Source of the DNA: Hippea maritima DSM 10411
GTDB lineage: Bacteria; Campylobacterota_A; Desulfurellia; Desulfurellales; Hippeaceae
Length of the DNA: 64,000 bases
Assembly (NCBI RefSeq): GCF_000194135.1
Contig: NC_015318.1
Coordinates: forward strand, 1,254,501-1,318,500
Direction: 5' to 3'
The notes beneath the pieces were generated by a model that searched no databases, had not been told where the DNA came from, and saw only the letters and a list, made by a program, of their open reading frames with translations. A program made the position numbers and the translations under genes. Shown piece after piece: positions 1 through 64,000 of the stretch (the stretch's first letter is position 1; each line of letters begins with the position of its first letter).

Positions 1-1
1 A

Positions 2-487
2 AGGGTTGTTATAGCAAGGGCATTAATCACAAATCCAAAGTTTATCGTGGCAGATGAGCCCACAGCTATGCTGGATGTTTCTGTAAGGTCTCAAATATTA
101 AAGCTTATGATAGATATAAAAGAGGAGTTTGGACTAACCTATCTGTTTATCACGCATGATCTGGCAAGCGCCAAATACATATGCGACAGAATCGGCGTTA
201 TGTATCTGGGTAAAATCGTTGAGATGGCAAATACATACGATCTATTTACCAATCCACTTCATCCCTACACCCAGATACTCATGAGCGCTGTACCCATACC
301 GGATCCCAATATAAAGAGAAAGAAACTTATGCCGAAGGGTGAGATACCCTCTGCAACAAAGATTCCGAAGGGCTGCAGATTCCATCCAAGATGCCCGTTT
401 GCCAAAGACATATGCAAAGAACAAGAGCCTAAACTAAAGGATGTCGGCGGCAGATTTGTTGCATGTCATTTAATCGATGAAAGCTAA
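2..487 (+). CDS. Oligopeptide/dipeptide ABC transporter ATP-binding protein (3' part)
   Basis: C-terminal half of a nucleotide-binding subunit of an Opp/Dpp-type peptide importer, cut by the left edge. The frame is open from base 2, so the ATG at 47 is internal. It enters just after the ABC signature (RVVIARAL) and shows Walker B with D-loop (VADEPTAMLD) and the H-loop histidine (ITHDLA). The last 60 residues carry the family's C-terminal extension, including a cysteine pair in CRFHPRCPF. It would energise peptide or nickel-type import from the cytoplasmic face. Substrate cannot be told from this fragment. Confidence 0.9.
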   Translation, partial: RVVIARALITNPKFIVADEPTAMLDVSVRSQILKLMIDIKEEFGLTYLFITHDLASAKYICDRIGVMYLGKIVEMANTYDLFTNPLHPYTQILMSAVPIPDPNIKRKKLMPKGEIPSATKIPKGCRFHPRCPFAKDICKEQEPKLKDVGGRFVACHLIDES

Positions 488-551
488 CAATCAAACAAAA
501 ACAACACTTTCCTGCCTTCTTATTGTTCTAAAACTTATAAATTAAAAACTT

Positions 552-584
552 AAAAAGCCAAAGGGAAGATTTACCCCTTGGCTT
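552..584 (-). terminator. Intrinsic terminator of rpsT
   Basis: On the minus strand an AAGCCAAGGGG arm pairs with CCCTTTGGCTT around an eight-base loop, with one mismatch, followed by a short T run. It lies immediately downstream of the rpsT stop codon. Confidence 0.75.
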
Positions 585-593
585 GCTTTACTT

Positions 594-878
594 TTATGAT
601 GCCTGAGCTTGCTTAAATTTTCTGTGAGCTTTTTGATAGAGATTAGAGATTAGCCTTGAGGCTTTGTTTTTGTGTATTATGCCTTTGGAGCAGATTTTTC
701 TTATTACCTTTTCTGCTTCTTTGAGTTGAGCCTCGACTGTCTCTTTATCGCTCTCTGCCTCTATAAGCATTCTACTCTTTTTAAGGATGTTCTTAAGCCT
801 TGTTCTATAGGCTTTATTTCTCATATATCTTTTTTTATTCTGCCTTACCCTTTTAATGGCTGACTTGTGGTTCGCCAC
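594..878 (-). CDS. rpsT: 30S ribosomal protein S20
   Basis: Small-subunit protein that binds 16S rRNA. The product of about 94 residues begins ANHKSAIKRVRQ after the initiator, the classic S20 start, and is rich in Lys and Arg. I chose the GTG at 878 rather than the ATG at 905: an AAGGAGGGG ribosome binding site sits five bases before the GTG and would lie inside the longer reading. It is a single-gene unit with its own promoter and terminator. Confidence 0.95.
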   Translation of the reverse strand: MANHKSAIKRVRQNKKRYMRNKAYRTRLKNILKKSRMLIEAESDKETVEAQLKEAEKVIRKICSKGIIHKNKASRLISNLYQKAHRKFKQAQAS

Positions 879-917
879 TTGTACCCCTCCTTCTCTTTTT
901 CTCAAAATGGCTTAGAA

Positions 918-946
918 TTCTTACCATAAAGATTTTTTAAAGTCAA
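918..946 (-). promoter_or_regulatory. Predicted sigma-70 promoter of rpsT
   Basis: Minus strand TTGACT, 17 bases, then TAAGAA, about 40 bases before the rpsT start codon. It lies just outside the left end of the insertion sequence. Confidence 0.55.
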
Positions 947-973
947 TTTTTTAATTCATACATATACCAGATA

Positions 974-1004
974 GGTCCAAACATACTTACCACCTAAAGC
1001 AAAT
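974..1004 (+). repeat. Left inverted repeat of the insertion sequence
   Basis: Reads GGTCC at the outer end; its reverse complement shares a 15-base identical core (AGGTGGTAAGTATGT) and TGGACC with the right repeat. Confidence 0.75.
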
Positions 1005-1062
1005 AGAGGTAATATCTATGTCTGAGAATGAGAATGATAGAAAAGAGAGTGGAGGCACCAAC

Positions 1063-1254
1063 ATGGAAGTGAAGAGAATAAGAAAGATAGTAGGGGCAGA
1101 AAACCTGAAAGTAGGTTTTCTGCCCGTTAAATCTTTCTCTTTCTCAAGGGCTGATGCAGCCCACATCCTCTTTTGCATATTCAAATCACTGGATTTGAAT
1201 ATAATAGGAAGACCCATAAAACTCCTAAAGGGATGGAGGCTGCATCATGGATAG
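1063..1254 (+). CDS. Possible small ORF inside the insertion sequence
   Basis: Open frame of 63 codons starting at an ATG with a GGAGG site seven bases upstream (an in-frame ATG at 1018 would add 15 residues). It overlaps the transposase start by eight bases. No family is recognised, and most of its length is occupied by three perfect hairpins, so the protein sequence is constrained by base pairing. It may be a leader peptide, an overlapping first ORF as in two-ORF insertion sequences, or not translated. Confidence 0.3.
   Translation: MEVKRIRKIVGAENLKVGFLPVKSFSFSRADAAHILFCIFKSLDLNIIGRPIKLLKGWRLHHG
1081..1202 (+). other. Three consecutive perfect hairpins in the transposase leader
   Basis: Hairpin A has a 13-bp stem (1094-1106 with 1113-1125), enclosed after symmetric five-base internal loops by an 8-bp stem (1081-1088 with 1131-1138). 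Hairpin B has a 6-bp GC-rich stem (1148-1153 with 1157-1162). Hairpin C has an 11-bp stem with a four-base loop (1177-1187 with 1192-1202). All lie between the left repeat and the transposase ribosome binding site. Known roles of such leaders in insertion sequences include blocking translation of read-through transcripts; the role here is inference. Confidence 0.7.
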
Positions 1255-2383
1255 TATATACCACACTTTGAGAAAATCAAACCCTGCAAGTGCAAGAATT
1301 TTGGTCAGAAAGGTTTTAGAGAAAAACAACGGCAATGTCTCAAAAACAGCAAGAATACTTGGCATATCAAGGGCTACAGTGAGAAGGGCAAGGGATGGAG
1401 AACTAAATGACTTATCAAGAAGACCAAAGAACATAAGAAAAAAGATAGACTGTTCTCTTGAAAAACTCATTGTTGAAGAGGCAAAAAGCACAGGGTACAG
1501 ATACAGGCTTCTAAGCTATTACCTAAAGAACAAATACTCCATAGAGATAAGCGAAAACACAATAAAGAAGGTTTTAAAGAGAAACAGGGTGAGGAAAAAG
1601 AAAATAAGGACTCTAAACAAAAACAGAAGGCATCTTTATGATTATGAACACCTGACGCCCTTTAGCCACCTTCAGATAGACACAAAACACATACTGTATG
1701 AAACATCTCTACCAAAGAGCGTGTATAGACACATAGAGAAATACGACCTGCCAAAATATGAATGGAACGCAATAGATGTAAAAACGAGAATGAGATTTAC
1801 AGCTTACTCCCATACTCTTTCTGCATCCTTTGGATTTGCTTTTATCCTTTTTGTCGTACTGTGGTTAAAGCTGCACAATGTAAGGGGAAAAATAAACATA
1901 AGGTTGGACAACGGTTCTGAATTTGCATCCTCAAGCAGAAGAAAATTGGATGAATACAACGAATTCTTTTCAAAACTGAATGTAGAGTTAAAACCCATAC
2001 CACCAGGTGCAAAACACCTCCAGGCTATAGTTGAAAACTCACACAGAAAAGACGATGAATCATTTTTCTCCATTCATCCAGAAAGGTGCAGGAATGACGC
2101 TGAGTTCTTGCTCAAAGCTCAACAATGGCAGGATACATGGAATACAGCAAGGCCTCACTATGGCATAGACATGAACGGCCTAACGCCTTTTGAGAAACTG
2201 AAATCAACAAAAGCTATGATATCTGAAAACATAGTAAGGTTTCCAACCTTACTACTGGAAGATATCATAAGGGTAGCAGGCTACCCTTATGAATGGTTGA
2301 GTAAGTTTGTGAACCTGTATATATTTAGTAGAGGTGGTAAGTATGTGTGGACCACTTACCATCAAGTTTGGATAATGATTTAG
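1247..2383 (+). CDS. DDE transposase, integrase-core family
   Basis: 378-residue recombinase. An N-terminal helix-turn-helix (NVSKTARILGISRATVRRA, about residues 30-50) precedes an integrase core whose acidic triad is visible: D in LQIDTKHI, D in RLDNGSEF and E in VENSHRK. The layout resembles IS481-like transposases. The start ATG has GGATGGAGG upstream. The catalytic residues look intact. The frame runs straight through the right inverted repeat and stops 30 bases beyond it, so the last ten or so residues come from flanking DNA, or the element end is mis-set. Confidence 0.85.
   Translation: MDSIYHTLRKSNPASARILVRKVLEKNNGNVSKTARILGISRATVRRARDGELNDLSRRPKNIRKKIDCSLEKLIVEEAKSTGYRYRLLSYYLKNKYSIEISENTIKKVLKRNRVRKKKIRTLNKNRRHLYDYEHLTPFSHLQIDTKHILYETSLPKSVYRHIEKYDLPKYEWNAIDVKTRMRFTAYSHTLSASFGFAFILFVVLWLKLHNVRGKINIRLDNGSEFASSSRRKLDEYNEFFSKLNVELKPIPPGAKHLQAIVENSHRKDDESFFSIHPERCRNDAEFLLKAQQWQDTWNTARPHYGIDMNGLTPFEKLKSTKAMISENIVRFPTLLLEDIIRVAGYPYEWLSKFVNLYIFSRGGKYVWTTYHQVWIMI
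2323..2353 (+). repeat. Right inverted repeat of the insertion sequence
   Basis: Matches the reverse complement of 974-1004 at 26 of 31 positions and ends GTGTGGACC. It lies inside the transposase reading frame. Confidence 0.75.
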
Positions 2384-2453
2384 ATTTCAATGAATATTTC
2401 AGTTTATTTTTATTTATTTCTATATAAATGCATTTATTTTGTTTTATTTCAAC

Positions 2454-2481
2454 TTGAAAAAAGCAAAAAAAGGAGTATTGT
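2454..2481 (+). promoter_or_regulatory. Predicted promoter of groES-groEL
   Basis: TTGAAA (2454-2459), 16 bases, TATTGT (2476-2481). The -10 hexamer touches the CIRCE operator, the usual geometry for HrcA repression. Confidence 0.6.
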
Positions 2482-2507
2482 TAGCACTCGAGAGTGATGA
2501 GTGCTAA
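2481..2507 (+). promoter_or_regulatory. CIRCE operator (HrcA binding site)
   Basis: Perfect TTAGCACTC, nine-base spacer, GAGTGCTAA. This is the consensus inverted repeat bound by the heat-shock repressor HrcA, placed 24 bases before the groES start. It predicts heat-inducible control of the chaperonin operon and an hrcA gene elsewhere. Confidence 0.97.
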
Positions 2508-2531
2508 CAAAAAATAAAAGGAGGTGGGAAA

Positions 2532-2798
2532 ATGGCAACATTAAAACCCCTGATGGACAGAATCCTGGTAGAACCAGAGGATCTGGAGCAGAAAACTGAA
2601 AGTGGAATCATCATTCCTGACACAGCAAAAGAGAAGCCACAGCAGGGTAAGGTTGTTGAGGTTGGAGAGGATGTTGAGACTGTAAAAAAGGGTGATGTTA
2701 TCGTATTTGAGAAATACGCTGGAAATGAAATCAAGCTGGATGACAAGAAGTATGTAATTCTCAAAGAAGACGAAGTATTGGCAAAATTCGTTGACTAA
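2532..2798 (+). CDS. groES: Co-chaperonin GroES
   Basis: 88-residue lid of the chaperonin chamber. It opens with [14 protein letters not shown] and contains the mobile-loop region around residues 15-30 ([19 protein letters not shown]), all typical. GGAGGTGGG precedes the ATG. It is the first gene of the heat-shock operon, 25 bases before groEL, downstream of CIRCE. Confidence 0.97.
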
Positions 2799-2817
2799 AA
2801 AATTGGAAGGGAGGTGA

Positions 2818-4464
<1,647 letters not shown>

Positions 4465-4491
4465 GACCCCGCCTCCTCCAAGCGATAAACC

Positions 4492-4526
4492 AACCCACCT
4501 AAGGGAAAACCTTGGGTGGGTTTTTT
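4492..4526 (+). terminator. Intrinsic terminator of groES-groEL
   Basis: Stem of about 13 bp (AACCCACCTAAGG with CCTTGGGTGGGTT, one G-T pair) and a five-base loop, followed by TTTTTT. The T tract overlaps the stop codon of the convergent hydrolase gene. Confidence 0.92.
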
Positions 4527-5154
4527 ATTTATAGTCTATATAAGGATTAAGCTTTCTTTCATGCTCTATTGTTGTAGGTTCACCATGTCCGGGATAGACC
4601 AAAACATCGTCTGGAAGCTTTATTAGTCGTTTTAGGCTATCCAATAAATCATTTTTGCTACCTGAAGGAAAATCCCATCTTCCAACAGATTCAAAAAACA
4701 GCGTATCTCCACTAAAAAGCCACTTTTTATTTTTCTCATAAAAACAAACAGAACCGGGTGTGTGTCCTGGCGTATGCAAAACTTCAAAACTCAACGAACC
4801 AACATCAACAATATCCCCATCTTTTAATAAAATATCCGGCTCTGGAGATGGTTCTTGATCTTTTAATAAAAAGATCTTAGCATCGATATGGGCTTTTTTA
4901 AGCAATGATAAATCGTTTTCATGAATCGCAAGCTTTATGTTATATCTCTTTTTCAAGAAGGCGTTAGCACCAACATGGTCAAAATGATAGTGTGTATTTA
5001 GAATTATCGTTGGTGTAAGCGCATATTTTTCTATTACGCCTATTATCTTTTCAGGCTCATCCCCTGGGTCTATAATCGTACACTCTTTGGAAGACTCATC
5101 AAAAACAAGATAGCAGTTCTCCTCCAACTCTCCTACAACAACTTTCACAACCAT
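4525..5154 (-). CDS. Metallo-beta-lactamase-fold hydrolase (glyoxalase II-like)
   Basis: 209-residue hydrolase with the binuclear metal motif THYHFDH near residue 55, a second metal histidine in HTPGHTPGS, the bridging Asp in FSGDTLF and the late histidine in YPGHGEPT. The family includes hydroxyacylglutathione hydrolases and persulfide dioxygenases; sequence alone does not separate them, though the short single-domain form fits a general thioester or persulfide hydrolase. GGAG precedes the ATG. It follows the fixABCX operon on the same strand but a terminator separates them. Confidence 0.85.
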   Translation of the reverse strand: MVVKVVVGELEENCYLVFDESSKECTIIDPGDEPEKIIGVIEKYALTPTIILNTHYHFDHVGANAFLKKRYNIKLAIHENDLSLLKKAHIDAKIFLLKDQEPSPEPDILLKDGDIVDVGSLSFEVLHTPGHTPGSVCFYEKNKKWLFSGDTLFFESVGRWDFPSGSKNDLLDSLKRLIKLPDDVLVYPGHGEPTTIEHERKLNPYIDYK

Positions 5155-5171
5155 ATCAATCTCCGTAAAAT

Positions 5172-5205
5172 AAAAAAGCCCCCTACTCTTTCGAATAGGA
5201 GGCTT
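5172..5205 (-). terminator. Intrinsic terminator of fixABCX
   Basis: On the minus strand AAGCCTCCTA pairs with TAGGGGGCTT (one mismatch) around a ten-base loop, followed by TTTTTTA. It lies just after the fixX stop codon. Confidence 0.85.
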
Positions 5206-5229
5206 AGATTCATTTTTACGTTTCAGATC

Positions 5230-5514
5230 TTATCCAAATTTATAGGCAACGCCAAATCCACCCCTTGGAAACTTCCATGTTATATAATCACAGGATATCA
5301 TACATGTTCCACATTCTACACAGGCATCGTAGTTGATGTTTATTTTCTGCTCAGCTTCATCCCAGGTGTAAACGCTTGCAGGACAAACGTATGTACACTG
5401 CTTCTTTTCGCAGGTCTTGCAAACCTCAGGATCAGATATACCTAAGTGACTATACTCATGATCAACGTTATATCCAACAAGATAAAGCTTATCTTCAATT
5501 CTTAATTTCTTCAT
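5230..5514 (-). CDS. fixX: Ferredoxin-like protein FixX
   Basis: 94-residue iron-sulfur partner of FixC. Eight cysteines form two sets: C-x2-C-x4-C-x3-CP (CKTCEKKQCTYVCP) and C-x2-C-x2-C-x3-C (CVECGTCMISC), enough for two [4Fe-4S] clusters. In FixABCX complexes this subunit passes electrons between the FixC quinone site and the flavins. It is the last gene of the operon, overlapping fixC by four bases. Confidence 0.93.
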   Translation of the reverse strand: MKKLRIEDKLYLVGYNVDHEYSHLGISDPEVCKTCEKKQCTYVCPASVYTWDEAEQKININYDACVECGTCMISCDYITWKFPRGGFGVAYKFG

Positions 5515-6812
5515 CTTAATTTCCTCCAGATAGTATACAAGTCTTTAGCAAGGTTGATATAACCAAACCTCTGTTTGAGTTCATCTTTAATCTTTCTAAA
5601 CTTATCTGGTTTTGGAGTACCATCAACGTTGTAAATTTCTGTCATTGCATCAATGATGAACTGCGGATAGTCAGTTAGAAGATATCTCTTCTCCTCAAGC
5701 AACTCTGGCAAGTTTCTGTAATATTTGAGATCCTTCAACACATACATCTCTTCAAGCTTATCCTGATATCTTGAGAGCATTTTTTCAGAGAAATCACCTG
5801 CTTCTTTTGCCTCAAGATATGTCTTAGCTGCTGCCTTACCACTCTCTATTGCAAGGTTTGAGCCTTCTCTATGAACAGAATCTACAAGCATTGCAGCATC
5901 ACCAGCCACCATAAATCCGTCTGTATAAAGTTTCGGAACGGCAAAATATCCACCCTCAGGAATCATATGAGCAAGATACTCTTTTGTCTCTCCACCCTCG
6001 ATCAAAGGCAATACTGATGGATGAGCCTTGACCTTTTCAAGTAAATCATTTGGGTTCATGCGGTGTTCAATCAAATCCTTGATGATAGCGCCAACACCGA
6101 TGGATACAGATGTCTTGTTTGTATAAATCCAGGCCATAGCCTCGATACCTTCAAAGAATGGGCCAGTAAGTTCTATTGTTACACCCTCATCCGGGTTTGT
6201 TACACCGAATCTGTCATTAACCTCTTTCTCTGAAAGACCTATGATCTCCTTTGTGGCAACAGCAACCTTCTCAGGGGTTATTTTCTTTCTCAAACCCAAA
6301 GATTTAGCTAAGAAAGACTGAACACCGTCTGCGGCAATTACACAATCTGCATACAGATCACCCTCAGGTCTATCTGTCCTAACACCGACTACCTTGCCAT
6401 TCTCAACAATAGGCTCTGTAACAACCGTTTCATTGATTAATAAGGCACCAGCATCAACAACCTGCTTAGAGAACCACTTATCAAAGTGAGCCCTAAATAC
6501 ACTAAAACAGTTATAAGGCTCCTGATTCCATTTCTGATTCCTGATACCAGAGCCGAAATGAGCAGCCTCATCAAGAAGCCACATTCTTTGTTCTATAATA
6601 TGCCTCTCAAGAGGAGCCTCTTTGTAGAATTCAGGTATCAAATCATCCATGGGTTTCCTGTAAAGGATTCCACCCATGACATTCTTAGCACCAGGGAATT
6701 TGCCCCTTTCTATTATTATTGTATCAACGCCAGCCTTTGCCAATACATAACCTGCAGCCAAACCCGCAGGACCAGCACCGACTATAATTACATCAAAATC
6801 TTTTTTTCCCAT
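5511..6812 (-). CDS. fixC: Electron transfer flavoprotein-quinone oxidoreductase FixC
   Basis: 433-residue FAD protein related to ETF:quinone oxidoreductase. The N-terminal Rossmann motif is DVIIVGAGPAGLAAGYVLAKAG; a second FAD-contact segment reads GFMVAGDAAMLVDSVHREG. Together with FixA, FixB and FixX it forms a membrane-associated, flavin-based bifurcating complex in relatives, linking NADH oxidation to quinone and ferredoxin reduction. Gene order here is A-B-C-X. It has no cysteine cluster of its own, consistent with FixX supplying it. Confidence 0.94.
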   Translation of the reverse strand: MGKKDFDVIIVGAGPAGLAAGYVLAKAGVDTIIIERGKFPGAKNVMGGILYRKPMDDLIPEFYKEAPLERHIIEQRMWLLDEAAHFGSGIRNQKWNQEPYNCFSVFRAHFDKWFSKQVVDAGALLINETVVTEPIVENGKVVGVRTDRPEGDLYADCVIAADGVQSFLAKSLGLRKKITPEKVAVATKEIIGLSEKEVNDRFGVTNPDEGVTIELTGPFFEGIEAMAWIYTNKTSVSIGVGAIIKDLIEHRMNPNDLLEKVKAHPSVLPLIEGGETKEYLAHMIPEGGYFAVPKLYTDGFMVAGDAAMLVDSVHREGSNLAIESGKAAAKTYLEAKEAGDFSEKMLSRYQDKLEEMYVLKDLKYYRNLPELLEEKRYLLTDYPQFIIDAMTEIYNVDGTPKPDKFRKIKDELKQRFGYINLAKDLYTIWRKLR

Positions 6813-6824
6813 TTTGCTCTCCTT

Positions 6825-7838
6825 TTAAGCCTTTCCTAATTTTTCCTTAAACATTTTCGTCATCTTAGGAAGAACCTCTAAGACATCACCAACGATACCG
6901 TATGTGGCTAACTCAAAAATAGGAGCCTCTGGATCTTTATTGATGGCTATTATAACATCGGAAGATTTCATTCCAGCAACATGCTGTATAGCACCGGAGA
7001 TTCCGCAGGCTATGTAGATCTTTGGATGGACGGTTTGACCTGTCTGGCCAACCTGTCTTGTTTGGGGAGCCCAACCTGCTTGGACAGCTTTTCTGCTGGC
7101 AGCCCAGGTGCCACCAAGAACATCAGCTAGCTCTTGAACAAACTTCATATTTTCCTTTGAGCCCATACCAAATCCACCGGAGACGATTATATCGTAGAAT
7201 CCTAAGTTTACCTTCTCTCCTTCTTCTATTATCTTTTCAAGAATCTTTTTAGTGTATTTAGCCTTGTCAAATTCAAATTTTTCCTTTATTACTTCTCCCT
7301 TAACTGGCTCTTCAATTGCCTTATAAACACCTGGTCTTGATGTTGACATCTGAGGCCTGTTGTCGGGGCAGAAAATTGTAGCCATTAGATTTCCACCAAA
7401 GGTAGGCCTTGTCATCAAGAGATTCTTGGTTTTTGGATCTATATCTAAAGCTGTGGTATCAGCTGTAAGTCCTGTCTGAAGAACTGTAGCTATTGTTCCT
7501 GCCAAATCTCTTCCCAATGTTGTAGCACCAATTAGAACTACTTCTGGTTTATATTTCTCTATCAAATAGACAATAGAATCCCTATAAGGTTCTGTCATAT
7601 AGTCTTTTAATATTGGATCCTCAATAATGAAGAATTTTTTAGCACCGTATTTAAATACCTCATCTTTAAACTGTTCAACTTTATCACCTACGGTAAATGC
7701 ATGAACTTCACAATCCAAATCCTTTGCAAGCTCTCTGGCCTTTGTTAAAAGCTCGAAGGATACCCTTGCTACCTCACCATTCTCATGCTCAACAAAAACC
7801 CATATATGCTTATATTTACTAATATCATGTTTTATCAT
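6825..7838 (-). CDS. fixB: Electron transfer flavoprotein alpha subunit FixB
   Basis: 337-residue ETF alpha subunit. The C-terminal FAD-binding domain is clear: VSGGFGMGS, then RQVGQTGQTVHPKIYIACGISGAIQH, the family signature, and INKDPEAPIFELATYGIVGD. It pairs with FixA. The gene lies 16 bases downstream of fixA and 12 bases before fixC. The FixABCX context favours a bifurcating ETF over a beta-oxidation ETF. Confidence 0.94.
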   Translation of the reverse strand: MIKHDISKYKHIWVFVEHENGEVARVSFELLTKARELAKDLDCEVHAFTVGDKVEQFKDEVFKYGAKKFFIIEDPILKDYMTEPYRDSIVYLIEKYKPEVVLIGATTLGRDLAGTIATVLQTGLTADTTALDIDPKTKNLLMTRPTFGGNLMATIFCPDNRPQMSTSRPGVYKAIEEPVKGEVIKEKFEFDKAKYTKKILEKIIEEGEKVNLGFYDIIVSGGFGMGSKENMKFVQELADVLGGTWAASRKAVQAGWAPQTRQVGQTGQTVHPKIYIACGISGAIQHVAGMKSSDVIIAINKDPEAPIFELATYGIVGDVLEVLPKMTKMFKEKLGKA

Positions 7839-7854
7839 TTTCTCAACCTCACCC

Positions 7855-8676
7855 TTACTGTACTTTTCCCATTTGCTTCAAAACGGGAGTAATTTTTTCA
7901 TAAAGAGTGTTTAAAATAGCATCCAAAGAATCGCCCTCTAACATTTCACCTCTTTCTCTCTTTGGAGGTGTAAATGCTTTTTTAACCTTTGTTGGAGAAT
8001 TCTTAAGTCCGCACTGGGAAGCATCAATTTCAGTGTTACTCGAGTTGAGTAGCTTAACCGGAGTCTTCGCTGCCCTTATTAAGTATGGCAAAGGAGCATA
8101 GCTTAAAGTATTCAACTCCTCTTCCACTGTCAAGAAGCATGGCATGGGAGCCTCCATAACTTCTTGACCACTCTCAACGAGCCTTACAACCTCAATGGTT
8201 TTATTCTCTGGGTCTACCTTTTTAATATCAACAACATACGTAATCAAAGGGATATTAAACCTTGTTGCAATACCTGGACCTGTCTGAGCTGTATCACCGT
8301 CTATTGCCTGTTTGCCAGCCCAAAACAAATCTACCGGGCCTTCTTCCTGTATAATCTTCTGAGCACCTGCCCACAAAGCATAGCTTGTTGCAAGCGTATC
8401 AGAACCAGCAAAAATCCTGTCACTTAAAAGATAAGCATTATCTGCGCCCATAGCCATTGCCTCTTTGAGGGCATCCTCAGCCATAGGCGGGCCCATACAA
8501 ACAACAGAAACCTTGCCGCCAAACTCATTCTTGATCCTTACTGCTGCCTCTATGGCGTGTTTGTCGAATGGATTGATGATAGCTGGAACACCTTCCCTAA
8601 TTAACGTTCCAGTTTCATAATCCACCCTCACTTGAGCAGCATCAGGAACCTGCTTGATAAAAACTAAAGAGTGCAC
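7855..8676 (-). CDS. fixA: Electron transfer flavoprotein beta subunit FixA
   Basis: 273-residue ETF beta subunit. It shows the VFIKQVPD start, INPFDKHAIEAA, and the nucleotide-binding segment AGKQAIDGDTAQTGPGIA; NADH binding at this subunit is known for bifurcating ETFs. GTG start, four bases after AAAGGAGGC. It is the first gene of the operon, with its promoter 45-75 bases upstream and divergent from a chemoreceptor gene. Confidence 0.94.
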   Translation of the reverse strand: MHSLVFIKQVPDAAQVRVDYETGTLIREGVPAIINPFDKHAIEAAVRIKNEFGGKVSVVCMGPPMAEDALKEAMAMGADNAYLLSDRIFAGSDTLATSYALWAGAQKIIQEEGPVDLFWAGKQAIDGDTAQTGPGIATRFNIPLITYVVDIKKVDPENKTIEVVRLVESGQEVMEAPMPCFLTVEEELNTLSYAPLPYLIRAAKTPVKLLNSSNTEIDASQCGLKNSPTKVKKAFTPPKRERGEMLEGDSLDAILNTLYEKITPVLKQMGKVQ

Positions 8677-8721
8677 TTGAGCCTCCTTTCAAAAATCTTA
8701 TTGTTTTCTATGCCGCTATAT

Positions 8722-8749
8722 TTATTACCACAATAAAAAAATAAGTCAA
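8722..8749 (-). promoter_or_regulatory. Predicted promoter of fixABCX
   Basis: Minus strand TTGACT, 16 bases, TAATAA, about 46 bases before the fixA GTG. Confidence 0.5.
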
Positions 8750-8816
8750 GCCTTTATAGAAAGCCAAAGAACTATAACTCAACTATCTAATTAAAATTTT
8801 AAATATGAGATTATAT

Positions 8817-8845
8817 TTGACAACGGTTGAGTAAAATAATATAAA
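8817..8845 (+). promoter_or_regulatory. Predicted strong sigma-70 promoter of the chemoreceptor gene
   Basis: TTGACA, 17 bases, TATAAA: perfect -35, near-perfect -10 and ideal spacing, 33 bases before the ATG at 8879. Confidence 0.75.
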
Positions 8846-8878
8846 ATATTTAAATTTATCGTTAAATGGGAGGTTAAA

Positions 8879-10530
8879 ATGGGGGTAATAGGCACCAGTA
8901 GTTTAATCTTTCTTAGTTATTTTGCATTAATGTATATTTCACAGCAAAAAGTGCCTTCTTTGTTTCTTTTGTTGTCCTTTCCATAGGCTTTTTTGTAGGG
9001 TTCCTGCTGTATTACTACAAAACTTTTATAAAACCACTGAATAATATAACCCATTTCTGTAATACAAAGCTATGCACAACCTACGATTTAACAGATAGAC
9101 TTCCAAAAGCCCCCAAGACACTCGGGTTTCTAAACTTAGCAAATGCATTTATATCCAATGTTCAGAATGCACTAAAAAAGACGCTCACAACATCCAATAG
9201 CGTTGCCACACAGGCCGCTAAGGTAAGTTTCAATGCAGAAAAAATATCAGGAAACGTAAAAATGGAAGCTGAAGGTATGGAAGAGATTAAAACAACAATG
9301 GAAGAGATTAAAGACTCTATCAGCGGTGTTTCAAGAAACATAACAAACACATCAGAGTTTATGCAAAAAGTAAATGATTTGGCAAAAACAGGTGCAGATA
9401 AAGCAGAATTAGCAATAGATAAAATTGAAGACATAGCAAAAGAGGCACAAAGAAACGCCGACATGATGAAGGATTTGGGCTCATCATCGGAAGAGATAGG
9501 AAAGATTGTTGAGGTTATAAATGAGATAACTGATCAAACAGCCCTCTTATCACTCAATGCAGCAATCGAAGCTGCAAGAGCAGGAGAAGCCGGAAGGGGT
9601 TTTGCTGTTGTTGCGGATGAGATAAGAAAATTGGCGGATAAAACGGCACATTCCACAGAACAAATAAGACAAATAGTTATGAAAACTCAGGGCGAAACAC
9701 AAAAAACCATCGATGCTACACAAACCCTAATCGAAAAAGTGGATGAAGGCAAAGAACTCATAAGAACAGCCTCAGATTCTCTTATAGAAATAGCAAACGG
9801 TGTATCTGAGGCAAGCAAGATGATAGAGGATGTTGCAGCTGCAGCAGAAGAACAATCCTCAGCTGTTGATATGATTGCAGAAAGAGTAGAAAAAATGGCA
9901 GAGGATGTTGCAAAATCGGCAAATAGAATCGAATCAATAAAAGAAAATACCTATAAAATTTCAAAAACCGCAGAAGAGTTGTTTACATTTATGGTGCAGT
10001 TCAAAACCGGCTCATACATAGATAAAGTTTATTCTATTCTACTTGCAGCTAAAGAAGAAATAGAAGATACGTTTAAAAAATCAGTGGAAAATGGAATTAT
10101 ATCACCATCCGATTTATGGGATAGAAACTATATACCTGTACCAAATACCAACCCCCAGAAATACAAAACGCGCTTCACCGACTTTGCAAAGAAATACATT
10201 CAACCTATTGAGGATAAATACCTTCAGATGGATCCAAACTTTAAATTTGTAGTTTTAGTGGACAACAATGGATATCTACCTGCTCATAATACAATATACG
10301 ATAAACCTCTAACAGGGGATTACGAAAAAGACTTAGTAGGTAATCGCTCTATGAGAATATTCAACGACCCAACAGGTCTTGCAGCGGCAAGAAACACAAA
10401 TCCTGTATTACTTCAAACATACATGAGAGATACAGGTGTTGTCATGAACGACATCTCCACACCCATATATTTTGAGGGTAAGCATTGGGGTGGCTTAAGG
10501 ATAGGTTTCATCTGGAATGAAGGTAATTAA
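8879..10530 (+). pseudogene. Methyl-accepting chemotaxis protein with a -1 frameshift near its N-terminus
   Basis: GGGAGG and ATG at 8879 open a frame that gives a membrane segment ([14 protein letters not shown]) and then stops near 8987. The downstream frame, open to 10530, has no ATG, GTG or TTG before 9262 yet continues the missing parts: a second hydrophobic stretch ([20 protein letters not shown]), a HAMP-like region and the signalling hairpin ([31 protein letters not shown]). One extra base at the T run 8937-8939 or the A run 8946-8950 would restore about 550 residues. The C-terminal 170 residues after the hairpin form a Cache/PAS-like sensor tail (LPAHNT, GGLRIGF). This may be a real mutation, programmed shifting or a sequencing error. 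Confidence 0.8.
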
Positions 10531-11335
10531 ATCAAATGGTGAGATAGAAGATTTCAGAGCGGATAAACTGATAAACTCACTTATCCGCTCTGGAGCCTCT
10601 ATTGAAGAAGCTCAAGAAATAACAAACATAATTCAGCTAAAGATAACAAAGCCAACACCTACAAGAACAATTTATAGACTAGCTAAAAATCTTTTAAAAA
10701 GAACAAATATTTCTTCATCTATGAAATATTCCTTAAAAAAAGCAATGATGCGTCTCGGGCCTTCTGGATATCCATTTGAGAGGTTTTTTGCAAAAATCAT
10801 GCAGGCATACGGATTTGAAACGGAAGTAGATATCGTCGAAGAAGGAAGATGCATAAATCACGAGATAGATGTGCTCGCCTTTAATAAAAATACGGTAGTC
10901 AGCGTTGAATGTAAATATCACTCCTCTGCTTTTAGGGCATCCGATGCAAAGGTTGCCATGTATGTATATTCAAGGTTCAAAGATTTAGAAGACAAATTAA
11001 AGAAAAAATACCACAAAAAGCGTTATGAAGGATGGCTTGTAACAAACACCCGACTCACAATCGATGCTATTAAATTCTCAAGATGCTATAGCTTCAAAGC
11101 AATGGGATGGAGATATCCGGAGGATGGGGGGCTGGAGAAGCTTATAGAAAAAAAGAAACTTTATCCTATAACTGTATTAAGCATAAAACAAGACAGTCTA
11201 CAAAAATTACTAAAACATGAACTTGTAATGGCAACTGATATCATAAGGATCTCTAATGAGTTTTTGGAAAATTTAGGACTAAATCAAAGAAAGATAAACC
11301 AACTAAAGAAACAGGCGAGGGCCCTTCTGGGTTAA
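10517..11335 (+). CDS. ATP-cone domain fused to a restriction-endonuclease-like domain
   Basis: 272 residues. Residues 1-85 resemble the ATP-cone regulatory domain of ribonucleotide reductases and NrdR ([27 protein letters not shown]). Residues 88-190 resemble a PD-(D/E)xK nuclease of the Mrr type: E116/D118 in HEIDVL, then E131-x-K133 in VECKYH. The rest is a helical basic tail ending [17 protein letters not shown]. An ATP- or dATP-gated nuclease is a reasonable guess, but I know no assigned function. It overlaps the chemoreceptor gene by 14 bases, so it is probably cotranscribed, and its stop overlaps that of ugd, which converges. Confidence 0.75.
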
Positions 11336-12669
11336 GCCCTCACACCTATCTGATAATATTCAAAACCAAACTCCTTCAAAAATTCTTTGTTGTATTGATT
11401 TCTGCCGTCAAATATTATTGGGTTTTTAAGCCTCTTTTTTATTTCGTAAAAATCAGGGCTCCTGAATTCCTTCCATTCGGTTATCAGAATCATTGCCTCA
11501 GCACCGTTGAGTGTATCGTATTTGTTATTGAAGTAGTTTACATGTTTATTATCTTTCAACCAAAAGTTTTTGGCGTTTTCCATAGCCTCTGGGTCGTAAG
11601 CATTTATCGTGGCACCTAACTTTGTTAATTCATTTATTATTGTGATTGAAGGCGCCTCTCTCATATCATCTGTTTGTGGCTTAAAGGCCAGCCCCCATAC
11701 AGCGAAAGTCATTGAGCTTAGATTATCTCCGAATCTATTTAGTATCTTTTTTAAGAAGTAGTAGCGCTGAGAGAAATTCACCTTCTGGGTAGCCTTTATT
11801 ATTGCAGGTTCTATATCTGCATCAACGGCCATCTTCTCAAGTGCCCTAACATCCTTTGGAAAACAACTGCCTCCATAGCCTACTCCAGGGTATATAAAGT
11901 GATAACCGATTCTTCTATCGCTTCCTATGCCTACTCTTACCATGTTTATATCTGCCCCTAAAGCCTCTGCAATGCGGGAAATTTCATTTATAAAAGATAT
12001 CTTTGTGGCTAACATGGCGTTTGCTGCATATTTTGTAAGTTCTGCACTCCTGATATCCATAGCTATGAAACGCTCATGATTTAAGGTAAACGGCCTATAA
12101 AGCTCTTTCATTATTTTCATTGATTTTTCGCTATTGGCGCCCACAACAACCCTGTCTGGTTTCATGAAATCGGCTACAGCATCACCTTCTTTTAAAAATT
12201 CAGGATTCGATACAACATCAAATTCAAATGGAATGTTTTCACCGTATCTCTCTTTAAGTTTCTTTTCAATAACAGATCTAACCCTATCTGCTGTTCCTAC
12301 AGGAACAGTCGATTTGTCAACCACTATCATCTCATGGTCCATATACCGCCCAATGCTTTCTGCGGCTTTTAAAACATGGTTAAGGTCTGCACTTCCATCT
12401 TCAGACTGAGGCGTACCAACGGCTATAAAGACAATATCGCTATTTTTCACGCCGTAGGCTATATCGGTTGTAAACTCAATATTCCCCTTCTCTAAATTCT
12501 TTTTTATGATCTTATCAAGGCCAGGCTCAAATATAGGAACAATACCCTTTTTTAGTTTCTCTATTTTTTGCCTATCTATATCCACGCAGATTACCCTATT
12601 TCCCATCTCAGAAAAGCAAGCCCCCGTAACAAGCCCTACATAGCCGCTTCCTATCATTGTAAGTCTCAT
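11332..12669 (-). CDS. ugd: UDP-glucose 6-dehydrogenase
   Basis: 445-residue NAD-dependent enzyme making UDP-glucuronate for polysaccharide or lipid A sugars. N-terminal Rossmann motif IGSGYVGLVTGACFSEMG; catalytic cysteine in GVGYGGSCFPKDVRALE near residue 270; C-terminal NAD/UDP domain with WGLAFKPQTDDMREAPS. AGGAAGGGGAG precedes the ATG. It sits 16 bases downstream of the double-HD gene, probably one operon. Confidence 0.95.
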   Translation of the reverse strand: MRLTMIGSGYVGLVTGACFSEMGNRVICVDIDRQKIEKLKKGIVPIFEPGLDKIIKKNLEKGNIEFTTDIAYGVKNSDIVFIAVGTPQSEDGSADLNHVLKAAESIGRYMDHEMIVVDKSTVPVGTADRVRSVIEKKLKERYGENIPFEFDVVSNPEFLKEGDAVADFMKPDRVVVGANSEKSMKIMKELYRPFTLNHERFIAMDIRSAELTKYAANAMLATKISFINEISRIAEALGADINMVRVGIGSDRRIGYHFIYPGVGYGGSCFPKDVRALEKMAVDADIEPAIIKATQKVNFSQRYYFLKKILNRFGDNLSSMTFAVWGLAFKPQTDDMREAPSITIINELTKLGATINAYDPEAMENAKNFWLKDNKHVNYFNNKYDTLNGAEAMILITEWKEFRSPDFYEIKKRLKNPIIFDGRNQYNKEFLKEFGFEYYQIGVRA

Positions 12670-12685
12670 GTTTTTCTCCCCTTCC

Positions 12686-13867
12686 TCAAATAAATAATCT
12701 CTTTACAGCTTCATAGTACTCATCTTTTGTCTTTCTAATTCTATTCAAATCTACCTCAACTAAAGCCTCAAGCAAATAGTCAGGATATTTATTTTTAAAA
12801 CCTCTTATTTGAACTTTAATCTCTTCATCGTCTAAAGATTCCCTATAAGGTCTATCCTGCATCATAGCTGCAACAAAAGAAGAAAGACCAACTACAGCAG
12901 ACTCAAGCATAGGCTCTTTTCTGCAGGGATACCCGTCTTTTATATAGTTCTCATGGTGCATTGCAACAATTTGAGCCTCATCATTAAAACCCAATCCCCT
13001 TAACATCCAATCAGCTTGATATGTATGAGACTTTATAATATTGTAAGTTTCACTATCCAAAGACGGTAAGGAAAATACATCAAACGGTATAATAAGATTA
13101 CCTACATGCGATACAAGCGAGGCAAATTGAAGCGTTTTTATGTCAAGATCAAGCTTATAACCCAAAGATATAGCTATATTCTTGGTTAAAATCGAATAAC
13201 CATCAAAAAATGGGGAAATGTTATCGCTTATATAAGCCAGAAAATACGCTACTGCTGTTTTGAATTTATCATCAACTTTTTGACCTTTAAGTCCATCCAA
13301 TATCTTCAAAACACTTTTATCTACATTTTCTTCAAGCAAGTTAAACCAGAAACAATCCCTTTTTGAAAGTTTCTCAAAAGCCGTTAACATCTCACCATCA
13401 AACAGTTCCTTTTTCTGAGATAAAAAATCAAACAACTCATCAAATGCGTATGGGTTTGTAAGGCTTCTATAGGCGACCTCTATATTGTCTGCCAAAAACA
13501 AGATACTACCTAAAACAGAGGAATTAGAGTTGCTCGGCGTATGATGTAGTGTTATAGCCGTTGTAACATCCAAATGTAAATTAAAGAATCGTGCAACCCT
13601 TCCGCTTAGTAAGGAATGTCTATTTAATTTTTTAAAATCTTCATAAACAATTTGTCTAAAGGTTTCAACCTTGGAGGTGTCATTTAAAAGGGCTATATCG
13701 TGAATTAGGGCAGCCTTAACAAGCAAATCTAAGCCAAACTCTTCAAGCCCGAGCTCAGAAGCGATGGAGTGTGCAATTATAGTAACCCTTCTTTGATGAA
13801 AAGTATCATTACCTTCAATAGAGTCGGATAACCTACTCAATTCAAACAACACTCTATTTACATCCAT
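12686..13867 (-). CDS. Protein with two HD-type domains (HD-GYP-like), second one degenerate
   Basis: 393 residues. The N-terminal half has an HD phosphohydrolase pattern: H near residue 24, IHD in ALIHDIALL near residue 56, HS in LNRHSLLSG, LHH in ITLHHTPS and AD in LFLADNIE. The C-terminal half resembles HD-GYP cyclic-di-GMP phosphodiesterases (MHHENYIKDGYPCR, MMQDRPYRESL) but the key HD is replaced: LVSHVGNLIIP stands where LHDIGKIxIP is usual. One domain may be catalytic and the other a sensor. GAGGAGG precedes the ATG. It is divergent from der. Confidence 0.7.
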   Translation of the reverse strand: MDVNRVLFELSRLSDSIEGNDTFHQRRVTIIAHSIASELGLEEFGLDLLVKAALIHDIALLNDTSKVETFRQIVYEDFKKLNRHSLLSGRVARFFNLHLDVTTAITLHHTPSNSNSSVLGSILFLADNIEVAYRSLTNPYAFDELFDFLSQKKELFDGEMLTAFEKLSKRDCFWFNLLEENVDKSVLKILDGLKGQKVDDKFKTAVAYFLAYISDNISPFFDGYSILTKNIAISLGYKLDLDIKTLQFASLVSHVGNLIIPFDVFSLPSLDSETYNIIKSHTYQADWMLRGLGFNDEAQIVAMHHENYIKDGYPCRKEPMLESAVVGLSSFVAAMMQDRPYRESLDDEEIKVQIRGFKNKYPDYLLEALVEVDLNRIRKTKDEYYEAVKRLFI

Positions 13868-13965
13868 TTTTACCTCCTCGTTGAAATATTATAAAAAGGA
13901 AAGGCAGCTGGCAAGAACTTGCAAATAATAGTTAAATTGATAATCTATTTATTAAAGGAGGTGTT

Positions 13966-15270
13966 ATGGCTAAGGTTGCAATTGTAGGAAAACCCAACGT
14001 GGGCAAATCAACTCTATTCAACGCTTTAGTTAAAAAAAATAAAAGCTTAATTTTGGATATGCCCGGAACAACAAGGGATAGGATATTTGAATACGGAAAA
14101 ATTGACGATAAAGATGTGCTTTTCATAGATACGGGCGGCTTTGAAACAGAAGGAGAATTCTCCCAAAACATAAACGAACAGATAAAGTTGGCCATAGACT
14201 CAAGTGATGCTGTTATAGTAGTATTTGACCTAACAACACCTCTAAGCATCCAAGATGAGGAAATATTTAAATATGTGGTAAAATCAAAGAAACCATATAT
14301 CTTGACGGCAAACAAAAGCGACATAAAAAAACAAGAATTTGAATACGATTATTACAAATTTGGCGATATTTTGAAGATTTCTGCAGCACACAAAAGAAAC
14401 TTGAATACATTAAAAGAAAAACTCGGATCTTTAATAAATGAAGTTGAAAAAAGAGCAGACTGCCTCGCAAAAATAGCTATAACAGGAAGATCAAATGTAG
14501 GAAAATCGAGCCTAATAAACGCCATTTTAGGAGAAAACAGAAGCGTTGTAAGTGATAAAATAGGCACAACAACAGACAGCATAGACACACCATTTATTTA
14601 TAACTCAAACTGCTACCTATTAATTGATACAGCAGGAATAAGAAAGAAAGCCAAAACAAAAAAGGCAATAGATAAGCTCTCAAGTATATTCTCTTTCTTT
14701 GCTATAGACAGAAGCGATATATGCGTGTTTTTAATCGATGCAAAAGAGGGCTTAACATCAACCGATAAATTTATCATAGATAAAATTATTGAGAAAAATA
14801 AAGGATTAATAATAGCTTTAAACAAATGGGATCTTGTAAAAAACACACCGTTTTCAGAGTATGAAAAGCTTCTAAAAGAGCACCTGCCATTTGCTTGGTT
14901 TGCAGAATTCATGCCAATAAGCGCAATAGAAGTAAAAAATATAGGTAAACTCCTTAAAAAGATTGAGTCTGTTGAGAAGATATGTTCAAGGCGTATCCCT
15001 ACGCATGAACTCAACGAAAAACTACATACAATAATAAGGCAAAATGCACCGTTTTCAAAAAAGGGCAAAGAGGTAAAATTAAAATATATAACACAGGTAG
15101 ATACAAATCCGCCACATTTTGTAATATTCACCAACAGACCCGAGGATATCGAGGAAAACTACAAAAGGTATGTAAGAAACAGTATGTATAAGCTGTTCAA
15201 CTTCAAAGGTTGCTCCATAAAAATAACCTATAGGAGCTCAAAAAATGAACCAGATATTGGAGAGGATTAA
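13966..15270 (+). CDS. der: Ribosome-assembly GTPase Der (EngA)
   Basis: 434 residues with two tandem GTPase domains and a KH-like C-terminus. First P-loop GKPNVGKSTLF near residue 7, G3 DTGGFE, G4 TANKSD; second P-loop GRSNVGKSSLI near residue 173, G3 DTAGI, G4 LNKWD. It acts in 50S subunit maturation. AAGGAGGTG lies five bases before the ATG. Its 3' end overlaps nth by 26 bases. Confidence 0.97.
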   Translation: MAKVAIVGKPNVGKSTLFNALVKKNKSLILDMPGTTRDRIFEYGKIDDKDVLFIDTGGFETEGEFSQNINEQIKLAIDSSDAVIVVFDLTTPLSIQDEEIFKYVVKSKKPYILTANKSDIKKQEFEYDYYKFGDILKISAAHKRNLNTLKEKLGSLINEVEKRADCLAKIAITGRSNVGKSSLINAILGENRSVVSDKIGTTTDSIDTPFIYNSNCYLLIDTAGIRKKAKTKKAIDKLSSIFSFFAIDRSDICVFLIDAKEGLTSTDKFIIDKIIEKNKGLIIALNKWDLVKNTPFSEYEKLLKEHLPFAWFAEFMPISAIEVKNIGKLLKKIESVEKICSRRIPTHELNEKLHTIIRQNAPFSKKGKEVKLKYITQVDTNPPHFVIFTNRPEDIEENYKRYVRNSMYKLFNFKGCSIKITYRSSKNEPDIGED

Positions 15271-15859
15271 AAAACACTATCCACAGCCCAAATTAGAACT
15301 CAACTTTTCAACTCCGTTTGAGCTACTAGTTGCTTTAGTGCTGTCTGCAAGATGCACAGATAAGCTAACAAACAAAATAACGCCCAAGTTGTTTGAAATA
15401 TTCCCAACACCAGAGGCGCTAAAAGAGGCAGATTATGATGAACTAAACGAATTAATCTCATCATGTAGCATGCACAACACAAAGGCAAAAAACCTGATAG
15501 CTATTGCAAAAGCGTTATGCGAATACCACAACTGCAAAGTCCCAGAAAGTTTAGAGGAGCTAACAAAGCTGCCTGGTATCGGCAGAAAAACGGCAAATAT
15601 CATACTTTCATTTGGCTTTGGAATACCGGCTGTGGGTGTGGATACACATGTATTGAGAATGGCAAACAGATTGGGTATATCAGACTCAAAAAAAGCCGAT
15701 GTCGTGGAAGAGGAGATAAAACAAAAGATACCGAAAGAGGATTGGATAGTGTTCTATTCCGGATTGATTCTGCATGGAAGACACATATGTAAGGCTAAAA
15801 AACCCAACTGTGATGAATGTTTTTTAAACGACATATGCCCAAAGATAGGGGTAAAATGA
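15245..15859 (+). CDS. nth: Endonuclease III
   Basis: 204-residue DNA glycosylase/AP lyase for oxidised pyrimidines. Helix-hairpin-helix LPGIGRKTANIILSF, catalytic lysine within it, catalytic Asp in VGVDTHVLRMANRLG, and the [4Fe-4S] loop C-x6-C-x2-C-x5-C (CKAKKPNCDECFLNDIC) at the C-terminus. Translation is probably coupled to der upstream and to the next gene through an ATGA overlap. Confidence 0.97.
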   Translation: MNQILERIKKHYPQPKLELNFSTPFELLVALVLSARCTDKLTNKITPKLFEIFPTPEALKEADYDELNELISSCSMHNTKAKNLIAIAKALCEYHNCKVPESLEELTKLPGIGRKTANIILSFGFGIPAVGVDTHVLRMANRLGISDSKKADVVEEEIKQKIPKEDWIVFYSGLILHGRHICKAKKPNCDECFLNDICPKIGVK

Positions 15860-16227
15860 TAAAAAAGGACGGTTTTCAGTTCTGTTTTGACGATACGTTT
15901 TGTAAAACCTGTAAAGCTAAATGTTGCATAGGGGATGGATATGTATTCCTGAATGATAAAGATATTGAAAACTTATACACATTTTTGGGAATATCAAAAG
16001 AAGACTTCCTAAATAAATACACAAGAAAGGTTTTTGGTAAGGTTGTACTCATAGACCTTGTTATAAAAAATGAGAAACGGTGCGTGTTTTTGGATGATAA
16101 TTACAGATGTGAGGTCTATCCTAAAAGGCCATTCCAATGCAAAAGCTTTCCGTTTTGGGAAAAACTCAGGTCATTCTCTTTGGATGAACTAAAAAAACTC
16201 TGTCCGGCCATCAAACCATGCAGATAA
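15856..16227 (+). CDS. YkgJ-type cysteine-cluster protein
   Basis: 123 residues of the zinc- or iron-chelating YkgJ family. Cysteines lie in FCKTCKAKCC near residue 20 and in RCEVYPKRPFQCKSFPFW near residue 85, the family pattern. Function is not established; members are thought to hold an Fe-S cluster or metal. The ATG overlaps the nth stop as ATGA with AGGGG upstream, so I do not use the longer in-frame start at 15817. Confidence 0.85.
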   Translation: MIKKDGFQFCFDDTFCKTCKAKCCIGDGYVFLNDKDIENLYTFLGISKEDFLNKYTRKVFGKVVLIDLVIKNEKRCVFLDDNYRCEVYPKRPFQCKSFPFWEKLRSFSLDELKKLCPAIKPCR

Positions 16228-17153
16228 GCTCAATAAACCTATCACCAAAGCAAGCTAAAATACTCATAAAAAACCTAATCCATGTAGGTGAAATAATAGA
16301 TGCAGAGGTTGTATCAAAAAAATCAGAGAACACCTATATCATAAAAATAAAGGGTGAGCTATTTGAGGCTACTTCAAACACCCAACTACCCACAAATAAA
16401 ACAAAGTTTGTTGTAAAGCAGCTTTCTCCCACAATTATCCTCAAAATCCTTGATGGAGAAAAACCTCAAGAGTTTATAAAAACAACACTACCACCCATAA
16501 ATTTAGATCTAAAGGAAGAAGACCTTATAAAAAATATATTACACAGCATAAAAGATGTAAAAACAGAAAACGAACCCATAAAACTCATTTCAAACATAGC
16601 AAAACTAAATAATCTAACAAATGATATCCAAATTAAAGCAATTTTATCTGATATAGAACAAGAGTTTGTAAAAAATAAGCTTATAGACAAAAGAAAAATA
16701 AATGAAGTGATATTAAAACTAGAGCAAAATATAAACAAAACCGAGACACATAAAGACTTAGAAAAACTCAGCCATATAATAAAGGAGGTTATAAAACAGA
16801 TAAAAATAGAAAACCCAAATAATCTATTTATGCAAATACCACTGATAAAAGATCAAAAAACGCATCATTTATATATAAAAAATGAAAAAAACAATACAAA
16901 ACAGAACAAAAAATCATTTAAGATAACAGTTGCATCAAATAGTCAAAGGTTTGGTTTTTTCCAGATTGACGCTTTAGAGATAGAGGGTAGAATATCAATA
17001 AAGTTATCTTTTGAAAGCAAAAACTCATTTGAAATATTTTCAAATAAATTGGAGGATATAAAGCGAATCCTGGCCAAAAATGTGAGCCTTTCAATTGAAA
17101 TGTTAGACAAAAGACCAATATTTAGACCCAAAAAACTTAACATAAAGATATAG
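16218..17153 (+). CDS. FliK-like protein (flagellar hook-length control C-terminal domain)
   Basis: 311 residues, Lys/Asn/Ile rich. Residues 230-295 (FGFFQIDALEIEGRISIKLS, then FEIFSNKLEDIKRIL) match the pattern of the FliK/Flg_hook C-terminal domain: a conserved short beta strand and a helix. The N-terminal two thirds is low in complexity and helical, as in hook rulers. It overlaps the YkgJ-like gene by ten bases and is not beside other flagellar genes, so it may be a FliK paralogue rather than the hook ruler itself. Confidence 0.5.
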   Translation: MQISSINLSPKQAKILIKNLIHVGEIIDAEVVSKKSENTYIIKIKGELFEATSNTQLPTNKTKFVVKQLSPTIILKILDGEKPQEFIKTTLPPINLDLKEEDLIKNILHSIKDVKTENEPIKLISNIAKLNNLTNDIQIKAILSDIEQEFVKNKLIDKRKINEVILKLEQNINKTETHKDLEKLSHIIKEVIKQIKIENPNNLFMQIPLIKDQKTHHLYIKNEKNNTKQNKKSFKITVASNSQRFGFFQIDALEIEGRISIKLSFESKNSFEIFSNKLEDIKRILAKNVSLSIEMLDKRPIFRPKKLNIKI

Positions 17154-17245
17154 AGACATGGAAAAAAACCAAGCTTTATTCTTGCCTAAGCAGGCATTTT
17201 ATGCTAACCTAACGCAGAAATTCTTTTGAGAAGGGGTGTGAAGGA

Positions 17246-17461
17246 ATGAAAAAGGGTATACATCCTGAGTACAAAATCACGACAATCAGATGTGCTTGCG
17301 GAAACGAGATAGTAACGAGGTCAACGGTGGAAAACTTAACCGTTCAGGTCTGCTCAAAATGTCATCCATATTTTACAGGTAAGCAGAGAATCGTTGACGA
17401 GACCGGAAGGGTTGAGAAGTTCAACAGGAAATACAGAAGAAACCAAAATAAAGAAAATTAG
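17246..17461 (+). CDS. rpmE: 50S ribosomal protein L31
   Basis: 71 residues. MKKGIHPEY start, zinc-binding cysteines in CACG and [10 protein letters not shown], and [10 protein letters not shown] at the end identify the zinc-containing type of L31. GAAGGA precedes the ATG. The hundred-base gap upstream contains a weak TGCCT/AGGCA hairpin that could end the previous transcript. Confidence 0.96.
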
Positions 17462-17480
17462 TGTTTGGGGGTATATAAAA

Positions 17481-17753
17481 ATGGACGGAAAAAGTGATAC
17501 CTTCAACATCGATAAGGAGTTGGATCTGAGGGGTTTGGATGAGGGCACTATAACCCAGAAAATACAGGATAATCTTAACACCGTGACGGAAGGAAACTTC
17601 ATGCTTGTTTATGTAAACAGGTATGAGGATATCTCAGTTGTTGCAAAAGCAGCTTTTGCATCTAAAGCCACCGTTGACAACGTGCTTAAGAAAAACGAAA
17701 AAGACTGGGTTGTGATGGTTAAAAATGAGGTGCCCGTAGCTCAAGCTGGATAG
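17481..17753 (+). CDS. TusA/SirA-like small protein lacking the catalytic CP motif
   Basis: 90 residues starting at the ATG at 17481. The segment DKELDLRGLDEGTITQKIQD aligns with the TusA start (LDLRGLxCPxP), but the sulfur-carrying Cys-Pro is replaced by Asp-Glu; the rest (beta strand, helix, FASKATVDNVLKK, WVVMVKNE) fits the fold. It is therefore unlikely to carry a persulfide. The final codons (VPVAQAG, stop) lie inside the tRNA-Arg gene, so the natural C-terminus was probably near KNE and the stop is borrowed from the tRNA D-loop. Confidence 0.6.
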   Translation: MDGKSDTFNIDKELDLRGLDEGTITQKIQDNLNTVTEGNFMLVYVNRYEDISVVAKAAFASKATVDNVLKKNEKDWVVMVKNEVPVAQAG

Positions 17754-17807
17754 AGCGTAAGACTCCGGATCTTAAGGTTGGGGGTTCAAATCCCCCCGGG
17801 TACGCCA
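17730..17807 (+). tRNA. tRNA-Arg (anticodon CCG)
   Basis: A complete cloverleaf. Acceptor GTGCCCG pairs with CGGGTAC (one G-T); D stem GCTC/GAGC; anticodon stem TAAGA/TCTTA around CTCCGGA, anticodon CCG; five-base variable loop; T stem GGGGG/CCCCC with TTCAAAT; discriminator G and an encoded CCA. It reads the rare Arg codon CGG. Its 5' third is also the end of the TusA-like gene, and its last A is the first base of the next start codon. Confidence 0.97.
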
Positions 17808-18133
17808 TGATACGAAGCGTCGGAGAAATTATAGAGAAAGAGTTAGCGAAAGATAATAAGTGGAAGATTGTAAATTTATCTTCTTATGTTTATGAAGCTA
17901 TAAAGGCAGTAATGGGTGAAGGTTTATCTTCGCATATAGAGATGTCCGGCTTCAAGGATGGCATAATCTGGATAAAAACGCCAAGCTCCGTGTTTTCTCA
18001 AGAATTGTCATTATGGGAAAATCAGATAATAGAGAAGGTTAATGGCATATTTAAAGAACCCGTTTTAAAAGGTATAAGGTTTAGAGAGGCTTGGCATGGA
18101 AGACAAAGACAGACTTTCAGAAGAAGAGATTAA
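17807..18133 (+). CDS. DciA-like (DUF721) protein
   Basis: 108 residues. The IGE/VGEIIEKEL opening, a central beta region (SSHIEMSGFKDGIIWIKTPSS), then SQELSLWENQIIEKVNG fit the DUF721/DciA family, implicated in loading the replicative helicase. The first ATG overlaps the final A of the tRNA CCA end, so there is no room for a ribosome binding site outside the tRNA; the next in-frame ATG is 35 codons in. The start is therefore unusual but the only one that keeps the domain complete. Confidence 0.7.
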   Translation: MIRSVGEIIEKELAKDNKWKIVNLSSYVYEAIKAVMGEGLSSHIEMSGFKDGIIWIKTPSSVFSQELSLWENQIIEKVNGIFKEPVLKGIRFREAWHGRQRQTFRRRD

Positions 18134-18227
18134 AGAAAACGAAGAGAAAAAAAGCATAGCCGACAAAACGTGGGAGGATGATGACTGGGAGGATGACCCA
18201 AGTGGCATATCCCCAGGTTGCGGCTAA
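18096..18227 (+). CDS. Small acidic protein of 43 residues
   Basis: ATG at 18096 with GAGAGG seven bases upstream, overlapping the DciA-like gene by 38 bases. The product is very acidic in the middle (WEDDDWEDDPSGISPGCG at the end) and charged throughout, with one Cys near the C-terminus. I recognise no family. Position between dciA-like and bamD genes, a good ribosome binding site and tight overlap support translation. Confidence 0.55.
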   Translation: MEDKDRLSEEEIKENEEKKSIADKTWEDDDWEDDPSGISPGCG

Positions 18228-18241
18228 AAAGGGAGCTTAAG

Positions 18242-18997
18242 GTGAAAAAAACCATAGCATTGTTGGGTATTTGCGCTATAGCTTTAGCAGGATGTTCATC
18301 TCATAAAAAAATTATACCAAAAGAAGAAGAAAAGCCTGCTTATGAATGGTACAACGAGGGTATTCAAGACTACATAAACCACGACTATTCCGAAGCAGAG
18401 CACGCATTGACAATGATAAATGCCCAACACCCGGGGAGCATCTATGCAAAGAGGGCAACCATTGCTCTGGGTGACGTTTATTTTGCCAAAGGTGAATATA
18501 TACTAGCCAGAGATTATTATAGAAAGTTTATAAAACTATACCCAAACAGCAAAGAAGCAGTTTATGCAAAATACCACATAGCCTTAAGTTTTTACAAAGC
18601 AAGAAACGGTTATAAATGTGATGCAACACCGGTAAGGGAAGCAATCAAAGAATTTTTAGACCTTTTAGACAAATACCCAAACAATCCATACAAGGATAAA
18701 ATTTACTACTACATAACAAAGAGCGTTGAGGAGCTATACAAACACGAGCTATTTGTAGCAAAGTTTTATGCAGATTTAGATGAATTTAACGCAGCCAAAA
18801 ATAGACTCAATTACATGTATAAACACTTCAAAAATGTAAATTTCAATGATGAGATGTTGTTTTTATTGGGTAAAGTTTACTACCATTTAGGTAAAAAACA
18901 GCAAGCAAAAGAATTTTTCAAAGAATTAATAAAAAAATACCCAAATAGCGACTACGCAGGAAAAGCAAAAGAATTTATAAATGAGTCAAGCCATTAG
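18242..18997 (+). CDS. bamD: Outer membrane assembly lipoprotein BamD
   Basis: 251-residue lipoprotein. Signal peptide with lipobox LAGC near residue 17, then TPR repeats: WYNEGIQDYINHDYSEAEHA, ALGDVYFAKGEYILARDYY, and a C-terminal LGKVYYHLGKKQQAKEFF. BamD is the essential partner of BamA at the inner face of the outer membrane. I chose the GTG at 18242 preceded by GGGAG; the upstream start at 18218 would destroy the signal peptide. bamA lies 4.5 kb downstream on the same strand. Confidence 0.85.
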   Translation: MKKTIALLGICAIALAGCSSHKKIIPKEEEKPAYEWYNEGIQDYINHDYSEAEHALTMINAQHPGSIYAKRATIALGDVYFAKGEYILARDYYRKFIKLYPNSKEAVYAKYHIALSFYKARNGYKCDATPVREAIKEFLDLLDKYPNNPYKDKIYYYITKSVEELYKHELFVAKFYADLDEFNAAKNRLNYMYKHFKNVNFNDEMLFLLGKVYYHLGKKQQAKEFFKELIKKYPNSDYAGKAKEFINESSH

Positions 18998-19319
18998 AGA
19001 AATTGTAAGGCTCCTTTTAATAGAAAAAGGTCCATTATGGGAGCCACCATGCGATATCTTTGAGCATAAGGGTGTATTTACAATAGAGTTAGAGATAACA
19101 GACCTTGATACAAATAAATTGAGTATTAATATCAACGATGGAAAAAAAATAACAATTACGGGGGTCAAACACAAAACAATTTTTAAAAGCTCAAATTACC
19201 TAAGAGCAGAAAGGTTTTTTGGAAGCTTTAAAAAGCAGTTAGATCTACCCTGCTCTGTCAGGCTTAAAAATATAGATTACTCAGATGGTATTTTAAAAAT
19301 AACACTAATAAAGGAGTGA
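18981..19319 (+). CDS. Small heat-shock protein, Hsp20 family
   Basis: 112 residues with an alpha-crystallin domain: PPCDIFEHKGVFTIELEI at the start, ITGVKHK in the middle, ERFFGSFKKQLDLPCSV and YSDGILKITL near the end. It holds unfolded proteins without ATP. It overlaps bamD by 17 bases and ends just before lon, a proteostasis pair. Confidence 0.88.
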   Translation: MSQAIREIVRLLLIEKGPLWEPPCDIFEHKGVFTIELEITDLDTNKLSININDGKKITITGVKHKTIFKSSNYLRAERFFGSFKKQLDLPCSVRLKNIDYSDGILKITLIKE

Positions 19320-19322
19320 GAT

Positions 19323-21686
19323 ATGGAACAGGATACCGACAACAGAGATATAATAAACCTTCCAGACACCCTACCGGTTCTGCCGTTAAGGGATATGGTA
19401 GTGTTTCCTTATATGATAATCCCCTTGTTTGTGGGAAGGGATTTCTCCATAAAGGCTATAGATGAGGCCCTATCAAAAGATAGAATAATAGTAACACTAA
19501 CACAGAAAAAAGCAGATATAAATGAACCCAAAGAAGACGAGCTTTACACAACAGGAACGGCGTGTTTGATATTGAGAATGTTAAAGATGCCCGATGGGCG
19601 AGTTAAGGTTTTGGTTCAAGGTCTTAAGAAGGTTAAGGTTAGAAATTTCACACAGTTAAAGCCATATATGGAAGCAGAAGTTGAAGAGAAAGTAGATATA
19701 CCTCCACTCAGCGAACATGAAGAAATGGAAACGGAGGCCCTTATGAGGGCTGTTAAGGACCAACTTCAACAGCTCTCAGCATATAATAAAAATATACCTA
19801 ATGACATAGTAGTAATAGCCAACAACATAGAGGAACCTGACAAATTTACAGACATTATAGCAAGTAATCTGCAGTTAAAAACATACGTGGCCCAGGAATT
19901 ATTAGAGATTCCTCTTGTTATAGAAAGATTAAAAAGATTAAATGAAATACTTGATAAAGAACTCCAACTTTTGGCCCTCCAGACAAAAATACAAAATCAA
20001 GCCAAAGAGGAAATATCAAAAACACAAAAGGAATATTTCCTGCGCGAGCAGATGAAGGCCATTAAAAAGGAATTAGGTGAGGGAGATATCTCCGATGAAA
20101 TAGAAGAGCTAAAAGAAAAGATAAAAAAGGCCAAAATGCCGAAAGAGGCACAAAAAGAGGCCGAAAAGCAACTCCTAAGGCTCTCTAAAATGCACCCCGA
20201 CTCAGCCGAAGCAAATGTTATTAGAACATATTTAGATTGGCTTATAGCAATGCCATGGAGTAAACGCTCACAAGAGAAGATAAACATAAAAGAGGTTGAG
20301 CGCATACTAAATGAAGATCATTACGATATAAAGGAAGCAAAACTAAGGATATTGGAATACTTATCAGTTAAGAAACTCAAAAAAGACATGAAAGGTCCTA
20401 TTCTGTGTTTTGTAGGACCGCCAGGTGTAGGCAAAACATCATTAGCAAAATCCATAGCCAGGGCAATAAACAGAAAACTTGTTAGAATCTCTTTGGGTGG
20501 TGTTAGGGATGAGGCTGAGATAAGGGGACATAGAAGAACCTATGTAGGAGCACTGCCTGGAAGGATTATACAAGGCCTAAAACAGGCAGGCGTGAAAAAC
20601 CCTGTGTTTGTATTGGATGAAATAGATAAACTCTCAAGGGATTTTAGTGGTGATCCGGCAAGTGCATTACTTGAAGCATTAGATCCAGAGCAAAACAGCG
20701 AGTTTGAAGACCATTATTTGGGTGTACCGTTTGACCTATCCGAAGTATTTTTTATAACAACAGCAAATACAACAGAAACAATACCCCCTCCGCTTCTTGA
20801 CAGAATGGAGGTAATCAGATTATCCGGCTACACCGTGGAAGAAAAAATGAAGATAGCAAAAAAATACATAATACCAAAACAGATAAAAGAGCATGGCCTG
20901 GATAAATTCGAAGTGAAATTCACAGACGGTGCTATAAGGAAAATCATAGAAAACTACACTCGTGAAGCTGGTGTAAGAAACTTAGAAAAAACAATAGCAA
21001 AAGTATTAAGAAAAATAGCAAAGGAAATAGCAGAAGGCTCAAAGCAGACAAGTTTCCAAATTACATCAAACAACTTGCTAAAATATTTGGGCGTTCCCAG
21101 CTTCAGTGTAGATGAAAAGCTCGATAAAAACTACATAGGCATAGCAACAGGTCTTGCCTGGACGCCGGTGGGTGGAAGTGTACTGTTTATAGAGGTTTCA
21201 AAAGTAAAAGGCTCAGGCAAGCTCCTGCTTACAGGCTCACTGGGTGATGTAATGAAAGAGTCTGCCCAAGCAGCGTTAACATTTGCAAGAAGCAGATATG
21301 AAATGTTAGGATTAGACGAGAACTTTTATGAAAAATACGACCTGCATATACATGTACCAGAAGGGGCAACACCAAAGGACGGGCCAAGCGCTGGCATAAC
21401 CATAGCTACAGCTATTATATCATGTTTAACGGAAACCCCTGTAAGGCATGACATAGCCATGACAGGTGAAATAACCTTAACAGGAAGGGTTCTGCCAATA
21501 GGAGGACTAAAAGAAAAAACCTTAGCAGCGCTAAGAGCAGGGATAAATGAAATTATTGTACCTTATGATAATAAAAAGGATGCCGAAGAGGTACAAAACC
21601 AGATAAAATCTAAAAAACTTAAATACCACTTTGTAAAAACAATGGAAGAAGTGCTTGATAAAGCACTAGCAAAGCCCATAAAGTGA
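19323..21686 (+). CDS. lon: ATP-dependent protease Lon
   Basis: 787 residues: N-terminal substrate domain (LPVLPLRDMVVFPYM), coiled coil, AAA+ module with Walker A GPPGVGKTS near residue 365 and Walker B FVLDEIDK, then the Ser-Lys protease domain with catalytic Ser689 in PKDGPSAG and the lysine about 42 residues later. Degrades damaged and regulatory cytoplasmic proteins. It begins three bases after hsp20 and overlaps lolE by four. Confidence 0.98.
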   Translation: MEQDTDNRDIINLPDTLPVLPLRDMVVFPYMIIPLFVGRDFSIKAIDEALSKDRIIVTLTQKKADINEPKEDELYTTGTACLILRMLKMPDGRVKVLVQGLKKVKVRNFTQLKPYMEAEVEEKVDIPPLSEHEEMETEALMRAVKDQLQQLSAYNKNIPNDIVVIANNIEEPDKFTDIIASNLQLKTYVAQELLEIPLVIERLKRLNEILDKELQLLALQTKIQNQAKEEISKTQKEYFLREQMKAIKKELGEGDISDEIEELKEKIKKAKMPKEAQKEAEKQLLRLSKMHPDSAEANVIRTYLDWLIAMPWSKRSQEKINIKEVERILNEDHYDIKEAKLRILEYLSVKKLKKDMKGPILCFVGPPGVGKTSLAKSIARAINRKLVRISLGGVRDEAEIRGHRRTYVGALPGRIIQGLKQAGVKNPVFVLDEIDKLSRDFSGDPASALLEALDPEQNSEFEDHYLGVPFDLSEVFFITTANTTETIPPPLLDRMEVIRLSGYTVEEKMKIAKKYIIPKQIKEHGLDKFEVKFTDGAIRKIIENYTREAGVRNLEKTIAKVLRKIAKEIAEGSKQTSFQITSNNLLKYLGVPSFSVDEKLDKNYIGIATGLAWTPVGGSVLFIEVSKVKGSGKLLLTGSLGDVMKESAQAALTFARSRYEMLGLDENFYEKYDLHIHVPEGATPKDGPSAGITIATAIISCLTETPVRHDIAMTGEITLTGRVLPIGGLKEKTLAALRAGINEIIVPYDNKKDAEEVQNQIKSKKLKYHFVKTMEEVLDKALAKPIK

Positions 21687-22873
21687 ACTTTGAAAGCTTT
21701 TTAGCTTTTCGATACATAAAATCATCTAAAAACAAAGAAAAGTTTATTTCCTTCTCGGCTTTGATGTCTATTTTAGGCATCATTGTTGGGGTAGCAGCTT
21801 TGATCATCGTAATGGGGGTTATGAACGGTTTTGATAATGAACTTCAACGTAAAATCGTTGATGTAAACCCCCATGTGCTTGTAAAAAATGTCTCAGGTCT
21901 ATTCGATTACAATCAAACCATTATAAATAGGATAAATAGCCAAAAAGGTGTAAAAACTGTATCGCCTCTACTTGTAACCCAGGGAATGATAAGCTCAAAC
22001 AATATTTCAACCGGCGTTGTAATCAACGGAATAGATATATCAAAAGAGCAAAATATAAAAAGATATATCACAAAAGGCAAACTCAAAGGCGGGGTTGTTT
22101 TAGGATTTGAACTCTCAAAAATATTAGGTGTTGGCGTGGGTGGAAATGTACGGATAATCCTGCCATTTGGGAAAACCACTCCGTTTGGATTCGCACCTCT
22201 ATCATTTAAGGAGAAGGTTGTTGGAATATTTAAAAGTGGCATGTACGATTATGACTCAAGCTTTGTCTATATTCCCTTAAAAGAGCTATGGGCGAAAACA
22301 AGTTTAAAAGGCAAGATAAACACTATTGCTGTAGAGCTAAACGATCCCTTCAAAGCAAACAAATTTACAGAGCATCTTGCTGGCGTTATGCCGTTTAGCT
22401 TTTATGCATCAAGTTGGATTAAACTAAACAGCAATTTCTTCACTGCCTTAAAGCTTGAAAAATTCGCAATGTTTATAATACTCATGCTAGTAGTCATAGT
22501 TGCAGCTTTCAATATAACAAGTTCTCTAATGATGCTTGTTATGGAAAAAACAAAAGATATAGCAATATTAAGGAGTTTTGGAGCAACAAAGAAAAACATA
22601 AAAAACATATTCATAAAACAGTCTGCCATTATAGGTGCTGTAGGAGTTATTGTAGGTGATATTTTAGGTCTTGCATTGAGTTTCTTGCTTAAAAAATACC
22701 ATTTTATAAAACTCCCCAGCGATGTTTATTACATAACCACCATTCCTGTTGAGTTAAGTCCATTTATGGTTGTAGCAATAAGTGCGGTGGCTTTTTTGCT
22801 TGTTGTAGCATCAAGCCTTTACCCTGCATTTAAAGCCTCAAAGCTCAATATAATAGAGGTTTTAAGACAATGA
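21683..22873 (+). CDS. lolE: Lipoprotein-releasing ABC transporter permease LolC/LolE
   Basis: 396 residues, MacB/FtsX-like topology: one N-terminal membrane segment (MSILGIIVGVAALIIVMGVMNGF), a large periplasmic domain, then three helices near the C-terminus. The start FLAFRYIKS is typical. It extracts outer-membrane lipoproteins from the inner membrane, powered by LolD, which follows with a four-base overlap. One permease gene suggests a homodimeric LolF-like arrangement. GTG start overlaps the lon stop. Confidence 0.92.
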   Translation: MNFESFLAFRYIKSSKNKEKFISFSALMSILGIIVGVAALIIVMGVMNGFDNELQRKIVDVNPHVLVKNVSGLFDYNQTIINRINSQKGVKTVSPLLVTQGMISSNNISTGVVINGIDISKEQNIKRYITKGKLKGGVVLGFELSKILGVGVGGNVRIILPFGKTTPFGFAPLSFKEKVVGIFKSGMYDYDSSFVYIPLKELWAKTSLKGKINTIAVELNDPFKANKFTEHLAGVMPFSFYASSWIKLNSNFFTALKLEKFAMFIILMLVVIVAAFNITSSLMMLVMEKTKDIAILRSFGATKKNIKNIFIKQSAIIGAVGVIVGDILGLALSFLLKKYHFIKLPSDVYYITTIPVELSPFMVVAISAVAFLLVVASSLYPAFKASKLNIIEVLRQ

Positions 22874-23544
22874 GTATAATCTTAGAAACCAAAAGCATAA
22901 AAAAGTCATTTGTAAGTGGCCAGAGAACTATAACGATATTAAATGGATTGAACATAGAGATAAGAAAAGGAGAAATGGTAGCTATAATGGGTGTTTCTGG
23001 CTCTGGAAAAAGCACACTTTTGCATATCCTGGGCCTTCTAAGCGAACCGGACGAGGGGGAAATATATTTTTTGGATAGTAAAATAACATACAAAAATGAA
23101 AATAAGCTTGCCTTTATAAGAAACAGGTATATAGGTTTTGTGTTCCAATTCTACTCATTAATCGGCGAACTAAATGTAGTACAAAACATAATGTTACCAT
23201 CCATGATAAACAACAAACCAGATAAAAAAAAGGCTTTAGAGTTATTAGAACTCGTTGGGCTGGGTACAGAAAAAAAAGATAAATACCCATCAACTCTATC
23301 TGGAGGTGAGCTACAGAGGGTTGCAATAGCCAGAGCACTGATGGTAAGCCCTGCCTTGGTGATAGCCGATGAGCCAACGGCTAATCTTGACAAAGCTGCC
23401 TCAATAGATATAGTTAAAACTATGAGGGAAATTAATCATTCGACCAATCAAACATTCATAATAGCTACCCATAGCGAGGATGTTGCGAATATGTGCGATA
23501 GGATTCTTTTTTTATCAGGGGGATTATTACATGAAAAAAATTAA
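22870..23544 (+). CDS. lolD: Lipoprotein-releasing ABC transporter ATPase LolD
   Basis: 224-residue ABC ATPase. Walker A GVSGSGKST, Q-loop FQFYSLI, signature LSGGELQRVAIARAL, Walker B VIADEPTANLD, H-loop ATHSED. The small size and pairing with the permease upstream identify the lipoprotein-release system. Ends 14 bases inside bamA. Confidence 0.95.
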   Translation: MSIILETKSIKKSFVSGQRTITILNGLNIEIRKGEMVAIMGVSGSGKSTLLHILGLLSEPDEGEIYFLDSKITYKNENKLAFIRNRYIGFVFQFYSLIGELNVVQNIMLPSMINNKPDKKKALELLELVGLGTEKKDKYPSTLSGGELQRVAIARALMVSPALVIADEPTANLDKAASIDIVKTMREINHSTNQTFIIATHSEDVANMCDRILFLSGGLLHEKN

Positions 23545-25771
23545 GGCCTTATTTATACTGTTTTTTGTAGTTCTTTCTTTAGAGGTTTATGCAAAACCCG
23601 TAGTCTCCATAAGAATAAAGGGCAATCTAAGAACGGATAAGGAAACGATAAAAAACGTTATAAAGACAAAGGTAGGTAGCAAGGCCTCTATAAAGCAAAT
23701 CGATAAGGATATATTAAACATATATAGCCTGGGTTTTTACAAAACAGTCTCAGCTACTGAAGATATTACCCAAAATGGCGTAATTATAACATTTAAAGTA
23801 AAAGAAAAGCCTTCTGTCAGATACATAATGTTTAAGGGAAATGACGAGATAAGTGATAAAAAACTACAAAAGGCATTAAAGATAAAACCGTATAATATCC
23901 TTAACAAAAAACTCATAGAATCCACTATAGACAACATAATGGGCATGTATGCCTCGAAAGGCATGTATCTAACAAGAATAAACTACACATTAAAAAAAGT
24001 ATCAGGCAACAGGGTCGATATAATATTCCACATAAAAGAAAGCAAGGAAACCGTCATTCGTGATATAAATATTATTGGCAATAAACATTTAGATGTTGAT
24101 GAACTTAAAGATGGCCTTAAAAACCATGTAAAGAAAGGACCTTACATATTAACATTCCTACCGTGGTTCTATACAGGTAAATTGAGAATAGATTCATTAG
24201 AAAGCGATAGACAAAAAATCATAGACAAATACCTATCTAAAGGTTATTTGGATGTAGATGTAAGCGAACCTATGGTAAACATAGAACCAGATACAGGCAT
24301 TGTTCATATAGATATATCCATACATGAGGGTCAACCTTATAAGCTAAGCTCTATAGGGTTCAAAGATATCGATCCACTAAAACCCCAAAAGCTTCTGGAG
24401 GTGCTTAACTTAGAAAAGGGCAAACCTCTAAATGTTGTAAAACTCAGAAAAGCCATTGAAAAGATAACGGATATGTATGGAGACTTGGGATACGCCTTTG
24501 CCGACGTTTACCCAGACATAAGAAAAAACAAAAAGACGCATGAGGTAGAACTCACTATTATTGTAAATAAAGGACAAAAGGTCTACATTTCAAGAATAGA
24601 GATAACTGGAAATATTAGAACCCATGACAACGTAATAAGGAGAGAGTTGCTGCTTAAGGAAGGCAGCTTGTATTCAACAACAAAGATAAAAAAATCAAAG
24701 AGAAATATTACCAATTTGGATTATTTTGAAAATGTTAAAATAAAAACAAAAAGGATAGCTCCAAATAAAGTAAAGATGATTGTAGATGTAAAAGAAAAAA
24801 GAACAGGAATGCTGAGCCTGGGTGTAGGATATGGATCATATACAAAATTTGGGGCAATGGGTTCTATTTCTGAAACCAACCTATTCGGAACGGGCATACA
24901 CGGAAAACTCTCAGCTAATATATCATCAAAATCATCCCTGTTTGACTTAAACCTAACAAACCCGTGGTGGCACAATAAACCCATATCAATAGGAGTAGAC
25001 ATATTCCATCAAGAATTTGACAACTATGATTACAAAAGAAAATCCACTGGTATAGTTCCTGCAATATCAAAAAGATTCTGGGATCAAACACTTACTGTAG
25101 GCGTAAAATACTCAATAACAAGGGATAAAATTACATTGGATACAGACAACCCAGGATATTACTTGAAAGAACAGGAAGGAACCCACACAGATAGTTCTAT
25201 AATACCATTCATATCATACAACACCCTTGATAATTACATACTTCCAACAAAGGGTATAAATTCAAATCTCACACTAAGGTTTGCGGGCCTTGGGGGTGAT
25301 AGAAGGTATTACAAGGCTGTATTATTTAGCGAGTATTTTCACCCGCTATTCTGGGATTTTATAGGCCATATAAAGGGAGAGGGAGGTATCATAAAAGCAT
25401 ACGGTGGTAAAAAAACACCTGTAGATAAGAGATTTTTTATAGGTGGCATTGATTCATTGAGAGGATTTGAAGAGGGAAAGGTATCACCTGAGGACAGCGA
25501 TGGCAATTATATAGGAGGTGAAAAGGAGTTTTATGGCTCAGCTGAGGTAATTTTCCCTATTATTGAGGCATTACATTTCTATGGTGTTGTTTTTGGCGAT
25601 GTAGGAAATTGTTGGACAAATAGTTTTGGCAGCATAAAAAAGGATGCTGGAGTTGAGATAAGGTGGATATCACCACTTGGACCCATCAGGATATCAATAG
25701 GAAAGAATCTATCGCCTAAAGATGGAGAAAAGAGCACTGTGTTCCTATTCTCCGCAGGAGCTTTATTTTAA
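23531..25771 (+). CDS. bamA: Outer membrane protein assembly factor BamA
   Basis: 746 residues. Signal peptide (KKIKALFILFFVVLSLEVYA), five POTRA repeats through about residue 415 (for example SIRIKGNLRTDKETIKNVI and ISRIEITGNIRTHDNVIRREL), then a 16-strand barrel ending in a C-terminal phenylalanine (FLFSAGALF); the lid-loop motif is present as FFIGGIDSLRGFE. Inserts beta-barrel proteins. I chose the ATG at 23531, as the longer reading from 23480 would bury the signal peptide. Confidence 0.96.
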   Translation: MKKIKALFILFFVVLSLEVYAKPVVSIRIKGNLRTDKETIKNVIKTKVGSKASIKQIDKDILNIYSLGFYKTVSATEDITQNGVIITFKVKEKPSVRYIMFKGNDEISDKKLQKALKIKPYNILNKKLIESTIDNIMGMYASKGMYLTRINYTLKKVSGNRVDIIFHIKESKETVIRDINIIGNKHLDVDELKDGLKNHVKKGPYILTFLPWFYTGKLRIDSLESDRQKIIDKYLSKGYLDVDVSEPMVNIEPDTGIVHIDISIHEGQPYKLSSIGFKDIDPLKPQKLLEVLNLEKGKPLNVVKLRKAIEKITDMYGDLGYAFADVYPDIRKNKKTHEVELTIIVNKGQKVYISRIEITGNIRTHDNVIRRELLLKEGSLYSTTKIKKSKRNITNLDYFENVKIKTKRIAPNKVKMIVDVKEKRTGMLSLGVGYGSYTKFGAMGSISETNLFGTGIHGKLSANISSKSSLFDLNLTNPWWHNKPISIGVDIFHQEFDNYDYKRKSTGIVPAISKRFWDQTLTVGVKYSITRDKITLDTDNPGYYLKEQEGTHTDSSIIPFISYNTLDNYILPTKGINSNLTLRFAGLGGDRRYYKAVLFSEYFHPLFWDFIGHIKGEGGIIKAYGGKKTPVDKRFFIGGIDSLRGFEEGKVSPEDSDGNYIGGEKEFYGSAEVIFPIIEALHFYGVVFGDVGNCWTNSFGSIKKDAGVEIRWISPLGPIRISIGKNLSPKDGEKSTVFLFSAGALF

Positions 25772-25789
25772 AAAAGGAGGGATTTATTT

Positions 25790-26308
25790 ATGAGAAGAAT
25801 TTTAATGACACTGCTTATCGCAACACTGTTGGGAGGATTTTATCTAAAAGCTCAAGCAAGTAACATAGCCTTTGTAAACCTAAGGCTAATATTGCAGGAG
25901 AGTAAATCTGGAAAACAAGCAAAAAGCGAAGTTGAGGCAATAATACAGGCAAAAAAGATGGTCATAGAAAAAAAAGCAAACGACCTTAAAGCCATTTTAA
26001 AGAAACTAAAAAACAAAAAACTCTCCAAAACAGAAAAGGAAAAGCTTCAGAAAGAATACGAAACAAAACTAAACGACTTGCAACAATATCAATCCAAAGC
26101 CTCTCAAGAGGTTAGAAAGAAAGAAGTAGAGCAAACAAACAAGGTTTTATCCCTTGCAATAGGTACAATAAAGAACTATGCAAAAAAACACCACATAGAC
26201 GGTGTATTTGAGTTGAGTCAGGGTAATGTAATATACTGGAACGATGCTTTGGATATAACAAAAACAATAATAAAACTGATGGATAGCAGTAAAAACACTA
26301 AAAAATGA
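25790..26308 (+). CDS. skp: Periplasmic chaperone Skp/OmpH
   Basis: 172 residues. Signal peptide ending near KAQA, then [19 protein letters not shown], the family opening, and a long Lys/Glu coiled coil that forms the tentacles of the trimer, ending with a short beta segment. Carries unfolded outer-membrane proteins to BamA. AAAAGGAGGGA precedes the ATG. Between bamA and lpxD, the order seen in many Proteobacteria. Confidence 0.92.
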
Positions 26309-27339
26309 AGCCAGAAGAAGTAGCAAAGCTTTTGGGGTGTAAGGCCATAGTAAAAAGAGAGGTAAAGCTAAACTCAGTTGCTCCAATAGAAACAGCTAAA
26401 GAAAATGAGCTTGCCTTTCTTTCCAATCCCAAGTACGAAAAATACCTAAAGACAACTCAGGCTGGTTGCATTATAGTAAAACCTGATATAGACATAAAAG
26501 AATACCCACATTTAAATTTTATTATTTGTGATAATCCATATCTGGCCTTTGCAAAAATCATACGGTTTGTATATGCACCCAAACCACCCAAGCCCTACAT
26601 AGCCAGCCAAAGCTACATAGATGCAACAGCAGAAATAGACAAAACGGCAAGAGTGGAGGAGTTCACATATATAGGAAAAAATGTAAAAATAGGCAAACAC
26701 ACAAGAGTAATGCCTTTTGTCTATGTTGGCGACAACACAACTATAGGTGATAATTGCCTTATATATCCCCATGTTACAATCAGGGAAGATACAGTAATAG
26801 GCGACAACGTCATAATACAGGCCGGTGCTGTCATAGGTAGCGATGGATTTGGCTATGCAACAGACGAAAACGGTAATCACTTAAAAATACCCCAAATTGG
26901 CAATGTAGTAATAGAGGATGATGTAGAGATAGGTTCAGGTACAACTATAGACAGAGCAGCTTTGCAAAGCACTGTGATAAAAAAAGGTACAAAAATAGAT
27001 AACCTTGTTCAGATTGCCCACAACGTAGAGGTAGGAGAGAATTCAATTATTGTAGCACAAACAGGCATATCAGGCTCAACAAAAGTTGGCAAAAACGTAA
27101 TACTTGCAGGTCAAACAGGTATTGCAGGGCATTTAAAAATCGCAGACAATGTTATAATAACGGCAAAGTCAGGTATAGGAAAGAGCATATCAAAACCGGG
27201 GGCATACAGTGGAATTCCGGCATACGAACACTCCAAATGGTTAAAAAATAGTGCTGTTGCCCCGAAACTATATGAAATGTATAAAAAGATAAAAGAGTTA
27301 GAAAAAAGGATAAAGGAGCTTGAGGATGCTAACAATTGA
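26305..27339 (+). CDS. lpxD: UDP-3-O-(3-hydroxyacyl)glucosamine N-acyltransferase LpxD
   Basis: 344 residues. N-terminal uridine-binding domain, then a left-handed beta helix of hexapeptide repeats from about residue 105 ([20 protein letters not shown]), with the catalytic histidine in [11 protein letters not shown], and a C-terminal helix ([19 protein letters not shown]). Third step of lipid A synthesis. Overlaps skp by four bases and fabZ by 14. Confidence 0.96.
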
Positions 27340-27784
27340 AGATATTAAAAAGATGCTGCCGCACAGATACCCATTTTTACTCGTCGATAGGGTTTTGGAA
27401 TATAAAGAAGGGGATTGGATAAAAACACTTAAAAATGTTACCTATAACGAACCCTTCTTTACTGGCCACTTTCCGCAGGTATCTGTTATGCCCGGGGTTT
27501 TAATGGTTGAGGCGATGGCTCAAAGCGGAGGAATCCTGGCTTTTCTCTCCATGAATAAAGAAGAGTTTGAAAGGTCTATCGGTGGAAAAAGGATGGTATA
27601 TTTTGTTGAAATAGAAAGGGCCAGATTTAGAAGGCCTGTAATACCTGGAGATCAGGTAATAATGGAGGTAAAGATTTTAAAACACAAGCTCGATATCTGG
27701 AAAATGGAAGGAAAAGCTACGGTTGATGGCAAAATTGTGGCAGAGGCAAAAATGGCAGCAAAAATAGATAGGGAGTTGGAGTAA
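27326..27784 (+). CDS. fabZ: 3-hydroxyacyl-[acyl-carrier-protein] dehydratase FabZ
   Basis: 152-residue hot-dog-fold dehydratase. [13 protein letters not shown] opening; catalytic His in [22 protein letters not shown] with the Glu of that helix. Supplies acyl chains and competes with LpxA for hydroxyacyl-ACP, explaining its place between lpxD and lpxA. I chose the ATG at 27326 with AAGGAG eight bases upstream rather than the TTG at 27320. Confidence 0.96.
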
Positions 27785-28563
27785 TGTCAACACAGATACA
27801 TCCAACAGCTATAATAGAAGACGGCGTTGAGTTAGGGAAAAACGTTGTCATAGGACCTTTTGTTAATATAAAAAGCAATGTGGAAATAGGCGATAATACT
27901 ATTATTGAAGCAAACGCCTATATAGGTTCTTACACCAAAATAGGCAAGAATTGCAGGATTTTTCCCTCATCTGTTGTTGGTAGTATACCTCAGGATTTAA
28001 AATTTAAAGGTGAGCTCAGCCAACTAATCATAGGTGATAATACAACAATTAGGGAATTCTGCATGATAAATAGAGGAACAAAGGGTGGAGGAAGCATCAC
28101 AAAAATCGGTAGCAACAATTTAATAATGGCTTACGTTCACATAGCCCATGACTGCATCTTGGGTAACAATATTATTGTATCAAATGCCGTTCAATTTGCA
28201 GGACATGTTGTAGTAGAAGATAATGTTGTAATTGGCGGCATGAGCGGTATACACCAATTTGTAAGAATAGGAAAATTCGCCATGATAGGTGGTATGAGCG
28301 GTATAGGTCAGGATGTTGCACCATTCTGCTTAGCTGCTGGGCCAAGAGCAAAACTACATGGGCTAAATTTAGTGGGACTAAAGAGAGCGGGTTTTTCTGC
28401 AGAAGAAATAGAACAACTAAAAAACGCTTACAAAACAATATTTAAAAGCAATCTAACATTCGAACAGGCATTTGAAAAATTAAGAAACAGTCCATCCAAA
28501 AATGTTATACATATGATAGACTTTCTGAAAAATTCAAACAGGGGCTTCTGCAGGGATAGATGA
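27784..28563 (+). CDS. lpxA: UDP-N-acetylglucosamine acyltransferase LpxA
   Basis: 259 residues. Hexapeptide beta helix (IHPTAIIEDGVELGKNVVIGPF), with the catalytic histidine in MAYVHIAHDCILGNN and the GGMSGIHQFVRIG segment, then a helical C-terminal domain. Commits UDP-GlcNAc to lipid A. Overlaps the fabZ stop by one base and lpxB by four. Confidence 0.97.
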   Translation: MSTQIHPTAIIEDGVELGKNVVIGPFVNIKSNVEIGDNTIIEANAYIGSYTKIGKNCRIFPSSVVGSIPQDLKFKGELSQLIIGDNTTIREFCMINRGTKGGGSITKIGSNNLIMAYVHIAHDCILGNNIIVSNAVQFAGHVVVEDNVVIGGMSGIHQFVRIGKFAMIGGMSGIGQDVAPFCLAAGPRAKLHGLNLVGLKRAGFSAEEIEQLKNAYKTIFKSNLTFEQAFEKLRNSPSKNVIHMIDFLKNSNRGFCRDR

Positions 28564-29651
28564 ATGTCCTTATTATAACAGGTGAAAGATCAGCAGAAAA
28601 TTACGCATCTCTTTTGGTAGATGAGTTAAATAAGCTGGGCAGCTTCAATTTTTTCAGTATATGCTCAGACATTCTGGATAAAAAAACGACAAAAATAGGT
28701 GACTATAGAGATATATCTATAATTGGGGCGAGAGAGGCTTTTGGGATATTAAAGAAAGCCATTAATCTTTTAGGTAAAGCAAAAAAGACCATAAAAGAGA
28801 AAAATATAGAACTTGTGATTCTGCTTGATTTTCCAGAATTCAACCTAAAGATAGCAAGATTTGCAAAGAAAAATAAGGCAAAAGTCGTATATTACATAAC
28901 ACCGCAGGTGTGGGCTTGGAGAAGATATAGGATAAAAAAACTCAATCAATATACAAATCTAACATTGCCTATACTGCCTTTTGAGAGGTTATTTTTTAAA
29001 TCAAATGGCCTAAAAAACGCCAAATTTTTCGGTCATCCAATAGTAGACATACTTCACAACAGAGTAGGTATTCACAAAAAAGAGAACATAATATTACTGA
29101 TGCCAGGCTCAAGAAAAAGCGAAATAGAGTTCAACTATAAACCTATGTTTGAGGCTGCAAAGCTTATCCATGAAAAATACCCACACTTTGACTTTGTCTG
29201 GATCTTCCCACAACACCTGAGCATGACCCTTGCCAACAAACTAAAAAAAGGTTATGATTTTATCAAAATTAAACACAATCCTTATAAGTTTATGGATAAA
29301 GCCTTCTATGGCATCCTAAAAAGCGGAACTACAACACTTGAAGCTTCGCTGTTTGGTCTTCCAATGACTGTTGTTTATAGGTTAAGTAAACTAAGCTATA
29401 GAATGGGAAAGATACTTATAAAAAACATCAAATATATATCTCTACCCAACCTGATACTCAATAGAGAAGTAGTAAAAGAGCTCATAGAGGATGAGGCAAC
29501 GGCTGAAAGCATCTTCGAAGATTTTGAAAGAATACATTTAAATGCGCAAATAAGAAAAAACATGAGAAGTGAACTGCTGAGTTTGTGGCAGATTTTAGGG
29601 GATTATCCCATAACACCAAAGATAGCAAAAGAGATAGCAAAGCTAACATGA
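28560..29651 (+). CDS. lpxB: Lipid-A-disaccharide synthase LpxB
   Basis: 363-residue GT-B glycosyltransferase of family 19. ITGERSAENYASLLV is a variant of the usual SGExSGD opening; YYITPQVWAWRRYRIKKL and LLMPGSRKSEIEFNY are diagnostic. Joins UDP-diacylglucosamine to lipid X. Four-base overlap with both neighbours. Confidence 0.95.
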   Translation: MNVLIITGERSAENYASLLVDELNKLGSFNFFSICSDILDKKTTKIGDYRDISIIGAREAFGILKKAINLLGKAKKTIKEKNIELVILLDFPEFNLKIARFAKKNKAKVVYYITPQVWAWRRYRIKKLNQYTNLTLPILPFERLFFKSNGLKNAKFFGHPIVDILHNRVGIHKKENIILLMPGSRKSEIEFNYKPMFEAAKLIHEKYPHFDFVWIFPQHLSMTLANKLKKGYDFIKIKHNPYKFMDKAFYGILKSGTTTLEASLFGLPMTVVYRLSKLSYRMGKILIKNIKYISLPNLILNREVVKELIEDEATAESIFEDFERIHLNAQIRKNMRSELLSLWQILGDYPITPKIAKEIAKLT

Positions 29652-30235
29652 AAATAAAGGCCTACATAATATACCTATCCTTAAAATTATACGGCAAAAC
29701 GTGCAAGATTGAGCTTATAAACGAAGGTTTAAGAGACTACAAGAAACCGGTTATCCTTGCATTTTGGCATGAGGTTATTTTGTTTACACCCTTAGCATAC
29801 GACAAAACAAGAGAAATAAAAATACTTCAAAGCACGCATAAAGACGGCGTTTTAGCAAGTATGGTTATAAACAAGTTTGGCCTAAAAACTGTATGGGGAT
29901 CAAGCAACAGAGAACCATTAAAAGCCTTTAGAAGCATGGTGAAAGAGATAAAAAGCGGCTATAGCATAGGCATAACCCCCGATGGCCCAAAAGGTCCACC
30001 GCGCAAGTTAAAAAAAGGCATTTTAGAACTTGCATACTTAACAAAGGCACCTATAGTGCCTGTAGTGGGTAAATTTTCAAACTACTTCAGAATTAACAGT
30101 TGGGATAAAATGATTATTCCAAAACCGTTCTCAAGAGTAAAATACATTCTAAAAGAACCTATTTTTATTTCATCAAAAGATGAATTCGAAGACAAAGCAA
30201 GACTAATTGAGAGAATACTCAATGAATCAGGTTAA
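29648..30235 (+). CDS. DUF374 lysophospholipid/lipid A acyltransferase-like protein
   Basis: 195 residues. FWHEVILFTP with STHKDG and the GITPDGPKGPPRKLKKG segment are characteristic of the DUF374 family related to glycerolipid acyltransferases. In lpx operons such proteins are thought to add acyl chains to lipid A in place of LpxL/LpxM. ATG overlaps the lpxB stop as ATGA; the longer frame from 29585 lies within lpxB. Confidence 0.85.
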   Translation: MKIKAYIIYLSLKLYGKTCKIELINEGLRDYKKPVILAFWHEVILFTPLAYDKTREIKILQSTHKDGVLASMVINKFGLKTVWGSSNREPLKAFRSMVKEIKSGYSIGITPDGPKGPPRKLKKGILELAYLTKAPIVPVVGKFSNYFRINSWDKMIIPKPFSRVKYILKEPIFISSKDEFEDKARLIERILNESG

Positions 30236-31220
30236 AGCAAAAAAACTACAAACCAAGTTAAAACCCCTCCTCATCCCGTTTTCTTTTATTTACGGGACAG
30301 CAGTAAATATAGCAGACAGCTATACACTTAAAAAAACCAAAAGGGAATTCCCAAAGCAAAAGATAATAAGCATAGGAAACTTGGTGGTTGGCGGTGTGGG
30401 TAAAACCCCTTTAGCAATAAAACTTGCAAACAGTTTAGCAAACTACGGAAAAGTATGTGTTATCACAAATAACTATCCATTAAAGGATAAAAGGGTTCAT
30501 TTGGTTTCCATAGATGGCAACATATTCAAAAAACCTCCCAAAGTGAATGACGAACCGTACATGATTGCCTTAAAGTGCCCGAATGCATCGGTTATAGCAT
30601 CAAAAGATAGGATTGCAGCCATAGAGCTTGCAGTAGGTTTAAATACAGACTTTGTTATTTTAGATGATGCATTACATGTAAATAACATAAAGAAAGATTT
30701 AGAGATTTGTGTATTTGATAAAGACAATCCATTTGGAGGCGGGTTTTATCTACCTGCAGGGCTTCTAAGGGCACCAAAAAAGGCAATAGATAGATGTGAT
30801 ATAAAAATATGCGTATCTAAAAATAAAACAGACAAAAAACCACCATTTGATTGTATAGAAGCAAACCTAAAGATTAAAGGTGTATTCGATTCAAATCATA
30901 ATCCAATAGACATCAAAGATAAAACTGTATTTGCTTTTTGTGGAATAGGAAACCCTCAAGGGTTTTTAAATACAGCAAGCAATACAGGCGCACAAATCAA
31001 AGATTATCAATTTTTTAACGACCACCACCAATATACAGCCTACGACTTGAAGATTCTGGAAAAGAAAAAAAAGCAGTCTGGTGCAGAGGTGTTTATAACA
31101 ACCCTAAAAGACTTTGTAAAATTAGAACACCTAAAGGATGTATGCTACATCGATATAGATTTAGAGATTAACTTAAGACTGGTTTTAAAGGAAGTATTAG
31201 ATGGACAAAAAAACATTTAA
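30222..31220 (+). CDS. lpxK: Tetraacyldisaccharide 4'-kinase LpxK
   Basis: 332 residues. P-loop ISIGNLVVGGVGKTPLAIKLA near residue 45, then DDALHVNN and LPAGLLRAPKKAIDRCD. Phosphorylates the lipid A disaccharide at the membrane. The ATG at 30222 overlaps the DUF374 gene by 14 bases. Overlaps msbA by 20. Confidence 0.94.
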   Translation: MNQVKAKKLQTKLKPLLIPFSFIYGTAVNIADSYTLKKTKREFPKQKIISIGNLVVGGVGKTPLAIKLANSLANYGKVCVITNNYPLKDKRVHLVSIDGNIFKKPPKVNDEPYMIALKCPNASVIASKDRIAAIELAVGLNTDFVILDDALHVNNIKKDLEICVFDKDNPFGGGFYLPAGLLRAPKKAIDRCDIKICVSKNKTDKKPPFDCIEANLKIKGVFDSNHNPIDIKDKTVFAFCGIGNPQGFLNTASNTGAQIKDYQFFNDHHQYTAYDLKILEKKKKQSGAEVFITTLKDFVKLEHLKDVCYIDIDLEINLRLVLKEVLDGQKNI

Positions 31221-32940
31221 AAGACTTTTACAATACCTAAAACCATATTGGAAAAGGCTCATCTTTGCCTTCATATGCATGATAGGCGTCGGTGGTCTAA
31301 GTGGACTTGCAGCATACTTGATAAAACCAGCACTGGATGGCGTATTCATATCAAAAAACAAGCAGATGCTTATGCTTCTGCCTATCGCCATAATGCTAAC
31401 CTATTTCTTCAAAGGGATGTTTACATACCTGCAGGGTTATCAAACCCACTATATAGCTGAAAAGGTGCTCTTTAACATACGCAATCAGTTATTTGAGCAC
31501 ATTGTATACCTACCAACCAATTTTTTTGACAAGTACCATACGGGTGAAATCATGTCGAGAATTCTCAACGACACCGAGCAGGTCCAAAACAGTATAGCCA
31601 ATGTAATACCAAACACGATAAGGGAAATATTTACAATAGTAGGCCTTGTAGTTGTTTTGTATGTAAACAACTACAAACTAGCCTTCATCTCAACGGTTGT
31701 ATTCCCTCTGGCTGCATACCCTGTTATCCATTTTGGCAAAAAGATGAAAAAAATAGGCAAAAGAAGGCAACTCTCCATAGCCAATATCACAATGATAATT
31801 CAGGAAACACTAACAAACATCCGTCTAATCAAGGCTTTTGCGACAGAAAAAAAAGAGGCGAATGAGTTTTTAGATGAAAGCGATAGATTCCTAAATATAA
31901 AACTCGAGGCAATAAGAATTGATGAAGCAACAAGTCCGTTAATGGAATTCATAGGCTCTGTGGGTATAGGCGTGCTAATTTGGGTAGGTGGATATATAGT
32001 TTTTAAAGACATGCTCTCCGTTGGTGGCTTCTTCTCTTTTATGGCGGCTCTATTTATGCTTTATAAACCCTTTAAAACAGTAGCAAAAGCAAACAACGAG
32101 ATAAACACATCCATAGCTTCAGTTGAGAGGATCTTTGAGATCATCGACACAGAAAAGGAAAAATACTCAGGGAGTATAAGATTTGAAGGTGTAAAAGACT
32201 CTATAAAATTCGAAAATGTGTACTTCTCGTATAGTGGCGATGATAAATACGCACTAAAGGATATAAACCTAACCATACCGGCAAAAAGCGTGGTCGCACT
32301 TGTTGGAGAAAGTGGCGGTGGTAAATCCACAATACTTGAATTAATACCGAGATTCTATGAACCAACAAGAGGCAGGATTACAATAGATGGCATTGATTTA
32401 AGAGAACTTGACCTTGTAACCCTAAGAAGAAAGATAGCTATAGTATCCCAAAGAATCATGCTATTCAACAGAAGCGTCAAAGAGAATATAGCTTACGGCA
32501 GGGAGGATTTAACCGATGAAGAAATCATAAAAGCTGCTAAGGATGCATATGCCCACGATTTCATAATGAAGCTCAAAGATGGATACGATACAAATTTGGG
32601 TGAGCAGGGTGTAATACTCTCTGGCGGTGAACGACAGAGAATAGCAATTGCAAGGGCAATCGTCAAAGACCCCGATATCCTGATATTAGATGAAGCAACA
32701 AGTGCATTGGATTTAGAGAGTGAGCAGATTGTTCAAAAGGCCCTAAATAATCTCATGAAAAACAGAACAGTAATAATGGCAGCACACAGAATATCAACAG
32801 CAATGATAGCAGACAAAATAGTGGTAATGAAAAGTGGTAAAATTTTAGCCCAAGGAAAACACAAAGAACTATTAGAAAAATGTGAATATTACAGAAAATT
32901 ATACAATCTACAGGCAAACGGTGATGCTGATATTGTATAA
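31201..32940 (+). CDS. msbA: Lipid A export ABC transporter MsbA
   Basis: 579-residue half transporter: six membrane helices (about residues 15-290), then an ATPase with Walker A GESGGGKST, signature LSGGERQRIAIARA and Walker B ILILDEATSALD. Flips lipid A core to the periplasmic leaflet; the lpxK and waaA neighbours support this over a drug exporter. Confidence 0.93.
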   Translation: MDKKTFKRLLQYLKPYWKRLIFAFICMIGVGGLSGLAAYLIKPALDGVFISKNKQMLMLLPIAIMLTYFFKGMFTYLQGYQTHYIAEKVLFNIRNQLFEHIVYLPTNFFDKYHTGEIMSRILNDTEQVQNSIANVIPNTIREIFTIVGLVVVLYVNNYKLAFISTVVFPLAAYPVIHFGKKMKKIGKRRQLSIANITMIIQETLTNIRLIKAFATEKKEANEFLDESDRFLNIKLEAIRIDEATSPLMEFIGSVGIGVLIWVGGYIVFKDMLSVGGFFSFMAALFMLYKPFKTVAKANNEINTSIASVERIFEIIDTEKEKYSGSIRFEGVKDSIKFENVYFSYSGDDKYALKDINLTIPAKSVVALVGESGGGKSTILELIPRFYEPTRGRITIDGIDLRELDLVTLRRKIAIVSQRIMLFNRSVKENIAYGREDLTDEEIIKAAKDAYAHDFIMKLKDGYDTNLGEQGVILSGGERQRIAIARAIVKDPDILILDEATSALDLESEQIVQKALNNLMKNRTVIMAAHRISTAMIADKIVVMKSGKILAQGKHKELLEKCEYYRKLYNLQANGDADIV

Positions 32941-34117
32941 CCTTCTGATTCTTTTTCTTTCTATTGCAGCAGCACCACTTATACTAATAAAATCAATCAC
33001 AGACAAACGTCTAAGATACCGCATAAAGGATAGGTTTCTCCCAAAAAGCATAAATGAAAAGGACTACATACTATTTCATGCCTCGAGTTTTGGTGAGACA
33101 AAAACCCTATTCTCTGTTAAGGAGTTTTTTGAAAAAGAACTAAACTCAAAGGTTGTCTTTAGCGTTTTTACTGATACGGCACATAAATTACTAAATGAGA
33201 ATGGAATATTGTCACCGATAGATTTTTATCCATTGTATGCTAAAATATTCAAGCATCCCCCTAAAATAGCGCTATTTTTTGAGACAGAGATCTGGCCGTC
33301 ATACCTAAGCTTTTTAAAAAAAAGGAACACTAAACTGGTCTTAATAAATGCTCGAATGTCAAACTCCACATACAAAACCTATAAACGTTTTGGTTTCTTT
33401 TTTAAAAGAATAATATCCGTGTTTGATTTAATTATTGCAAAATCACACGAAGACGCAAAAAGGTTTAAATATTTTAACACAAATACAATAGTATGTGGAA
33501 ATCTAAAACAGTACAAAAAACCCCAAAAATTCAACCCCGATAATCTTAAAAAGACCTTTTTGATTCAATCCACCAAACCTGTATTAACATTAGCAAGTTT
33601 TCACAAGGAAGAAATCGATATTGCAATTGAGATAATAGATAAACTGAGAAACGATTTTTTTATTGTTTTAGCCCCAAGACACCTTGAGGATGTACCCCTT
33701 TTTGAAAAACAACTGCAGTTAAATCAAATACCATTTTCAAATAGAACCTCAAAAAAACAACCATCTACAGTTTTGCTTTTGGATACAATGGGAGAGCTTG
33801 AAGGTATATACTCTTTTACAGATGTCTGTATTGTTGGTGGAAGTTTTCATGAAAATCTAAAAGGTCACAACCCTATAGAACCATTATTTTATAATAACGT
33901 CGTCATATGTGGCCCGTTTATGGAAAGTTTTTCTGAAGAAGTGGAGCAATTAAAAAAACTAAATATGATAAACCAACTAAAGGATACAAAAAGCAAAGAC
34001 TTAATAGAATCTATAAAAAAAAGTAAAAAAGTAGACTCATCTGATTACTTCAAACATTTAGAATATATATTAAATTGTTATCTAATCAATACAAAAAACC
34101 TACTTAAACATAATTAA
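32924..34117 (+). CDS. waaA: 3-deoxy-D-manno-octulosonic acid transferase (KDO transferase)
   Basis: 397 residues. N-terminal membrane anchor (ILYNLLILFLSIAAAPLILI), then ILFHASSFGETKT, FFETEIWPSYL, LINARMS and the nucleotide-sugar region with GGSFHENLKGHNPIEPLFYNN. Adds KDO to lipid A at the inner membrane. The ATG at 32924 overlaps msbA by 17 bases. The usual GEVxA of the family is GETKT here. Last gene of the envelope run; a terminator follows. Confidence 0.93.
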   Translation: MLILYNLLILFLSIAAAPLILIKSITDKRLRYRIKDRFLPKSINEKDYILFHASSFGETKTLFSVKEFFEKELNSKVVFSVFTDTAHKLLNENGILSPIDFYPLYAKIFKHPPKIALFFETEIWPSYLSFLKKRNTKLVLINARMSNSTYKTYKRFGFFFKRIISVFDLIIAKSHEDAKRFKYFNTNTIVCGNLKQYKKPQKFNPDNLKKTFLIQSTKPVLTLASFHKEEIDIAIEIIDKLRNDFFIVLAPRHLEDVPLFEKQLQLNQIPFSNRTSKKQPSTVLLLDTMGELEGIYSFTDVCIVGGSFHENLKGHNPIEPLFYNNVVICGPFMESFSEEVEQLKKLNMINQLKDTKSKDLIESIKKSKKVDSSDYFKHLEYILNCYLINTKNLLKHN

Positions 34118-34141
34118 ACAATCACTTTTTACTTGATTTTT

Positions 34142-34246
34142 TAGGTTTTTATTATAAAATGCCAAAAGAAGTTAAATTTTTCGCCTCACTCCCCCTTAAG
34201 TGGGGCCTCCCCCCTGTTTCTCTCGCCAGAGAGAGCCCTATTGAAC
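34142..34246 (+). other. GC-rich structured intergenic segment, possible small RNA
   Basis: Between waaA and the 3' end of mfd, markedly richer in G and C than its surroundings. Contains a TCTCTC/GAGAGA hairpin with a GCCA loop (34219-34234), a CCCC/GGGG hairpin around CTTAAGT (about 34192-34206) and a twice-repeated CTCCCCC. A TATAAA hexamer (34153-34158) lies upstream with a poor -35. With the terminator at 34247-34284 it could yield a transcript of about 120 bases. It does not fit SRP RNA, tmRNA or a known riboswitch that I recognise. Confidence 0.35.
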
Positions 34247-34284
34247 GGGAAGCACCCTGATGTGGTGCCTTCCGCTATTTTTTT
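34247..34284 (+). terminator. Intrinsic terminator after waaA
   Basis: GGAAGCACC pairs with GGTGCCTTCC (one bulge) around a seven-base loop, then GCTATTTTTTT. The T tract overlaps the last codons of the convergent mfd gene. Confidence 0.75.
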
Positions 34285-37200
34285 ATGGAATTGAATATAT
34301 CTATCAGGTTTCTATGAATGGTTTTGAGCCTTTTGCCTAAAAGAGGAAAAAATACAGAGGTTTCCGATAAAAATCTGCAATTTTCTAAAGATATAAGCTT
34401 GTCTGTATCTATGTTTGCATCTATATAAAACTCCACAATAACACCATTTTTTGAAAGCGATAACTTCTTAGCATAGACCTGCTGAGCGGCTATTTTTAAA
34501 GACGCAAGCAGAAAAAGATTCTCAACTGGTTCAACAAACTTGCCAAATCTATCTACAAGCTCATTTTTCAACTCTTCAAGCTCATCCTGACTTCTAATAC
34601 TTGCAAGTCTTTTGTAAATCTCAACTTTCTTCTGAGAGGATGCATATTCATCAGGAATATACACATCGAAGGAGTGCTTTATTTCAACTTCCCTCTGAGT
34701 TGGCTGACTTTTAAGTTCTTTGATAGCCTCCTCTATTAACGATAGGTAGGTTGAAAAACCCACAGATTTTATTTTACCGGATTGATCTTTACCCAATATA
34801 TTGCCATACCCTCTAATTTCCATATCCTTCAAGGCCAAATTGAGGCCAGAGCCCCTTTCTATAAACTCACTCATATACTCAAGCCTCTTTGTGGCATTTT
34901 CACTAAGCTTGCCTCTATAAAGCAGATAGGCATAAGCCACTCTGTCTCCCCTACCCACTCTTCCCCTAAGCTGATGCAAATCAGACAGACCAAACCTATC
35001 GGCATCGTCTATAATTATTGTGTCGACCGATTTTATATCCAAGCCAGACTCTATAATTGAGGTTGAGATGAGTATATCAAATTCACCGTTATTGAACCGC
35101 TCAAACACCGATTTTATCTGATTTTTGGGCATTTTTGCATGAACAATACCCTTTTTTGCAAAAGGAAGAAGATTATCTAACTCAGATTTTACCTTATCCA
35201 TCGTCTCTATGCTGTTGTGAACAAAATACACCCTGCCCTCTCTGGATAATTCCCTTAAGATAGCATCCCTAATAATAGATGATTTTCTCTTTGCTATTAT
35301 AGTTTCTATGGGCTTTCGCTCAAGCGGCGGCGTCTTTATCACGCTGATATCTAAAATACCATTAAGAGACATGTTGAGCGTTCTTGGTATGGGCGTAGCG
35401 CTTAAATAAAGCATATCGGCATGAGGATATTTGGACTTTAAATGCTCCTTAACTTTAACGCCAAACCTATGTTCCTCATCGATTACAACAAGACCCAAAT
35501 CTGCAAATTCTACATCTTTAGAATATACAGCATGGGTTGTTATGAGTATGTCTATTCTTCCCTGCTTAAGCCCCTTTAGAATCCTCTCCCTTTCTGATTT
35601 TGTGCTAAAGCGAGTAAGAAGCTGAATCTCCACAGGAAAACTTTTAAATCTATCCTTTAAGTTTTTGAAATGTTGAAGAGCCAAAACCGTTGTTGGAACC
35701 ATAAAAACAGCCTGTTTTAGATTAAACACGGCTATTGCTATAGCTCTTGCTGCAACCTCTGTCTTACCAAAGGAAACATCACCACATATTAGCCTATCCA
35801 TAGGCACATCTTTTGACATGTCATCCTTGACATCACTTATAGCCTTAAGTTGATCAGGGGTTTCATCATACTCAAACATGGCCTCAAACTCTTTAATCTC
35901 AAGCAGGTCAATATCATAGGGTTTTCTTTTTACAAGTTGTCTTTTTGCGTAAGTATTCACAAGCTCAGTTAAAATCTTCTTTATAGACTTTTTTATGCTC
36001 TCTTGATTTCTCTGCCACTTATTACTCCTTAATGAGCTCAAACCATCGCTACCGTGATAGGCAAGCAATGCGTCGCTGTTATAAACCGGCACATAAACCT
36101 TATCGCCCTCATCAAATTCAAGCTCAAAAAAATCTTCCTGTTTATCCTCAATTTTTATCTTTTTAAGTCCATTAAATTGCGCTATTCCGTATTTTTTATG
36201 AACTATCCTATCACCAATCTCAAACTCAACGTTTTTAGGTTTTCTAAAACGTTTAAGCGAAAATCCACCTTCAGTTAATCCAAAAAGCTCAGCAAAACTC
36301 ACAAACGCTATCTTGTTGTCCTTATCCCAAATACCTTCATCTAAATATCCGCTATCCAGATAAACAGCAGGCAAAAGTGCAGCCCTACCCTCTCTTAACT
36401 CCTTAAAAGGGATACCCTTTAAAGATAAAAACTCCTCAACCCTTTTTCTTCTTGTTTCTGAACCACACGCTATAATTACTCTATTGTCTTTGGACTTCTC
36501 CCTAAGAAGCTTCACTTTATCATCCATAGACAAAGATTCATTTATAAGCCTTGTTAAAGAAAAATCATTTTGAAATAACTCAAGTTTATCTAAAAATTTA
36601 GACACATCTATCCTTGGAGCAAATATGTTTTTATCTTCATAAAACTCTATAAGCCTATAGGCTGAATTGATATCATTCTCATCTATGTTGGCAAAACCTA
36701 CGAAATCCTCAAAGCCAAAATCGCTCAAAAATTCTCTATTTTCAAGCAATATATACCCAAATTCATCTTCTTTAGCTTTATATTCGGATGCAGGTAAAAC
36801 GACAGCCTCATCAATCGTCTCAAACGTCCTTTGGTTCTCCAAATAAAATAGCTTTATGCTGTCTACCTCATCATCAAAAAATTCAATCCTCATAGGTTTA
36901 TCATAAAAAGTAGAAAATAGGTCAATTATAGCGCCCCTTTTTGCAAACTCACCAGGCGCATAGACCATATCAACCCTCTTATAAAACAACTCAGAAAGCC
37001 TCTTTATAAATTCATCCAACTCTACAACATCGCCCCTCTTTATTTGGATAACCTTATCAATAAAACTATCAAAACTAATAACAGGTTGAATTAGTGCGCT
37101 TATATTGGTAAGAAAAACCAACCTTTTATCGGAATTGATAAGTTTATAGATAGAACTCAATCTATTTGAAACAAGATAATTCGAAGGTTCTATAGAAGAA

Positions 37201-37373
37201 TGAGGCGGGATTTCATAGCAGAAAAACTTGCATATATCCGACCCAGTAGAATTGAACTTAGAAAAATAGTTTATCTTTAGAGCGAACTTTTCTATCTCTA
37301 TATTATCCTTTAATACAACAATTGTATTTGCTTCGGTTTTGGCTATTTTATAAGCGAAAGAGCTTAAGCTCAT
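34275..37373 (-). CDS. mfd: Transcription-repair coupling factor Mfd
   Basis: 1032-residue translocase that removes stalled RNA polymerase and recruits UvrA. UvrB-like N-terminal part, RNA polymerase-interaction domain ([20 protein letters not shown]), then a RecG-like motor: Walker [10 protein letters not shown] (usually GDVGFGKTE), DEEH box [18 protein letters not shown], and [16 protein letters not shown]-terminal domain present. First ATG overlaps the rlpA stop by four bases. Confidence 0.96.
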
Positions 37374-38113
37374 CGTTTAACTATACAGTATGAAATTACA
37401 ACTGGGGCAATGTATTTTAAGGCAAACCTCAAAGCGTCATCTTTAGAGTCAAAATTCCCCACAAGAACCCTATAAAATCTTTGCCCATTAACAATAGCTT
37501 TTACTATATAAAGACCCTTAACAGAAGAGTTAAGTCTATCCCTAAACTTCAATGCGTTACGTAAACTCCTAAAAGAACCAAGCTGTACGGCATAATCTGT
37601 AAAACCAACATCTATGTTTTGGTTAATTGTAATCTTATCAAGCTCATCTATATTTTGAGGTTTACTTTTGTATGTGTAACTATTTTTCGCATAGCTATTG
37701 CCACCTATAACAACGATTTTAACGGGGGCTGTCCCCGTACCTATCATTCCTATGTCCTTAGCTGCTGCATACGATAGGTCTATGATTCTATTTTTAACAA
37801 AAGGCCCCCTATCATTTATCCTTACAACTGTAGATTTACCGTTATTTAGATTTATCACCCTTACTATAGTATTGAAAGGCAGGGTTTTGCTCGCAGCTGT
37901 ATGATCGTACATGTTATAGACCTCTCCATTTGCAGTCCTTTTGCCATGAAAATTCGGTCCATACCACGAAGCTATCCCTTCCTGAGTATAACCTACAGGA
38001 ACACTACTCATCACATTATACGGATAATAACCGCCGCCTATATACCCTCCCCTATGCGTGCAGGATGTTAAAATAAGCAAAGCTATAGCAAAAACAGTAA
38101 AACGTTTAATCAT
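37370..38113 (-). CDS. rlpA: RlpA-like lipoprotein with SPOR domain
   Basis: 247 residues. Lipobox LTSC near residue 17; double-psi beta-barrel RlpA domain ([42 protein letters not shown]); C-terminal SPOR domain ([31 protein letters not shown]) that binds denuded septal peptidoglycan. Probably a lytic transglycosylase in cell separation. Overlaps plsC by eight bases. Confidence 0.93.
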
Positions 38114-38735
38114 ATACCTTCTCTCTTACCATTTTCTCAATTTCTATATCTGAAAACTCTTTAGGGTCAATTCTATCTAATATGTTAACAGATACCCTGC
38201 CGCTGTTTAGGGCAAGTTTACCCACCGGCATAATATAGGCAGAGTTTTCTATCCTAACTGGATATATGGGCAAATCCCTCTTTTTTGCTATTAAGATGCC
38301 ACCCCTTTTAAAGGCCGTCTTATTCTTTCGTGTCCCTTGAGGAAAAATAACAACACCACCAGAGAAATCGGTTTTTACAAACCTAAGTAAAGCTGCTGCT
38401 GCTTTCTTTTCATTAGCCCTATCAACACCCACAACGCCAACATCCTTCATAGCCCTTCCAAGAAGCGGTATCTTGAAAAGCTCTTTTTTTGCTATCCAGT
38501 TAAGTTTGACCCTGCTACAATGATACAAAGCTAATATATCAAAATAACTTGAATGGTTAGGCATAATAACGAAGCGCTCATCCTTAAAATCCCCTCTACA
38601 TTCAACATCAATCTTAAACATATCTAAAACATCTACAACCCAGCGCCTTATAATATTTTCGTCTATTTCTTTCGATTTTACAATATACCAACCTGTAAAT
38701 AATGCAAATCTTATAAAGTTAAAAAACGCCTTCAT
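38106..38735 (-). CDS. plsC: 1-acyl-sn-glycerol-3-phosphate acyltransferase
   Basis: 209 residues. The acyltransferase HxxxxD box is [10 protein letters not shown]; the later block is [19 protein letters not shown], with an N-terminal membrane anchor. Second acylation in phosphatidate synthesis. Overlaps the histidine kinase gene by four bases. Confidence 0.92.
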
Positions 38736-39838
38736 AGGATTATTCTAAATAAACTACCTCTTCTGGATGTCTCTATCTCTATTTTACCGTTCAATATATC
38801 AACAGCCTGTCTTACTATTGCAAGCCCCAAACCTGTACCATTCTTTTTACTTGTATAAAACGGCTCAAATATTTTAGATGTATCCTCTATCCCCTCACCG
38901 TCATCTTCTATGCTCAAAACAACATTGTCTTTTATTTTTCTTAGGCTTAAAATTACCTTGCTTTTTGCAGCCTCTATGGCGTTTATCAATATGTTAACAG
39001 CAACACTTTTAAGGAGATTTCTATCACTAACAATATAAAACTCCTCAGACTTTTTAAACAATTCAACATCACTACCCTTTAGTCTCGCATAAACCTCAAA
39101 CTCAACCTCTGAGACAAAATCTAAACTTAAGAATTTCTCTGGGTTGTAGTTTATAGTCCTCGTAAACAGAAGCGTATTATTAATTATATTATTTATACGC
39201 TTTATACTCATCATTATGTTATCAACAATATCCTTCTTCTTGCCGTCATCAAGTAGAGGCACCAAAAGTTCTATACTAGCAAGGGGATTTTTAATATCAT
39301 GTGCGATAGATGCCGCCATCTGGCCAATTATAGCAAGTTTCTCCTTTTTCTCGTTCTCCTCTTTGAGTTTTTCCATCTCCGTTATATCGCTAAAAACAAC
39401 AACGGCACCATCGGTTTTATCATCCTCTAAAACACATGAGGCCGAGATATTAAGAATCTTCCCCTCCCCTTTAACATCTATTGTTATCTTTTTGGAGCCT
39501 TTAAGATAATCTACAATATTACATGCAGAAGCTCCTCTAAGTTCATCAATAGCAAATATCTCTCCAAGATGTTTGCCCTTTGCCTGCTCCTCATCTATAC
39601 CAAAGACAGAACTCGCTTTTCTGTTGAATGTCCTAACATAACCATCTACATTAACAGAGCAAACACCTGTATCTATGCTTTTTAGTATATTTTCTAAATA
39701 CCTGCGATTACTCTCAAGTCGCCCCTCTAAAACCTCAAACTTACGTTTTAGCTGATTGTAGGAATTCTCCAATTTTCTGCTGGTTTGTATGACAGTCTCA
39801 AACATCAACTGGAGTTTTTTTAGCTTATCCTCACTCAC
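38732..39838 (-). CDS. PAS-domain sensor histidine kinase, soluble
   Basis: 368 residues without membrane helices. N-terminal coiled coil (about 1-50), PAS domain (ILKSIDTGVCSVNVDGYVRTFN), dimerisation box with phospho-His in SIAHDIKNPLASIELL, and ATPase with N box NILINAIEAA, G1 DDGEGI and G2 GTGLGLAI. Cytosolic location and the NPLASIEL sequence resemble FlgS/AtoS-type kinases that act with sigma-54 regulators of flagella, but no response regulator gene adjoins it. Confidence 0.88.
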   Translation of the reverse strand: MSEDKLKKLQLMFETVIQTSRKLENSYNQLKRKFEVLEGRLESNRRYLENILKSIDTGVCSVNVDGYVRTFNRKASSVFGIDEEQAKGKHLGEIFAIDELRGASACNIVDYLKGSKKITIDVKGEGKILNISASCVLEDDKTDGAVVVFSDITEMEKLKEENEKKEKLAIIGQMAASIAHDIKNPLASIELLVPLLDDGKKKDIVDNIMMSIKRINNIINNTLLFTRTINYNPEKFLSLDFVSEVEFEVYARLKGSDVELFKKSEEFYIVSDRNLLKSVAVNILINAIEAAKSKVILSLRKIKDNVVLSIEDDGEGIEDTSKIFEPFYTSKKNGTGLGLAIVRQAVDILNGKIEIETSRRGSLFRIIL

Positions 39839-42042
39839 ATTAATAACGCCTTTAAGATATTTACATAATCGCTGTGCGGATATGTTCTTTTGAGATTATC
39901 GTAAGCCTCTCTGGCCTTCTTTGTGTTGCCCAATTTCAAATAACCCAAAGCTTTATAGAACAACACCTTCTCTTTAAACTTAAGATTGTTTTCAACATTA
40001 CTCAAGATTTCTATAGCATCTTTATAGTGATTAAGCTTGTATTCACACAGACCCTTTAAGTAGGTTACCTCATCTGAATAAATTTTAGCGACTATTTTTG
40101 ACAAAATATTTTCTGCTTCCTTGTATTTTTTCATATGATATAAAACTCTTGCTATTCTAAGTCTCAGATAATCAGCCATGAGTGGCTGTTTAGTTTCTAA
40201 GGCTTTTTGATAGAACTCATAAGCCTTATTATAGTCTCCGTTGTAGTAGTTAATATCACCAAATATCATATCCGTGTAATTATTGTACGGTTTTTGCTGG
40301 GGTAGCTTATTCATCACATCCAGCGCTCGCATATTATTGCCCATTTCAACAAAGTATTTAGCTATAACAGCACCTCTGCAGGCATCATCCTTTATGATAT
40401 GCATGAATTTAGAAACATAACCAACCTTATGCGTAAATATCAATGCCCAGGAAAACCTGCAGTAGTCGCACCCCTCGGGCATCAATGGGGCTGCATATGA
40501 GTAAATCTTGTCTATTTTATCTACGGAGGGCATCCTGTAGAAATCATCTAAGAGTTTGTTGATGCTATCTGATGCCATAGGTTGAGCCTTTTTATTATAG
40601 GGGCTATTCGAATAAAGCTTTTTGAGTTTTAATAGATAATCAAGTGATTTTTCGTAGTTCTTCTCCCTGTAGTTTTTCTTTGCATAGACAAATAAAGCCA
40701 AAGAAACAACCTCTGGGTCGTTTCGATATTTTGTCATAATTTTATCGATTGTCTTTTTATCAACATTACCCTTCTTTAGCTTTGCCTCATCCATTAATTT
40801 TCTTGCCTGGGCTTTAATCTTTTCATCCTTGGAAAATTTGATCAAATACTTACCCCTATAGTTTAAATCATTAAAATCACCCTTTTTTAAATCGCATTTC
40901 ATCCTCTTAATGTAAGAATAGTTAACCATATCCTCCTTATGGGTCTGCTCTATGTAGGAAAATACCCTATCGGCTTCCTTGTAGTCTTCATATTCACATA
41001 GGGCTATACCCACATCCCCAAGCTCTCTATAAAATTCCGACTGCTCTATATCGTTGAGTTTAGAAGACATATAGTAATAAGCCAACACAGCTTTTGCATA
41101 GTCTTTCTGCCTAAAGAAGCACTCGGAAGTAAGTAGCATGCTTACAGGATAGAACTCACTCTTCTTTTTAACATTCAAAAATATCTTGAGTGCATTCCTA
41201 CACCTGTTCTCCTTATAGTAGCTATACCCCAGCATAAATTCAGCCTGATATGACCATTTTGTGTCGGCATACTCTTTTACTATCCTTTTATAGATATTCC
41301 TTGCGCTCATAAACATCTTCTTTTTCTCATAAATATCTGCAATTGAAAACAGAGTCTGAGCAACGGCTGAATTCTTTGGGGCAAAATGGATAGCCTCATT
41401 ATATGTTTTTATAGCCTTATCATATTCTTTTATATTCTTATAACAATCACCAAGCAAGAAATAGGCATTGATAAAGAAGCTGCTTGATGGGTATTTGGTT
41501 ACAATCTCTTTAAAAAAGGCCGCAGCAAGCCTGTAATTTTTTATATAAAATGCCCTTATGCCACTAAAAAAGAGCGTCTCATCGTAGGTTTGTTTAAATT
41601 TTTGGGCGGGTGAGAAGGTGTTCTCAGAGACATAGAATGGTATTGCAATTAAATCTGTAGGTACACCGCTTAAAATTTCCTTTTTCTTCTGATTTACAAC
41701 AAATTGTGGTTTTACTATTACAACATCGCCATCTTTTTCAAATAACGGTTCAAACCCCTTATTGCATTCGATAACAATTTGGGATGAATTATCGTTGTTT
41801 TCTACATAGAAACTTTTAAAGTAATTATCTTTTATGTTCCTGGCTATGAGTTGTTTTTTTACAAGCTTATCAGGGAAAAAGGCCACAAAATACCTACCCT
41901 TAACATAGAGATAGGCATTCTGCGGCACCTCGTTTAACTTAAAATAGGGGGTCTTATCCCCCTTATAAAAGGCAAGCTCAACCCCAAAAGCCCTTATGGA
42001 AATAAACAGTATCAGACAGAGTAAAACATAAACTCTTCGCAG
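39835..42042 (-). CDS. Large TPR-repeat protein, probably exported, with predicted CTG start
   Basis: About 735 residues. The conventional start is the GTG at 41928, but the frame is open upstream to a TAG inside glyA and encodes a signal peptide ([19 protein letters not shown]) followed by mature-like sequence. No ATG, GTG or TTG exists there; a CTG at 42042-42040 has GAGGTG upstream, so I extend to it. The rest is a run of at least ten TPR units (for example [40 protein letters not shown]). Probably a periplasmic or outer-membrane scaffold; partner unknown. Confidence 0.7.
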
Positions 42043-43250
42043 AGCTTTTTCACCTCTTCTCTAATTTGGGCGTATTTTTGCTCATTGCCCAGGTTATTCA
42101 GGGTTTCTGTGATAAACTCCCCTATTTTTTCCATCTCTTTCTCTTTCATGCCACGGGTGGTAATAGCTGGCGTTCCTATCCTTATACCGCTTGTGATAAA
42201 TGGGCTTTTTGTCTCACCGGGCACGGTGTTCTTATTAACCGTTATACCAACCTTACCCAAGGCCTCTTCTGCCTCTTTGCCTGTTATATTCTTATCAGTC
42301 AAATCAACAAGCATCAGATGGTTATCCGTACCGCCGCTAACCAACTTAAAGCCGTTATCCATCAGCACCTTTGCAAGCGTCTTTGCGTTTTTTACCACCT
42401 GCTTTTGATATTCCTTAAACTCATCGGTCAACGCCTCTTTAAAGCAAACAGCCTTAGCTGCAATAACATGCATTAAAGGCCCACCCTGCATGCCCGGGAA
42501 AACCATCTTATCTATCGGTTTTGCGAAGAACTCCTTACTCATAATCATACCACCACGAGGACCCCTTAAGGTTTTGTGTGTCGTTGTTGTAACAAACTCA
42601 CAATATGGGATGGGGCTTGGGTGGATACCTGCAGCAACAAGGCCTGCAATATGGGCAATGTCTGCCATCAAATAAGCATCTACGCTATCTGCAATCTCCC
42701 TGAATTTTTTGAAATCTATTGTCCTTGGATAGGCGCTTGCGCCGCATACAATCAGCCTCGGTTTAAACTCATCTGCAATAGCTGCAACTTCATCATAATC
42801 GATCAGGCCTGTTTCGGGATTTACGCCATATCCAAAGCTTATAAAGAGTTTGCCGGAAAAGTTAACCCTTGAGCCGTGGGTTAGATGACCGCCGTTTGTT
42901 AGATCCATACCAAGCAATCTATCACCGGGCTGAAGGGTTGCAAGATAGACAGCCATATTGGCTTGAGAGCCGGAATGGGGCTGAACATTCACATGGTCTG
43001 CTCCAAAAAGCTCCTTAGCCCTATTAATGGCAAGCTCCTCAACAACATCAACATATTCGCATCCGCCGTAATACCTTTTGTGTGGGTATCCTTCGGCGTA
43101 TTTGTTTGTCATTATAGAACCTTGAGCCTCAAGGACAGCCTCAGACACTAAATTCTCACTTGCAATAAGCTCAAGGCCATACATCTGCCTCTTCTTTTCG
43201 TTCTCTATAGCCTGATAAACATCAGGGTCAAAATCCTTCAAAACGCTCAT
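42012..43250 (-). CDS. glyA: Serine hydroxymethyltransferase
   Basis: 412-residue PLP enzyme interconverting serine and glycine with tetrahydrofolate. PLP lysine in [14 protein letters not shown] near residue 227, [20 protein letters not shown] near the N-terminus, and [11 protein letters not shown] overlaps the rpiB stop by four bases; its end overlaps the proposed TPR gene start. Confidence 0.97.
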
Positions 43251-43681
43251 AACGCCTCCAACTCAGATATTTTGTTTATTCTACGCTCGTGTCTTCCACC
43301 GTCAAAAGGGGTTTTTAAAAATATACTAACCATCTGCTTTGCAATCTCAATACCCGTTGTTCTGCCACCGAATGCCAAGATGTTAGCATTGTTATGCCTG
43401 CGGGCAAACTCAGCAGTATATGCATCATGACACAAAGCACATCTAACACCATCGATCTTATTGGCAGCTATACTCATACCGATTCCCGTTCCACAGATTA
43501 GTATACCTTTGTAGCCGTTTTCTGCAACCCTAATAGCCACCTCTTTTGCTATATCTGGATAATCACATGAATCAGAAGAAAATACACCCACATCCTCAAA
43601 AGTCTCACCAAGCTCTTTTAGAAAATCCTTAATCTTTTCTTTCAATTCAAATCCACCGTGATCAGAGCCTATTATAACCAC
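43247..43681 (-). CDS. rpiB: Ribose 5-phosphate isomerase B
   Basis: 144 residues of the RpiB/LacAB fold. [18 protein letters not shown] opening, catalytic Cys in [17 protein letters not shown] and FGGRTTG. Interconverts ribose-5-P and ribulose-5-P. GTG start after GGGGGAGGA. First gene of the minus-strand run rpiB-glyA-TPR-kinase-plsC-rlpA-mfd, all joined by overlaps. Confidence 0.95.
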
Positions 43682-43820
43682 TTCCTCCCCCTAAACAAAT
43701 TTTTGCCAAGTTATACCACAAAATAGAGTAAAATCAACGAAAATGTCCTGAACCCAGAATCACGCCTAACAAGATGATTGTAGGGAATTTATAGATTTGC
43801 TTATAATTTTAAGCTGACAC

Positions 43821-43847
43821 TTGAAAATACAAAAAACAATTTATAAT
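43821..43847 (+). promoter_or_regulatory. Possible promoter of the second chemoreceptor gene
   Basis: TTGAAA, 15 bases, TATAAT, about 95 bases before the ATG at 43943. The spacing is short. The rest of the 261-base gap 43682-43942 shows only AT-rich sequence and a T10 run near 43885. Confidence 0.4.
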
Positions 43848-43942
43848 ATTAAATTAATAAGTGAATTAGTAATTTATGTAGAGTATTTTTTTTTTGCGAA
43901 TTTTTACTAACTAAAAATTAAATTATTTTTAGGAGGTAAGCG

Positions 43943-45532
43943 ATGGGGAATGTATCGGTTAGAAAAATGATTGTTGCATTTTTTGCCCTAATTGTTCTTG
44001 GTTTAATAGTAGGATTTTATGCCACCGTATCATCAAGCAAAAGTGTTAAACACAGAACCAAAGTTATATATACAAGAGATTTGAACCAAGTTAGCCTATA
44101 CAACCAAATCAGGAAAAACTATTCAAAAGGAGAAAAATACCTGCTTAAAGCTTACTTTTTAAAAGACAAAAATATGCTTAATTTAGCCAAAAAGTATTTT
44201 GAGAAAGTGGATATGCTTATAGATAAAAACATAAATAAAACCAATATAAGCCAAACAGAGAAACAGAAATTAATGACACTGAAGTCATCAATAGACAATC
44301 AATTAAGGGTTGCCCTAAATCAAATGAATCTCAATTCAAATAATATAAACGACTTCCAAAAGTTTGACAAACTAACGCAATCCATAGATGAACAGATAGA
44401 TTCAATTTTAGATAACAGGATTGGTTTAATTAGAGCTTTAATTATAGATATTTACAAGGGTTTAGACAATCATAACAAACTAATGTTTACAATATATGCC
44501 ATCATCGCAGCAATAATAGTGCTGGGCTTTTTAGCCTTTATGAAATACCTAATAAAGCCACTAAGTGGCGTTGGTGAGGTGCTTGATAGAATTGGTAGCG
44601 GTGATTTAAGTGTGAGATTTAAAATATACACGAACAATGAGATAGGTAAACTCAAAAGAAATATTAACTCAATGGTTGAAAACCTGCAAAAGATGGTAAA
44701 CGAAACAAAAACTGCATCTGATAATATGCTAAAGGGCTCATCTAACCTTTCATCAACATCTGTTCAAATATCTGCTGCAAATGAAGAAACCTCAAGGGGT
44801 ATGGGAGAGATAGAAAACGCAATAAAAGATGCAACAAAGGCTATTGAAAGCATAGCAGAGTCCACAGAGAACATAACATCCTTAGCCGAGGGAATAGCAG
44901 AAATAAATCAAGAGTTAATTAAGGATATGGAAGAAAAGCTAAGAATGATGGGAATAAATGCCGAATTAGCAGAAAAAACAACAAAGCAAATTAATGTTGT
45001 AGGTGAATCATCAAAAGAGATAGGCAAGATCGTTGATGTAATTAGCGACATAGCAGACTAGACAAATCTATTGGCTTTGAATGCTGCTATTGAGGCAGCT
45101 CGCGCAGGGGATGCTGGTCGTGGTTTTGCCGTTGTTGCCGATGAGGTAAGGAAATTAGCAGAGAAGACTCAGCGCTCAACAGAAGAAATCAGAATAACAA
45201 TCGCAAGGATGCAACACGATGTAGAGAAAGCTATAGAACAAACGATTAAAACAAAGGAGAGCATACTGTCAGAGGCTGAATCTATAGAGAAAAACAGAGA
45301 GCATGTAAATGAAGTTGTTGAAAGAACAAATAGAACCATAGATGAAATTCACTCAACAAGTGCAGCAACAGAAGAAATATCTGCAACAATGACAGAAATA
45401 GATTCTCAAATAAGCGAAATCACAGAGGCAATAAAAGAGAATGCAAAGGCAGCAGAGTCTATAGCTGCTTTGTCTGTAGAATTAAAAGACGCAGCACAAA
45501 ATGTTTCAGATTTGTTGAGTAAGTTTAAGTAA
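43943..45532 (+). pseudogene. Methyl-accepting chemotaxis protein interrupted by one amber codon
   Basis: AGGAGG and ATG open a canonical receptor: first membrane helix (MIVAFFALIVLGLIVGFYATV), helical periplasmic domain, second helix near residue 185, HAMP (IKPLSGVGEVLDRIGSGDLSVRF) and signalling domain. Codon 373 (45059-45061) is TAG exactly where the near-invariant glutamine of [21 protein letters not shown] belongs; the same frame continues to 45532. A CAG-to-TAG change explains it. Full length would be 529 residues. Translation would otherwise end before the CheA/CheW hairpin tip. The TTG at 45071 is not a credible restart. Confidence 0.88.
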
Positions 45533-45554
45533 AACAGAATAAATTTTGCAAATT

Positions 45555-45602
45555 ATGTTTAAAGATGTTGCACAAAATGTAGTCAATTTGGTAGATAATT
45601 AG
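45555..45602 (+). pseudogene. Leftover C-terminal tail of another chemoreceptor
   Basis: In the gap after the receptor, FKDVAQNVVNLVDN followed by a stop mirrors the receptor's own end ([16 protein letters not shown]), with the shared bases GCACAAAATGT. This looks like the remnant of a tandem receptor gene removed by deletion. Confidence 0.6.
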
Positions 45603-45605
45603 AAT

Positions 45606-48139
45606 ATGAAGAGGATAGAATTCGACAAAGAAACATTAAAAGCTATAGGCAATACCTATATATTCGGTGTGTATGCATATCAAGATGATGGTAGATTTGT
45701 CTTTGTAAACGATGCATTCTGCAAATTAGTAGGCTATAACAAAGAGGAACTTCTAAGCGGCAAGATAAAACTCTTAGATTTAATTAAAGACAACTTTAGA
45801 GATAGAGCAAAAAGCTTAATAGACCGCAGGGTTTCGGGCGAGTTCTTTTCAAGGGAGTTCAGCGAGCTTTTATATATAACCAAAAATAGACAAACAAAAC
45901 CTGCTTTGAACTTCGGTTACACAATTATGTACAACGCAAACCATCAGGCTTTGTGATCACCGTCGATATAACAAAACAGAAGACCTACGAAACACTTTAC
46001 AAAAGTATAGCAAAAGTCAACGAGATAGTTGCAAACCTAAACAACGAGGATGAGATATTAAGCGAAGTCTGCAAGGCTTTAAACAAGGATGTGGGGTTTG
46101 ACCTTGTATGCGTGGGCGAGATCGACAAAAACACAAAGCTCTTCAAGGAAAAGTTCATATCGGGTAAACAGGAATATATAGACATTTTCAGAAGCATCAA
46201 GATCTCCGTTGATGAGAGCATACCAGAAGGCAGGGGAAGTGTGGGCAGGGCATACAGAGAAAAACGGGTTGTTGCCATAAATGATATTTATTCGGACAAA
46301 AACATGGAGGCCTGGAGAGAAGCTCAAACAAAGTTTGGGGTTTACTCTGTATGCTCTATACCTCTATTCAAAAACGGCGAAATAGCCTATATTCTTGTTC
46401 TTTACTCTAAAATACCAAATATATTTAAAGAAGAATTCCTACACCTAATAACAAGTATAAGCAAATCCACAAATATGGCATTTGCCAAGATAGAAACGGA
46501 AAAATGGAGCAATATCTTATAGCAAGCCGTTAATTTTGGTTTTGATTTCGTTTTAATAATAGACGACAGATTAAATATAACCCATGCAAACGCCAATGCA
46601 TTTCAGATGTTGGGCTATTCTAAAAAAGACATTATAGGAATGTCTATAAAAGAGATCATTCATCAGGATGACAAAAAAATCCTAAATTACCTTACCAAAC
46701 AAACTTTCGCATCTAGCGGCGATTATATAGTAGTAAAACTAAAGACAAAGAGAGGTGAATTTAAAAAAGCGATACTACACATATCAAAAATAGCCACACC
46801 CCAAACATACATTATAGCAACAGGTAAAGATATAACACAAAACACAGAACTCCAAAGGATTATAGAAAACACATTAAAAAGGGATCCTCTAACCAATCTT
46901 CTAAACAGATATGCCTTTATAGATGCCTCAGAAGAGTATTTGGAAAGGGCTAAATACCAAGATAAACTCAGCTCAATAATAGTTATAAAGCCAATAAAAT
47001 TCTCTCAAATCAACGAAGTAATGGGTTTTGAGAATGGAAACAAAATTCTCATAGAGATATCCAATAGAATCAAAAACTTCTTAAGAAAATATGATTTGGT
47101 GGCTAAACTTGAGTCGTCAAAATTTGCTGTTCTGCTTAAAGATATTGCAAGGGAAGAAGACATATTTGTTATAAGCATCGACCTTATAAAGGAGTTAGCA
47201 AGGCCCTATTATGTGAATAACAGAAAATTAAACATCTCTTTCAATATAGGTATAAGTATGTTCCCTATAGATTCAAATGACGCCAAGGACCTTTTGGAAA
47301 AGGCAGAGATAGCCCTAATAGATGCTCGCCTAAAAGGAGAAAATGCTATAGGCTTTTACAAAGAAAATCTAAAAAGCGAGACAGAAAGAAAACTTCAAAT
47401 AAATCAGGATTTTCCGGAAGCACTTAGTAACAAAGAATTCAAATTATACTTCCAACCTTATTTCGATATAGAGTCAAAAAGGATAGTAGGAGCTGAGGTG
47501 TTGGTTAGGTGGATAAAAAACGGGGTTACTATACCGCCATCTGAATTTATACCCGTACTTGAGCAGACAAGAAACATAGTTAAACTGGAGGACTATGTAA
47601 TAAAAGAGACTATAGCATTTATAGAGGAATTCAAAAACAAATTAAATTTAATACCGCTATCTGTAAACCTATCACCAACGAGTTTAATGGATGATGATTT
47701 TATAGACAAGCTCATCTCAATGGCAGGAAAATTAAGCCAATTCATAAATATAGAGATAACAGAAAGACTATTTCTGGATAAGCTAAACAAAGCAAAGTCT
47801 CTTCTAAAAAAACTAAGGGCAAAGGGCTTCAGAATCTACATTGATGATTTTGGAACAGGATATTCATCTCTATCTTACCTATCAAGCCTTCCCATAGACT
47901 GTATAAAAATAGACATTTCATTTGTAAAGAAAATACTGGAAGATGAAAAGACAAAGGCTATAGTAAAAACCATAATATATCTGGCAAAACAGCTTAACCT
48001 GTTTACAATTGCAGAGGGCATAGAAACAGAAAAACACCTAACAGCTCTAAAAGAAATGGGATGCCAAATTGCACAAGGCTTCTTACTTTCAAAGCCTTTA
48101 CCTAAAGAAGACTTCCTAAACCTCCTAAAAAACCACTAA
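45606..48139 (+). pseudogene. PAS-GAF-PAS-GGDEF-EAL signalling protein, disrupted by a frameshift and an amber codon
   Basis: Three consecutive pieces form one protein. 45606-45956: PAS domain (DGRFVFVNDAFCKLVGYNKE). The frame shifts -1 at the A run 45938-45940: one more A joins it to KPSGFVITVDITKQK. 45953-46522: GAF domain. A TAG at 46520-46522 interrupts, and the same frame continues QAVNFGFDFVLIIDDRLN into a second PAS, a diguanylate-cyclase domain with GGDEF degenerated (LESSKFAV) and an EAL-type phosphodiesterase domain (EVL for EAL; IDDFGTGYSSLSYL and IAEGIET intact). If whole it would degrade cyclic-di-GMP. About 844 codons in total. Confidence 0.85.
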
Positions 48140-48212
48140 TAAGGCTAAACTTAATTTAAATTATAACTCTAAAATTCTATTATTAAGTATTTTTTGCATT
48201 AGAAAGCCAATC

Positions 48213-48241
48213 TTGACAAAAAAATAACCCTTTGATATAAA
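48213..48241 (+). promoter_or_regulatory. Strong sigma-70 promoter of the hydrogenase-related operon
   Basis: TTGACA, 17 bases, TATAAA. A start near 48248 places the whole riboswitch-like structure in a leader of about 86 bases. Confidence 0.75.
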
Positions 48242-48244
48242 ACA

Positions 48245-48310
48245 GGTGCAGCTTAAAGGCGGTGGAGTTCGCCTTAAACTGCCCTCTCTCTTTGGGCCAA
48301 TAACTCCTGC
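48245..48310 (+). ncRNA. Fluoride (crcB-motif) riboswitch, variant
   Basis: The architecture of the fluoride aptamer is complete. P1 is GGCG (48258-48261) with CGCC (48270-48273); an eight-base loop follows the GGCG; then UUAAAC, P2 GCCC/GGGC (48281-48284 with 48294-48297), then CAAUAACUCCUGC. The loop bases GGAGU (48264-48268) pair with ACUCC (48303-48307) as the expected pseudoknot. Compared with the consensus I remember (GGCGAUGG loop, UGAUGA or UAAUGA joining, CCUAC end), three usually fixed purines differ: A to G at 48262, G to A at 48302, A to G at 48309. The linchpin A48300 and U48308 are kept. The ribosome site GAGGTGG follows at 48324. Confidence 0.75.
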
Positions 48311-48333
48311 AAAAACTATAGTTGAGGTGGTTT

Positions 48334-49284
48334 ATGTTGTGGGTTTATAGTGTTATGCAATTGCTCTTTGTGGTTATCTTTGCACCCTTAATTGCTGGCA
48401 TTTTCAACAAGCTCGTTGAGGTTTACCAATCCAAAGAAGGTCCTCCAATCTTGCAACCCTATTACGACCTTGCCAAACTATTCAAAAAACAAAGCGTAAT
48501 CCCACAGGTCGCATCGGATCTTTTTCAGCTTGTTCCCTACATAACATTCTCCATGTATCTATTCCTAACATTAGTCTTGCCTATCATCACAGGTTTTCCC
48601 CTAACATTTGGCCCAACAGTTGACTTTATTGGCGGCGGACTGATATTCGCAGCCATAGCAACGCTAAAGAAACTCGCTGCCCTGGATAGCAGAAATAACT
48701 ATTCACATATGGGCGTCTCAAGAACTTCAAGCATCGGCGCACTATCAGAGCCTATAATCGTTCTTATTTTTATCACATTTGGCGCTATATCCCACACAAA
48801 CAATCCCTATGTAGTCAATAACATATTGCAAACATCAACCCATTGGTATATCTCCCTTGTTCACTGGTTTGTTGTATTTGCCTTTTTCATGGTACTTTTA
48901 GTTGAAACGGGTAAACTGCCTATAGAATCGCATACAAACAACGAATTCGGTATGATAGACCAGGCCATAGAGATGGAGTATTCATCTAAGGAGTTAGCAT
49001 TTATGAGGTGGGGCGGCTATATAAAACAGTTTCTCCTGATGAGTGTGTTTTTAAATGATTTCCTACTTCCCTTCTTCTTGCCGATGAAACCCAATTTTCT
49101 GAATATCTGTATTTACAGTTTAATCCACCTAATAAAACTAACCGTTCTTGTGTTTGTTATTGCAACCATTCAATCTACCATATCCAAATACAAACTGTTC
49201 AAAAATTTTGAATATATTGCTATAGCCTTCTCCTTTGCTTTACTTGCCATACTGGTCTTTTACACAACCGGAGGTGTTTTATGA
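48334..49284 (+). CDS. Hydrogenase-related complex, NuoH/HyfC-like membrane subunit
   Basis: 316 residues, about eight membrane helices. Family signatures are EGPPILQPYYDLAKLFKK (residues about 33-50) and ETGKLPIESHTNNEFGMIDQAIEMEYS, the charged loop that in complex I and Hyf lies at the quinone or Fe-S interface. It couples the soluble arm to the ion-pumping arm. ATG at 48334 chosen because GAGGTGG lies directly before it; the TTG at 48322 would overlap that site. First gene of a six-gene operon. Confidence 0.9.
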   Translation: MLWVYSVMQLLFVVIFAPLIAGIFNKLVEVYQSKEGPPILQPYYDLAKLFKKQSVIPQVASDLFQLVPYITFSMYLFLTLVLPIITGFPLTFGPTVDFIGGGLIFAAIATLKKLAALDSRNNYSHMGVSRTSSIGALSEPIIVLIFITFGAISHTNNPYVVNNILQTSTHWYISLVHWFVVFAFFMVLLVETGKLPIESHTNNEFGMIDQAIEMEYSSKELAFMRWGGYIKQFLLMSVFLNDFLLPFFLPMKPNFLNICIYSLIHLIKLTVLVFVIATIQSTISKYKLFKNFEYIAIAFSFALLAILVFYTTGGVL

Positions 49285-49916
49285 AGGATGCTTACATAGT
49301 TGTAGGTTTTCTGCAAATAATACTCATACTATTTATGCAGTGGCAAATATATCTAAAAAAGATAATCTTAACATTTGCCATATCATCAATTGCCATAGCA
49401 GGATTTTTGTTTGTAAGTTTTCAAACAACGCAAGAACTGTCGTTGTTGGTTTTGGTTCTGCTTACTCTCTTTATAAGAGCCATATTCATACCCTCATACA
49501 TCTTGAAAAAACTAAAACTGCCCCATAAAGAAAGAGAGGTAAAACACACAATACCCACAAGCCTTTCCATAATCATCTCTATACTACTGGTTGTATTTTC
49601 TCACACAATATACAAAACAACACTGTTCAACAGCATAGACATACAAGCCGGTTTTATACCTATAGCTATAATAATTCAGGGCATGTTCCTAATTGTATCG
49701 CGCAACAATGCATTCGTTCAGCTTATAGGCTATATGGTTATAGAAAACGGATTGTTCCTGTTTGGAGGATATATGTTTCCAGATTTACCATTCGTTGTGG
49801 AAGGGGGCATACTCCTAGACCTCATAGGTGTTGTTATGGTATCTGCAATTATAATGAAACTAAGGGAAGAATCTGTTCCTGATGTAATAGATGAATTTGA
49901 AGAGTTTAGGGGGTAG
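49281..49916 (+). CDS. Hydrogenase-related complex, HyfE-like membrane subunit
   Basis: 211 residues with about six membrane helices; the second half (IQGMFLIVSRNNAFVQLIGYMVIENGLFLFGGYM) resembles the NuoK-like part of HyfE, including the buried Glu in VIENG. It forms the short hydrophobic link between the HyfC- and HyfF/B-type subunits. Overlaps neighbours by four bases upstream and lies three bases before the next gene. Confidence 0.82.
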   Translation: MKDAYIVVGFLQIILILFMQWQIYLKKIILTFAISSIAIAGFLFVSFQTTQELSLLVLVLLTLFIRAIFIPSYILKKLKLPHKEREVKHTIPTSLSIIISILLVVFSHTIYKTTLFNSIDIQAGFIPIAIIIQGMFLIVSRNNAFVQLIGYMVIENGLFLFGGYMFPDLPFVVEGGILLDLIGVVMVSAIIMKLREESVPDVIDEFEEFRG

Positions 49917-49919
49917 AAA

Positions 49920-51296
49920 ATGTTTTATTATTTACCAGTAGGGTTTAGCTTGATAGCTTCCCTGCTTTGCATAATAGAAAGAGAGAATCTGGCTGCCCTA
50001 GCCTCTATTATAGCAGCCGGTTTGAGCGTGGCTACCTCATTCTACATATTAAGCCTTCCTACGATAACCTCCAACCTTCTTTTAATAGATGGCACATCAA
50101 AGATAATGCTCATAATTGTATCGATAATCTATCTGACAAGTGTACTGTTTTCTTTAACATATCTCAAACATGTTCAAAAACCGCTGCTTAGAAGAAACCT
50201 TTACTATCTATTCCTAAACCTGTTTGCCTCAAGCATGCTCTTTAGTGTAATACTTAACAATTTGGGGCTTATCTGGGTCGGCATAGAGGCAACAACAATA
50301 ACAAGTACCCTGCTTGTTGCAATAGATAACGACGAAGCTGCCATTGAATCGTCATGGAGATACATAATAATCGTATCGGCTGGTCTTATCATATCCCTTG
50401 TGGGCGTCGTATTCATTTACGCATCGACTCACACGCTCATATTAAGTCAGATAAAACAACTAACACTGCCAAACAAAAGATTGCTCATGCTGGGTGGGGC
50501 ATTGGCTATAGTTGGCTTTGCAACAAAAGCTGGAATCTTTCCCATGCATAGTTGGCTTGCTGATGTGCATGGAAGGGCTATAGCACCTATCAGTGCTATA
50601 TTTTCGGCTGTTTTATTACCTGTTGCTCTATTTGGTCTGTTTAGGGTACTTGAAGTTATACCGGCTGTTAAACTCCATACATTTGCATTTATACTTGGAT
50701 TTTTAAGTGTCGCCTTTGCATCAATATTCCTCATAAACCAAAAATTTTACAAAAGGATGTTTGCATATTCCTCAATCGAAAACATGGGTATGATACTTAT
50801 AGGTTTATCTTTAAATACAAAATATTCATTATTGGGGGCGTTTATACTGCTTATGGCTCATGCTTTTGCTAAATCATCGGCATTCTATACAACGGGAAAC
50901 ATATTGGCAGTGTTCAATTCAAGAAAAATCAGCGATATAGAGGGCCTAACAAAAACGATGCCAACTGCAGGATATAACTTGGTATTGTCCACACTGGCTG
51001 TGAGTTCGGCGCCCCCCTTTGGCACATTTTTAGGTGAAGTATTGATAATCTACTCTCTATATTCAATAAAAGGGTTAATGCTGACGCTACTATTAGCTAT
51101 TTTTCTTTTACTTGACTTTTTGGCACTAAACACCAAGGTAGCCAAAATGGCATTTTCAAAAACCCAACAAACAAGGATAAAGACTGAATCATCTATGAGT
51201 TTAGTTATACCTGTTTTAAACACAATCTTGGCATTCTTGGTCATATTTGCTACAGGTTTTGTTGAAAAACTCATAATTACGGGGATGATAAAATGA
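49920..51296 (+). CDS. Hydrogenase-related complex, HyfF-like antiporter subunit
   Basis: 458 residues of the Mrp/NuoN/NuoM family. The proton-path residues are in place: Glu123 in WVGIEATTITS and Lys203 in GFATKAGIFPMHSWLADVH, and the half-channel segment KRMFAYSSIENMGMI. It should translocate protons or sodium if driven. No long lateral helix is present, as in HyfF rather than NuoL. Confidence 0.9.
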   Translation: MFYYLPVGFSLIASLLCIIERENLAALASIIAAGLSVATSFYILSLPTITSNLLLIDGTSKIMLIIVSIIYLTSVLFSLTYLKHVQKPLLRRNLYYLFLNLFASSMLFSVILNNLGLIWVGIEATTITSTLLVAIDNDEAAIESSWRYIIIVSAGLIISLVGVVFIYASTHTLILSQIKQLTLPNKRLLMLGGALAIVGFATKAGIFPMHSWLADVHGRAIAPISAIFSAVLLPVALFGLFRVLEVIPAVKLHTFAFILGFLSVAFASIFLINQKFYKRMFAYSSIENMGMILIGLSLNTKYSLLGAFILLMAHAFAKSSAFYTTGNILAVFNSRKISDIEGLTKTMPTAGYNLVLSTLAVSSAPPFGTFLGEVLIIYSLYSIKGLMLTLLLAIFLLLDFLALNTKVAKMAFSKTQQTRIKTESSMSLVIPVLNTILAFLVIFATGFVEKLIITGMIK

Positions 51297-52504
51297 GGTT
51301 GTTGGGAATATTAAAAAACGATAGATTATTTGTTCAGGATAAGGACAAACTCTTTGTAAGAAACCTCAACCAGTGCAGCTCAACATTTGAAAATTACGAT
51401 TTAATAAAAAATCGGGATATATCAATAGGAAACGGCAAAACTCAAGGCAAAGGTGTTTTTAACTTCAGATATGGTCCTGTATCATCAGGTGTAGGAGAAG
51501 CCGGAATCTTTAATCTTTATACATACGGAGAAAGAATCCTTTCTGTCGAGGTTGATCCGATCTATAAAAAACGCAACATAGAAGCCCAAATGGTGGGAAA
51601 AACACCCTTTGAGGCCCTAAAATTGGCAGAGTCTGTATGCGGAAACTTTTCATTCTCACACTCATTGGCTTTTACAACAGCCTTAGAAAACCAAACAGGA
51701 ATAGAGTTAAACAAAACAGTTCAAAGGCTGAGAATAATAGGTCTTGAATTAGAAAGGACATACAATCACATACACCAAATAGCAAGGCTTGCAAAGGGAG
51801 CATCCCAAACCGTTTTAACATCCCATCTTGAATGGATCTTTGAGGAGCTTCTAAGAACAAACAAATTACTCTTTGGCAACAGGTTTCTAAAACACACAAA
51901 TTTCTTGGGCAGTACTACAATAAACCTCCACAACTTAGAAAAGGTAAAAAACAGAATAACCCAACTGAAAGAAAAATTTGAAGAACTATACGAACATGCC
52001 CTGCAGAGCTATAATTTTATAGACAGACTTTACGGTGTAGGAAGGTTAGAAAGAAAAAAGGCTTTAAATATAGGTCTTACAGGTCCTTCTCTTAGGGCAT
52101 GCGGCATAAATGAAGATTTAAGACAGCTCAATCGGTTATACGAAAACCTTAAAATAGCCACACGCTCAGAGGGTGATGCCTTAGCAAGAATGGAGGTAAG
52201 AGCGGAGGAATTTATAAACTCATGTGAGATAATACTATCACAGATAGAAAAGATAGACAACGAACCCCAAAAAGAGGAAATCCCTATAAACGACGGCGAT
52301 TATCTAGGTTATTCATGCTCTCCAACAGGTATCATAGCCTACTATTTAGAGATAAGAAAAGGGCTTATAGATTATGTTTATATCTCAACGCCATCAGTTT
52401 TTGGCTTTAGAGCATTCGCAGAAGCCATAACAGGATACATATTCACAGATTTTAGCTTCATCTTCGATTCGTTCGGCATAAACTTTGCAGACTGTGCAAG
52501 ATAA
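51293..52504 (+). CDS. Hydrogenase-related complex, large (HyfG/NuoD-like) subunit lacking the Ni site
   Basis: 403 residues aligning with the large subunit of group 4 hydrogenases and NuoD: GPVSSGVGEAGIFNLYTYGE, ESVCGNFSFSHSLAF, GLTGPSLRACGINEDLR. In hydrogenases the Ni-Fe centre needs CxxC near the N-terminus and DPCxxC at the end. Here the first motif is Cys116-Gly-Asn-Phe119 and the last is INFADC (Cys401), so one cysteine of each pair is gone. No hydrogenase activity is expected. This is the hallmark of 'energy-converting hydrogenase related' (Ehr) proteins. No C-terminal maturation tail is present. Confidence 0.88.
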   Translation: MRLLGILKNDRLFVQDKDKLFVRNLNQCSSTFENYDLIKNRDISIGNGKTQGKGVFNFRYGPVSSGVGEAGIFNLYTYGERILSVEVDPIYKKRNIEAQMVGKTPFEALKLAESVCGNFSFSHSLAFTTALENQTGIELNKTVQRLRIIGLELERTYNHIHQIARLAKGASQTVLTSHLEWIFEELLRTNKLLFGNRFLKHTNFLGSTTINLHNLEKVKNRITQLKEKFEELYEHALQSYNFIDRLYGVGRLERKKALNIGLTGPSLRACGINEDLRQLNRLYENLKIATRSEGDALARMEVRAEEFINSCEIILSQIEKIDNEPQKEEIPINDGDYLGYSCSPTGIIAYYLEIRKGLIDYVYISTPSVFGFRAFAEAITGYIFTDFSFIFDSFGINFADCAR

Positions 52505-52513
52505 GGAGGATGT

Positions 52514-52975
52514 ATGAAACCATGGACAATTTACGGTATAATTCAAAGAATAACAGAAAAATTTAATAAAACCAAAGAGGAGATAAAATCAATATCCCCT
52601 ATATTCAAAAAATCACTTCACATCTTTCCGATTGATGTAGCAAATGACAACAGGCTCAACTTAGAGATAGCCGCACTCCAAACACCACAATACAATATAC
52701 ATAGATTCGGCATATTCTTCTGTGATTCACCCAGGCATGCAGACCTTCTCCTTGTCTTAGGCAAATGCTCAATAAAAATGATTGAACCATTAAAAGAAAC
52801 AGTTAATCAAATGCCACAGCCGTTCGGCATTTTGGTTATAGAGGACGAAAATGATATAGGCATACCTGTAAAGGATCTAAATTTAGGCAATGTCTTAGGA
52901 TACTATGAAAAATCACTGACTGCGAATGAGTTATTAAATGTCCTGCTCAATATAATGGAGGCTGAGAATGATTGA
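52514..52975 (+). CDS. Hydrogenase-related complex, small (HyfI/NuoB-like) subunit without Fe-S ligands
   Basis: 153 residues. IAALQTPQYNIHRFGIFFCDSPRHADLLLVLG matches the core of HycG/HyfI/NuoB (RFGI, SPRHADILLVTG). The four cysteines that hold the proximal [4Fe-4S] cluster are absent: the CxxC position reads ANDNRLNLEI, the GACG position EDENDIG and the GCPP position LGYY. The only cysteines, Cys70 and Cys85, are not at ligand positions. AGGAGG precedes the ATG. It keeps the fold but cannot carry the normal cluster. Confidence 0.85.
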   Translation: MKPWTIYGIIQRITEKFNKTKEEIKSISPIFKKSLHIFPIDVANDNRLNLEIAALQTPQYNIHRFGIFFCDSPRHADLLLVLGKCSIKMIEPLKETVNQMPQPFGILVIEDENDIGIPVKDLNLGNVLGYYEKSLTANELLNVLLNIMEAEND

Positions 52976-54848
52976 GGTTATAATAGGCACATTCATAACA
53001 GGCGCCCTTCTGGGGTTTGCAAAAAAACAGTTGAGTTATACAGTAGCTGCTATAGCCTCTCTTTTAAGCTTTATTCTTGGCTTTAAAGCAACCTTTTCAA
53101 ACCTTACCATCACACACACAACCCATCTTATAGATAGCATAAATATAGGTTTTTATCTGGATAAAACATCCGGCTTGTTTCTAATGATAGCATCCATTTC
53201 ATGGTTTGCCATATCCCTATTTTCAGTAGACTTTGGAGAACGGTACAAGCAAAGGATGTCTATTTTTATAAACCTTGCAATGTTAGGCATGTTTTTATTG
53301 CTCGTATCATACGATATGTTGATGCTGCTTATTGGACTTGAGGTTATGACCATCTCATCCTATATGCTTATCGCAGAACATGGAGGTTCATACAAAGAGG
53401 CTTATGAGTTCTTAGCATTCAGTGAAATATCAACCCTATCTTTAATAATCGCTGCAGCGGCGCTATTTGCGTCAACAAAAAGCTTTGGTTTAACTGCGCA
53501 ATCACAGAGCTTACCATTTATAATTTTTGCATCCTTAGGATTCATGATAAAAATGGACATAGTGCCGTTTCATACATGGCTAAAAAGGGTATATTCAAAA
53601 GCACCCGCAAACGCCTCAGCTATACTCAGCGCCTCAATGACACTGATGGGTGTATATGGGATTATCAGAACAATACAGATAACTGGATATATGCACGGCT
53701 GGGGAATAGCGGCTTTAATTTTAGGAAGCATATCAGCCTTCTGGGGTGCCATTGGAGCAGCAGCATCCAAAGAGTTGAATGTGTTGCCGGCTTATTCAAC
53801 TATAGAAAATAACGGTATGATTTTAGCCCTTCTTGGATTATCTGCCATCGCTTACTCGTTTTCTGCAAAATCAACACTATATGAGTTTGCCTTCTTGGGA
53901 GCTATAGTAATTGCCCTATCCCATACAACAGCAAAAACACTTATGTTTCTATCCATAGGTGAGGCAAAAGAAAGGCTTCAGGAGGAAACCATAGACAGCG
54001 TAAGAGGCATATATAAAAGCGTAGGCAAAATTCCGGCTTTGGGTATATTAACATCGGGGCTTTCGTTTGGAGGCTTTCCGCTATTTTTGGGCTACATTGC
54101 AGAGTGGATGCTGCTTGAATCGGTGTTTCAGTCGTATCAATTTACAAGCATGCTTGACAGAATAACAAGCTCAGCGGCGGGCATATTGATGGCCCTTGCT
54201 ATGGGTTTTGTCTCATTTTCTATGATAAAACTTATAGGATATTCAGCACTCGGGTATCATCATAATAAAAAAGCTTTGAGTATGCCTGTATTTGCCATGC
54301 ATCTGTCCCAGCTATTGCTAACTATTCTTTTGATTGGGTTTGGAGGTTTTGCCTCTTTGTGGTTTATCTATTTAGGCTATCCACAGTTTGTTGGAGGGTT
54401 ATTGGGCGTGCCCAACGGATGGTTAATCCTAAGTGCAAAACCTATATTTGGCGTTGTATCACCCGCATTTTTGATGATTGTGATTTTAGTTTTATTCATA
54501 CTGCCCTTTACTGTTTACATAAAAACCAGAAAAACCACCAAAAGGGTTGTGTCATGGAACGGTGGATTGAAATTGGAAGAAAATGAGTATTTTACAGTCA
54601 ATGCATTCTCATTTATTCTTGAGTATGTATTGCGCTTTATCTATAACATGAAAGAGATAAAACAAAACAAAGAGGCATTTGTCGTGGTGGTTGATGTATT
54701 CGATTTAGTGTATCAAAAACTTACAAAACTCACCAAGAAAACAACCTATATAGTAAGCCATGCAATTATGAATGGAAAAATCTCTTTTTATGTATTTTAC
54801 ATACTTGCTATGTTTATAATAACAATAGTTGTATTTAGCATAATATAA
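52968..54848 (+). CDS. Hydrogenase-related complex, HyfB-like antiporter subunit
   Basis: 626 residues, Mrp/NuoL-like. Glu125 in LIGLEVMTISSYML and Lys195 in MIKMDIVPFHTWLKRVYSKAPANASA are the conserved ion-path residues; NNGMI and SHTTAKTLMFLSIG follow. A C-terminal soluble segment (KEIKQNKEAFVVVVDVF) precedes a last membrane helix, as in HyfB. Eight-base overlap with the small subunit. Last gene; a terminator follows. Confidence 0.9.
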   Translation: MIEVIIGTFITGALLGFAKKQLSYTVAAIASLLSFILGFKATFSNLTITHTTHLIDSINIGFYLDKTSGLFLMIASISWFAISLFSVDFGERYKQRMSIFINLAMLGMFLLLVSYDMLMLLIGLEVMTISSYMLIAEHGGSYKEAYEFLAFSEISTLSLIIAAAALFASTKSFGLTAQSQSLPFIIFASLGFMIKMDIVPFHTWLKRVYSKAPANASAILSASMTLMGVYGIIRTIQITGYMHGWGIAALILGSISAFWGAIGAAASKELNVLPAYSTIENNGMILALLGLSAIAYSFSAKSTLYEFAFLGAIVIALSHTTAKTLMFLSIGEAKERLQEETIDSVRGIYKSVGKIPALGILTSGLSFGGFPLFLGYIAEWMLLESVFQSYQFTSMLDRITSSAAGILMALAMGFVSFSMIKLIGYSALGYHHNKKALSMPVFAMHLSQLLLTILLIGFGGFASLWFIYLGYPQFVGGLLGVPNGWLILSAKPIFGVVSPAFLMIVILVLFILPFTVYIKTRKTTKRVVSWNGGLKLEENEYFTVNAFSFILEYVLRFIYNMKEIKQNKEAFVVVVDVFDLVYQKLTKLTKKTTYIVSHAIMNGKISFYVFYILAMFIITIVVFSII

Positions 54849-54850
54849 AG

Positions 54851-54880
54851 GCCGAGCAAGGGTTGCAGGTCTGTTTTTTA
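54851..54880 (+). terminator. Terminator of the hydrogenase-related operon
   Basis: GGCC-GA-GCAA pairs with TTGC-A-GGTC around GGG, followed by TGTTTTTTA, three bases after the last stop codon. Confidence 0.6.
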
Positions 54881-54898
54881 TTTTGTAAACTTTAAAAA

Positions 54899-54992
54899 AC
54901 TTTCCGAGCCTACCCTCCTAAGGCTTTAGCTATGGAGGCTGGCCGATAGGGTGCAAGCGGAAACGCTTGTGCCTCCCGTATTTGGAAAGGAA
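54899..54992 (+). ncRNA. Probable molybdenum-cofactor (Moco) riboswitch
   Basis: Outer stem CTTTCC/GGAAAG (54901-54906 with 54985-54990) closes a structured domain. Inside are CCGAGCC, a CCTCC/GGAGG stem (54915-54919 with 54935-54939), GGCCGATAGG, a ten-pair hairpin capped by GAAA (GGTGCAAGCG with CGCTTGTGCC) and the end GCCTCCCGTATTTGGAAAGG. These conserved blocks and the GNRA-capped arm match the Moco RNA motif as I remember it. It leads two molybdate-type binding proteins, a fitting target. Confidence 0.8.
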
Positions 54993-55061
54993 GGTGGTTA
55001 TGCGTAAAACCCGCTTTTATTCTTAAATCTATCCCTATATTTCATATTTATAGGAGGTTTT

Positions 55062-55805
55062 ATGATGCGTTATTCTGTGTTGGTGTTTATGTTTATCTTG
55101 TTTTTCTCCTTTGAGTGTCATTCTTATACGCTTTATTGGTTGACAGGTGCAGGCATAAAAAGGCCGGCACAAATGATAGCAAAGGCATATAACGAAACAC
55201 ACAAAGACAAAGTGGTAATTATAGCTGGCGGCTCTGGTCAGGTTTTAAACCAAATAATACAATCAAAAAGGGGTGATATATATACCCTTGTGGATGTTGA
55301 TTTTTTAAACAGGGCAAAGCGGTTCAACGCTATATCAACATACAAAAAGATTCTCAAATTAACACCTATATTTCTTTTATCCAGAATCGGAGAGAAAAAG
55401 ATAGGGAATTTTTATGACCTTTCAAAGGTCGGTACAAAAATAGCAGGTGGAAATCCAAAGGCTATGTGTCTTGGTAAAACATTTGAGCAGATAATGTCAA
55501 AGCTTCCATCAGAGTTGGCCAATAAAATACAAAAGAATATCAGAATTAGATGCCTAAATGTATTTCAAATAGTTGGATATGTAAAAGAAGGAGTGGTGGA
55601 TGCAGGTATCGTCTTAGATAAAGCTCTAATAAAAAGCACACACCTAAAATACATAACCATACCACAAAAATACAATGTCAACAGATACGGCTATGTAGCT
55701 TTGGTTTCATATTCAAAACACAAAGAGGCAGCAAAAGAGCTATACAATTTTATACTAACACACCTGTATGTTTACAAAAACTATGGATTTGAGGTGTTAA
55801 AATGA
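55062..55805 (+). CDS. Molybdate/tungstate-type periplasmic binding protein, copy 1
   Basis: 247 residues. Signal peptide (RYSVLVFMFILFFSFECHS), then LYWLTGAGIKRPAQMIAKAYNE, GGSGQVLNQI, GGNPKAMCLGKTFEQI and VKEGVVDAGIVLDKAL, the ModA/SBP_bac_11 fold pattern: a new-substrate SGQ loop and the DAGIV hinge. The riboswitch upstream supports molybdate or tungstate. No permease or ATPase gene adjoins. AGGAGG precedes the ATG. Confidence 0.75.
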   Translation: MMRYSVLVFMFILFFSFECHSYTLYWLTGAGIKRPAQMIAKAYNETHKDKVVIIAGGSGQVLNQIIQSKRGDIYTLVDVDFLNRAKRFNAISTYKKILKLTPIFLLSRIGEKKIGNFYDLSKVGTKIAGGNPKAMCLGKTFEQIMSKLPSELANKIQKNIRIRCLNVFQIVGYVKEGVVDAGIVLDKALIKSTHLKYITIPQKYNVNRYGYVALVSYSKHKEAAKELYNFILTHLYVYKNYGFEVLK

Positions 55806-56536
55806 AAAGGTTATTTGTCGTTTTTACAATTGCCCTATTTACAAAAACCGCTTTTTGCTATCAACTGTATTGGTTCTCATCGGCAGCTATCAAAAAACCA
55901 TCCCAGAAGATAGCCGAATTATTCAACAAAACCCATAAAGATAAGGTTGTTTTGATAAACGGTGGAACAGGCCAGGTATTGCAACAGATGATTCTATCAA
56001 AAAAGGGCGATATATACACATGCATCGACCCTAAGTTTTTCAAAATTGCTCAAGAAAAAGGCCTGATTTTGGAATATACGAGTTTTATCAAACTAACACC
56101 CGTTATAGGACTATCACAAAAAGGCCAAAACAAAATAAAGACCTTTAACGATATATTCAAAAACGGTATAACAATAGCAGCAGGCAATCCTAAAACCATG
56201 GCGCTGGGCAAAACATACATGCATATACTAAATAAACTCTCAAGCAGAATGGCAACAAAACTCAAAAACAATGTAAAAGTAAAGGCGATAAACATATCCC
56301 AGATTATAAACTATCTAAAACAAGATACAGTGGATGCTGGTCTTGTGTTTAAATCAACAGCAAAGATAAACGGGTTTGATTATGTGGAAATACCCAAAGA
56401 GTTCAATCAGATAAAGAAAGGATACATAGCCAAGATATCCTTCAGCAAAAACAAAAAAGCACAGGATGATCTGTATCGATTTATACTAAACCACCCCAAC
56501 ATATACACCCAATTTGGCTTTGATGTTATACATTAA
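55802..56536 (+). CDS. Molybdate/tungstate-type periplasmic binding protein, copy 2
   Basis: 244 residues, clear tandem duplicate of the previous protein: LYWFSSAAIKKPSQKIAELFN, GGTGQVLQQM, AGNPKTMALGKTYMHIL, LKQDTVDAGLVF. Signal peptide ends near AFC. Overlaps copy 1 by four bases; its stop overlaps that of cobU, which converges. The copies diverge widely, so the duplication is old or the ligands differ. Confidence 0.75.
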   Translation: MKRLFVVFTIALFTKTAFCYQLYWFSSAAIKKPSQKIAELFNKTHKDKVVLINGGTGQVLQQMILSKKGDIYTCIDPKFFKIAQEKGLILEYTSFIKLTPVIGLSQKGQNKIKTFNDIFKNGITIAAGNPKTMALGKTYMHILNKLSSRMATKLKNNVKVKAINISQIINYLKQDTVDAGLVFKSTAKINGFDYVEIPKEFNQIKKGYIAKISFSKNKKAQDDLYRFILNHPNIYTQFGFDVIH

Positions 56537-57030
56537 GATTTGACATTCAAAGGCTGGCCGCTAATCATAAAAACAACCCTATCCGATACATCGGCCAGCT
56601 TCTGATTTACCTCACCAAGCAGATCCACATACCGTCGTGATAGGGTATTATCAGGCATGATACCCAGCCCAACCTCATTTGAGACAACAACAACATCGGA
56701 TGTTATTTTGTCCAAAGCCTTAAAAAAAGCCTCTATTTGAGCCTCTTTTTTGTAAAACAATAGATTTGAAACCCACACGGTAAGACAATCTATCAGGCAA
56801 ACATCAAAATTATTTGCACCATCCAAAGCCCTTGATAGATAAACAGGCTCCTCTATCGTCTTAAATAGGTTGCCTCTTTCCTGTTTATGCTTTTCTATTC
56901 TTTTTTTCATCTCATCATCAAAAGCCACAGCCGTTGCAATAAACAACCGACGCTTATAACTTAAAGCCATCTTTAAAGCATACCTGCTTTTGCCGGATCT
57001 TACACCGCCTGTAATCAGGGTTATTGCCAT
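56533..57030 (-). CDS. cobU: Adenosylcobinamide kinase / guanylyltransferase
   Basis: 165 residues. P-loop TGGVRSGKSRYAL, the active-site region RIEKHKQER and VSNEVGLGIMP, then LSRRYVDLLGEVNQKLA. Activates cobinamide for nucleotide-loop assembly in cobalamin synthesis or salvage. GGAGG lies close to the ATG. It stands alone on the minus strand, divergent from the methyltransferase gene. Confidence 0.93.
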   Translation of the reverse strand: MAITLITGGVRSGKSRYALKMALSYKRRLFIATAVAFDDEMKKRIEKHKQERGNLFKTIEEPVYLSRALDGANNFDVCLIDCLTVWVSNLLFYKKEAQIEAFFKALDKITSDVVVVSNEVGLGIMPDNTLSRRYVDLLGEVNQKLADVSDRVVFMISGQPLNVKS

Positions 57031-57081
57031 AAAACCTCCAAGTGCTTGAATTATATTTTAAAAGGTTTAGAATTACAAGCC

Positions 57082-58224
57082 ATGAAAGAGGTCCTCTTAA
57101 ACCACAAAGGCTTTGATAAGATAAAGAACCACCTTGTCTGGATATACAACAAGGAGATAGAAAAACTGCAAGGCGACATCAAAAACGGTGAGATATGCAG
57201 ATTAACATACAAGAACAACACAGCTGCCATAGCCTTCGTAAACCCATCAAGCAAGATAACAGCAAGGGTTTTAAGCTTCAAGGATGAAAGAATAGACAGG
57301 GATTTTATCAAACGCAGAATAGAGAGCGCCATAAAAAGAAGAAGCCATATAAAAAACACAAACTCATTAAGGCTGTTCCACTCCGATGCTGATGGCTTAA
57401 GCGGGCTTGTTGTGGATAGATACTCAGATAACCTTATTGTGTCATTTGATTCTGCAGGTGTAGATAGGCTGAAAAACGAAATAATCGAAACGCTTGTTGA
57501 GCTTATCAAACCAAAGGGCATATATAAAAAAGACAACCCAATAAGAAAAAAAGAAGGGCTTACAATAGAAAGCCAGACCGTATACGGGAAAATAGACAAT
57601 GAGTTTATTGTTGAGGAAAACGGCAGAAGATTCACAACAAACCTTAAACAGTCTCAAAAAAGCGGATTCTTTTTAGACCAAAGAGACAATAGGCTAAGGG
57701 TTAGCCACTACAAAGCAGAAAGGGTTTTGGATCTGTTTGCACACTCGGGCGGCTTTGGCATCTATCTAAATCCAGAATTCGCTAAATTTGTTGAGATCTC
57801 AGCCGATGCCTGCTCAAAAATAGAAACCAACTGCTCTCTAAATGGCATAAAAAACTATAAAATCATAAACGGCGATGTATTTGATTTTTTAAAAAACGAA
57901 ACAGAAACATACGATATGATTATCATAGATCCACCGGCTTTTGCCAAGAATAAACATGCAGTAAAAGGGGCATTCAAAGGCTTAAAATACCTGCTTACAA
58001 ACAGCTTAAATCTATTAGAGGAAAATGGACATCTTGCTGTTTTTAGCTGCTCACATTCTATAGGGTTTAAGCAGCTTTTGGAGTTATCCCTATCATCAAG
58101 TATTGCTGCAGGATGCAAACTTGAGGTTGTTGAGCTTTTAAAACAGGCATCAGATCATCCCTATATGCTAAACATACCCACATCACTGTATCTAACCGGA
58201 CTATTGCTCAAAAAAATAACATGA
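57082..58224 (+). CDS. RlmI-type rRNA (cytosine-5) methyltransferase
   Basis: 380 residues. N-terminal PUA-like domain, a central RHSDADGLSGLVVDRY-type block (FHSDADGLSGLVVDRYSDN), then a Rossmann methyltransferase: FFLDQRDNR, VLDLFAHSGGFGIYL as SAM motif I, IIIDPPAFAKNK as catalytic motif IV, and SCSHSIG. Modifies 23S rRNA in relatives. I chose ATG 57082 as the family start; the upstream TTG at 57046 is in the cobU promoter region. Overlaps hypF by four bases. Confidence 0.88.
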   Translation: MKEVLLNHKGFDKIKNHLVWIYNKEIEKLQGDIKNGEICRLTYKNNTAAIAFVNPSSKITARVLSFKDERIDRDFIKRRIESAIKRRSHIKNTNSLRLFHSDADGLSGLVVDRYSDNLIVSFDSAGVDRLKNEIIETLVELIKPKGIYKKDNPIRKKEGLTIESQTVYGKIDNEFIVEENGRRFTTNLKQSQKSGFFLDQRDNRLRVSHYKAERVLDLFAHSGGFGIYLNPEFAKFVEISADACSKIETNCSLNGIKNYKIINGDVFDFLKNETETYDMIIIDPPAFAKNKHAVKGAFKGLKYLLTNSLNLLEENGHLAVFSCSHSIGFKQLLELSLSSSIAAGCKLEVVELLKQASDHPYMLNIPTSLYLTGLLLKKIT

Positions 58225-60425
58225 AGGCGTTCAGAATAAAGGTTGAAGGTATCGTTCAATCTGTAGGCTTTAGACCGTTTATATACAGGCTATTTAAGAA
58301 CTGCTCAGGCTGGGTGAGAAACAGCTCCGGTTATGTTGAGATATACTTAGAGTGTCAAACATCAAAGGAAAAAATCAAGAAATTGATAAAAACAAAAAAA
58401 CCAGCTAACTCTCAAATAGACTCCATACACATAGAGGAGTTTAAAATAAACAAAAGGGCATTTGATGGGTTTTTTATAAAAACAAGCTCAAACAAAAACA
58501 CAACGCCATCTATACCGCCGGATTTGAGCATATGCGACCAATGTGCCAAAGAACTGTTTGATGAAAAAAACAGGAGGTTTCTGCATCCCTTTATAAACTG
58601 TACAAACTGCGGGGCAAGGTTCTCTATAATTACAGGAGCACCGTATGATAGAGATAAAACCACGATGAGATACTTCACCATGTGCAAAATATGCAATCAG
58701 GAATACAACACCCCATCGGATAGGCGATTCCATGCACAACCCATCTGCTGCAACGAGTGTGGGCCTGAGTATTTTCTGATAAATAAAAAAAAGATTATAG
58801 CAAAGGGTATAGAAGCCATAAAAAAGCTCTCAGAGTTTTTAACAAAAGGCGGTATCGCTTTAGTTAAAGGCATAGGCGGGTATCATCTATACTGTGATGC
58901 ATTTAATGAAGATGCAATAGAAAGGGTTAAACAGATAAAAAACAGATACTCAAAACCGTTTGCCGTAATAGTAAGGGATATAAATACCTTAAGCGATTAC
59001 TGCTTCATGTCAACTGAAGAACAAAAGCTCATAGAAAGCCAGATAAAACCCATCGTTCTTTTGAGGCTTAAAAGCAACAAACTGCAATCGGCCACGATGG
59101 GCAGCCCATACCTTGGGGCAATGCTGCCATACACACCACTTCACCTTTTGATATTTCACTTCTCAAAGCTTAAGTTTCTTATAGCAACCAGCGCAAATTT
59201 TACAGAAAAGCCCTTGATCTATTCAGATAAGGATGCGGTGAATTTCTCAGAAACGGATTATGTACTAACAAATAACCGCAGAATTATACGACCCCTCGAA
59301 GATTCAATTGTCAAACTCGTAGGCAATAAAAAACTGATATACCGATACGCAAGGGGATTTGCACCGGGCGTGTATTCAAGAAAAACAAAACCCAACATAC
59401 TGGCCGTTGGCTGCGATTTAAAAAATAACATAGCCGTATCGTTGAAAGATAAGGTTGTTTTATCCCAATACAGCGGGGATTTAGAAGAATACGAGAACTA
59501 TTTGAGGTTTAAAGAGAAGGTTGATGATTTTCTTAACTTTTTCAAAGTAAAACCGGATATTGTCGTATGCGATAAACACCCCAACTATCTATCATCAAAT
59601 TATGCAATAGAAAACTTTGAAAACACCCTGCAGGTTCAACACCACAAGGCACATTTTGCATCCGTCCTATTTGAGCATCAAATCAAAAAACCATGCTTGG
59701 GTGTGGTTCTTGATGGAACAGGTTTTGGCGATGATGCGGCTATCTGGGGAGGTGAGTTTTTTATCTGGGATGGGAAAAATATCGAACGGGTTGGGCATCT
59801 AAAGTATATGCCGTTTGCGTTTTCGGAAAAAGCCGTAAAAGAGCCGTTCAGATTGGCTATTCTATGGTTAAAACACCTAAACATAACCAACCATCCCCTG
59901 TTTGACAAATACCCAGAAATAACAAAAGCAGCAGCATTCATAGAAAAAACAGAAACCAGCTCAGCAGGCAGACTGTTTGATGTTGCAGCAGTGCTGCTTG
60001 GCATAAAGGAGAAAAACTCATACGAGGCAGAGGCTGCTGTTAATCTAAATTATGAGGCGTTTAGATCGCACTCAAAAGAAAAGCTGTCCTACACCATAAA
60101 GAACAACATAGTGGACTTCTCACCCACAATAGAGCAGCTTGTGTATCTAAACAAAAAAACAAATCGCTCAGATTTAGCAATGATGTTTCACAACACCATA
60201 ATAGACGCTGTTTTTGAAAACATACTCAATATATCACACTCAAATAACATAAAAAACATAGCATTAAGCGGCGGTGTTTTCCAAAACGAAATAATATTAA
60301 GCGGAATAGTAAGCAGGCTAAATAAAAAGGGGTTTGATGTGTATTTCAACAACACCGCACCGATCAACGATGGAGGGATTGCTTTAGGTCAGATATGGCT
60401 TGCAAATAGCCGTTTAAATATTTGA
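58221..60425 (+). CDS. hypF: Carbamoyltransferase HypF
   Basis: 734 residues. Acylphosphatase domain (KVEGIVQSVGFRPFIYRL), two Cys4 zinc fingers (CDQCAKELF / CTNCG and CKICN / CCNECG), YrdC-like domain (ALVKGIGGYHLYCDAFN) and a Kae1-like domain with HHKAHFASVLFEH and DGTGFGDD. Makes the carbamoyl that becomes the CN ligands of Ni-Fe hydrogenases. Begins the hyp group. Confidence 0.97.
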   Translation: MKAFRIKVEGIVQSVGFRPFIYRLFKNCSGWVRNSSGYVEIYLECQTSKEKIKKLIKTKKPANSQIDSIHIEEFKINKRAFDGFFIKTSSNKNTTPSIPPDLSICDQCAKELFDEKNRRFLHPFINCTNCGARFSIITGAPYDRDKTTMRYFTMCKICNQEYNTPSDRRFHAQPICCNECGPEYFLINKKKIIAKGIEAIKKLSEFLTKGGIALVKGIGGYHLYCDAFNEDAIERVKQIKNRYSKPFAVIVRDINTLSDYCFMSTEEQKLIESQIKPIVLLRLKSNKLQSATMGSPYLGAMLPYTPLHLLIFHFSKLKFLIATSANFTEKPLIYSDKDAVNFSETDYVLTNNRRIIRPLEDSIVKLVGNKKLIYRYARGFAPGVYSRKTKPNILAVGCDLKNNIAVSLKDKVVLSQYSGDLEEYENYLRFKEKVDDFLNFFKVKPDIVVCDKHPNYLSSNYAIENFENTLQVQHHKAHFASVLFEHQIKKPCLGVVLDGTGFGDDAAIWGGEFFIWDGKNIERVGHLKYMPFAFSEKAVKEPFRLAILWLKHLNITNHPLFDKYPEITKAAAFIEKTETSSAGRLFDVAAVLLGIKEKNSYEAEAAVNLNYEAFRSHSKEKLSYTIKNNIVDFSPTIEQLVYLNKKTNRSDLAMMFHNTIIDAVFENILNISHSNNIKNIALSGGVFQNEIILSGIVSRLNKKGFDVYFNNTAPINDGGIALGQIWLANSRLNI

Positions 60426-60485
60426 CTGTAAGGAATTCTAAGGGTAAATTTGCTAAGTGTTAAATAAGTTTAAAGGGGGAGAAGG

Positions 60486-61475
60486 ATGAAAGCCGTTATA
60501 TGCGATGGATTTGGTGGGATTGAGGTTTTAAAGATAGCCGATGTGGAAAAACCGAAACCAAAACCCGATCAGGTTTTAATAAAGGTTATGGCCACATCCG
60601 TTAACATGCCGGATATCGTGCAAAGAAGGGGCAAATACCCGCCACCTCCAGGTGAGTCTGAGATATTGGGTTTGGAGGTTGCAGGCATAATCGAGGAGTT
60701 GGGCAGCGAGGTTGAAGAATACAAAAAGGGCGATAAGGTAATGGCTCTGGTCGGCGGTGGAGGATATGCAGAGTATGCAACAGCTTATGCAAGCCATATC
60801 ATACCCATCCCGGAATCTATGAGCTTTGAGGAAGCAGCCTGCGTTTGTGAGGCCTATATTACGGCGTTTCTCAATGTATTTATGATAGGAGGCATAAAGG
60901 ATAACGACTATGTTCTATATCACGGTGGTGGAGGTGGTGTAAACACAGCAGCCATACAGCTAACAAGAGCACTCACAAACAATGTCAATATAATAATCAC
61001 GGCATCACCAAGAAAGATGGATAAGGTTAAAGAGATTGGGGCAAATCTCGTAATAAACTACAAAGAGAACCCCAATTTTTCAGATATCATAAAAGAATAC
61101 ACCAAAAAACGCGGCGTTGACATCATTTTAGACCATGTCGGTGCAACATACTTAGACCAGAATATCAAATCCTTAGCATACGAGGGCAGACTGATAATAA
61201 TCGGCGTTATAAGCGGCATAAAGGCGGAGTTAAACTTGGGACTTTTGATGGTTAAAAGGCAGAAAATTATAGGCTCTGTGCTGCGTTCACGCCCTGTGGA
61301 AAACAAAGCCCAGATAATAAAGGAGTTTAAAGAAAAAGCCATTCCAAAGTTTGCAGACAGGACAATAGTTCCCATAATCTACACCGTTCTGCCGCTTGAA
61401 GAGGTCGCAAAGGCCCATCAGATAATGGAAAAGGGCGAGCACTTTGGAAAGATAGTGCTTTCTGTGTCTCACTAA
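60486..61475 (+). CDS. Zinc-independent quinone oxidoreductase-like protein
   Basis: 329 residues of the MDR family, PIG3/Qor branch. LGLEVAGIIEELG, DYVLYHGGGGGVNTAAIQL as NADPH loop, and RGVDIILDHVGATYLDQN. The catalytic-zinc cysteine is absent. It lies between hypF and hypC in the same direction, after a 60-base gap with AAAGGGGGAGAAGG before the ATG; its link to hydrogenase maturation is unclear. Confidence 0.85.
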   Translation: MKAVICDGFGGIEVLKIADVEKPKPKPDQVLIKVMATSVNMPDIVQRRGKYPPPPGESEILGLEVAGIIEELGSEVEEYKKGDKVMALVGGGGYAEYATAYASHIIPIPESMSFEEAACVCEAYITAFLNVFMIGGIKDNDYVLYHGGGGGVNTAAIQLTRALTNNVNIIITASPRKMDKVKEIGANLVINYKENPNFSDIIKEYTKKRGVDIILDHVGATYLDQNIKSLAYEGRLIIIGVISGIKAELNLGLLMVKRQKIIGSVLRSRPVENKAQIIKEFKEKAIPKFADRTIVPIIYTVLPLEEVAKAHQIMEKGEHFGKIVLSVSH

Positions 61476-61485
61476 AGGAGGGGAT

Positions 61486-61734
61486 ATGTGCCTTGGTATA
61501 GCCATGAAGGTTGTTGAGATATACGACGGTGGCCTAAACGGTGTGGTTGAGGCTGGCGGCGTTAAGCGCCACTGCTTCTTCCACATGATAGACGATCTAA
61601 AGGTTGGGGATTATGTCATTGTTCATGCTGGCTGCGCTATAGAGAAGATAGAGGAAGAAGAAGCCCAGGAGAATCTAAAACTAATAGAACAGTGCTTATT
61701 GGGAGAAGAAGCAGGTGGACAGGATAAAACTTAA
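61486..61734 (+). CDS. hypC: Hydrogenase assembly chaperone HypC
   Basis: 82 residues. MCLGIAMKV start with the essential Cys2, then GVKRHCFFHMIDDLKVGDYVIVHAGCAIEKIEEEEA, the family's OB-fold. Carries the Fe(CN)2CO unit with HypD. GGAGGGG precedes the ATG. Overlaps hypD by 20 bases. Confidence 0.96.
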   Translation: MCLGIAMKVVEIYDGGLNGVVEAGGVKRHCFFHMIDDLKVGDYVIVHAGCAIEKIEEEEAQENLKLIEQCLLGEEAGGQDKT

Positions 61735-62812
61735 TATTTACAACGACCCAGAGATAGTAAAAAAACTAAGCAACTTCATAAAAAAGGAAGCAGAAAAGCT
61801 AAAAAAAACCATAAAAATTATGCACATATGCGGCACACATGAAAATTCAATCGTAAGGTTTGGCCTAAGGGATTTATTGCCTGGCAACATCACAGTTATT
61901 GCAGGACCTGGTTGTCCTGTATGTGTTACAAGCTCAAGGGATATAGATGCTATAATAGAACTTGCGTTAAAGGAAAATATCAAGCTTTTGACATTCGGGG
62001 ATATGCTAAAGGTGCCAGGCAGCAGATTATCCTTCTCAAAAGCCATCTCAATGGGTGCAGATATCCAGATGATCTACAGCATCTTTGATGGCATAGAGAT
62101 AGCCAAAAACTCAGACAAGCCGTGCATATTCTTTGCCTGCGGTTTTGAAACAACAGCAGCACCAACCGCAGCAGCCCTAAAGGATTTGGAAATACCAAAA
62201 AACTTTTATATATACAGCGTGCACAAATACACACCAAACGGCGTGTATGCCCTACTTAAAAGCGGCAAGATCTCGATGGATGCATTAATCCTTCCCGGCC
62301 ATGCCTCAACCATATCAGGCCTAAAAACCTATGAGAGGTTTACAGATGAATTTGGATTGCCGTCTGTTGCAGCAGGCTTTGAAGCTGCAGACATACTGCT
62401 TGCCATAGCCTTGATAGTAAAACAGATAAACAACAAAGAAGCAAAGGTGGAAAACGCATACACCAGGGTTATAGAATACGAAGGCAACAAAAGGGCTCAG
62501 CAGGCAATTGATGAGGTGTTCTATCTTACAAGCTCTATCTGGAGGGGTTTGGGCGAGATAGAAAACAGCGGATATGAATTAAAAGACAAATACAGACAGT
62601 TTGATGCAAAAAAGCAATTCAATATAACATACACAAACGATTACATAGAACACCAAAAGGGATGTAAATGCAACGAAATAATATTAGGTAATCTAACGCC
62701 AAAGGATTGTCCTCTGTTTACAAAGAGGTGCACACCGCATGACCCGATAGGCCCTTGCATGGTTTCAGATGAGGGAACCTGCAAAAACTGGTATGATGGA
62801 GGTTTGATTTGA
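61715..62812 (+). CDS. hypD: Hydrogenase formation protein HypD
   Basis: 365 residues. MHICGTHENSIVRFGLRDLLP with the active Cys, AGPGCPVCVTS, FFACGFETTAAPTAA, and the C-terminal [4Fe-4S] cysteines in HQKGCKCNEII / CPLFTKRC / GPCMVSDEGTC. Scaffold for Fe(CN)2CO assembly. GTG start inside hypC. Confidence 0.96.
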   Translation: MDRIKLNIYNDPEIVKKLSNFIKKEAEKLKKTIKIMHICGTHENSIVRFGLRDLLPGNITVIAGPGCPVCVTSSRDIDAIIELALKENIKLLTFGDMLKVPGSRLSFSKAISMGADIQMIYSIFDGIEIAKNSDKPCIFFACGFETTAAPTAAALKDLEIPKNFYIYSVHKYTPNGVYALLKSGKISMDALILPGHASTISGLKTYERFTDEFGLPSVAAGFEAADILLAIALIVKQINNKEAKVENAYTRVIEYEGNKRAQQAIDEVFYLTSSIWRGLGEIENSGYELKDKYRQFDAKKQFNITYTNDYIEHQKGCKCNEIILGNLTPKDCPLFTKRCTPHDPIGPCMVSDEGTCKNWYDGGLI

Positions 62813-63777
62813 GCCAAAAGATAACATTAGACCACGGTTCTGGTGGAAAACTCACCCTGGAGCTGATCGAAGAGGTGTTTAAATCAGAAAGCGGTCTGGA
62901 TAGTGCAATTTTAGGAGACATCGCCTTTACCACAGATTCCCACTCCATAAAACCACTGTTCTTTGCCGGGGGTGATATCGGAAAACTCTCGGTTGCAGGC
63001 ACCGTAAACGACCTTCTATGCGTGGGCGCAAAACCCTTATACCTATCAACGGCATTCATCATAGAGGCTGGCTTTGAGATAGATAAGCTAAATAGAATCG
63101 TAAAATCCATAAAGGAAGAGGCTGAAGATGCTGGTGTGAAGATAGTCTGTGGTGATACAAAGGTTGTGGAAAACGGAAAGTGCGACGGTGTTTATATAAA
63201 CACATCAGGCATAGGCAAAATAATAAGGCCTATAAAGGGTGATAACATAAACGATGGCGATGCGGTAATCGTCAGCGGAAGCATAGGAGAACACGGCTTT
63301 GCAATACTAAACCAAAGGGAAAACCTCAATCTGAATACAGAACTCAGAAGCGATGTTTCAAATCTCACAGATCTAATACTCCCACTTATTGAATCCGATG
63401 TGGAGATAAAGTTCATGCGAGACCCAACAAGGGGCGGGCTTGCTATGTGCCTAAATGAGTTATGCTACAAACGGGATTTTGGCTTTGAGATCGAAGAATC
63501 GCTGATACCTGTAATGGAGGATGTCAGGGTAATATCTGAGATCTTAGGTATAGAGCCGTATTACTCTGCAAACGAGGGCAAGATGGTTATAGTCGTATCA
63601 AAAAAAGACCAAGACAGGGCTTTAGATATCCTTAAGAAAAACCCCAAAGGCTCCAATGCAAAAATCATCGGCAAAGTCAGTAAAAAAACTGCCGGCAATG
63701 TAATACTAAAAACAAAATTCGGCTCAACAAGACTGCTTAAAATGCCCGTTGCAGACAAGATGCCTCGAATATGCTAA
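62809..63777 (+). CDS. hypE: Hydrogenase maturation protein HypE
   Basis: 322 residues of the PurM-like family. DHGSGGKLT start, TTDSHSIKPLFFAGGDIGKL, VSGSIGEHGFAIL, RDPTRGGLA, and the C-terminal PRIC whose cysteine takes the carbamoyl from HypF and dehydrates it to thiocyanate. TTG start overlaps hypD by four bases. HypA and HypB are not in this window. Confidence 0.97.
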   Translation: MSQKITLDHGSGGKLTLELIEEVFKSESGLDSAILGDIAFTTDSHSIKPLFFAGGDIGKLSVAGTVNDLLCVGAKPLYLSTAFIIEAGFEIDKLNRIVKSIKEEAEDAGVKIVCGDTKVVENGKCDGVYINTSGIGKIIRPIKGDNINDGDAVIVSGSIGEHGFAILNQRENLNLNTELRSDVSNLTDLILPLIESDVEIKFMRDPTRGGLAMCLNELCYKRDFGFEIEESLIPVMEDVRVISEILGIEPYYSANEGKMVIVVSKKDQDRALDILKKNPKGSNAKIIGKVSKKTAGNVILKTKFGSTRLLKMPVADKMPRIC

Positions 63778-64000
63778 ATGCTTAAGGTAAATTTTTGGCT
63801 TAAAAGACTCATAAAAGAGTGGTTATTTTTATCCTCAACCGTGGGCGTTATCTTAACATCTATATATCTTCACAGATTTCCATCATACAGTTTTGATGAT
63901 TTCAAAATACTTATTATACTATTACTATTTTTAGTAGTCCTAAGGGGGCTTGAAAGATCAAACTTTTTAACCTATATCTCATCAAAGCTTATAAGAGGAA
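63778..64000 (+). CDS. Membrane transporter, ArsB/NhaD/SLC13-like (5' part)
   Basis: ATG directly follows the hypE stop. 74 codons visible to the right edge. Two hydrophobic segments (WLFLSSTVGVILTSIYL and ILIILLLFLVVLRGLERS) and the FLTYISSKLI continuation resemble the start of SLC13/ArsB-type ion transporters. Too little is present to name the substrate. Confidence 0.5.
   Translation, partial: MLKVNFWLKRLIKEWLFLSSTVGVILTSIYLHRFPSYSFDDFKILIILLLFLVVLRGLERSNFLTYISSKLIRG

Follow-up and report, generated by a model that had tools for sequence, protein, structure and literature searches.

Genetic organization of the locus

The analysed window, a 64,000-nucleotide stretch of the Hippea maritima DSM 10411 genome (NC_015318.1, positions 1,254,501 to 1,318,500), contains a fluoride riboswitch of Rfam family RF01734 (crcB motif) at 48249-48316 (+), followed on the same strand by six hydrogenase-4-like genes (48334-54848) of a type that is annotated as formate hydrogenlyase/hydrogenase 4. 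This agrees with the original prediction, which had placed such a riboswitch ahead of a hydrogenase-related complex. The aptamer is genuine: scoring with the Rfam covariance model, a check proposed with that prediction, gave 47 bits (gathering score 34), with E-values of 8.4e-12 in an 800-base stretch and 6.7e-10 in the whole window (cmscan). All elements of the predicted layout are present as placed, namely P1 (GGCG/CGCC, 48258-48261 with 48270-48273), the UUAAAC linker (48274-48279), P3 (GCCC/GGGC, 48281-48284 with 48294-48297), a 13-base tail (48298-48310) and a five-pair pseudoknot between GGAGU (48264-48268) and ACUCC. The 3' pseudoknot strand, which with U48 of the linchpin pair A40-U48 (48300-48308; Thermotoga petrophila numbering) spans 48303-48308, is anti-Shine-Dalgarno-like. 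Upstream on the same strand, a promoter-like TTGACA (48213-48218) is separated by 17 bases from TATAAA (48236-48241), and a transcript from these elements, which were read from the sequence, would begin at about 48248, right at the aptamer. The pair was not among the matches of a consensus scan that accepts the second hexamer only if it ends in T. The H. maritima genome has two fluoride riboswitches, the second of which (37.1 bits) precedes a dynamin-family GTPase gene.

The operon encodes, all on the forward strand, a NuoH/HyfC-like membrane subunit (48334-49284, 316 aa; PF00146, E 2.4e-28), a HyfE-like membrane subunit (49281-49916, 211 aa; NF008556, E 1.8e-10, under the curated cut-off), a HyfF-like antiporter-type subunit (49920-51296, 458 aa; PF00361, E 4e-48), a HyfG/NuoD-like large subunit (51293-52504, 403 aa; PF00346, E 7.7e-25), a HyfI/NuoB-like small subunit (52514-52975, 153 aa; NuoB models, E 6.6e-12, under the cut-off) and a HyfB-like antiporter-type subunit (52968-54848, 626 aa; PF00361, E 1e-26). 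Among solved structures, the large subunit is closest to membrane-bound hydrogenase and formate hydrogenlyase; predicted models of the large (pLDDT 90.8) and small (pLDDT 79.9) subunits best matched 7z0s_E and 6cfw_J, respectively. The homology implied by the predicted "hydrogenase-related complex" was thus right, but the loss of its redox sites had gone unseen. The CxxC Ni-Fe ligand motifs, present in 13 Ech-type control large subunits, are missing in the Hippea protein and in all 32 large subunits of the family, and the small subunits retain not one conserved cysteine column (32 homologues), whereas controls have CxxCxxE. Conserved residues of the antiporter-type subunits comprise E123, K203, K278, H314 and K318 (HyfF-like) and E125, K195, H202, H319 and K323 (HyfB-like), which are of the kind that carries ions in antiporter-like subunits. 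Profile searches of the six genes found no formate dehydrogenase or ferredoxin-like subunit.

Downstream, a molybdenum/tungsten cofactor riboswitch (RF01055, 54890-55008 (+), 87.5 bits) sits between the operon end and two tandem genes for ModA-like solute-binding proteins (55062-55805 and 55802-56536). Upstream, a methyl-accepting chemotaxis protein gene (43943-45532 (+)) carries a single in-frame TAA inside the conserved signalling domain.

Variant bases of the aptamer

The aptamer departs from the Rfam consensus at five core positions, comprising the three substitutions named in the original prediction (48262 G, 48302 A and 48309 G; positions 6, 42 and 49), which the Rfam alignment bears out, and two that it missed (48298 C for U and 48299 A for G; positions 38 and 39). 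The three purines had been regarded as normally invariant, which does not hold across 35 aligned aptamers from 27 leaders of hydrogenase-like operons (several phyla) and eight dynamin-gene leaders: position 6 is G in 23 and A in 12, position 42 is A in 18 and G in 17, and position 49 is A in 22 and G in 13. Position 6 pairs with position 38, where the C of Hippea compensates the change at 48262; the pair is G-C in 23 aptamers, A-U in 12 and mixed in none. A pattern parse of Thermotogota aptamers that allowed mixed pairs, overlapping the set of 35 by a few Thermotogota leaders and leaving two aptamers unparsed, returned 26 A-U, 16 G-C and no mixed pairs. The exchange amounts to a double mutation of this tertiary pair made by nature, and it has a parallel in the Levitt pair of tRNA, which is G15-C48 or A15-U48. 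Over P1, the pseudoknot and pair 6-38, 98.9% of cells are paired, as against 35-56% with partners slid by one to three columns, and 50 cells carry two-sided changes (35 aptamers). The pseudoknot, for which a covariation check in relatives had likewise been proposed, is paired in 98.3% of cells and shows two-sided changes in three of its five pairs. A40 and U48 are invariant, and positions 39, 42 and 49 each take A or G, with every combination present. A second compensated pair, 39 with 49 or 42, was considered and rejected, as no covariation was seen and all combinations occur. In the T. petrophila structure, 6-38 is a reversed Watson-Crick pair (PMC11586693; probed in PMC10687018) and A40-U48 is the linchpin pair (PMC8752731); since backbone phosphates hold the Mg-F cluster (PMC11586693), the ligand need not be affected by a base change at position 42.

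Leaders of the hydrogenase-like operon have the A-U form in Desulfurella and at locus L104 and the G-C form in Hippea, while among the leaders of MoxR operons those of Thermotoga-like genomes are A-U and those of Mesoaciditogales are G-C. We therefore rejected the G-C subtype as a hallmark of the hydrogenase-like operon alone. The Mesoaciditogales G6-C38 riboswitches (L172, L173, L175, L181, L183, L185) precede MoxR-like ATPase operons, and the genes behind the A6-U38 riboswitches of Thermotoga-like genomes are related to these. L179 and L180 have divergent pairs of fluoride riboswitches, in which one aptamer precedes the hydrogenase-like operon and the other a gene for a different product of roughly 500 aa; the two aptamers differ in 6-38 pair type.

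In secondary structure, pseudoknot, A40-U48, pair 6-38 and above-cut-off score the Hippea RNA resembles the crcB motif, from whose usual members it differs by G-C instead of A-U at 6-38, by A at 39 and 42 and G at 49, and by a 3' strand that probably targets ribosome binding rather than a terminator. The competing GCAG/CTGC helix that had been suggested for the 48309 change can be drawn, but it lies about 3 kcal/mol above the predicted minimum and is not conserved, its 3' half reading CTAT in the sister genome G007.

Predicted expression platform

A Shine-Dalgarno-like GAGGTGG (48324-48330) and an ATG (48334-48336), read from the sequence, follow the aptamer on the forward strand. The predicted local fold of 28 of the 35 leaders pairs the ACUCCU strand, whole or in part, with bases no more than about 17 nt ahead of the start codon, usually those of the Shine-Dalgarno sequence (z-scores of about 0 to -6). 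For the window, the strand is predicted to pair with the first codons (48338-48345) in a hairpin at 48302-48345 (-10.6 kcal/mol, z -2.0, only moderately strong), which would thereby enclose both the Shine-Dalgarno sequence and the AUG; the counterpart of this hairpin in sister genome G007 is weak (z -0.7). For the window, near-optimal folds showed no direct contact between the Shine-Dalgarno sequence and the 3' pseudoknot strand, and such pairing was rejected. An intrinsic terminator was rejected too, as a scan of the leader gave none. Leaders of Desulfurella and L104 (L053, L054, L055, L104) have an aptamer-overlapping hairpin some 40-70 bases ahead of the start codon and, given that distance, may use a different expression platform.

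Fluoride is presumably the ligand of the copy at 48249-48316, and what these modelled folds best suggest is fluoride-ON control of translation. Fluoride bound as a Mg-F cluster would lock the pseudoknot (48264-48268 with 48303-48307) and so keep the ACUCCU strand off the ribosome-binding region, turning translation of the operon on; without fluoride, the strand would pair downstream and hide the Shine-Dalgarno sequence and start codon.

Phylogeny, distribution and riboswitch linkage of the operon family

Members of the operon family were found in Desulfurellales, Thermotogota, Spirochaetota and Bacteroidota. All complete homologous operons in the home phylum of Hippea share the gene order C-E-F-G-I-B, which also occurs in the operons of the other three phyla. 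The 32 large subunits form one clade (100/100) in a maximum-likelihood tree that also took in 35 Ehr, 13 Ech-type and 4 NuoD rows, all of which fall outside it; the deep position of the clade is unsure because of its long stem. The label Ehr for the 35 rows is our own, based on missing CxxC motifs in a tree without the reference Geobacter Ehr. Outside the home phylum the family is rare, with a score above 460 bits in one of 296 sampled genomes of Spirochaetota (the phylum of G025) and one of 393 sampled from a single Bacteroidota order, that of G032; all else in the two samples reached 212 bits or less.

A fluoride aptamer lies upstream of all 28 complete operons with upstream DNA, 26 being recognized by score and two (L100, L102) by eye only. 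Sixteen home-phylum operons have it at E < 0.001 (G013 with 30.9 bits, under the curated cut-off) and five operons of other phyla above the Rfam cut-off. Five more were recovered at the expected place by model R1 (E 1e-7 to 0.04), which was built without these five leaders and had them as its five best matches in 248 kb; Rfam scores among the R1-found leaders were 32.7 bits for L093, 27.4 for L096 and only 15 for L103. None of ten related Ehr loci with different gene order had a fluoride riboswitch, two of them (L238, L243) being short contigs.

The complex can be counted as an energy-converting hydrogenase-related complex (Ehr) in the broad sense (PMC6349859, PMC10284858), since it is group 4-like with antiporter-like membrane subunits and a hydrogenase-like large subunit without Ni-Fe ligands. 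It differs from the sampled Ehr in forming a separate clade, in a large subunit of about 400 rather than 500 residues, in the order C-E-F-G-I-B, in the loss of all small-subunit cysteine ligands and in its constant association with a fluoride riboswitch, which the ten sampled Ehr loci do not have. In Bacteroidales Ehr-like operons (L209-L211, L214, L216-L218, L220, L224, L230, L232-L236) the small subunits keep only part of the Fe-S motif CxxCxxE (GDNSCEWE-type); this decay is apparently independent, and those scanned had no fluoride riboswitch. Many home-phylum genomes have a second fluoride riboswitch before a dynamin-family GTPase gene (L002 1501-1566 (-), L057, L058, L061, L062, L063, L072, L077, L079, L080), a membrane-remodelling GTPase being unusual in a fluoride regulon.

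Putative function of the fluoride-linked complex

With the aptamer, its covariation, the conserved linkage and the ligand loss established by computation, we consider it probable that a G6-C38 fluoride riboswitch acting as a translational ON switch controls a redox-independent ion antiporter against fluoride stress. Judged from its sequences, the complex has lost the Ni-Fe site and the adjoining Fe-S site and has kept ion-translocation residues; it is most likely a fluoride-induced, redox-independent ion antiporter, whose transport function we infer. The ligand loss leaves room for a cofactor of another kind. Such an antiporter would swap protons and cations and so cope with the acid brought in by HF. 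In this proposed role and in having antiporter-like subunits that conserve Glu, Lys and His it resembles the Mrp cation/proton antiporter, which, unlike the Hippea complex, is without NuoH-, NuoD- and NuoB-like subunits.

A riboswitch for a new ligand, another anion or a metal-anion complex, is suggested by the five core departures from the Rfam consensus, and the original prediction had suggested a fluoride switch at the margin of the family or a new ligand class. The score well over threshold speaks against both, as does the perfect covariation of 6-38, where neither base is ever exchanged without the other; the remaining substituted positions vary freely around an invariant A40-U48. Since this exchange is compensatory and operon types are common to both pair forms, hydrogenase-like and MoxR operons alike being split by lineage, we regard a new ligand as extremely improbable. 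If the operon encoded a functional formate hydrogenlyase or another redox complex, upregulated by fluoride to adjust metabolism, this would agree with its best solved relatives and with the published target class: Weinberg et al. 2010 (PMC2864571) counted formate hydrogen lyase genes among the targets of the crcB motif, and the enzyme figures as a metabolic response in a review from 2024 (PMC11139923). Formate hydrogen lyase is also listed for Desulfurellaceae, where only HybABC is the Ni-Fe hydrogenase common to the family (PMC5317093), and we infer that the listed enzyme is the fluoride-linked operon. The fold and homologous subunit order are indeed those of Hyc/Hyf and the group 4 membrane-bound hydrogenases, but Ni-Fe and NuoB-type Fe-S ligands occur in none of the 32 members, and the six genes include neither of the partner subunits, formate dehydrogenase or ferredoxin-like, so that we hold a working redox enzyme to be very unlikely.

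A stronger case can be made for the complex itself exporting fluoride, or driving an exporter, in place of Fluc and CLC-F. Besides the fluoride control of all 28 operons, Fluc (PF02537) was found in none of 25 genomes of the home phylum, some of them draft (10 of 14 control genomes were positive), nor in eight of the 13 other carriers of the operon. The GREGT/V signature that marks CLC-F (PMC11139923) is absent from all 34 CLC proteins of Hippea and seven relatives, each of which reads GREGP; a hidden CLC-F was rejected on this ground and because the shortest Hippea CLC is closer to ClcA than to CLC-F entries. The only other riboswitch target seen in the phylum is the dynamin-like GTPase. Against export by the complex, its subunits are akin to cation/proton antiporters and not to anion carriers, Fluc occurs alongside the operon in five Bacteroidota or unclassified carriers, and an unlinked exporter of a new kind could exist. 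Fluoride export thus appears rather unlikely, and pH or cation antiport the likelier role; Na+/H+ antiporters are the commonest fluoride-riboswitch genes after the exporters (PMC11139923). If the export reading were true, the complex would be a third kind of bacterial fluoride exporter, complex I-derived and cofactor-free, which takes the place of Fluc and CLC-F across a whole phylum and has passed for formate hydrogenlyase within fluoride regulons.

On the reading preferred here, a fluoride-induced ion antiporter, the link between the riboswitch and "formate hydrogenlyase" is already published, and the cofactor-less, fluoride-linked clade appears to be new; we found no earlier report of the redox-site loss or of a separate clade in the open-access literature. 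Since 2010 "formate hydrogenlyase" as a fluoride-riboswitch target has been explained as a metabolic shift, an explanation that this clade challenges, as its genes of this name are devoid of all known redox sites, which points to ion transport or pH homeostasis instead. These bacteria appear to sense fluoride with neither known exporter, and a phylum of this kind brings the missing tolerance mechanism within reach of direct tests.
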